Shown here: one piece after another, positions 1-39,817 of the stretch
How the letters are laid out: each line of letters begins with the position of its first letter
Position numbering within the stretch: the stretch's first letter is position 1
Virus record (IMG/VR): IMGVR_UViG_3300006990_000069
Span: 1-39,817 of that record
Direction: 5' to 3' (one strand)
DNA: 39,817 bases
Source: a virus
Program-made: the position numbers and the translations under genes
The notes under the pieces: generated by a model
Told to the model about the DNA's origin: nothing
The model's database searches: none
Seen by the model: only the letters and a program-made list of their open reading frames with translations

Positions 1-151
1 ATTCTATGAAGTAGTGATTGTTGGATACTGCATAACCTTCAAGTTTGTTGAGTTCGACTAACTCAGGTTGTTGTTTGTGTATGTATTCTAAGGCTACATC
101 GGATAACCCAAATCCGCCGTAGCATTGGTTTATAACGATTTTATTACTCAT
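1..151 (-). CDS. Partial conserved phage protein, N-terminus only
   Basis: The first 50 codons of a leftward gene are present; it runs off the left edge. The start ATG at 149-151 follows A/T-rich sequence (CTATTATGAG) and the protein begins MSNKIVINQCYGGFGLS. This 'KIVIN-CYGGFGLS' opening is, from memory, that of a small protein common in diverse phages; its function is not known to me. It is the next gene downstream of the structured non-coding region at 152-764, in the same direction. Confidence 0.7.
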   Translation of the reverse strand, partial: MSNKIVINQCYGGFGLSDVALEYIHKQQPELVELNKLEGYAVSNNHYFIE

Positions 152-764
152 AATAGTTTTGGTGATAGTGGTTAGAGTGGTGGCTTAGGAGCAGGTTGTT
201 TATCCCTTACTACATGTGCGTTAAATGAATTTGCACGATTAGGTGTAGTTCACTGTAAAAGCTTGTCTCATGCTTTTAGGAACTCCTAAGCCTGAAGAAA
301 TTGATGGGGGCAGGATTGGATACCTGCATCCGATATGTTCAAGATATTTTATGCGACACTCTTGCGAGTGAGAAGATAAACGCTTTCACGCCTTACATCT
401 AACTTGAGACAGAACTTAATAAGTTCAATTATGGTTTTTTGCCATACTCAAGTACGAGAGGTATCAACTACGATATGACTTATAAAGTTTCTTCCACTAG
501 GTTGTACACTTTACATCATCATCCTCCCCATCGGGATGGACGGCATCTCTCTGCAATTTCTCTTGATCATCCGAAACCTATTCTATTCATGTCTGAAACC
601 TTTCCCACTCATTTGAGTTCGAGGCACTCTGCGAAGAGTTAGAACAATTTGTGCATGTTAGCCTTCTGTACGGCTAAGCTACATGCTTCCCCTTATGCCA
701 ATGATCAGTCGGCATAAAATTGAAACGAGGGAGCGAAGGAAAAAGAAAATTCCTCTCCCCCCTC
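152..764 (-). ncRNA. Candidate large structured non-coding RNA
   Basis: About 610 bases without a credible gene but dense in hairpins. Perfect or near-perfect stems include 257-277 (AAAAGC/GCTTTT), 276-289 (TTAGGA/TCCTAA), 357-370, 378-393, 412-426 (GAACTT/AAGTTC), 430-446, 626-639, 653-686 (11 bp with a four-base bulge), 693-717 (TTATGCC/GGCATAA) and an imperfect 15-base-arm hairpin at 727-764. Read on the minus strand, 357-370 and 378-393 close with GNRA loops (GCAA, GAAA); 626-639 has a GNRA loop only on the plus strand, so the strand is not certain. A long-range 7-bp match joins 303-309 to 526-532. Neighbouring genes read leftward and a 25-bp repeat lies at the proposed 5' end. Size and phage setting resemble the GOLLD and ROOL classes; I cannot assign it to either. 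Confidence 0.45.
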
Positions 765-788
765 ACAATCGATCCATTAACGGAACTT
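764..788 (-). promoter_or_regulatory. 25-bp repeat, copy A: possible leftward promoter
   Basis: This sequence recurs at 8740-8764 with 24 of 25 bases identical; the core CGATCCATTAACGGAACTT is exact. Both copies lie just upstream of a leftward transcription unit: this one before the structured non-coding region, the other before the whole left operon. Downstream of both, on the minus strand, comes a G-rich stretch and then a pyrimidine-rich one. A phage-specific promoter or activator site is the simplest reading; a recombination repeat is the alternative. Confidence 0.45.
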
Positions 789-1114
789 TATGGCTGAGGT
801 GTTGCTGTAAATTCTGTTTCGTGAAGCGTTTTGTAATTATCGTGTGATTCCATATTACTGAGCATGGATTGTAGTATTGTGTTGATTGCTGTTAGTTGTG
901 CTTCAACTGTTTTTTTATCTTTTGAAATACTGAGCAATTGAGCTAGCAAATCTTGGATTATGTATATTCTGTCTGAAGCCCATGTGATATCTGATGTGTC
1001 TATACCTATTTCGGTAAAGTCATAACCATGTTTAGTGCTAGGTTTTACATAGAGTTTACGGAAGTCGTCAGTTATTGATTGTGGTAATGTGATTTTGAGT
1101 GTGGATTTATTCAT
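788..1114 (-). CDS. Hypothetical protein, 108 aa
   Basis: I do not recognise this protein. It is acidic to neutral, with a beta-like N-terminal part (MNKSTLKITLPQS) and a central helical stretch (residues about 45-85, rich in Leu, Ile and Gln) that could form a coiled coil. It is the last protein gene of the left operon before the non-coding region; its stop codon touches repeat copy A. About 100 bases separate it from the gene upstream. Confidence 0.6.
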   Translation of the reverse strand: MNKSTLKITLPQSITDDFRKLYVKPSTKHGYDFTEIGIDTSDITWASDRIYIIQDLLAQLLSISKDKKTVEAQLTAINTILQSMLSNMESHDNYKTLHETEFTATPQP

Positions 1115-1157
1115 AATTGAGAGTACGAGTGGTTACGCCACGAGAACTCGTGACATG

Positions 1158-1205
1158 ATGATAGTTGCTAGCCAAAGGGGTGAGCAGTTTTTAAAGAGCG
1201 TGCTC
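1158..1205 (-). promoter_or_regulatory. Intergenic repeat plus GAGCA/TGCTC hairpin
   Basis: Two elements found elsewhere in the window meet here. Bases 1158-1176 (ATGATAGTTGCTAGCCAAA) match 8915-8933 at 18 of 19 positions. Bases 1182-1205 form a hairpin with arms GAGCA and TGCTC; a closely similar one lies at 3703-3723, sharing GGTGAGCAGTTT at its start. Both hairpins sit in gaps of the leftward operon, so an RNA processing, stability or local regulatory role is possible. Confidence 0.35.
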
Positions 1206-1218
1206 AGGCTCTACCCTG

Positions 1219-1551
1219 TTACTTAATGTATATGTTATTGATGTATCGATGCAGTTGGTTGTATGTATCCATGAACGCATTCATATTTTCTATATTTACT
1301 ACTGTTCCGGATATATAGATTTGGTCGTGTCCCTTAGGTTTTTGAAACTCTACATATCTGTAGCGATCTTGTACGAATCTAATGTTTGTATTATAGGAAT
1401 CTTTCCATACTGTTATAGTATTTTCAGGTAGTTTACCTTTTTGCGTTGATGCTGGTATTACTTTGTATCCATTACCTTCGACAATGTGTTTATTTAATGT
1501 TTTGTTGTTTAGGAATACGACGGGTAGTTGTAGTTGTTGTGCAGGAATCAT
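1219..1551 (-). CDS. Hypothetical protein, 110 aa
   Basis: No family recognised. The protein is basic and mixed alpha/beta, with no membrane segment or Cys pattern. Its start (MIPAQQLQLPVVFLN) follows the rIIA-like stop by one base, so it is probably translated by coupling to rIIA. A role in the same process as rIIA/rIIB is only a guess from position. Confidence 0.65.
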   Translation of the reverse strand: MIPAQQLQLPVVFLNNKTLNKHIVEGNGYKVIPASTQKGKLPENTITVWKDSYNTNIRFVQDRYRYVEFQKPKGHDQIYISGTVVNIENMNAFMDTYNQLHRYINNIYIK

Positions 1552-1552
1552 A

Positions 1553-3676
1553 TTAGGATTTGATGTATTTGTTTAACGCTTGAGTTAGTTGGTCGCTGTT
1601 GTGGTATGAGCTAGTTAGATACTGTATTAATGGATATTTTTTGAGTAGTTTGTTTTCTACGGTTTCAAGAGCTTTTGATTCTTTTTTGTAGCCTAACCAT
1701 TTGAATATTTCTGTTACATAGTTGACATTTTCTAACATTCTTTCAGTCCAATCTTTATTAACGATTGTTTCTAGTCCTTCGTGATAGTTACTGCTGTTGT
1801 GATTGTAAGCATATGCTATTTGTCTTAATACTTTAGAGTTAGATTGTTCATACGCTTTCAATAGTGACCTGGACTGTGGTATTAGATAACTAGGATCTGA
1901 CATACATAAGTCTGATGTTTTGAATAGATCGGGTGTTTTTTTCTCTGCTTGTTTGAACAAGTTTTTGAGGTAGACATCTAATGTAACCCAATTTTTATTA
2001 TTTTTTATTTTATTAAGATAATGTTTTTTAACACCGTGTATTATCGGGCATGACATTTGATTTTTTATTATCTTATTTAATATTCGAATAGCTTTTTTAA
2101 TTGTACTTATTCTTGATAATGGATCTTCGACATCTGTTCCTGCTTCAATCCAATCGTATCTGTCTAGTGGTACATATATGAATTTACCTTCTTCATTAGC
2201 TAAAGGTTCTACATTGTCTGATATTCTACCTGACTTCATTGAGTTACCTTTAACTTCGCATACTGAGATCTTAACTGATTTTTTAGAACTACCGTCTGCA
2301 CTTACTGCTGTTCGGTTTGGTTTCATTGGTTCTATGTTATCAAGATCAATTACATCATTGCCCATTAATGGGGGTGTGCATGATGACATTAGATGAGTCG
2401 GTATTGCATAGTATTTATGATCGTTATTCCAACCGTTCTTAGCTTGTACTGACCTGATTCTTCTTGTTACTTGCTGTAAGTTATCGCTATATACACAGAA
2501 GAAACTGTTTTCGGTTATGGGTGCGTAAGTTGTTTCATCTTTACTGTTGACATGGTCATCTGCTCTCCATCGGTGTTTTCTGAAGTGGTATGGTGTATTT
2601 GTTGGGAACTTTATTTGGTAATCGAGTTTTTTCCCTCTCCAATTTAATCCGTGTGATACGATTCTACTCATCTCATAATTAAGTTCATTTTTTAATTTGC
2701 TTGCTACATGTGATGCTTTGATTGCTGTTGTTTCTGCATTGACTGCTTTGTTAATATTTAAAGACAGGTCTGCTAGACAATTTTTAGCGATAGCGATGAG
2801 TGCGTTTTTAGTTTTGCTCGTATATTCTAATGCTTCACGAGATGCTGATATATCTAATGAACCTAGTGGTGCAAAGATAACTAGCGATCTGCATGATAGT
2901 ACGGATTTAACGGACTCGTCATTTACAGCAAGCGTTGAGATGTTGACGGGGTAAGGTATATTACCCATGAATACTGTTGCTGAGTGTTGGAATAATTCTG
3001 TAGCTGTTTTACTTTTATTTACTATAGCCCAATCGTCTGTTTTTTTGTGGTAGTTTACTTCTTCTATTTTTGTGTTAATTTTAGGTTTAATTTTCCATAG
3101 TAAGAATAACTTTTTTGCTTTATTAATTAGTTCTGAATGGTCGTTAGCATTAATAGGTATTGATATTTCTACACCATTGGATTGGTCTGTACTTGTACTG
3201 GAGACTTTGGATATAGTACCGACATTGTTTTCATCAATGCGTGCTAAGAATGTATTACATTGATGGTTTTTGTAAGATGTTATTTTGAATTGAGTTGAGT
3301 ATGCGAATGCAGATTTACAACCAATACCTAAACAACCTGTTACTGCGTTTGAGTTACGCTTTGTAGATGCACCGTATTTAATATAGATACTCATGATCTC
3401 TTGTTCGGTTAATCCGTCACCGAAGTCTCTGATCTTTAAGTTTTGATCGGTTAGAGTTGGTAGTGTTATTTCGATTGGTACTTGTGTAATACCTTTGTCG
3501 GCATGTGCGTCATAAGCATTAGTTGAATACTCACGAAGTATTGCTAGGAGTTTATCTGAATAGATTTGTTTACGCAGAAGATTAGTGATGTGAGGCATGT
3601 CTTCTTTATTCATGCCAAAGTCTGCTTCTGCTTGTATTGTTGAAGTGGTGTTTATATTTACTGTATCAAGTTTCAT
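1553..3676 (-). CDS. rIIA: rIIA-like protein with GHKL ATPase domain
   Basis: 707 aa, close to T4 RIIA (725 aa). The N-terminal 150 residues carry the Bergerat (GHKL) ATP-binding motifs: an N box 'LREYSTNAYDAH', a G1 box 'IRDFGDGL' and a G2 box 'GCLGIGCKSAFAY'. The C-terminal half has no recognisable domain and is Lys/Asn-rich. In T4, RIIA is membrane-associated and, with RIIB, is needed to grow on lambda lysogens; its exact biochemistry is unsettled. The rIIB-like gene lies directly upstream with a 64-base gap, the same pairing as in T4. The start ATG follows TAATTAAATT, an A/T-rich leader without Shine-Dalgarno. Finding rII genes in a PolA-type integrating phage is unusual. Confidence 0.88.
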   Translation of the reverse strand: MKLDTVNINTTSTIQAEADFGMNKEDMPHITNLLRKQIYSDKLLAILREYSTNAYDAHADKGITQVPIEITLPTLTDQNLKIRDFGDGLTEQEIMSIYIKYGASTKRNSNAVTGCLGIGCKSAFAYSTQFKITSYKNHQCNTFLARIDENNVGTISKVSSTSTDQSNGVEISIPINANDHSELINKAKKLFLLWKIKPKINTKIEEVNYHKKTDDWAIVNKSKTATELFQHSATVFMGNIPYPVNISTLAVNDESVKSVLSCRSLVIFAPLGSLDISASREALEYTSKTKNALIAIAKNCLADLSLNINKAVNAETTAIKASHVASKLKNELNYEMSRIVSHGLNWRGKKLDYQIKFPTNTPYHFRKHRWRADDHVNSKDETTYAPITENSFFCVYSDNLQQVTRRIRSVQAKNGWNNDHKYYAIPTHLMSSCTPPLMGNDVIDLDNIEPMKPNRTAVSADGSSKKSVKISVCEVKGNSMKSGRISDNVEPLANEEGKFIYVPLDRYDWIEAGTDVEDPLSRISTIKKAIRILNKIIKNQMSCPIIHGVKKHYLNKIKNNKNWVTLDVYLKNLFKQAEKKTPDLFKTSDLCMSDPSYLIPQSRSLLKAYEQSNSKVLRQIAYAYNHNSSNYHEGLETIVNKDWTERMLENVNYVTEIFKWLGYKKESKALETVENKLLKKYPLIQYLTSSYHNSDQLTQALNKYIKS

Positions 3677-3702
3677 AATTTAATTAATGTATATGGGTGG
3701 GT

Positions 3703-3723
3703 GAGCAGTTTATAGACATGCTC
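3703..3723 (-). promoter_or_regulatory. Hairpin between rIIB and rIIA
   Basis: Arms GAGCA (3703-3707) and TGCTC (3719-3723) with an 11-base loop, in the 64-base gap between the rIIB-like stop and the rIIA-like start. It resembles the hairpin at 1182-1205 in arms and flanks. There is no T-tract, so it is unlikely to be a full terminator; an RNA processing or translation-control element is possible. Confidence 0.3.
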
Positions 3724-3740
3724 GGGTCTTGCTGATGTTG

Positions 3741-4724
3741 TTAGTTATAGAGGTATTCGTAGTCTTCTTCTTCTTCGAAGGTTTCTTCTTCATCTAAGAA
3801 TATTCTTAGGTCATTGAGTTTGCTGTCGTATTGGAATCTTGGTGGTTCTAAACCTTCAGCTTTGAAAGCATCAATGAAGTCATTGACTGTTTTGTTTGGG
3901 TAATGGCGCAGGAGATTTTTAAATGGAGCTCCTAGATTGGCTTGATGTTTTACTGTTTGCACAATTTCTGCTGTGTTTTCATTTGTTTGATTTCCGTATA
4001 CGCCTGAGTCATCAAGAATTTTACGGTCAAAACATTCAGATACTACATGGTATTTACAAACACGAAGCTTAGCGTAGTGGCAGTCATGTGGTACACTTAC
4101 GATGTCTTCGGGTGAGAATTCTACAAGCATGAGTTTACCATCTGATGATGCCCAACTGTCTGCATACTCATGTGAGCCTACATGGAAACCTGCTGAACAA
4201 CCGTGGTTGATGTTGTCGTCAACTTGGGTTCGTTCCATTGATAGTATTGCACCTACATGGTTACTGAATTTACCTGACCATTTATCTTTGTAATCTTCTC
4301 GTACACCTTTGTAGCCTAGTACATTACCATCTGCTGTTAGTGGCATTCCTTTATGTTCGAGGAATTTGTACGATTGTTCTCTACTGGAGTATGATGGATT
4401 ACGCATAAGTTTATCAATGAACTTAAGCCAAGGTGTTATATCTGAGTAACCATCTGCTATTAAGTTAAGTAGTTTTTGAGTTGCTGAGTTTTCAATAACT
4501 TCACCATTGTAAGTTACTGAGTCACCGTTGCATGATACTTTACCTTCGGTTTGTGTTTCGAGTGATGCTTTTGTATCAAGTAAGCTAGCAATAGATGAGT
4601 GATCACCTGAGTTTAAAGCTTCTTTGATGGCGTTATAGTTAAGAGCTGATCGAGGAATGATGTGAGTCTCATTGTCGACAACTACGGTTATATTATGTTC
4701 GTCAATTGCGTGTGGTATATACAT
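3741..4724 (-). CDS. rIIB: rIIB-like protein
   Basis: 327 aa, close to T4 RIIB (312 aa). The central block is the hallmark of the family: 'PWLKFIDKLMRNPSYSSRE', then 'FLEHKGMPLTADGNVLGYKG' and 'CSAGFHVGSHEYADSW'. The C-terminus is very acidic. With the rIIA-like gene just downstream this makes a T4-style pair, acting in T4 in exclusion of superinfecting or resident phages through an unresolved mechanism. Its start overlaps the end of the upstream HhH-protein gene by 23 bases, so both are in one operon. Identification rests on recognised motifs and the neighbour. Confidence 0.85.
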   Translation of the reverse strand: MYIPHAIDEHNITVVVDNETHIIPRSALNYNAIKEALNSGDHSSIASLLDTKASLETQTEGKVSCNGDSVTYNGEVIENSATQKLLNLIADGYSDITPWLKFIDKLMRNPSYSSREQSYKFLEHKGMPLTADGNVLGYKGVREDYKDKWSGKFSNHVGAILSMERTQVDDNINHGCSAGFHVGSHEYADSWASSDGKLMLVEFSPEDIVSVPHDCHYAKLRVCKYHVVSECFDRKILDDSGVYGNQTNENTAEIVQTVKHQANLGAPFKNLLRHYPNKTVNDFIDAFKAEGLEPPRFQYDSKLNDLRIFLDEEETFEEEEDYEYLYN

Positions 4725-5481
4725 ATTCTTTTAGGTATTCGCCCCAATACATGGAGTTTGGTTTTTCTTGAATGATATCCCAAAATAGATTTCTTGAGAT
4801 AGCAGGTGGTACTTTGTATTCTTCGGACAGGTCTAACCAATAGTCTTCGAAATACTCGTATTGTTTGTGTGTTGATGAGTCGTCTACATTTTCCCATCCA
4901 AATGCTTTGAACATGTGGCGATCGATACAGATGACTTGGCAGTTAATTGGCTCCAGCATTTCTATTGCAAAGCTAGTTTTTGCTAGGCCAAGTTTGTTTA
5001 GTTTTTTAGTTAGTTTATTGCGTTGTTTACGCCAATCGGATCTAGATGATAGTGCTTGTAGATCGAACAGTTCGGTTGTTGACCAAAGCTTGTGAAGGTT
5101 GTCTATACCTTCGGCTTTGATTTTATACATACCGCCTGATGACTTTGATAGGTTTGTTTCGAGTGATTCGTAATCAGCCCACTCGTGCATGTTTTCAATG
5201 TCTTGATACTGTAAGCAACTATATAACCAAGGTGTGTGCACTGTGCAAAATGCGAATCGCCATCTATTTAGTCTACCTTGTTCTGATTGAGGTTTTATTT
5301 TGTTATCCCAATCGTTGTAGTAATCTAATAGTTTATTAGGGTCATCATTTAGCGAGTGAAAGAACTTTTCAATACGCTTTTTGCAATGCCTTGGTACCTG
5401 AATTATAGCCCGTCCAATTGTGCTTTTTTTTGAGGTTTGAGAGGGCTTTACTTGCTTTGGATCCTGCTTTTTGGCATCCAT
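4702..5481 (-). CDS. Helix-hairpin-helix DNA-glycosylase-fold protein (1)
   Basis: The middle and C-terminal part resemble the HhH-GPD fold: a hairpin-like 'LNKLGLAKTSFAIEML' is followed by 'VICIDRHMFKAFGW', where Lys and Asp sit where endonuclease III has its catalytic pair. No C-terminal iron-sulphur Cys cluster is seen. The start is uncertain. The frame is open from 5538, but everything before about 5370 overlaps the GP88-like gene in another frame; ATG at 5481 is given here, and a start near the GP88 stop, where only an ATT codon is available, is possible. Candidate roles are base excision or, as in hypermodifying phages, a glycosylase-fold protein acting in base modification. A second HhH protein lies at 7855-8421. 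Confidence 0.7.
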   Translation of the reverse strand: MDAKKQDPKQVKPSQTSKKSTIGRAIIQVPRHCKKRIEKFFHSLNDDPNKLLDYYNDWDNKIKPQSEQGRLNRWRFAFCTVHTPWLYSCLQYQDIENMHEWADYESLETNLSKSSGGMYKIKAEGIDNLHKLWSTTELFDLQALSSRSDWRKQRNKLTKKLNKLGLAKTSFAIEMLEPINCQVICIDRHMFKAFGWENVDDSSTHKQYEYFEDYWLDLSEEYKVPPAISRNLFWDIIQEKPNSMYWGEYLKEYVYTTRN

Positions 5482-6136
5482 GGATAAGTTGAGCGAAGCT
5501 TGGTCCTGGTGTATATGCGAGTGAGTCATCTTTATCAATTTGTAGATTTTTGTTTTTTGCTTCTTCGTAGCTAAGAACTACTTCGGCACATTTAAGTTTG
5601 AACTTATCGATTAGGTCATCACGCTTACCTCCTCTGCTTGCATTAAGCTCGAAGTTATCGGGTATTTTGTGCATGTAATTAATCCATAGGTCGGTTCGTT
5701 TTGTGTATGAATAGAACTGAGTTGGTTCGAATTCTTTTGCTAACTTTAACCATGCTAGGAAATAGTCATCATTGAAGAAGTCGCCACCGACATGAGCTCT
5801 AACAATAGGGCGTTGGTTGTGGTTGATAATATATTTATCGTGGATGTTTTTAAGCGTACGCTTGAGTAGTAGAAACATACCGTGTCGATCTAGTTTTTTT
5901 AGAGCGATTAAGTTATCCCACCTTTGGTTGCGTAATCCTTTATGTCTTGCTTCTTGCATTGCTGAATAGCATCGGTATTCTTGGCTGACACCGTCAGTTA
6001 TTTTACCTGTATTTTTATTTGCTTTGGCTAGACACTTGAGCGCCGTAGGGCATGTATACCCTGACGGCAGGCTCATGTGAATTACACGGTCAGGTAGTTT
6101 TATGTTTCCTTGAGACCATGTTATGGTTTTTTGCAT
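5369..6136 (-). CDS. GP88-like phage protein
   Basis: 255 aa. The sequence has features I associate with the mycobacteriophage gene-88 type family: an N-terminal 'SLPSGYTCPTALKCLA' with paired Cys, a downstream 'YRCYSAMQEARH', then 'VRAHVGGDFFNDDYFLAW' and 'YSYTKRTDLW'. The biochemical function of this family is unknown to me; the Cys, His and Asp-containing motifs suggest a metal or cluster site. The start overlaps the upstream zinc-ribbon gene by 47 bases. The 3' end overlaps the longest possible frame of the HhH gene. Family assignment is from memory and moderate. Confidence 0.72.
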   Translation of the reverse strand: MQKTITWSQGNIKLPDRVIHMSLPSGYTCPTALKCLAKANKNTGKITDGVSQEYRCYSAMQEARHKGLRNQRWDNLIALKKLDRHGMFLLLKRTLKNIHDKYIINHNQRPIVRAHVGGDFFNDDYFLAWLKLAKEFEPTQFYSYTKRTDLWINYMHKIPDNFELNASRGGKRDDLIDKFKLKCAEVVLSYEEAKNKNLQIDKDDSLAYTPGPSFAQLIHGCQKAGSKASKALSNLKKKHNWTGYNSGTKALQKAY

Positions 6137-6284
6137 TAGCTATTTGTTGTAGTTGGGTTTTTGTTGATGGTAGATTGAGATAATACCGTAGGTTTACTGA
6201 GTCGTAGTATTCGAACCATGCACAGTGTGAACATACTGGTGATTGCTTTCTCTTTTTGCATTTTTTGCAGTAGGTACTAACCAC
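6090..6284 (-). CDS. Small zinc-ribbon-like protein, 64 aa
   Basis: A short basic protein with two CxxC knuckles near the N-terminus (CKKC and CSHC, about residues 6-22), the pattern of a zinc ribbon. It starts with GTG immediately after the DUF932 stop and overlaps the GP88-like start, so it is embedded in the operon. It may bind nucleic acid or act as an adaptor for a neighbour; neither is shown. Confidence 0.6.
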   Translation of the reverse strand: MVSTYCKKCKKRKQSPVCSHCAWFEYYDSVNLRYYLNLPSTKTQLQQIANAKNHNMVSRKHKTT

Positions 6285-7112
6285 TTAGGTTAAGAAGAAA
6301 CCTGATGGTTCTTCATGTACTGCTACTACTGCATTGTCGAAAGCTTCATCTAGATCTAGCTCTGGAGATTTGGGTAGTGTCATTTTAACATCACAGAACT
6401 CATCGAATACACGGTGAAGGGTGATAGTACGCTTAGGCAGTTGGTTGGGTGAGCTTTTCATTACTTCTGTGAAGGAGTTGAATAATGACCAAGCGTTACG
6501 AGGTTTGAATTCGTCATGTTTGGGTTCATCCCATTCTTGACGCACTCGATCGTGTTTGCTTGCAGGTATTGCTCTGTTGCGTAGAGCTGAGCCGAATATT
6601 TCATCTACTCTTGATTGGTTGAGAGATGTGTTGCTGTAGCCGTTATATCTTTCTTCTTGTCTTGCCCATCCTTCGATAACTCTACTTACCATGTCATAGA
6701 CAAGGTCGGGTAGATCACGCATGATGTGAGTTGTATGTTTACGGTTCATTGTAATCTCTCCACTGAATGCTAGGTTGTCGCATACGAATACTTTAGATCC
6801 GCATACGAGTCCGGCACTGAAGGCTTTGTCGTGTGCGTTTCTAATACCTAATACATTTTTGAATGTACCGTTTGCTTGCTCACCTTCTTTAGAGATGCTC
6901 ATTAAGCTAAACATTCTGTTATCGTCATGAGACAATCCGAAGTTTTGGTCATCGATAGCTAATCCGTGGGAGTTTAGTGAAGTACGCACTTGATCGATGA
7001 AGTAATCGTGGTCGATAGGTTGGTGAGTGTTTGTTGCAGGAGGTGTGTTAGATTTTTGAATAGCGCTGTATTCGACTGGAGATGATCCGCAGTGTAAGTA
7101 TAATCCGTTCAT
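6285..7112 (-). CDS. DUF932 family protein
   Basis: 275 aa. The centre carries the DUF932 signature: 'GIRNAHDKAFSAGLVCGSKV' followed by 'FVCDNLAFSGE' and 'RKHT'. DUF932 proteins occur widely on phages and plasmids; their molecular role is not established. The C-terminal part is helical with an acidic tail. The start overlaps the upstream stop by four bases (ATGA) and the stop directly abuts the zinc-ribbon start, showing tight coupling. Confidence 0.85.
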   Translation of the reverse strand: MNGLYLHCGSSPVEYSAIQKSNTPPATNTHQPIDHDYFIDQVRTSLNSHGLAIDDQNFGLSHDDNRMFSLMSISKEGEQANGTFKNVLGIRNAHDKAFSAGLVCGSKVFVCDNLAFSGEITMNRKHTTHIMRDLPDLVYDMVSRVIEGWARQEERYNGYSNTSLNQSRVDEIFGSALRNRAIPASKHDRVRQEWDEPKHDEFKPRNAWSLFNSFTEVMKSSPNQLPKRTITLHRVFDEFCDVKMTLPKSPELDLDEAFDNAVVAVHEEPSGFFLT

Positions 7113-7342
7113 AATATAGTTGTTAATGTATTTGTATGTTTGATTTTGTTATACCAACCTCGCACAATTTTGCGTGGTTGTTGTTTTTGTGAGTGAGATT
7201 CTGATGGGACTAAACAAAGTATGTCGTTTGTGAAGTAGCACTTGTTGTTGAAGTGTACTGTTAAACATTTTTTTACTTTATTATAGTGGTAAAAGAATCG
7301 TTTAGAGCCTTTTGGTTTAGGCAGCTGTTGCTGTTGTGTCAT
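7109..7342 (-). CDS. Hypothetical basic protein, 77 aa
   Basis: No family recognised. It is rich in Lys, Gln and aromatic residues, with a likely beta-rich core ('KKCLTVHFNNKCYF'). It overlaps the upstream gene by 26 bases and the downstream DUF932 start by four. It may be a nucleic-acid-binding accessory protein, judging only from charge. Confidence 0.5.
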   Translation of the reverse strand: MTQQQQLPKPKGSKRFFYHYNKVKKCLTVHFNNKCYFTNDILCLVPSESHSQKQQPRKIVRGWYNKIKHTNTLTTIL

Positions 7343-7667
7343 GGAATTCTATGATAGGTTCTGGTGTAACTTTACAATGGTGTCCGTGAACACTTATGTA
7401 TTTTATTGTGTCTAGGTTTATTACTCGATAACCACTTTCTCCATTGAAAGTATTACCTTGCATATTCCACATTAAGTAGACGGTTAGATAAGAGTTAGAT
7501 GCGTTTGCGATACCTTTGCCTGTACCTTTTCTTTTACTTTTTACTGCTTGTCGCACATTAGCACATCTAACTTCGCCTGATTTTTTTACCCAACAGACAT
7601 TGAAGATCTTCCCGCCTAGATTTTTGATTAGATTTTCTAACTTTGTTCTACTTATTGTTAATGTCAT
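7317..7667 (-). CDS. WYL_2-like (Sm/SH3 beta-barrel) protein
   Basis: 116 aa. The pattern 'GGKIFNVCWVKKSGEVRCAN' and later 'YRVINLDTIKYISVHG' matches the small beta-barrel phage family once called DUF2693 (WYL_2). These are thought to bind ligands or nucleic acid through an Sm-like barrel; their job in phages is unknown. The start overlaps the upstream stop by four bases. The assignment is from motif memory. Confidence 0.68.
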   Translation of the reverse strand: MTLTISRTKLENLIKNLGGKIFNVCWVKKSGEVRCANVRQAVKSKRKGTGKGIANASNSYLTVYLMWNMQGNTFNGESGYRVINLDTIKYISVHGHHCKVTPEPIIEFHDTTATAA

Positions 7668-7858
7668 TTCTTTTTTCGTTTTGGTTTTATTCTATGGTTT
7701 GCTTTTGCTGATTGTTTTGTTGCTTTGTTTTTTTTGATTCTATAAACAACATCGTGTTTATGACCTTGACTCATCCACGGCCTACCTACTGCTGTTAGCC
7801 CGCCTAGTGTTGGGCCTTTGTTAGCTTTAGAATGTTTACTTGAAGTTGTATTTGTCAT
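7664..7858 (-). CDS. Hypothetical very basic protein, 64 aa
   Basis: The ATG at 7858 overlaps the TGA of the upstream HhH gene by four bases, so I prefer it to a start at 7882. The protein is Ser/Thr/Gly-rich at first and ends in a Lys/Arg-rich tail (KPKRKKK). No family is recognised. The tail suggests nucleic-acid binding. Confidence 0.5.
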   Translation of the reverse strand: MTNTTSSKHSKANKGPTLGGLTAVGRPWMSQGHKHDVVYRIKKNKATKQSAKANHRIKPKRKKK

Positions 7859-8421
7859 TGTGATAGTGAGCGTTGACGCCAAATTTCTAGATCGAGTTCA
7901 GCAGGTGTTTTGTTTTGAGATGCAGCTATACCTAAGAACATATATTCGAGTCTTTTATACTCATCTATTTCTTGAGGTGTACCTCGTGATACGGGGTATC
8001 TGATAAACTGTTCTTGTAAGAAGTGCAGTATATGGGTATCTAAGACGGCTAGTTCAGACCAAGGTTGTGAATGCACAATGAAGAATGATGCTGTTTTTGG
8101 ACCTATACCATCTATTGCTAGTAATTCTTCTCGTGTGATATTTTTTAATTTACCAAGTGGTTTGATGTTTTGACCAATTTGTTTCCAACACTTCATGATT
8201 CGATCGTATTGACCAATACCTTGTTTTTCTAAAGCTGTGCGTACTGTTTTACCGTGAGCTTTGACTAGTTTTGTTGGGTCGTGTTGATCTAGGATTTTGT
8301 TGAATTTTGGAGTAATTACATCTGATCTTTTTCCTGGTGTTACTGTACACCATAGTAGAAATCCTGTTAGTTCGGTGACACTGCGTTGATAATTAGTTAT
8401 ATTGTTGTAATCAATCTGCAT
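7855..8421 (-). CDS. Helix-hairpin-helix DNA-glycosylase-fold protein (2)
   Basis: 188 aa. A clear HhH motif 'LLAIDGIGPKTASFFIVHS' is followed by 'ELAVLDTHILHFLQEQ'. Lys of GPKTA and Asp of VLDTHI match the catalytic Lys and Asp positions of endonuclease III. There is no Cys cluster at the C-terminus. The family would cut or process damaged or modified bases; related glycosylase-fold proteins serve as pyrophosphorylases or transferases in some hypermodifying phages, but no hydroxymethyl-pyrimidine synthase or kinase is in this window. The start is coupled to the upstream gene (TAATG). Confidence 0.78.
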   Translation of the reverse strand: MQIDYNNITNYQRSVTELTGFLLWCTVTPGKRSDVITPKFNKILDQHDPTKLVKAHGKTVRTALEKQGIGQYDRIMKCWKQIGQNIKPLGKLKNITREELLAIDGIGPKTASFFIVHSQPWSELAVLDTHILHFLQEQFIRYPVSRGTPQEIDEYKRLEYMFLGIAASQNKTPAELDLEIWRQRSLSQ

Positions 8422-8606
8422 TAGTTTCTTTCGTAGTGATGTTTTTGTTCTATGTTGTTTATGATTTCGTAGAGTTTTAAGAGCTTATCTTTTAGATACT
8501 TAATATGGTCTAAGTTTATGGGGCGTGATTGAGCTATTAGTACTTGTGATTGCAGATCTGTTATATTTAGATTTACCTGTTGGATATTTTGTTGAGTAGT
8601 TCGCAT
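8421..8606 (-). CDS. Hypothetical coiled-coil protein, 61 aa
   Basis: A short, mostly helical protein rich in Leu, Ile, Gln and Asn that could form a coiled coil. Its TAA overlaps the ATG of the HhH gene (TAATG), which supports it as a translated gene. It overlaps the 3' part of the small membrane-protein gene by 107 bases in another frame, so one of the two may be shorter than drawn. Confidence 0.45.
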   Translation of the reverse strand: MRTTQQNIQQVNLNITDLQSQVLIAQSRPINLDHIKYLKDKLLKLYEIINNIEQKHHYERN

Positions 8607-8688
8607 TATGGTTGGGTGTTTTGAAGAAGCTAATTGTCATGGAGATGAAGAGAATTAGCCAAGGTAAGAAGATTAAGTAGTCTAGCAT
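8500..8688 (-). CDS. Small membrane protein, 62 aa
   Basis: The first 22 residues form a strong hydrophobic segment (MLDYLIFLPWLILFISMTIS), followed by a polar Asn/Thr/Ser/Lys-rich tail. It would be a single-pass inner-membrane protein or an uncleaved signal anchor. It is the first gene of the left operon, about 50 bases after repeat copy B, and its leader (AACAAATTCAAAA) lacks a Shine-Dalgarno motif. Small membrane proteins in early phage operons may act in host takeover; the rII proteins downstream are also membrane-linked in T4. Confidence 0.45.
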   Translation of the reverse strand: MLDYLIFLPWLILFISMTISFFKTPNHNANYSTKYPTGKSKYNRSAITSTNSSITPHKLRPY

Positions 8689-8739
8689 TTTTGAATTTGT
8701 TAATGGTTAAAACGGGGAAGGAGAACCACCACCTACCGC

Positions 8740-8764
8740 CACAAACGATCCATTAACGGAACTT
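8740..8764 (-). promoter_or_regulatory. 25-bp repeat, copy B: possible leftward promoter
   Basis: Second copy of the repeat at 764-788, differing at one base. It stands 52 bases upstream of the first gene of the left operon, where a promoter for the minus strand is expected. No ordinary sigma-70 boxes are obvious inside it, so a phage-specific recognition site is suggested. Confidence 0.45.
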
Positions 8765-8880
8765 GAGGGCGTTTCCACAAGTTATACAAATAGGTATTGC
8801 GCGCTTATTTGTTTTTGTAAAGTATTATTTTGTTATACGATAAGAATAGTATTAAAGTTTGTATTACGCATGTGATACAC

Positions 8881-8904
8881 TATGTACTACAGATACAGTA
8901 CATA
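8881..8904. promoter_or_regulatory. 24-bp perfect inverted repeat, candidate operator
   Basis: TATGTACT and AGTACATA are perfect 8-base arms around an 8-base centre. The site lies in the 305-base gap between the leftward operon and the rightward HNH-like gene, where a divergent control region is expected. Such a palindrome would suit a dimeric repressor. Bases 8915-8933 nearby repeat the 1158-1176 element. Confidence 0.45.
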
Positions 8905-8993
8905 CTCACTTTAAATGATAGTAGCTAGCCAAATGATAAGCCCTAGCCAATGCAAGCGGTAGAAACATGCCGGTATTTAACTAAAATATAAAC

Positions 8994-9266
8994 ATGCCAG
9001 TAAGAAAAAAAGCACCGAAGCGCAGGAAGCCTGCTAAAAGGAACTACAGATCCGAGTACGACAAGTACCATAAGAAGCCTCGACAGAAGAAGAGGAGGGC
9101 CCAAAGAAACGCCGCAAGGCGCAAGATGACGAAAGCGGGTGTTGTACGCAAGGGTGATGGCAAGGATGTCGACCACAAAAATAGAAATACGGCCGATAAT
9201 AGTAGGAAAAACTTAAGAGCGGTTAGTAAATCTAAGAATAGAAGTTTTAAGCGAAAAAAGGGTTAA
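8994..9266 (+). CDS. Small HNH-like protein, 90 aa
   Basis: Extremely basic N-terminal half (Lys/Arg clusters), then an HNH-like core: 'DGKDVDHKNRNTADNS' followed by 'NLRAVSKSKNRS'. From memory this is the small HNH-type protein common in marine and other phages, acting as a DNA nicking or cutting enzyme or in packaging. Only one His of the first motif and the Asn residues are evident, so activity is uncertain. It is the first rightward gene of the control region; the leader AAAATATAAAC is A/T-rich. Confidence 0.75.
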   Translation: MPVRKKAPKRRKPAKRNYRSEYDKYHKKPRQKKRRAQRNAARRKMTKAGVVRKGDGKDVDHKNRNTADNSRKNLRAVSKSKNRSFKRKKG

Positions 9267-9289
9267 ATCCAGCGCACCACATCGACTTT

Positions 9290-9574
9290 ATGGTTTTTTT
9301 TAAAACCATGGAAACCATTTGGAAACTAACATGTTGTCAAGCAACGATTTAAGGGAGAAATATGGTTTTATGGTTTTGTTTTCTTAGTCTCTCTTCTATA
9401 TCCCTCTTATCTTCTTTTTATCCTACCCTCTTTTTCTTCTCTTCTCTTCTTTTACTATTAATATATATATATAAACAATATAATAATAAATAGGAATATA
9501 AGATAAGGAATTATCAACGACTTATGAAATATGGTTTTTTTTTAAGAAACCATAAACTCTTCATTTTAAACCAT
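9290..9574. repeat. Cluster of eight ATGGTTT/AAACCAT motifs; possible origin
   Basis: Forward copies start at 9290, 9362, 9370 and 9531; inverted copies start at 9303, 9312, 9547 and 9568. The 9290-9309 pair is a perfect 8-base-arm hairpin, and 9362-9377 is a tandem pair. Between the groups lie a polypyrimidine tract (about 9378-9458) and a very AT-rich stretch (about 9460-9495). Together this resembles an iteron-type replication origin or a multi-site operator. One more copy lies at 10719-10725 just before the 73-aa RHH-like gene. The stretch 9267-9654 otherwise holds no gene that I can support. Confidence 0.45.
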
Positions 9575-9654
9575 AATTCGCAATAATTCAAAGAAATTGC
9601 CTCCAACAGCGCGTTGGTTAAGCCGCCAAGCCACCTTTCTGACTTATTCTACTG

Positions 9655-9948
9655 CTAGCTTGCCTTATTAAGCAATTCTAATAAAGTGTCTCTTAGACTT
9701 TGATCTTCATTAGCCGTCGCTTCAGTGACTTTCTTTCTTAACTCGATTTCCTCGAGTTTTTTCTCCAGTAATGATTTGCTGTGTGATTCCATGTAGTCTA
9801 CTAACGCTTGCCGAATAACATCGGACAAGGAAAGGTTCATGTCATGAGCAGTCTCTTTCAAGCGCTCATACATGCTGTGGTTGAATCGAACCGCACAGGT
9901 AATATCCTTAGCGGCCGTCTCGTCCTTTGAATTAATTGTCTTTTTCAT
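9655..9948 (-). CDS. Ribbon-helix-helix regulator, 97 aa
   Basis: The N-terminal half fits a CopG/Arc ribbon-helix-helix: a strand 'DITCAVRFNHSMYERLKETA' then 'MNLSLSDVIRQALVDYM'. The C-terminal part is an acidic/basic helix, likely coiled coil. The start MKKTINSK at 9948 follows GGAAAAATATAT and is preferred over a longer frame to 10062. It faces a second RHH gene across about 130 bases, an arrangement typical of competing phage regulators. Confidence 0.78.
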   Translation of the reverse strand: MKKTINSKDETAAKDITCAVRFNHSMYERLKETAHDMNLSLSDVIRQALVDYMESHSKSLLEKKLEEIELRKKVTEATANEDQSLRDTLLELLNKAS

Positions 9949-10076
9949 ATATATTTTTCCTTTTGTATCATCTTTTACACCATAGTTTATACATATGTCA
10001 ACTATTGATATACAAAATATTGTGTTTATCAAACTTTTCTTTGCCCTACGACCGACGACCAATGATACTATGGCCT

Positions 10077-10259
10077 ATGAGATGGGTAACACAACTCAAC
10101 ATTCGTCTTGACGACGATACGGACGGCAAGCTCTCTAAAGAGGCAGAGGATGCTGGGACAACGCGTTCTCAGATAGCTAGAGAGGCTATTCGTAGGGAGT
10201 TGGAGCGACGGGAGCGTAATAAGAAGCTCGAGCGTCAGCTAGAGATCATAGGGAAATGA
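10077..10259 (+). CDS. Ribbon-helix-helix regulator, 60 aa
   Basis: A compact Arc/MetJ-type protein: the strand 'TQLNIRLDDDTDGKLSKEAE' is followed by 'TTRSQIAREAIRRELERRER', the usual RHH core, and a basic helical tail. ATG at 10077 begins MRWVTQLNIRL; ATG at 10062 is also possible. Its stop overlaps the RuvC-like start by four bases (ATGA). It is divergent from the other RHH gene and probably regulates this region. Confidence 0.72.
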   Translation: MRWVTQLNIRLDDDTDGKLSKEAEDAGTTRSQIAREAIRRELERRERNKKLERQLEIIGK

Positions 10260-10696
10260 TAGCTGCATTTGATCCTGGAAAGGGGGGTGGTGTTGCTTAC
10301 TACGATGGTGAGGATATCTACCTTGATAAATTTACAACTGAATCTGATTATCTGAAAATCATAGAAAATTTTGACCGCAAGACTCGCATATTTGTGGAAG
10401 ATGTTCCCGTATTTGTTAGCTCTGCAACAAGTAATTCTTCTTCTTTTAAGCTAGGTTATAACTTTGGATTTATAATGGGTGCTTGCCGGGCTTTTGCCTT
10501 TCCGGTGGAGCTCGTATCGCCTAAGAAATGGCAGAAGGGTTTGTCGGGGATCCGTCCCAAATTGAGTTACGCTCAAAGGAAAAGGATTTTAAAGGATAAT
10601 GCGATTCGTATGTATCCCGCATTGAAAGGTATTACAAATGCTACATGTGATGCTTTGTTAGTATTAAATTATGCTAAAACCGTAAAACATAATTGA
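10256..10696 (+). CDS. RuvC-like Holliday junction resolvase
   Basis: 146 aa with an RNase H fold signature: first strand 'IAAFDPGKGGG' with catalytic Asp, 'IFVEDVPVF' with Glu, and a C-terminal 'ATCDALLVLNYA' with Asp. This is the pattern of phage RuvC-like resolvases, which cut branched DNA during recombination or before packaging. Length is typical for the phage form. It is translationally coupled to the RHH gene and opens the replication and recombination block. Confidence 0.82.
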   Translation: MIAAFDPGKGGGVAYYDGEDIYLDKFTTESDYLKIIENFDRKTRIFVEDVPVFVSSATSNSSSFKLGYNFGFIMGACRAFAFPVELVSPKKWQKGLSGIRPKLSYAQRKRILKDNAIRMYPALKGITNATCDALLVLNYAKTVKHN

Positions 10697-10733
10697 CTTA
10701 AAGTATTATAATTAACATAAACCATCGTAATTT

Positions 10734-10955
10734 ATGTCAAATTTAGACCAACCTGAAACTCACGAAGAGGCTTATAACTGCGTGTCCGTGGATTTAAATG
10801 TAAACGACATGCTTTATGAGCAAGTTGTCGAGCTTGGCCAGGAGGTAGCTGGTGATCGGGACTTTTTTGAAGTTGGTGTTCGTCATATATTGCGAGATAC
10901 TCACCTTGGTGGTAAGATTTTAGATTTAAAAAAATCAGTCGATAAATCGGAATAG
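10734..10955 (+). CDS. RHH-like small protein, 73 aa
   Basis: The core 'VSVDLNVNDMLYEQVVELGQ' followed by 'DFFEVGVRHILRD' resembles a diverged ribbon-helix-helix. The start follows CATCGTAATTT; an AAACCAT motif matching the 9290-9574 cluster lies at 10719-10725, nine bases before the start, and could be its operator. No closer identity is recognised. Confidence 0.6.
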   Translation: MSNLDQPETHEEAYNCVSVDLNVNDMLYEQVVELGQEVAGDRDFFEVGVRHILRDTHLGGKILDLKKSVDKSE

Positions 10956-10958
10956 GAG

Positions 10959-10975
10959 TCGGAGGAGACCTCCGA
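10959..10975 (+). terminator. Hairpin after RHH-like gene, weak terminator
   Basis: TCGGAGG and CCTCCGA form a perfect 7-bp GC-rich stem with a three-base loop, starting right after the stop codon. The following sequence has only short T runs (TTTT, TTTTT), so termination may be partial. A promoter-like sequence for the next gene lies about 75 bases further on. Confidence 0.4.
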
Positions 10976-11049
10976 ACCAGGTTTTATCTTTTTAAACCTT
11001 TGTTGAACACCGGTTTTTCGACCTTCCGTATATTTTTTTTATAATTTAT

Positions 11050-11077
11050 TTGACAATGTATAACAAATGCATACGAT
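11050..11077 (+). promoter_or_regulatory. Candidate sigma-70-type promoter
   Basis: TTGACA (11050-11055), a 16-base spacer and TACGAT (11072-11077). The start codon of the next gene is at 11084, near the expected transcription start, so the mRNA might be leaderless. TTGACA followed by ATGTATAA-like sequence also occurs on the minus strand upstream of the RHH gene (about 9990-10005), which hints at a common control motif. Confidence 0.4.
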
Positions 11078-11083
11078 GAAGGA

Positions 11084-11281
11084 ATGACATTAAATATAGA
11101 TCTAAATAGAATAGAAAATCAGCTTAATATAATGGAGCACACCCTTGACGGCCTAGTCGATCGAGTCGCAACTTTGGAGAAAAAGTTAAAGGAGCGTGAG
11201 GCTGTTGCCAAGAATGCGGCTTTAGCTTTTTCCGAGCGATTGAGGAAGTCGAAGTCTCTAGTATCCCATGAAGTGTCCTAA
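11084..11281 (+). CDS. Hypothetical coiled-coil protein, 65 aa
   Basis: Heptad-like spacing of Leu, Ile and Val through residues 5-45 ('NRIENQLNIMEHTLDGLVDR') predicts a coiled coil. Function unknown. Its 3' end overlaps the zinc-ribbon gene by 14 bases, so it belongs to the same transcript. Confidence 0.6.
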   Translation: MTLNIDLNRIENQLNIMEHTLDGLVDRVATLEKKLKEREAVAKNAALAFSERLRKSKSLVSHEVS

Positions 11282-11525
11282 GTGTGAGAAAAGAACATCC
11301 GTCAAAGACTCTCGCCAAGGACCTGGGGCTAGTTGGAGAAGACGCCGTAGCTGTTTTACTTGCGGCCATCGGTTCACGACCCGCGAAATCGAGGGAGACT
11401 TCATCCACAACCTCATCCTCGAAAACAAAACGCTTAGAAAAAAGACCCAAGTCTTCGAAAAAGCCCTCGGAATCGATCAACATTCACTCGAAGCAGAAGT
11501 CCGCGAAGAAGTTAACGCTGGTTGA
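11268..11525 (+). CDS. NrdR-type zinc-ribbon protein, 85 aa
   Basis: The first 45 residues match the zinc ribbon of NrdR: 'MKCPKCEKRTSVKDSR', an Arg-rich turn, then 'CFTCGHRFTTREIE', giving CxxC...CxxC. The ATP-cone domain of full NrdR (about 150 aa) is absent; the remainder is a charged helix. It may be a DNA-binding regulator or adaptor. Most of this gene overlaps a second open frame (from 11284) that leads into the sigma-like gene. Confidence 0.7.
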   Translation: MKCPKCEKRTSVKDSRQGPGASWRRRRSCFTCGHRFTTREIEGDFIHNLILENKTLRKKTQVFEKALGIDQHSLEAEVREEVNAG

Positions 11526-11541
11526 TATCAAGCTAAGACAA

Positions 11542-11718
11542 ATGGTAATGGAAGCTAAGCCGGGGAATCCTCATACATTGCAGGAGATAGCTGACTTTGT
11601 TGGTGTTAGTCGTGAGCGGATTCGTCAGATCGAGGAAGTAGCGATTAGAAAGTTAAGGTGTAAGATGCACAAGATAGCAAAAGACGACAAAATAGATTTA
11701 GAGGAGTTTCAATATTGA
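11542..11718 (+). CDS. Sigma-70 region 4-like protein
   Basis: From ATG 11542 the 58-residue product contains a clear region 4 helix-turn-helix: 'TLQEIADFVGVSRERIRQIE' then 'AIRKLRCKM'. Regions 1-3 are absent, so it is not a full sigma factor; it could act as an anti-sigma mimic, co-regulator or DNA-binding protein on -35 elements. The frame is open back to ATG 11284, overlapping almost all of the zinc-ribbon gene and encoding a Lys/Ser-rich leader; the short form is the conservative choice. The stop overlaps the helicase TTG start. Confidence 0.65.
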   Translation: MVMEAKPGNPHTLQEIADFVGVSRERIRQIEEVAIRKLRCKMHKIAKDDKIDLEEFQY

Positions 11719-13064
11719 GCACTATAGAAGGTATGATTAGGCAGAGTACTAAGAACAAGCTTGTTCCTGAGCTTTACGATTGGCAGAAGGATCATTGCGA
11801 TAATCTTACTCAAAGTATTAAGGCACATGGTGTGGCTAAGGATGGTAGTGATACCGGGACCGGGAAGACTGTGATTGCGATGGAAGTTGCGAGGCGACTT
11901 GGGCTTGAACCTTTTGTTGTTTGCCCGAAGAGTGTTATTCCCGCGTGGCAGGAATGGATGTTAAATTTTAATCAGAATATAAACTATGTAATTAATTATG
12001 AGAAGTTGCGTGGTGGTAAGACTGATTGGGGTTGGATACCCAAGCGTGGATTCTTTCGGTGGAAGACATTGGATCCCGATAAGATGTTAATTATTTTTGA
12101 TGAGGATCATAGGATGAAAGGGCATAAGTCTCTAAATTCTAAGATACTCATTAGTGCCAAAGCCTTAGGGTTTCGGATACTCCTACTCGGAGCCACTAGT
12201 TGCTCAAATCCGTTGGAGATGCGGGCGATGGGTTATGCCCTCGACATGCATAGCGGTAAGGACTGGTGGAACTGGTGTCAGAAAAATGGGTGTAAGAAAG
12301 GCCGCTTCTCCCTAGAGTTCCGAAACCCTAAGCCGGTGCTAAAGAGATTTCATAAACATATCTATGAGGGGTATGGTTCCCGTATCCGGATTGCGGATTT
12401 GCCCAAGGGGACTTTTCCCGAAAATTTAATTATCCCCGATGGTTATAGTTTGGATGAGGATATAGATTCTATTTACCACAACATGGCGGCAGAGCTTGAG
12501 GCTTTACAGGAAAAGGTTGATCAGGATGAGGATGAGAATCCATTAACCGTTCAGCTAAGGGCTCGTCAGCAGATTGAGCTAATGAAGGTACCAACTTTTG
12601 TAGAGCTGGCTCATGATGCTTATGCTGAGGGAAGTAGTGTTGCTATATTTGTAAATTTCAAAGCCACTCTTGAGGCCATCGCCCAGCGTATCAGCGACCT
12701 TTGTATGGTTTCCATAATAGAGGGTGGTCAGGCGGACGATGTAAGGGAAGTGCATATAAACAGATTTCAGCGGGACGAGGCTAGGATTATTATTTGTATG
12801 ATTCAAGCGGGCGGTGTTGGTATCAGCTTACATGACACTCATGGCAATCATCCAAGAGTCTCATTAATAAGTCCAGGTTTCAGTGCGATTGAGCTTAGAC
12901 AGACCTTGGGTAGAATTCACAGAGCAGGCTCCAAGAGTCCCGCCATTCAGAAAATAATATTTGCAGCCGGAAGCATTGAGATGCGTGTCTGTGCAGCCGT
13001 TAAAAAGAAACTTAACCATTTAGATTTAATAAACGATGACGAACTTAATCCAATTTTTGTATAA
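11715..13064 (+). CDS. SNF2-like DEAD/DEAH superfamily 2 helicase
   Basis: 449 aa. Walker A 'SDTGTGKT' at about residue 45, Walker B 'LIIFDEDHRMKG' at about 137, motif III-like 'LLLGATSCSN', and in the second lobe 'IQAGGVGISLHDT' and 'QTLGRIHRAGSKS' (arginine fingers). This is the two-RecA-lobe core of a phage SNF2-type ATPase, likely remodelling or unwinding replication intermediates. The DEDH form of motif II is a variant of DEAH. TTG at 11715 overlaps the upstream stop; ATG at 11733 is the alternative start. Confidence 0.88.
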   Translation: MSTIEGMIRQSTKNKLVPELYDWQKDHCDNLTQSIKAHGVAKDGSDTGTGKTVIAMEVARRLGLEPFVVCPKSVIPAWQEWMLNFNQNINYVINYEKLRGGKTDWGWIPKRGFFRWKTLDPDKMLIIFDEDHRMKGHKSLNSKILISAKALGFRILLLGATSCSNPLEMRAMGYALDMHSGKDWWNWCQKNGCKKGRFSLEFRNPKPVLKRFHKHIYEGYGSRIRIADLPKGTFPENLIIPDGYSLDEDIDSIYHNMAAELEALQEKVDQDEDENPLTVQLRARQQIELMKVPTFVELAHDAYAEGSSVAIFVNFKATLEAIAQRISDLCMVSIIEGGQADDVREVHINRFQRDEARIIICMIQAGGVGISLHDTHGNHPRVSLISPGFSAIELRQTLGRIHRAGSKSPAIQKIIFAAGSIEMRVCAAVKKKLNHLDLINDDELNPIFV

Positions 13065-13110
13065 CATTGTAAAACAATTTTATATTTTGTTTGACAAAGT
13101 AAAAAAATAC

Positions 13111-13191
13111 ATGCAAGGTAGACTTTCCAAGCAGGAGGTGGATAAGCCTTGGCCTCGAGAGGGGAAATTAACCAAGCCACCTAGGCTCTAA
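13111..13191 (+). CDS. Possible 26-aa basic microprotein
   Basis: In the 150-base gap after the helicase an ATG opens a 26-codon frame encoding a Lys/Pro/Arg-rich peptide (MQGRLSKQEVDKPWPREGKL...). TTGACA at 13091 lies upstream. Inside it, AGGAGGTG at 13133-13140, one of the few strong Shine-Dalgarno-like strings in the window, precedes a TTG at 13149 that would give an 11-codon peptide in another frame. Neither peptide resembles a known family. Confidence 0.25.
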   Translation: MQGRLSKQEVDKPWPREGKLTKPPRL

Positions 13192-13215
13192 GTAACAAAT
13201 AAACCCACATAAAAT

Positions 13216-13539
13216 ATGAGATATAAAATTGACGACGAAAGTCCCGAAAAACCCGAAGAGCCGGAAGCCTCTGAAACTAACCTTTTGCTTTCTTTAAAGA
13301 ATGTCGAAGACCTACCCGAAGACATGAAAGAGTTAGTGAGCATTAATGCCGCGCACCTTTCTCAGTCTCTTCAAGATGGCGCGGATAGGGCAGTTAAAGA
13401 TTTGGAGACTAAAGGTGAGGACATTGATCAATTAGCGGCAATACTGACTCCTTTTGTAATGGAGTTGGCTTATCTTAAGATTAACATAGCCGCGTTATCG
13501 ACTAAGGTCGCAGAGTTATCGGATGGCAAGTCCGATTGA
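13216..13539 (+). CDS. Hypothetical acidic protein, 107 aa
   Basis: Glu/Asp/Pro-rich first 25 residues, then a helical C-terminal part with Leu/Ala/Ile-rich segments. No family recognised. The leader CCACATAAAAT is A/T-rich and its 3' end overlaps the nuclease gene by 17 bases. Position suggests a partner of the nuclease or another replication factor, but nothing in the protein shows this. Confidence 0.65.
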   Translation: MRYKIDDESPEKPEEPEASETNLLLSLKNVEDLPEDMKELVSINAAHLSQSLQDGADRAVKDLETKGEDIDQLAAILTPFVMELAYLKINIAALSTKVAELSDGKSD

Positions 13540-13789
13540 TCACCACAAATTTGGCCCGAGTACTTTAAAGCATCTGGAAATTTGTCCAGGCTTTAGGAAT
13601 TCGGGGGAGACTAATCCAGCGGCTGAGGAAGGCACACTTCTTCACCATGCTACCGAGACTGAGAACTTTGAAGGTCTTACAGAAGATCAGATAGCTCTTG
13701 TTAATAAAGTCTTAGATGTAGTGCGCCCATTACGAGAGGGTGCGGATGAGGTCATTAAAGAAACAAAGCTAACCATAGATATAACATGA
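13523..13789 (+). CDS. DUF2800 (Cas4/RecB-like) nuclease, N-terminal half
   Basis: 88 aa matching the start of phage DUF2800 nucleases: 'FGPSTLKHLEICPGF', with the single N-terminal Cys, and 'AAEEGTLLHHATE', the motif I His. It stops at TGA 13787-13789 inside 'ETKLTIDIT', where an intact protein would continue into the catalytic 'GTADE' segment. That segment is in the next piece (13940-14788), in the same reading phase. The stop overlaps the ATG of an inserted small frame by four bases. Either two chains assemble, or the stop is bypassed or removed, or the gene is broken. Confidence 0.75.
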   Translation: MASPIDHHKFGPSTLKHLEICPGFRNSGETNPAAEEGTLLHHATETENFEGLTEDQIALVNKVLDVVRPLREGADEVIKETKLTIDIT

Positions 13790-13992
13790 CCCATACTCTT
13801 ACTACCACTATGAGGCGCAAACAAGTGCCTGTTAAATATGTTCAACAACACGACGGAGTTTACAAAGTTAAAGGCGCAGACGGAATGCTGTACCAACTTG
13901 CCGAGTTCACTTGCGACGCCCAATTCTTAAATTTTTGCAATGCGTTCAATATTCGGGACAGCAGACGAAATAATACTATTCAAGCAGCTTAA
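13786..13992 (+). CDS. Small ORF inserted between nuclease halves, 68 aa
   Basis: The frame begins in the ATGA overlap with the N-half stop and runs 53 bases into the C-half gene. The centre reads like a folded small protein ('PVKYVQQHDGVYKVKGADGM'), with two Cys later. The first eight residues are Thr-rich; ATG 13810 is a second possible start. I do not recognise it. It occupies exactly the place where the DUF2800 protein is interrupted. Confidence 0.5.
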   Translation: MTHTLTTTMRRKQVPVKYVQQHDGVYKVKGADGMLYQLAEFTCDAQFLNFCNAFNIRDSRRNNTIQAA

Positions 13993-14788
13993 GTTAGCTA
14001 AGTTAGTTGACTATAAGTTTGGATACGGGGCTATCGAGCCTGCGGACATTAACCCGCAGTCATTGGCCTATGCTATCGGACTCCTCCAAAGATACGAGTG
14101 GGTGGAGACTGTGGAGATATATTTTGTATGCCCAAGGCGTAACGAAGTATTATCCCACATTTTTACACGGGAAGAGGTTTTGGAAAAGGTTGCTCGGATT
14201 AGACTTATTATCGAGAGAGCAATTTCTGATAAGAAGCAGTTGAACCCCGATACCGAGGCTTGTAGATTTTGTGGGGAAAGGATTACCTGCCCCGCCCTAT
14301 CTGATAAGCTCTTGCCAATCGCTAAGAAGTACGCCGACAAGGTTGATGAGTTTGAGATTTCTCTTTTAGATAAGATGGATCCCGCACTTATCGACGATCC
14401 TGCGACCATCGGACAGATGAAGATTGTGTCTATGGTGCTCGACCGTTGGACTTCAGCCGTAAATGCTAGGGCTCTAGAGCTAGCCACCGATGAGGGGTAT
14501 GATATTCCAGGTTTCGATCTTAGATACCGATCACCAGCGGCAAAGATCAATGATGCACAGGACGCGTTTGATGCCTTGGAGCAACTTCTAGCACCGGAGG
14601 AATTTGTCAAAGCGTGTAAGGTCACCCTACCCGCTTTATCGAAAGCCTACGCATCTAAACTTCCACGGGGTGAGAAGAAAGATGCCCGAGCCAAAATTGA
14701 ATTAGCCTTATTAAAGAGTGGAGTCATTGCCAGCGATGATGATGAGCAAGACTCAAGAACACCTTACTTAACAAAAACAAAATCATGA
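13940..14788 (+). CDS. DUF2800 (Cas4/RecB-like) nuclease, catalytic half
   Basis: 282 aa. Right at the start 'FGTADEIILF' and 'AKLVDYKFGYGAIEP' supply the PD-(D/E)XK core (Asp, then Asp-x-Lys), then 'NPQSLAYAIGLL' and three cluster Cys in 'ACRFCGERITCPAL'. In Cas4-type enzymes the fourth Cys comes from the N-terminus, here encoded in the separate upstream piece. The frame is closed by TAA at 13928-13930 just before ATG 13940, so no direct fusion exists. Expected role: exonuclease in phage recombination or end processing. Confidence 0.82.
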   Translation: MRSIFGTADEIILFKQLKLAKLVDYKFGYGAIEPADINPQSLAYAIGLLQRYEWVETVEIYFVCPRRNEVLSHIFTREEVLEKVARIRLIIERAISDKKQLNPDTEACRFCGERITCPALSDKLLPIAKKYADKVDEFEISLLDKMDPALIDDPATIGQMKIVSMVLDRWTSAVNARALELATDEGYDIPGFDLRYRSPAAKINDAQDAFDALEQLLAPEEFVKACKVTLPALSKAYASKLPRGEKKDARAKIELALLKSGVIASDDDEQDSRTPYLTKTKS

Positions 14789-14831
14789 AATTTGTCACAC
14801 CCCGCGACTTTCAACGCATATTAAGTTTTAA

Positions 14832-14859
14832 CTAGAGTGTATAATTTTTTTATACGCTA
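14832..14859 (+). promoter_or_regulatory. Inverted repeat and -10-like sequence before the 221-aa gene
   Basis: GTATAA and TTATAC flank TTTTT (14839-14855), and the left arm contains TATAAT, a good -10 hexamer. The element lies in the 104-base gap between the nuclease and the 221-aa gene. It may be a promoter with an overlapping operator or a weak hairpin terminator. Confidence 0.35.
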
Positions 14860-14892
14860 CTGAAACAAACAAACCTAAAAACCAACTAAGTT

Positions 14893-15558
14893 ATGCCAAA
14901 AACAGCAGAAAAACCAAAAGAAACAGAAACAGAAACGAATGAAGTTGCTATCGCAACCGGCTCTTATGCACAAGGGGACTTCCAAGCCTCCGATATAATT
15001 ATGCCCGAGCTTCGACTAGCCCAAGGGGCAGGAGCATGGGGTGATTGGCAAAAGGGTAAACTTGTGGTTGATAACGAGTTCGAGATAGATAAGCCGGCGA
15101 TTGTAACCGTGATGAGTTATAAGAAATCGTATGTGGAGTACATCCCTTTTGGGGCTGACGAAACATCTCGATTCTTTGATACTGAAGAAGAGTTATTAGA
15201 AGCTGGTCTTAGCCTCAAGTGGGTAGACAACCAACGACCATCGGCCAACGCACTTATGGACACTATGATCTGTGTGCATGGGCCTGAAAATGCAGACCCA
15301 CAACAGTTCCCATATGAATTTGAAGGTAACAACTTCATGTTCTGCGCTTGGAGAATTAAAGGTACAAGTTACGCAACAGCCGCGAAACCTATTGTGACCG
15401 CTGATAGTACCTTTCTTAAAAACAATATCCGTGGTGGAAGTTTCACTATGGAGCCTAAGAAAGTGGACGGATCAAAAGGTTCATATTGGGTGAACACTTT
15501 GAAGCGATCCGGAGCTAACTCCGAGGAGTTTCAAACATTTTTAGGGGAATTCATGTAG
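14893..15558 (+). CDS. Probable phage DNA-binding/replication accessory protein
   Basis: 221 aa with a Glu/Thr/Lys-rich N-terminus, then 'DIIMPELRLAQGAGAWGDW' and 'GKLVVDNEFEI', an opening I associate with a phage family encoded between the DUF2800-type nuclease and PolA. By position it may act as a single-strand DNA-binding or annealing protein; the sequence alone does not prove it. It has its own likely promoter and is followed by a strong terminator, so it may be expressed at high level, as expected for a binding protein. Confidence 0.65.
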   Translation: MPKTAEKPKETETETNEVAIATGSYAQGDFQASDIIMPELRLAQGAGAWGDWQKGKLVVDNEFEIDKPAIVTVMSYKKSYVEYIPFGADETSRFFDTEEELLEAGLSLKWVDNQRPSANALMDTMICVHGPENADPQQFPYEFEGNNFMFCAWRIKGTSYATAAKPIVTADSTFLKNNIRGGSFTMEPKKVDGSKGSYWVNTLKRSGANSEEFQTFLGEFM

Positions 15559-15591
15559 TTCCACTAGAATTGTAATATTAGTTATACCATA

Positions 15592-15637
15592 GGGGCGCTG
15601 GGGGTTTTTTCCTTTCTCTCCAGCGCCCCGCCTTTTT
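15592..15637 (+). terminator. Rho-independent terminator
   Basis: GGGGCGCTGG (15592-15601) and CCAGCGCCCC (15620-15629) form a perfect 10-bp stem with an 18-base loop, followed by GCCTTTTT. It sits between the 221-aa gene and PolA, separating the two units at least partly. Confidence 0.8.
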
Positions 15638-15649
15638 CCCCTAATAAAA

Positions 15650-17572
15650 ATGACCACGAGAAGACAATTTTTAAAAGATAACTATTTCGTCATAGACTGG
15701 GAAACCTACTATGACAAAGACTGTACAATAAAAGGTACAACTACTTGGGAGTACTGTAAGCACGAACGATTTCATCCTTATCTCGTGGGATTAGCTTGGG
15801 GTGGCGGGAAAGACGAATCTTGGGCGGGTGACCCCCGAGAGTTTGATTGGGGTAGGCTCGAAGGTAGGATTGCCGTAGCCCATAATAGAGGATTCGATTA
15901 TCCCGTCACCCTTAAAGCAATCGAGATGGGTCTTATGCCCGATATCGAAATCAAAGGATGGCACGATACTTCCGCAATGTCTTGTTATTTGCAGCTTGGT
16001 CGTAGTCTTCAAGATGCGATGCGGGGTGCATTTGATGAGGACATGTCAAAAGAAGTAAGAGATTACATGAAAGGTAAGACTCCCGAAGATATAAAAGCGG
16101 AAGGTAAATGGGATGATGTAGTAAATTACGCGAAACAAGATGCAGTTCTCGAGTGGAGACTGTTAGAACATTTGTACCCACAGATTCCCGAGATCGAACT
16201 TGAGCTTGAAGATTTAACAATAAGAATGGGCGAGGAGGGTGTTAAAATATGCGAGCCCACCGTCGAGGCGGGAATTGATAAACTGGAAAAGGCTTTATGG
16301 GAGGCTAAAAGAAATCTTCCTTGGTACGATCAAATCGACCCCGACACTAAAAAACCTTATGTAGTATATTCCAAGAAAGCCTTGGCATTAGAATGTCGCA
16401 AAAGAGGTATCCCTCCACCTAAGTCCCTCGCCCAGGGAGACAAGGAAACGGAGAAGTGGGTGGCTAAGTATAAAGACAAATTAAATTTTGTTGCGGATAT
16501 GCAGAACTACAATCGCATCAACAAGCATCTGAAGACTTTAAAGACGATGCACGACCGTATCAACATACATGGTAGGATGCCCTACTCTTTAATGTATTTC
16601 GGTGCAGAAGTCACCGGCCGATGGAGTGGAGCTGGTGGATTTAATATGCAGAATTTACCACGGGACACAAAGTTCGGTGTTAATATCAGAAACTGCATAA
16701 AAGCACCCGATGGTCATTCATTTATTGTAAGTGACCTTAGTCAAATTGAAGCCCGTTTAATTTGGGCGTGTGTTGGCGACACTGAGTCTCTTGATCTTGT
16801 TCGCAAAGGTTACAACCCGTATGAGGCTCATGCTATAAATACTATGGGGTGGACGGGTGGTAAACTTAAAGATGAAGACCCCGATCTCTACTTGCTAGCT
16901 AAGACCCGTGTCCTTCAACTTGGATACGGTTGTGGTTGGCACAAATTTTACGAGACGGTTCAATCTTTCGGGCAATTAAAAATCTTAGAAGGCGAGTATG
17001 CCCTCGGTGATAAGAAAAGATTTACTAACTTTTTAGACTCTTATCAGAAAAAGTATTTAGCATGGTTTAATGCCGCCGACTCTATTACGAAAAAACATTG
17101 GGTAAACGCATTTATTCAAGTCATGGATTACCGTGATAAAAACCCGAAAATTGTCAAAAAATGGCGTGAGTACGATTCGGAGTATAAGTCACGAAATGAT
17201 GGTGACGATATGCAAATTGAGTTGATGAATGGTCGCTTGATTAATTTCTGGAACATCCGCGAGGAAAAAGATCAGACTAAAGCGAAGCTACAAAAAGGCG
17301 GAGGCCGTAGGAGTAACTATTACGGGGCTAACTTATTTCAAAATGAAGTTCAAGCAAACGCTCGGAATCTGTTTTCGGAGCACATGATTGAAATTGATAG
17401 GCTTGGTTACAAAATCGTCATGACTGTTCACGACGAGGTTGTTGTTGAAGTTGAAAATGAAAAACTTCACCAAGCCAAAAAAGACATAAAAAGAATAATG
17501 ACTACCCCTCCGACATGGTGCGATATCCCACTTGATTCGGACACCGTGATTATGGAGAGGTATACAAAGTAA
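15650..17572 (+). CDS. Family A DNA polymerase with 3'-5' exonuclease
   Basis: 640 aa. The N-terminal DEDD exonuclease begins 'FVIDWETYYD'. Polymerase motif A 'SDLSQIEARL' lies at about 360, motif B 'AKTRVLQLGYGCGW' at about 418 and motif C 'TVHDEVVVEV' at about 591. There is no 5'-3' exonuclease domain, as is usual for phage PolA. In motif B the residue four after the Lys, the position of E. coli Phe762, appears to be Leu, a variant linked in virome studies to temperate or slow phages. It is the replicative polymerase of this phage, preceded by a terminator and AATAAAA leader and followed closely by the kinase and primase-helicase. Confidence 0.95.
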   Translation: MTTRRQFLKDNYFVIDWETYYDKDCTIKGTTTWEYCKHERFHPYLVGLAWGGGKDESWAGDPREFDWGRLEGRIAVAHNRGFDYPVTLKAIEMGLMPDIEIKGWHDTSAMSCYLQLGRSLQDAMRGAFDEDMSKEVRDYMKGKTPEDIKAEGKWDDVVNYAKQDAVLEWRLLEHLYPQIPEIELELEDLTIRMGEEGVKICEPTVEAGIDKLEKALWEAKRNLPWYDQIDPDTKKPYVVYSKKALALECRKRGIPPPKSLAQGDKETEKWVAKYKDKLNFVADMQNYNRINKHLKTLKTMHDRINIHGRMPYSLMYFGAEVTGRWSGAGGFNMQNLPRDTKFGVNIRNCIKAPDGHSFIVSDLSQIEARLIWACVGDTESLDLVRKGYNPYEAHAINTMGWTGGKLKDEDPDLYLLAKTRVLQLGYGCGWHKFYETVQSFGQLKILEGEYALGDKKRFTNFLDSYQKKYLAWFNAADSITKKHWVNAFIQVMDYRDKNPKIVKKWREYDSEYKSRNDGDDMQIELMNGRLINFWNIREEKDQTKAKLQKGGGRRSNYYGANLFQNEVQANARNLFSEHMIEIDRLGYKIVMTVHDEVVVEVENEKLHQAKKDIKRIMTTPPTWCDIPLDSDTVIMERYTK

Positions 17573-17581
17573 AGGCGAGAT

Positions 17582-18142
17582 ATGATAATAGGATTGTGTG
17601 GTAGAAAAGGTTGCGGAAAATCATCCGTGGCAAAAGCGGGGGAGCCTTATGGTTATAATACCATGAGTTTTGCAGACCCTCTTAGAGATATGTTAAACGC
17701 ATTAGGCATCCCCAAAGACATGCTTAACGACCCGAAACTTAAAGAAAATGGTACTAATTGGGTGTTCGGATATAAAACGCCAAGACAGTTACTCCAGAGT
17801 TTGGGTACGGCATGGGGTAGAGAATGTGTGTCGCAGACAATATGGATTGACCATTTAATAGAGCGTTTCCGAGGCGATGCTATGGACAATGTAATCATTG
17901 ATGATGTACGCTTTAACAACGAGGCTGAGGCTATTCAAGAAGAGGGAGGAGTGATAGTAGAGGTTGTCAGGGATGAATCATACTATGCTGAAAAAGACCC
18001 CCACCCTTCTGAGCAAGGAATAGCTGAGCATTTGATTGATTATCAATTTAAAAATGTTTCATGCTATGAGAGCGATCTTGTTTTAGCAGTCGAGGCATTG
18101 ATACATAAACTCGAAGTTGGAAGGATGTCTAATGTCTACTAA
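17582..18142 (+). CDS. Phage deoxynucleoside monophosphate kinase-like P-loop protein
   Basis: 186 aa. The N-terminal P-loop 'GLCGRKGCGKSS', then 'SFADPLRDML', and 'NVIIDDVRFNNEAEAI' as the Walker B-like region, fit the phage dNMP kinase fold. It would phosphorylate dNMPs for replication. It begins nine bases after the polymerase stop and overlaps the primase-helicase start by 11 bases, so the three are co-translated. Confidence 0.82.
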   Translation: MIIGLCGRKGCGKSSVAKAGEPYGYNTMSFADPLRDMLNALGIPKDMLNDPKLKENGTNWVFGYKTPRQLLQSLGTAWGRECVSQTIWIDHLIERFRGDAMDNVIIDDVRFNNEAEAIQEEGGVIVEVVRDESYYAEKDPHPSEQGIAEHLIDYQFKNVSCYESDLVLAVEALIHKLEVGRMSNVY

Positions 18143-20228
18143 GTATTTTTGCATCCCTAATGTTTCCGCTCATATAGTCGAGGAAAAAGAACCTTGGAAT
18201 GAGGAGATCGAGCTTCCTAAATTTGAATCTAAAGCTAAGTTTCGCCAGTGGATAGCTTTCCCGACAACTAAGTATTTATTGTACTGCGGTTCCGAAGGTG
18301 TCGACCCTAGCCAACGGGTTACTTCTCAGAACCCTCCGATGTACCTACACTCAGTGACCGCTGATTGGGATGCCAAGTTAAGTGATGATGAGTTCACGGA
18401 TGTAATGAAACGGATGATCGATTTACAATACCCGTGTACCCGCGTCTCACGATCTTATTCCGGTGGTGTTCACGCTACATGGGAATTTGAAAAACCAATT
18501 ATGCTTCACGGATCTAAAGCCACTAAGAGGTTGCTTCAAAGGATCTCAGCCGAGCTAGAACTTGATAAGCTGTGTCGTGGTTTTGATAAACCGGCATTTT
18601 CCAACCCTCATACTTACTATAATCTAGGCATTGATTGGAAGAAGGTTAGCGATATCAAAATCCCTTCAAGTACCTTACATTATTGGCAATACGAAACTAG
18701 TCGGGCGGATGACTTTGACGGTCGTGGAACTATTATACCTCTAGACCTCGTCTATGAAGAAGTTAAAAAACAGTTTCCAAATTTATGGAATGGGGCTTTT
18801 CAAGAAGGCTCACGGGGTATTTGGTTTTGGGGGCCAGGAGCTAACCCCAATTGGAACCCCACCGCGTGTATAGTAAGAGCTGAAGGGATGCAGTGTTTTT
18901 CTGCCGACAAACCATTCTATACTTGGGCTGATATATTAGGATCCCGTTTTGTGTCTCAGTTTGAAATCGGTAGGATCGGTCAGTGTATTGAAAAGTATTG
19001 GTACGATGGTAAGAATTACCACATTGAGCAAGACACCGGTAACTTTATAACGGCCGCTAAAGAAGAAGCGTTTTTAGATCTTCAAGCTCGTCATAATTTA
19101 AGTAATCAGAGGCTGCGTGGTGATGTTTTATCCGAAGCGAATAAAGCATTGCATCAAGTGCAAACGGTTAAGCGTGTTGAATCCGCAGTACCTTTTGTAT
19201 TTGATAAAAATGTAATAGTTAACTTTGAAGGTAAGCGTTACTTTAACACTTCTCGAATTGCACCACTACATCCCGTTGAAAAATCTAAAAAGTGGGGTGA
19301 AGACTTTCCTTTTATAGCCGAGTGGGCTGAAGGTATGTTCGGGAAAGAACAACTCCCTTGGGAGCAGTCTTGGTTGGCATACGCATATCAAGGTTTTTTA
19401 AAAGGCATACCAAAGAAAGGCCACTGCCACATTCTGGTAGGCCCGAGCAACTGCGGTAAGACTATGTGGAACACGAAACTGCTGGCTTCAATTTTTGGCG
19501 GCCATATTAAGTGTTCAGAATACTTAGTAGGCAGAACCGAGTTCAATGACCATCTTTTTGAAAGTGGTTTATGGACTGTGGATGACGAGGCTGGAGCTAG
19601 TGGTGAGTCACATGTTAAATTCTCATCGAAGATTAAGGAGTTTGTAGCCAACGATACCTTTGTTGTTAATGCAAAATTCAAAAAATCAGGTCGTGTGTTT
19701 TGGTGTGGTAGGTTGAGTATCACATGTAATAACGATCCAATGTCGATGCGTATGTTGCCCGACTTAGATATGTCGACCCGCGATAAGTTGATGGTGTTTA
19801 ACTGTGAAAAATTTACAGGTTTTTACGAAGGTTGGCTTGATGTCATGTTAAAAGAGTTACCCCACTTCTGTGCTTGGTTACGCGATTATAAAGTTCCCGA
19901 AGAGCACAAAGACTTTAGGTTTGGAGTAAAAGCGTATTTGTCACCTGTGATTGAAGCTCTTTCTCACGCTGACGGCAGGTATTCTCATATTGTAGAACTT
20001 TTGGAAATATTTAGAGATTCTCAACTTGAGAAAGGGGAAGAGTGGGTTGGCACCTGTTCCGAACTTTTGAAGCATCTGAGTAAGGTGACAGGCGTTGAGA
20101 TACTACTTCGTGATGTGAACCCTAAGAAATTGGGTTGGGGTTTAAAGCACATGGTTTCCAAGGGTCTTCCTTGGTTAAAAAGGGATGATAAAAAAGGTGT
20201 GTATAGATGGATTATAAAACGGGAATAA
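18132..20228 (+). CDS. Primase-polymerase / SF3 helicase
   Basis: 698 aa from ATG 18132; a TTG at 18117 would add five residues. The N-terminal domain has archaeo-eukaryotic primase (PrimPol) features: 'SVTADWDAKL', with an Asp-x-Asp pair at about residue 78, and 'YSGGVHATWEF', with an sxH-like motif. The C-terminal domain is a superfamily 3 helicase: Walker A 'GPSNCGKT' at about 436, Walker B 'LWTVDDEAG' and motif C 'SITCNND'. It should prime and unwind the phage DNA for the PolA enzyme. The order PolA, kinase, primase-helicase is coherent. Confidence 0.9.
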   Translation: MSTKYFCIPNVSAHIVEEKEPWNEEIELPKFESKAKFRQWIAFPTTKYLLYCGSEGVDPSQRVTSQNPPMYLHSVTADWDAKLSDDEFTDVMKRMIDLQYPCTRVSRSYSGGVHATWEFEKPIMLHGSKATKRLLQRISAELELDKLCRGFDKPAFSNPHTYYNLGIDWKKVSDIKIPSSTLHYWQYETSRADDFDGRGTIIPLDLVYEEVKKQFPNLWNGAFQEGSRGIWFWGPGANPNWNPTACIVRAEGMQCFSADKPFYTWADILGSRFVSQFEIGRIGQCIEKYWYDGKNYHIEQDTGNFITAAKEEAFLDLQARHNLSNQRLRGDVLSEANKALHQVQTVKRVESAVPFVFDKNVIVNFEGKRYFNTSRIAPLHPVEKSKKWGEDFPFIAEWAEGMFGKEQLPWEQSWLAYAYQGFLKGIPKKGHCHILVGPSNCGKTMWNTKLLASIFGGHIKCSEYLVGRTEFNDHLFESGLWTVDDEAGASGESHVKFSSKIKEFVANDTFVVNAKFKKSGRVFWCGRLSITCNNDPMSMRMLPDLDMSTRDKLMVFNCEKFTGFYEGWLDVMLKELPHFCAWLRDYKVPEEHKDFRFGVKAYLSPVIEALSHADGRYSHIVELLEIFRDSQLEKGEEWVGTCSELLKHLSKVTGVEILLRDVNPKKLGWGLKHMVSKGLPWLKRDDKKGVYRWIIKRE

Positions 20229-20665
20229 ATTCCGAGCGAGGTACAGCGGGGGAACTGCGTTTTTGTTTTGAAGCTTACAATAGGGGTTTGTGTCCTTGTG
20301 TTCCATGGGGCGACCCCGCTTGTTTTGACATTGTTATCATCAATAAAAAAACCGGAAAGCCTATTATCACTCAAGTTAGAACGGGGAGTAAGCTAGACCA
20401 CGGATTATCTGAAGAGTCTATTCGATATCAAGCAAAGGCGACATGTATGGGCGACCGTGTACATCTTCGAGATACTAATGTGCAGTATTTAGTGATTTAC
20501 ATAGCCGAGCTAGATGCTTGGTATATGGTACCCGTTAAAGATATAAGTGCTACTATTGTACATGTGTACCCACACAAAAGAAATTCAAGAGGCCAGTACG
20601 AAAAATTTAGAGACCGTTGGAAATACTTCGGTTTTTCTTCGGACGACCAGGTCCTTCTGAATTAA
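20207..20665 (+). CDS. PD-(D/E)XK endonuclease, I-Ssp6803I-like
   Basis: 152 aa. 'RGTAGELRFCFEAYNRGL' is followed by 'PWGDPACFDIVIIN' and 'ITQVRTGSK', matching the small PD-(D/E)XK group first known from intron-associated endonucleases. The usual Gln-Val-Lys is Gln-Val-Arg here, so activity may be altered. No intron is seen around it; in phages such enzymes often act in DNA repair or junction cleavage. It starts 22 bases inside the primase-helicase gene and its 3' end overlaps the opposite-strand gene by 59 bases. Confidence 0.75.
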   Translation: MDYKTGINSERGTAGELRFCFEAYNRGLCPCVPWGDPACFDIVIINKKTGKPIITQVRTGSKLDHGLSEESIRYQAKATCMGDRVHLRDTNVQYLVIYIAELDAWYMVPVKDISATIVHVYPHKRNSRGQYEKFRDRWKYFGFSSDDQVLLN

Positions 20666-20915
20666 ACAAACCCGCCTTCCTAAGTCTCGACCTGATAGAC
20701 TCTTCGGACACTCCTAGCAATTGTGCGATTATACAAGGAGCATAACCTTGCTCAAATCTTGCTATAATAAAATTAGAATATTGCTTAAGTCTCCTTCGAA
20801 TTCGTTTCTGATCTTCGACATCAAGGTAATTTTTTTCCTCTACCTTTACTTCATTGGGTAGAACCCCAAATGAGTTTTGAACAAAATCTTTAGTTAAGCC
20901 GAGCTCTTCAAGCAT
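20607..20915 (-). CDS. Helix-turn-helix protein, 102 aa
   Basis: A helix-turn-helix fits 'YAPCIIAQLLGVSEESIRSRLRKAGLF' in the C-terminal half, preceded by a basic segment (KRIRRRLKQ). The tail is Gly/Pro/Lys-rich. It overlaps the end of the rightward nuclease gene by 59 bases (convergent) and the upstream 82-aa gene by eight. Lying beside attP and integrase and facing leftward, it may regulate lysogeny or integration; a small-terminase-like DNA-binding role cannot be excluded. Confidence 0.65.
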   Translation of the reverse strand: MLEELGLTKDFVQNSFGVLPNEVKVEEKNYLDVEDQKRIRRRLKQYSNFIIARFEQGYAPCIIAQLLGVSEESIRSRLRKAGLFNSEGPGRPKKNRSISNGL

Positions 20916-21156
20916 CTTCTACCGCGTTGATTTTTATTATCCTAGCCGGGAACTCGACTTGACCAATGGTTTCTACTTCAAAAGTGTCGTCTTTAAATGT
21001 CACATTTATTTTACACTCGACATTAGCCGTAGAATCATTTTCATAGGCGGCAAGTTTCAGCTCAGGTATCAACTCATCCACAAGAGCTTCTACACTTTCA
21101 CCAATCGTTTTAATTAAAGGCTTTTCTAATTCTCCACTATTTTTTAACCAATCCAT
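20908..21156 (-). CDS. Hypothetical acidic protein, 82 aa
   Basis: Acidic throughout, with a helical first half ('IKTIGESVEALVDELIPEL') and a beta-rich second half containing alternating hydrophobic residues. No family recognised. It is first in a two-gene leftward unit with the helix-turn-helix gene, starting about 70 bases from the tRNA-like attP; its leader is A-rich. Confidence 0.55.
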   Translation of the reverse strand: MDWLKNSGELEKPLIKTIGESVEALVDELIPELKLAAYENDSTANVECKINVTFKDDTFEVETIGQVEFPARIIKINAVEDA

Positions 21157-21228
21157 AAGTTCAAAAGAGGGTCACGCATTTCCAATATAAATATCACATT
21201 TTTGTAAAGCATTGTCAATCAACTGCCT

Positions 21229-21268
21229 GGTAGGGTATCCAAGTGGCTAAAGGATGCGGACTGTAAAT
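21229..21268 (+). other. attP candidate: 5' half of tRNA-Tyr up to the anticodon loop
   Basis: These 40 bases read as the 5' half of a bacterial tRNA-Tyr: acceptor strand GGTAGGG, TA, a D-arm TCCAAGTGGCTAAAGGA, the anticodon-stem strand GCGGA and loop CTGTAAA with anticodon GTA (21263-21265). After the loop the match ends; no variable arm, T-arm or CCCTACC follows. A half tRNA next to an integrase is the mark of an attachment site, with crossover probably at the anticodon loop. Carrying the 5' half means integration would rebuild the host tRNA with phage sequence, and thus a phage-supplied promoter, upstream. Confidence 0.7.
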
Positions 21269-21280
21269 TTTAGCAAAAAC

Positions 21281-21344
21281 CACAACATGTGGTAGTTATC
21301 CGCACCACTACTGGCTTTTAAATGACACTTACACAATATGTGGT
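21281..21344. repeat. Paired 13-bp repeats beside attP, possible integrase or Xis sites
   Basis: CACAACATGTGGT (21281-21293) and CACAATATGTGGT (21332-21344) differ at one base and lie 51 bases apart on the same strand, between the tRNA-Tyr half and the integrase start. The first has palindromic ends (CCACA/TGTGG). Such repeats fit arm-type or excisionase binding sites. They also argue for an integrase start downstream of them. Confidence 0.5.
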
Positions 21345-21384
21345 GTTTAAACATCAACATAAAAGGGTCAAAAAAAGGTACAAC

Positions 21385-29693: not shown

Positions 29694-32600
29694 CTAAGTC
29701 GAGCTTCCTGAAAGAATCGTGTAGCCAGCTGGCGTAACCTTATTACCGTCTACAGACGGATCCGTAGTTGTCATCACCGTAATATTATCAGGCTCACCGC
29801 TCGCATTACATACCTGTAGAGTATGCGTCCAGTATGGTTGGAGATTAAAACAATGGTTAAAAGAATAATTTGCGGTGTCCCCCGCGCCAGAAAGAACTCC
29901 GCAGTCAATAGTATAATTCTTGAAAGGTATCTGCGTTTTTAAGCACAGTATGTTTGCGGTAGAGTTTATACTTACAGTTGATGAACCGGTTGCGTCATCG
30001 TCCAGGACATGTATTGTGTCATTATTAACTGGGCATTTAGACAGTTGGGGTATAAACAAGTCAACGCTTGAAGGGTCTGATTCTACAAACTCAGTTGTCG
30101 CTTTTGTTATAGTTTTTTCGGCACCTGCATTTTTTAATTGTATGGTCTTAAAAGTCGGCCCGCTGGTGTTGGCTAGTTCTTTGGTTGCGGATTCAGCTCC
30201 AATAGTTATGCCGGTTATATTTGGTCCGGTTATATCTGAATCAGTAGTCGTGCCTGGGTTTTCAAAAGATAAAGATTGGATATCTATATCTACGGTTATC
30301 TCTTTTTTTTCCTCATCTAAACCTACAGCCGCATGTCTGTCTACAATAGTTACTGTTGCATCTTCTGGATCAGTGCCATCTTCGATTGCTACTTTAGAAC
30401 TTGTACAACCATCTATATAGCCAGTGTCTATAGATGTGCCATCATTAGTTGTTAATTGAGTACTTGTAACATCTCCTAAATCACCGTTTGGATCATCATC
30501 ATATTCGACTTCCAATAGATCCATTCTTTGAGCAGCTTGCGGGACTGGGCTACCTACATTTACCGAACTGCTTTGAATTGGGTATGGAGTACTACCGCCA
30601 CCCGTTTCATCTTCGAGCTTAAAACTTTCAATAGTTATGTAATCGTCATCTAAAGGCTCAAGCTCTACATCTACATGGTTTATCTCGTATTCATCTTTAG
30701 GCTTTGTTTCCGTATTTATTACATCTGCAACATTACGGTTTAGAGGAGTTGGTGGTGTAGGTGGAGTGTCATCCTCTACTTTAGTACCGTTTATCTTTTT
30801 AGTATCTGCGGGCTTAGTGTATTCGGAAGTTGCCTCTAGTTTTGACGATTTAAATATAACACCTGGTTCGGTTCCTTCATCTTCTATTTCTAAAGTGTTT
30901 AAATCATCTTCTACCGGTGTTTCACTAAGATTAACAGTTCCCGATTGAAGTTGAAAATCGTTATTAGATGTAGGCCCCGTTTCTACTTTAACTGTCTGAC
31001 ACTCTGTTGATTCTAAACTTGCGCTAGTTGTACTTACTGAAAGGTTTTTAGCGGTGAATTCTAAGTCATGTAAATATTTTTTTAAAGTATAGGTTTTAGG
31101 AATTAATTTTAACTTTTTAAGTTCTTCAAAATGAATTTCTTTAATATCTTCATTTTTAATAGTTACATCATACTCTTCGCTTAAAGTTATGTTAGCTTCT
31201 TCGGGAGTAAGTTTCTTTTTATGACCAGTCCAACCAATGTAAACGCTAGATCGATCTAGCTTATACATTCTTTGATAATCGAGGACTATTTTAGTTAAAT
31301 AAGGCGTTAAAGTAAGTTTGTTACCATTATTGAAGTAGATGGTATCCGTTCTCTTATACAGTTGTTTTTTGTTATCAGAAACTACGATATTGTAGTCTAG
31401 GGATGTAAATGTTACGGTAGATTTTGTAGCGTTTAAAAACTGCTTACTTCCTTTTATATAAAGCTGTTTACCTTTGTATTCATAAACCTTATCAACCTGA
31501 ACAATGTCTTTTGTTGTACCTTTAACCTTAAACTGGTTTGTACTGTTCGTAACCGTGACTCTTTCTTTCTCACCAGATAAAACTAACTCTTTAGTACCCG
31601 TTATAGGGGAGTAATAAGCAGTACCCGCTTCCAGTGTTAGTTGAGATGGTTTTTTCTTACCTTGAGCATCCACTGTTGCATAGGCCGCTGAAACGGTGGT
31701 AGGTATGTATCCCGGTTCTAAAGGTATAGTTTTACCATTTATTTTTAAAGTAGATGGGGTTTCTACAACTTCGTAAACTTTTTTAGTTTCTTTAAAAGTT
31801 TCTTTAGTAATTTTAAGCTGACCCGTTTGTTTAACTACGAAACAACCTCCGCAGTCAGAACCCGTCGAAGTTTCGAAAACGGGTGTGTTTGTAATATCGG
31901 GACTTCCTTGAGATTCGGATATTACTACCTCAAACTCACCATCGGGAGTAGGTGTTCCTGAATCTATTTCTATATTGGATATTTCAGAAACCACATTTTT
32001 TGGTGATCCAGAGGATGTGAAATCACCATTTGAAAATGCTAAACTATTTATACCCGTAATTATATTTTGAGGACTTCCGTCATTTTCCTGATCACCGTCC
32101 TTTTGATCTTTTTTAGTAAGGCTTGTTAAAAATCTAAGAGTACTGCTATCGACAGTACCGCCCGCGAATTCCTCGGCAGTTTCTGCTAAATCGGACTTTG
32201 ATAAAAGTTCTACATAGCCATCGTCTACATATTTACACTTAGCTTCTAACTGAAGTCCAGTTACTACATTAATTGGAGATTTGGTATCTGTGTCTTTTAG
32301 TTGAGGAGCTGCAAAATTAAAAGTCTCGTCAAATTCACATTCGGGATCTGGTTGTTGTGCATCCTCTTCAGGTATTTCGGTCCAAAGATCTGCATTATTT
32401 GCATCATCCGGAAAGTTACCCTGACTGATGTCTGAAGCTTGGTAAAATTTACCATTATAACCAACAATCTCACCCCCGTTGTATAGTGTGTTAGAATCCC
32501 AATCGGGTGGTGGTACGGGGTCGCAAGGGGCCAGCGTAATCGCGTACATGTCAAAAGGTTGAGGAGTACCCGTATTACCGATGGAAACTGTTACCGTAGG

Positions 32601-33842
32601 CATATTAAAAGGAGCTCCGTCTTTTACAAAATTACCCGGTGTGGTGTCTATATTGTAAGACTTAAATTCCTGAGGCCCGTTAATATCAGCTTGTTGCTCA
32701 ATATCAATTTTTGCAGTACCAAATACACACGGATCTTGAGTGTCCTGAGGTAAATCAGCTTCATCTACTTCTTCCCAGTATTCCTCACCAATAGGATCGT
32801 CGGGAGGGTCGTCTATTGTGACTTCTTTTGCTCTATAATACTTCCCCGCATAGCTTACATAATCACCTGCCTCATACCTGATTGATCCCGTATAAAGAGC
32901 TGGTATTATAGGTGTTAAAACCTTATCACAGTCTAAATCAACGATAGTTGTATTTGGTGTATAATGCTCAATTGTTTTAGCCGTACCAGGGGTTACAACT
33001 ATATCCAAAGACCGAGCTTTAAAATTAGCATTAGTTTCGGAGTCATCCGAATCAACTATTTTTACTTTTGGTATTGTGAGTTCTACTTGATTTGGGCAAT
33101 CTTCTTTTTTAGTTAAATCTTCCTCATCTATTTCTATCCAATCGGGAAACTCACCCCCAAGACCTTCGCCCGGCGGGCTGGCGTCATTTACAGATCTCGA
33201 TTTATAATACTTACCGTTGTATTCAACTTCATCGCCAATATTATACTCGACTAATACATCCCACATATCGGGGATTACGGTAACTTCTGGGCAGGGTTCT
33301 GGTTCTTCTAAATAAAGCTCGGTTACTTTAAAAGTATTAGTATCTCCGTCAGTTATATTAATTAGAGAGCTTGATATTGGAGAAGAACCCCCATCATTTG
33401 GGTAAGTCTCAGTCCATATCACAAGCTCGTGCAAAATTCTCTCTCCGCGTTGATCGGTAATAGCTGCTGGCGGGTCTAGCTTATCTTCAGCCTGAAACCC
33501 GGTTCCTCCAGTTTTATCGACCTTAGCAACATAGCAATAGTAATTACAAGGCTGGCAATTAAGAACCATTAAATCGCCATGCGTGATCGCTCTATTTTGG
33601 TGATTCTGATGCTCTTTTATAACCTTAAGAAAAACAGCTCTAGCTTCCTCTCTGCTCTTAGGCAGATCAACTTCATAATCTGCTACATCAATAAAGTGGA
33701 CAATCATCTGACGATCACCAGCTTCATTTTCAAAGACGGTAAAATTACTCATAGCGTCTTCGGGTGGAGTCAGATCGATCTCCATACCGTCAATACGCTC
33801 TTCAAGTTCTCTGAGAGCCTGTTGTAAATCTTCGTTTGTCAT
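29694..33842 (-). CDS. Giant tail protein with three CBM5/12-like modules, 1382 aa
   Basis: The longest gene here. An N-terminal segment with a helical region is followed by three repeats of about 50 residues, each with 'Y..GD.V.Y.GK.Y.A' and a final Trp: 'NIGDEVEYNGKYYKSRS' at about 200, 'EAGDYVSYAGKYYRAKE' at about 320, 'NGGEIVGYNGKFYQASD' at about 455. This is the pattern of carbohydrate-binding module family 5/12, which binds chitin or other glycans. The rest is a long Thr/Ser/Asp-rich beta region. It probably forms the main receptor-binding fibre or spike. Confidence 0.75.
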   Translation of the reverse strand: MTNEDLQQALRELEERIDGMEIDLTPPEDAMSNFTVFENEAGDRQMIVHFIDVADYEVDLPKSREEARAVFLKVIKEHQNHQNRAITHGDLMVLNCQPCNYYCYVAKVDKTGGTGFQAEDKLDPPAAITDQRGERILHELVIWTETYPNDGGSSPISSSLINITDGDTNTFKVTELYLEEPEPCPEVTVIPDMWDVLVEYNIGDEVEYNGKYYKSRSVNDASPPGEGLGGEFPDWIEIDEEDLTKKEDCPNQVELTIPKVKIVDSDDSETNANFKARSLDIVVTPGTAKTIEHYTPNTTIVDLDCDKVLTPIIPALYTGSIRYEAGDYVSYAGKYYRAKEVTIDDPPDDPIGEEYWEEVDEADLPQDTQDPCVFGTAKIDIEQQADINGPQEFKSYNIDTTPGNFVKDGAPFNMPTVTVSIGNTGTPQPFDMYAITLAPCDPVPPPDWDSNTLYNGGEIVGYNGKFYQASDISQGNFPDDANNADLWTEIPEEDAQQPDPECEFDETFNFAAPQLKDTDTKSPINVVTGLQLEAKCKYVDDGYVELLSKSDLAETAEEFAGGTVDSSTLRFLTSLTKKDQKDGDQENDGSPQNIITGINSLAFSNGDFTSSGSPKNVVSEISNIEIDSGTPTPDGEFEVVISESQGSPDITNTPVFETSTGSDCGGCFVVKQTGQLKITKETFKETKKVYEVVETPSTLKINGKTIPLEPGYIPTTVSAAYATVDAQGKKKPSQLTLEAGTAYYSPITGTKELVLSGEKERVTVTNSTNQFKVKGTTKDIVQVDKVYEYKGKQLYIKGSKQFLNATKSTVTFTSLDYNIVVSDNKKQLYKRTDTIYFNNGNKLTLTPYLTKIVLDYQRMYKLDRSSVYIGWTGHKKKLTPEEANITLSEEYDVTIKNEDIKEIHFEELKKLKLIPKTYTLKKYLHDLEFTAKNLSVSTTSASLESTECQTVKVETGPTSNNDFQLQSGTVNLSETPVEDDLNTLEIEDEGTEPGVIFKSSKLEATSEYTKPADTKKINGTKVEDDTPPTPPTPLNRNVADVINTETKPKDEYEINHVDVELEPLDDDYITIESFKLEDETGGGSTPYPIQSSSVNVGSPVPQAAQRMDLLEVEYDDDPNGDLGDVTSTQLTTNDGTSIDTGYIDGCTSSKVAIEDGTDPEDATVTIVDRHAAVGLDEEKKEITVDIDIQSLSFENPGTTTDSDITGPNITGITIGAESATKELANTSGPTFKTIQLKNAGAEKTITKATTEFVESDPSSVDLFIPQLSKCPVNNDTIHVLDDDATGSSTVSINSTANILCLKTQIPFKNYTIDCGVLSGAGDTANYSFNHCFNLQPYWTHTLQVCNASGEPDNITVMTTTDPSVDGNKVTPAGYTILSGSST

Positions 33843-35659
33843 TAAAAATAGGTTACTTCGACTTTCCAGATTTTTAATTTATTATGGAAAAATATAGGTG
33901 TAACTTTAAAATTCGAAGGTGTTGCTGTAACCCTAGTGTTCCAAATTGTAGAATCCCAAGTAATATGACCCGCGGCTAACTGAATAGGCTCACCTTGAAA
34001 ACACGGATGATTCATTGTATCTAAAGTATCATCAGCTTGCCAATGAAACTTCCAGGATCGATCGGTCATGTCGGAATGAGGCTCGGTTAACCAATCTTGA
34101 TCAGAACAAGCACTTCCGTAACAGGCGACTTGTTGGTAATCTACGGAATTACCAAATTGAAGACCTATTATTTTGTATTTTGTAGGCCACATCATACGAA
34201 CCCCAGTGGAACCGCCCTTACCTCCGCCACCGCTTACGGTTTTATACATAGCGGCATTTTTAAATGACTGTCTAAATGTAGCCGTAGCATTACTTCCATT
34301 AATACCGATGATTTTTACATCCATAGACACTGATCCGGAGTTCTTTGTGTAAGAAGAGCTCTGAATTGGTACCTGTTCCTGAACTGTAAAATAAGTAAAT
34401 ACCGCAGAACCACCTACCCTTTTGGAAGTTGTTTTAAATGTTTTCAGACCTAAATGGTCAAAAGCCACAATAACGGGTTGGTTTATATCTTTTTCTCTCG
34501 TAGAACCAACTGTCCAATAAGACGCAATCGGGGCCACATAAGAGACAGTCCACAGATCTATACCTGGGTTACTTGTGTCTACTGAACACGCTCCTCTTAC
34601 CCATATTAAGTTTCCAACCGTCGTGTTTGTGGCTTCCTCCTGGGTGGGAATTCTATTCTCGAGTACCGCTAAATCTTCAACAAAATTAGTAGTTCTTGTA
34701 GCATTTTGTAACGAGTATAAAACATCAGCATCATCGGTTTGAGAGTAAACGGATGGGACATTTGCTTTGACCGGTTTTATATTTGAATCCGAAAGTGTAA
34801 GCGTCGAGCCGATGTCCAGCGTACCAATGCTAGATGTATATAGATCCGATGGATCGTAGGTCGACGGGTCGTCTATTGCAAAAGGAGTCGATCTTGGATC
34901 CGCTAAAACTACAAACTCTTCATCAACATTAAATGTTTGTTTGGTGTCTAGTTCAGCCTTACCTTCAGTACTTTCAAACGCTTGTTCTCCCAATTTCCAC
35001 GGAGATGAGCCTACAACTTCTAGTTCAACATTCCCATTTGTGTTACTGAGAACTTTTACAACTCGGGGGAATAGAACTCTTGTGTTCTCATTTTCCGATG
35101 ATAGTTGCTTTATTGGGGGTATGGTTCCAGATGCATCACCATCGGCATAGGACACATTAACCGGTTCGGTTTGTTTAACTATAGTTGGAAGCATGTCCCA
35201 GTTATCCGCTTCATCGGGTGAATTTTGGCCGGTCTTTGGGTGTAAGCTCCAGGCTTCGGTATCGTATCCTAAATTAGGAGCGCCCAACTGTGAAAGTATA
35301 TGGTTACTGTTTTTAATAACCACAAATTTACGGGTCATTTTTTTAAGCTGACCGCTTTCGCTTGTTTGCAACCCGTACCAAGTATCTCTTAGTTGTGCAT
35401 ACTGACGGGTTAATGTGGCTTTATCTACAGTAGTGCCTGGGGCTATTGCTTGATTTATTAAATAGTGATCTGTGAATTCTTCATCAGGTTCGCCGTATTC
35501 TCTGAACAAAGCCACACCATCTAAAGAGCCGTCTAAACCAATCTTACTAGCTTTCGGACCTTCGACCGCATATTTACGGGTCAGCTTTTGAAAACCGGCG
35601 GCTGAGTCTTTTTCAATCTTAGCCCTACCGATTTGCCTAATTCGTAAATCGTTCGGCAT
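33842..35659 (-). CDS. Hypothetical virion protein, 605 aa
   Basis: No family recognised. The N-terminus is basic with helical segments ('RIRQIGRAKIEKDSAAGF'), the rest beta-rich with many Asp/Ser/Thr. The gene lies between the connector-like protein and the giant fibre, the place where short-tailed phages encode their tail tube (nozzle) or fibre-attachment protein; the assignment is by position only. Its stop overlaps the next ATG (TAATG). Confidence 0.65.
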   Translation of the reverse strand: MPNDLRIRQIGRAKIEKDSAAGFQKLTRKYAVEGPKASKIGLDGSLDGVALFREYGEPDEEFTDHYLINQAIAPGTTVDKATLTRQYAQLRDTWYGLQTSESGQLKKMTRKFVVIKNSNHILSQLGAPNLGYDTEAWSLHPKTGQNSPDEADNWDMLPTIVKQTEPVNVSYADGDASGTIPPIKQLSSENENTRVLFPRVVKVLSNTNGNVELEVVGSSPWKLGEQAFESTEGKAELDTKQTFNVDEEFVVLADPRSTPFAIDDPSTYDPSDLYTSSIGTLDIGSTLTLSDSNIKPVKANVPSVYSQTDDADVLYSLQNATRTTNFVEDLAVLENRIPTQEEATNTTVGNLIWVRGACSVDTSNPGIDLWTVSYVAPIASYWTVGSTREKDINQPVIVAFDHLGLKTFKTTSKRVGGSAVFTYFTVQEQVPIQSSSYTKNSGSVSMDVKIIGINGSNATATFRQSFKNAAMYKTVSGGGGKGGSTGVRMMWPTKYKIIGLQFGNSVDYQQVACYGSACSDQDWLTEPHSDMTDRSWKFHWQADDTLDTMNHPCFQGEPIQLAAGHITWDSTIWNTRVTATPSNFKVTPIFFHNKLKIWKVEVTYF

Positions 35660-35660
35660 T

Positions 35661-36626
35661 CTACCAACCCCTTCTTCTGACTATTCTAATAGTTCTTTGT
35701 TTCTGCGGTGAAGAGAAATGTTTTAATTTTCTTCTGGCCTCTCTTGCCGATTGTACAATGACTTCTCGGTTATCCCCGTTATACCGAGGGTCGGTTAACA
35801 GCTTATATTGAGCTATCGGAAGCATTATATCCCAAATTGCGTCACCGGGTAACCTTGGACTGTCTCCTTCATTCAATAAAGTGGGCATGATATTAGCCAC
35901 TAGATCTACGGTGTATGTTCTGTCGGGTATTGGGTATAAAACTAATCTCGGCACTACTATAAAATTATCAGACCCTTCATCCGTTTGATCTATGTAATAC
36001 CATATAGGTCTTTCTTTTTCGGGGTCATCCATATCGATTGATGGGAAACTTCCCTGATATCCACCCACGGGTCTAAAATCTCCAGCATAATGACTTCTTG
36101 CGGTGATCTCGTCAGTCCTCGCATTCATAGGCGATAATGGCCCATGCCCCGCTAATACGGGTACTTTTTCAATATCGATTACATCTTTAGGCAGCCGTAC
36201 TGACTGTTGGTCTTCTAAGAAAGACACGGACATTTTTCGAGAAGCCCACCTTGGCCTGTGACCGTCGATCGGCGCATAACATTCTCTGTACGCTTGATTA
36301 GCAACTATTTTAACTCTTTCCCGATCTATTTTTGGTAGATCTTCCCACTGGTCTGCACCTAACATACTCGCGATTTGATCAAGTATGTCTGTGAACATTA
36401 TAAGACTCTCACTTACGATCCCAGAAGGAGCTTCGGCTTGAGTAGGTGACACGGCGGAAACTGATAAACCCGTTGGACTTTGGTTAGGAGAAACAATTAC
36501 ATTTGATAGTGCAACTTGCTCTTGAGGAGACGCCGTAAACCTTATAGATCCACAAGGGTTTTGCGGCGACCCCGTTCTGTTTAAACCCGTAGGAGCTTGG
36601 TTTGCATTTGGTGGAACGGTTGACAT
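35661..36626 (-). CDS. Head-tail connector/adaptor-like protein, 321 aa
   Basis: From about residue 80 the protein reads as a phage adaptor: 'IASMLGADQWEDLPKIDRER' with 'ANQAYRECY', then 'LVLYPIPDRTYTVDLVANIM' and an Arg-rich C-terminus. The first 75 residues are different: Pro/Ser/Thr-rich with repeated 'SPNQSPTGLSVSAVS' elements akin to the tandem repeats in the 733-aa fibre. So it looks like a normal connector with a repeat-containing N-terminal extension. ATG 36413, before FTDILDQ, would give the core alone. The family name is an inference. Confidence 0.68.
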   Translation of the reverse strand: MSTVPPNANQAPTGLNRTGSPQNPCGSIRFTASPQEQVALSNVIVSPNQSPTGLSVSAVSPTQAEAPSGIVSESLIMFTDILDQIASMLGADQWEDLPKIDRERVKIVANQAYRECYAPIDGHRPRWASRKMSVSFLEDQQSVRLPKDVIDIEKVPVLAGHGPLSPMNARTDEITARSHYAGDFRPVGGYQGSFPSIDMDDPEKERPIWYYIDQTDEGSDNFIVVPRLVLYPIPDRTYTVDLVANIMPTLLNEGDSPRLPGDAIWDIMLPIAQYKLLTDPRYNGDNREVIVQSAREARRKLKHFSSPQKQRTIRIVRRRGW

Positions 36627-36644
36627 TCCATTAACTTACATAAG

Positions 36645-36983
36645 TTAATCTTTTTCAACCACCGCTTGTAATTCGGGAGCACGATCCATTTTTTCAACCT
36701 TAGCTTTTTGCTTCTTTTTAGGAGCAGGTTTTTCTTTTACAAAGTGATGGTCGGCTTCTGGCTCTTTTTTCTCGTCCATAAGAACTGAAAAGAACATTCT
36801 TTTATAAAGCCTACCTTGAGTGCGGAATATGTCGTCGGCTTCTCGCTGGTCTTTTGGCTCATAAGCATAATGCCTACTTTCCTTATCCCAGTTAAAAACA
36901 TACTGAAGACGGCTCATTCCTTTAACTCTTATTACGGGAGTAGTTCCCATTTGGTCTCTTTTTCCGATGATTATAATTTTCAT
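36645..36983 (-). CDS. Hypothetical small virion-region protein, 112 aa
   Basis: The N-terminal half is beta-like with conserved-looking 'VIRVKGMSRLQYVFNWDKES'; the C-terminal third is Lys/Glu/Pro-rich and disordered. No family recognised. It lies between the capsid terminator and the connector gene, often the place of head-completion proteins. The 60-odd bases upstream hold the capsid-gene terminator, so it is probably expressed by read-through or from its own promoter. Confidence 0.6.
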   Translation of the reverse strand: MKIIIIGKRDQMGTTPVIRVKGMSRLQYVFNWDKESRHYAYEPKDQREADDIFRTQGRLYKRMFFSVLMDEKKEPEADHHFVKEKPAPKKKQKAKVEKMDRAPELQAVVEKD

Positions 36984-36991
36984 AGTTTTAT

Positions 36992-37028
36992 ATAAAAAAC
37001 CTCTCCCCCGCTACGCAGAGGAGAGGTT
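36992..37028 (-). terminator. Rho-independent terminator after capsid gene
   Basis: On the minus strand AACCTCTCC (37028-37020) and GGAGAGGTT (37006-36998) form a perfect 9-bp stem with a 13-base loop, followed by TTTTATATAAAA. It stands 38 bases after the capsid stop and would limit transcription of the downstream tail genes relative to capsid. Confidence 0.88.
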
Positions 37029-37066
37029 GTGTTTAGGATTGGAATATGGTGGATATTCTCAAAAGC

Positions 37067-38512
37067 TTAATAGCTAAATCCGGGGATTTGACGAACTGCT
37101 TCGACAAGCTGAACACCTGGAATTCTTCCGTTGGTGTCTTGATAAGCAGCCATTCCGTAAACGGACTGGATACCTACGGCTGACAAGTGAGCTTCGTTTC
37201 CGCTATTTGCGAAATCGTCATAATGGAAGATCTGCTCGTTCGATACTGCACCTTTAGCGTAGTACAAAGCACTCTTACCCATTGCCAATGCATATCCGAT
37301 TGGGGTTCCGTCAGCGTTACACTGATAGATCATCGAACCGGCTGGGAACGCTGTCCCATCAGCTTCCTGATTCGAGCCTTGACCACCGCTTATGTCATTA
37401 TAAGCGAGAGTTTTAAGAGCAGCTCCGTCGTTACTTCCATAACCGAAGCATGAGTACGATCCGTTAGGCGCTACGATAAGGAAGTGCCCAGCTGAGGATA
37501 CATTGTAGACTGCTCCGCCTGCGCCAGGGATTCTAGCGTCAAAACCTAGGAAATTAGCAAATGTATCATTACCAAGAGTTAAATCCCCACCGTTAGCTGG
37601 AGAAAAAGACGCGGTTGTCAAAGCTGTTGGAAGCAAAGGAGAACCTTGGCGTCCGTCGGCTGTGTCAATCAACACATTATGGTTAGCAATTACATTACCG
37701 TCCCACATTGCGTAGTTACCGCTGTACAACTTGTTAGAACCGCTACGCTCGTCAGCTTGTAAAATAGCTTCGAGGTAGTCAGGGTCTGAACGAAGTGGGC
37801 GAAGAACTGCGTCTGGTGCGAAGAACAAGTAACCGGGAATTTCGGTTTTGTCGTCACCGCCAACATTCATTGGCTCACCACCTTGGGCGATCAATGCTTG
37901 TTTAGCTTCCTGAATGATATCAGTACTTAAACCTTCTGTGTATTGAAGATTAGCGCCTGCACCATAACCTGAAATAAGGTTAGAAGAAGAGACATTTAAG
38001 CAAGTATCACGAAGAACCATCTGGATATGATCCTGCTCAGTGCGTCCTGCCCACTCGGACATGACTTCAGCTGAAAGCTGGTCAATGGTTTTACCTGTGA
38101 AACGCATAAGTTTGATAACTTGTGTCCAAGCTACTGCGTGTCTGATAAGATCAACTTCAACACTAAATGTTCCAAATTTGAGCTTACCAGTTGAGTTCTT
38201 GAGGATTTCTTCCCCACGAACGCCCTGTCCACGAATTGGAGCAACTGTTGTAAAAGTTACCTTGTCTGATCCGCCTGCGCTAAGATCGCGTTTTTCCACT
38301 ACTGGAGAACCAGATCCTTCGGATCCGATAAATTTTGAAAATACATTTTTCTCACGAGCGTCACGAGTTACAAGCTCGGACCAGAGTCTGGTGCGCAAGT
38401 TTGAATCTCCGAAGATATCTCCTGAGTAATTAGTATTTACATTCATTAAGTCAACATTACCGAAACTTCCGGCTGCTGACTGTGCTGCTGCTGCTGATGA
38501 TTTATTAGCCAT
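37067..38512 (-). CDS. N4-gp56-like major capsid protein
   Basis: 481 aa. An Ala/Ser-rich N-terminus is followed by 'RTRLWSELVTRDAREKNVFS' and 'VTFTTVAPIRGQGVRGEEIL', then 'AEVMSEWAGRTEQDHIQMVL', the pattern I associate with the N4-gp56 (DUF4043) HK97-fold capsid family. A later 'YFYALAMGKSALYYAKG'-like region and a C-terminal 'VAYGMAAYQ' type strand fit the P-domain. Upstream lies a scaffold-like gene and downstream a strong terminator, so it is expected to be highly expressed. The leader TATTAATTATC lacks Shine-Dalgarno. Confidence 0.85.
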   Translation of the reverse strand: MANKSSAAAAQSAAGSFGNVDLMNVNTNYSGDIFGDSNLRTRLWSELVTRDAREKNVFSKFIGSEGSGSPVVEKRDLSAGGSDKVTFTTVAPIRGQGVRGEEILKNSTGKLKFGTFSVEVDLIRHAVAWTQVIKLMRFTGKTIDQLSAEVMSEWAGRTEQDHIQMVLRDTCLNVSSSNLISGYGAGANLQYTEGLSTDIIQEAKQALIAQGGEPMNVGGDDKTEIPGYLFFAPDAVLRPLRSDPDYLEAILQADERSGSNKLYSGNYAMWDGNVIANHNVLIDTADGRQGSPLLPTALTTASFSPANGGDLTLGNDTFANFLGFDARIPGAGGAVYNVSSAGHFLIVAPNGSYSCFGYGSNDGAALKTLAYNDISGGQGSNQEADGTAFPAGSMIYQCNADGTPIGYALAMGKSALYYAKGAVSNEQIFHYDDFANSGNEAHLSAVGIQSVYGMAAYQDTNGRIPGVQLVEAVRQIPGFSY

Positions 38513-38531
38513 GATAATTAATATTTAATAG

Positions 38532-39581
38532 TTAACGGAGGAATTTTCTACCGTCATCGTGTCCTAGAAGCTGATAAAGCTGATCGTTGGACATTTGACC
38601 GATGTTGTTAGAAACATACTCCGGTGTTATTTGAGTGTTTGCGGGTTGCGCAGTTTGTCCTGTCGTCAATACTTTAGCTTGATTACCCATCTGAGGGCTG
38701 ACTTGCCTTGGTATTTCGGGAGCTGGATTTGAAGCGTTTTGTGCTGGGGCTTGGTAGCCTTTTCTAGCAGCAAAATCATGTGCCATCATTTCCGGCCACC
38801 TTGGTGACTGAAAAACCGCTTCGTAGTCTGCATCATTTTGAGCTTGAGATACAAAATCATCGAACTCTTTTCTGTAGACGGTAGATTTGTCTGACAGATC
38901 TGGGTAAGATTCAAATGCACGATCCCTACTCTCTTGAGCTTTACTACGCTGGTTTGAGCTGTGCGCCTCATATGCTTTTTCTTGTGCTCGTTCTTTTCTG
39001 AAGTTTAAATCTCTAACTTCCAATTCCTTTTTCATGATCTCCCTTTGCAACTGCAAAGCTTTGACCGTGTCTAAGTCATCGGCGGCTTGAGTAACTTCCG
39101 ATTCAAGTTCGGCTATTTCGGCGTTCAGAGTCTCCGCCAACCCTTCATACGAATTTGAAATTGGTTGCTCAGTTGATTGTTGAGCGGGTTGCGGGTTTGG
39201 TTGATTCGGTGCAACTTCTTGGCCGTAGATAATCCTAGACGCATCCGCAAATGTCCCGCTAAAGCCTTCAGATCTGTAAAGATCTATGACTTGCTGGTCT
39301 AATTCGCTCTTAGGTCTAATCCTTCTTTTAGCCAACCTATCCTCTTCACTTTCCTCGGGAACAGGCGTTTCCTCGGGTGCTTGAGGCTCTTCGGCTACTG
39401 GTTCTTCTTGAACGGGCGCTTCTTCTTGGGGTTGCCCCTCAGGTTCGGCTTGTTCAATCTGTTCTGTAGCTTCGGGAAGCTGCTGCGTTGATAATGCTTG
39501 TCGAAGGTCGTCAGTAGACACATCCGCAAGATTTAATTCGTTTTGTTGAGGGGAATCAACCACCTCGGTTTGTTCTTCCAT
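38532..39581 (-). CDS. Capsid scaffolding-like protein, 349 aa
   Basis: Acidic Gln/Glu/Pro-rich N-terminal third (many 'EEP' and 'PEE' units), a Gln-rich middle, and a long charged coiled coil (about residues 150-215, 'ELESEVTQAADDLDTVKALQ'), ending in a short helical C-terminus. Directly upstream of the capsid gene and with this composition it is the likely scaffold guiding capsid assembly. Sequence similarity to a named scaffold is not claimed. Confidence 0.75.
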   Translation of the reverse strand: MEEQTEVVDSPQQNELNLADVSTDDLRQALSTQQLPEATEQIEQAEPEGQPQEEAPVQEEPVAEEPQAPEETPVPEESEEDRLAKRRIRPKSELDQQVIDLYRSEGFSGTFADASRIIYGQEVAPNQPNPQPAQQSTEQPISNSYEGLAETLNAEIAELESEVTQAADDLDTVKALQLQREIMKKELEVRDLNFRKERAQEKAYEAHSSNQRSKAQESRDRAFESYPDLSDKSTVYRKEFDDFVSQAQNDADYEAVFQSPRWPEMMAHDFAARKGYQAPAQNASNPAPEIPRQVSPQMGNQAKVLTTGQTAQPANTQITPEYVSNNIGQMSNDQLYQLLGHDDGRKFLR

Positions 39582-39625
39582 TCTCGTACAATACTAATGT
39601 TATACGGGTCTGAAAACCGGTTGTA

Positions 39626-39769
39626 TTACCTGTTGTAGAATTTCAAACTACCCGGTTTTGCCGGTTTCTTTTTAGGTTTACTTAGCTTACACTTACCTTC
39701 TTTTTTACAATCTTTTGGGTAAGGGCATCTTGCACAAGTTTTAAACTCTTCTTTTTTATTTTTCTTCAT
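39626..39769 (-). CDS. Small Cys-rich basic protein, 47 aa
   Basis: ATG 39769 (leader TTTTATAAAA) is preferred; a GTG at 39808 would add 13 residues. Centre 'TCARCPYPKDCKKEGKC' has CxxC and further Cys, likely a zinc knuckle, and the tail is Lys/Pro-rich. It is just upstream of the scaffold gene; portal and terminase are expected further right. Function unknown. Confidence 0.6.
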   Translation of the reverse strand: MKKNKKEEFKTCARCPYPKDCKKEGKCKLSKPKKKPAKPGSLKFYNR

Positions 39770-39817
39770 TTTTATAAAATCTGTAAAGTTTCCAAAGCAT
39801 GTAGCCACATGTTAAAA

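Follow-up and report, generated by a model that had tools for sequence, protein, structure and literature searches.

Few very large structured RNAs are, to our knowledge, known in phages. Two described families, GOLLD and ROOL, are often found near tRNA islands of phages and prophages and assemble into RNA-only cages of unknown function, and many GOLLD members exceed 800 nt and have a conserved 3' region (PMC12286853). An earlier note had proposed that a hairpin-dense non-coding stretch near the left end of an IMG/VR viral record could belong to one of these families or form a new class. The window analyzed here is that whole record, 39,817 bases long.

Membership of GOLLD or ROOL was not supported: none of 4227 Rfam families reached its gathering score in the window. 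A scan of positions 1–1300 with E up to 10 returned two chance-level hits only (15.1 and 14 bits). GOLLD, whose model includes the conserved 3' region, was without a match in these 4227-family scans, and HEARO, OLE and group I and II introns were likewise without a family-model match. The ROOL model (RF03087), searched separately, gave no match at E up to 1, and the control genomes were silent too. The group II D1D4-1 model (RF01998) did not match in the stretch and matched two controls. For the tmRNA that had been suggested as a further check, ARAGORN found neither tRNA nor tmRNA in the window, which covers all but ~28 kb of the phage.

Genomic setting of the stretch

The window encodes rIIA, rIIB, a family A DNA polymerase, a helicase, an exonuclease, an integrase and a major head protein. 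The IMG/VR contig 3300025098_000044 (G001, 59,241 bases) is the same phage, matching at 99.8–99.9% rightwards from window position 8885 in the part compared, and its polymerase and head protein match those of the window at 99–100%. In G001, a non-coding stretch comes first and the small terminase gene TerS follows. Relatives measure 68,336, 68,374, 68,780, 68,875 and 69,086 bases (68.3–69.1 kb), which suggests a full genome of similar size, ~68 kb, for this phage. As the window and G001 together give ~68.1 kb, the gap separating window base 1 from the TerS stretch would be about 0.2–1 kb. The uncultured virus is probably a virus of bacteria, and its lineage, read from IMG sample numbers, is probably marine. 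A scan of bacterial genomes for TerS returned one metagenome bin only. Scanning with a single RIIA sequence found no relative, and scanning with an RIIA alignment reached 42% identity at best. The arm that separates the rII genes from the terminase genes is variable: relatives carry other genes there, and G001 stops at window position 8885 and resumes at the terminase element.

Other observations were made in the window and its relatives. The minus strand of the window carries 14 copies of the motif ACTATCA (positions 169, 1165, 1788, 2900, 4245, 5053, 6428, 7867, 8922, 15408, 17958, 28038, 35105 and 36510) and the plus strand none, even where genes run rightwards. The same bias was seen in relatives (20:0 in L128, 14:0 in L137, 13:0 in L106, 12:0 in L131 and 10:0 in L090), and several intergenic copies read GGCTAGCnACTATCAT. 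Comparison with G001 revealed internal repeats at 23737–24903 within a 733-aa gene (22948–25149). A 1382-aa protein encoded at 29694–33842 has three CBM_5_12 carbohydrate-binding stretches and is likely a tail protein. A candidate origin lies at 9267–9654 between leftward and rightward genes, in non-coding sequence rich in AT and pyrimidines where ATGGTTTT / AAACCAT motifs recur.

The stretch and its surroundings comprise the following loci.

1–151, minus strand: downstream gene P0001, starting MSNKIVINQCYGGFGLSD... and cut by the window edge
152–787: stretch under study, flanked by two leftward genes
764–787, minus strand: repeated promoter-like element AGTTCCGTTAATGGATCGATTGTG, marking the 5' border of the stretch directly next to the stop of the 788–1114 gene
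788–1114, minus strand: upstream gene of 108 aa, function unassigned, with a weak relative in L015
8740–8763, minus strand: second copy of the element, at the head of a leftward gene block, 23/24 identical to 764–787

No other tract of the window that lacks ORFs of at least 80 codons is as long as 152–787. The longest ORF has 30 codons on the minus strand, the presumed transcribed one, and 67 codons, with a TTG start, on the plus strand, which agrees with the earlier reading that the region holds no credible gene. No terminator-like site was found within 1–1300, nor in particular where the stretch adjoins the gene at 151, and no iteron-like direct repeats were found in the stretch. A scan with P0001 gave two short matches only (L155 and L156); upstream of L155, coding sequence was found and a similar RNA was not.

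The repeat reported at the 5' side was recovered in its two minus-strand copies. A weight matrix run over the window, scoring these at 24.0 and 23.3, found no third copy (next best 13.3). Degenerate copies occur at comparable places in two relatives, L015 and L076 (L076:45). The copy in L015 precedes a block holding the weak relative of the 788–1114 gene. In L076 (TerS 88% identical), the element is followed in turn by a stem-loop, two genes and the TerS stretch, and the 600-base RNA is absent. In element-pattern scans, a loose pattern gave 11 chance contigs and a tighter one gave L076 together with L153 and L154, the last two of which were not accepted as relatives. Sigma-70 scoring does not pick the element, and a PF00940 single-subunit RNA polymerase was not found in ten clade records, where the control was silent too. 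A stem-loop can be drawn by eye after the element copies, the clearest cases being the window, L076 and L015. This fits a putative promoter whose transcript would begin in the G run.

Predicted fold and preferred strand

Folded as RNA, the whole minus strand of the stretch reached −187.8 kcal/mol (z −5.46), against z −2.23 for the plus strand. With more shuffles, positions 152–763 gave z −5.11 and −4.91 on the minus strand and −1.82 and −2.27 on the plus strand, and none of 60 shuffles was as low as the minus strand. The RNA of the putatively transcribed strand thus folds far below shuffled sequence (z about −5), which supports the structured-RNA reading of the earlier note. When shuffling was confined to 80-base blocks, keeping local skew, the minus strand still gave z −3.92, so local composition is not responsible for the strong fold. 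Without the 5' hairpin the minus fold scored −4.7, and 182–575 alone scored −4.2 to −4.6. Across 32 other window segments of equal length, the mean z was −0.41 and the lowest −3.84, making 152–763 minus the most extreme among the 34 equal segments tested. All six 160-base minus slices of the stretch were negative, with just two below z −3, which indicates that much of the fold signal lies in longer-range pairing. Elsewhere, the minus slices 7171–7330 and 17401–17560, in or near coding sequence, scored −5.0 and −6.6.

The minus strand is the likelier one because of its fold z of about −5, compared with about −2 for the plus strand, and because the repeated element lies at its 5' edge. This preference is modest and appears under RNA parameters only. 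As DNA the two strands fold equally well, and both beat their shuffles (z −3.3 and −4.9), which leaves room for a role at the DNA level. We put the chance that the RNA structure of the stretch is functional at about three in four.

The minus-strand fold was predicted to contain 33 helices of at least 3 bp, most with pairing probability >0.85, in line with the dense stems noted earlier. The domains below are predictions from one sequence, listed from the 5' end of the minus-strand RNA with pairing probabilities (p).

726–765, minus strand: 5' stem-loop TGAGGGGG / CTCCCTCG with inner GAGGAA / TTCCTT (p 0.66 outer, 0.93 inner)
693–717, minus strand: 9-bp hairpin TTATGCCGA / TTGGCATAA (p 0.95)
653–686, minus strand: bulged hairpin GCATGT + TAGCC / GGCTA + ACATGC (p 0.90–0.96)
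578–647, minus strand: three-hairpin domain closed by TTGTTCTA / TAGAATAG and holding the stem 626–639, ACTCT-TCGC-AGAGT (p 0.87–0.96)
306–692, minus strand: long-range helix GGGG (689–692) / CCCC (306–309) enclosing the two middle domains (p 0.90, single-sequence prediction)
329–575, minus strand: central multi-branched domain closed by 571–575/329–333 and 561–566/339–344 (TCAAGA / TCTTGA p 0.99)
357–370, minus strand: GNRA hairpin CACTC-GCAA-GAGTG inside the central domain (p 0.99)
310–327, minus strand: hairpin GCAGG / CCTGC (p 1.00)
182–292, minus strand: 3' domain in which an 11-bp helix GGCTTAGGAGT / GCTCCTAAGCC closes three arms (p 0.98); structure model R1 matches here only
152–181, minus strand: final 30 bases ahead of the next start codon, containing CCACTATCACC and unpaired in the predicted fold

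A stem-loop after the element can also be written by eye in L076 and L015. Of three finer claims about the fold, two held in part and one did not exceed chance. Of the two minus-strand GNRA loops described, the GCAA hairpin at 357–370 is in the fold (p 0.99), whereas the GAAA loop (~384–387) appears as an alternative only. The stem at 626–639, said to prefer the plus strand, does have a GNRA loop there, but it also forms on the minus strand (p 0.94), and the stretch as a whole favours minus. The 7-bp match between 303–309 and 526–532 exists but is at chance level, as 20 such matches occur in the stretch compared with 13 expected after shuffling, and both of its sides are paired elsewhere in the fold.

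Homologues of the stretch were sought by several routes. Using blastn against phages, plasmids and 33 relatives, no significant match was obtained, the phage hits at E up to 10 being short and due to chance; nhmmer against the relatives' loci and blastn against 24 further records also gave no homologue. Single-sequence structure models R1 and R2 (domains 182–292 and 402–519), searched over 1.05 Mb of relatives, returned self-matches only. Scans of the viral collection and a genome scan yielded no homologue either. Across all these approaches, phages, plasmids and about 100 related contigs of the ~68-kb lineage were without a homologue, and the stretch is an orphan within the collections searched. 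It may represent a new RNA class; the fold evidence comes from one sequence.

A conserved element upstream of TerS

A separate non-coding element of 190–250 bases precedes TerS and is conserved in dozens of relatives (L073–L151) and in this phage (G001, L066:174–373). In it, GGGGnnAnAGGGG pairs with CCCCnACCCC, and a CUGGAUU-CNGA-AUCCAG-type hairpin and then GGTACCACTATCACTACCACTCGC follow. In 18 sequences, 7 of 16 pairs were changed on both sides, a level that 2 of 500 shuffles attained and none of the slid controls did, though the shuffle control leans in favour of the structure, which was drawn on the same alignment. The RNAalifold consensus was weak, and Rfam gave no family match on the scanned loci carrying the element. 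Where relatives carry rIIA as well as TerS, it is this element, which differs from 152–787, that occupies the intergenic sequence ahead of TerS. The element may be a structured RNA adjoining a packaging site, and as a possible new phage RNA, alone or combined with a packaging site, it has better support than 152–787.

Bases 152–787 were rejected as a copy of this element: its profile (GGGGnnAnAGGGG ... CCCCnACCCC ... GGTACC) gave no match there at E up to 10, and the element's profile A3 has 62 matches in relatives. At another locus, L065:6620–6870 in a relative (G028), a very long near-perfect inverted repeat (RNA fold z −8.7) occupies non-coding sequence before the terminase block.

Possible roles and comparison with known systems

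The properties computed here are the ORF-free state, the strong fold, the strand asymmetry with RNA parameters, the repeated 5' element and the orphan status; we infer transcription, the promoter role of the element and function. At even odds (about 0.5), the stretch specifies a leftward structured RNA of ~600 bases that would be a long leader of the gene at 151, perhaps processed to a non-coding RNA. It would be the template of a minus-strand RNA in the phage's variable arm, with transcription most likely starting at the element 764–787, at or near the G run at ~763. The RNA would open with a protective stem-loop, fold into at least three domains (578–692, 329–575 and 182–292) and, after ~30 unpaired bases, read through into the small gene starting at 151. 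Read-through is expected because no terminator separates the stretch from the gene, and this absence together with the 30 unpaired bases before the start codon tilts the reading to a leader, maybe processed. The structured leader could set the timing or amount of the gene-151 product, and it may be cut to give a stable non-coding RNA. Counted in favour was L076, which has the same element and stem-loop before genes and then TerS. Counted against were the absence of a homologue and hence of covariation, the fold support from a single sequence, the absence of such an RNA after the L076 copy of the element, and the lack of a sigma-70 match to the element and of a PF00940 polymerase (control silent).

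The RNA might instead be a free-standing large phage non-coding RNA (a scaffold, cage or binding RNA), analogous and not homologous to GOLLD and ROOL, with gene 151 having its own start signal. We consider this somewhat unlikely. Length and helix number within the ROOL range (574 model positions), a GNRA loop, the lack of ORFs and the 5' element of its own argue for it, and CCACTATCACC before the start codon at 151 resembles the clade's intergenic motif GGCTAGCnACTATCAT and could be a separate gene signal. It is weakened by the failure to find a homologue, and so any covariation, by the lack of a 3' end signal, and by the tRNA-free window, in contrast to the frequent location of GOLLD and ROOL near tRNA islands (PMC12286853). 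It is doubtful that this is a ~600-base multi-domain RNA unrelated to GOLLD, ROOL, OLE and HEARO, with its own promoter, in a marine lineage that has a second, unrelated structured RNA by its terminase genes.

Decayed or filler sequence in the hypervariable rII–terminase arm, structured by chance or as a remnant, would agree with the variability of the arm (the G001 break at 8885 and the other genes in relatives) and with the missing homologue. A z near −5 that none of 60 shuffles equalled, the best among the segments tested, is nevertheless unlikely for decayed sequence; the 5' element is intact, and phage genomes seldom keep 600 idle bases, making decay improbable. Very improbable is a DNA element with a structure that matters in single-stranded form, as in a replication origin or a site of recombination or packaging. 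The DNA folds of both strands beat shuffles and relatives have non-coding tracts between the arm and the terminase genes, yet in the RNA fold the strand headed by the repeated element is favoured over the other, iteron-like direct repeats were not found, and the AT-rich tract at 9267–9654 is a more obvious origin candidate.

The strand and 5' end of the stretch can now be named as likely, and its domain borders are predicted; if it is another independent example, it would help to show whether phages turn to large ornate RNAs repeatedly. It resembles ROOL (RF03087) in similar length (574 model positions), many helices, the phage or prophage setting and the lack of a protein-coding frame, and differs in having no model match and no tRNA in the window, with homologues and pseudoknots undemonstrated. 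With GOLLD it shares being a large structured phage RNA, but it has ~600 bases and no model match, whereas GOLLD is often >800 nt and near tRNA islands (PMC12286853). Like the element upstream of TerS, it is non-coding, structured and in the same genome region and orientation, though that element is kept in dozens of relatives and covaries. Compared with long phage 5' leaders, 600 bases is unusually long and no regulator or ligand is known, but the likeness extends to the element, stem-loop, structured stretch, unpaired end and start codon, free of any terminator.
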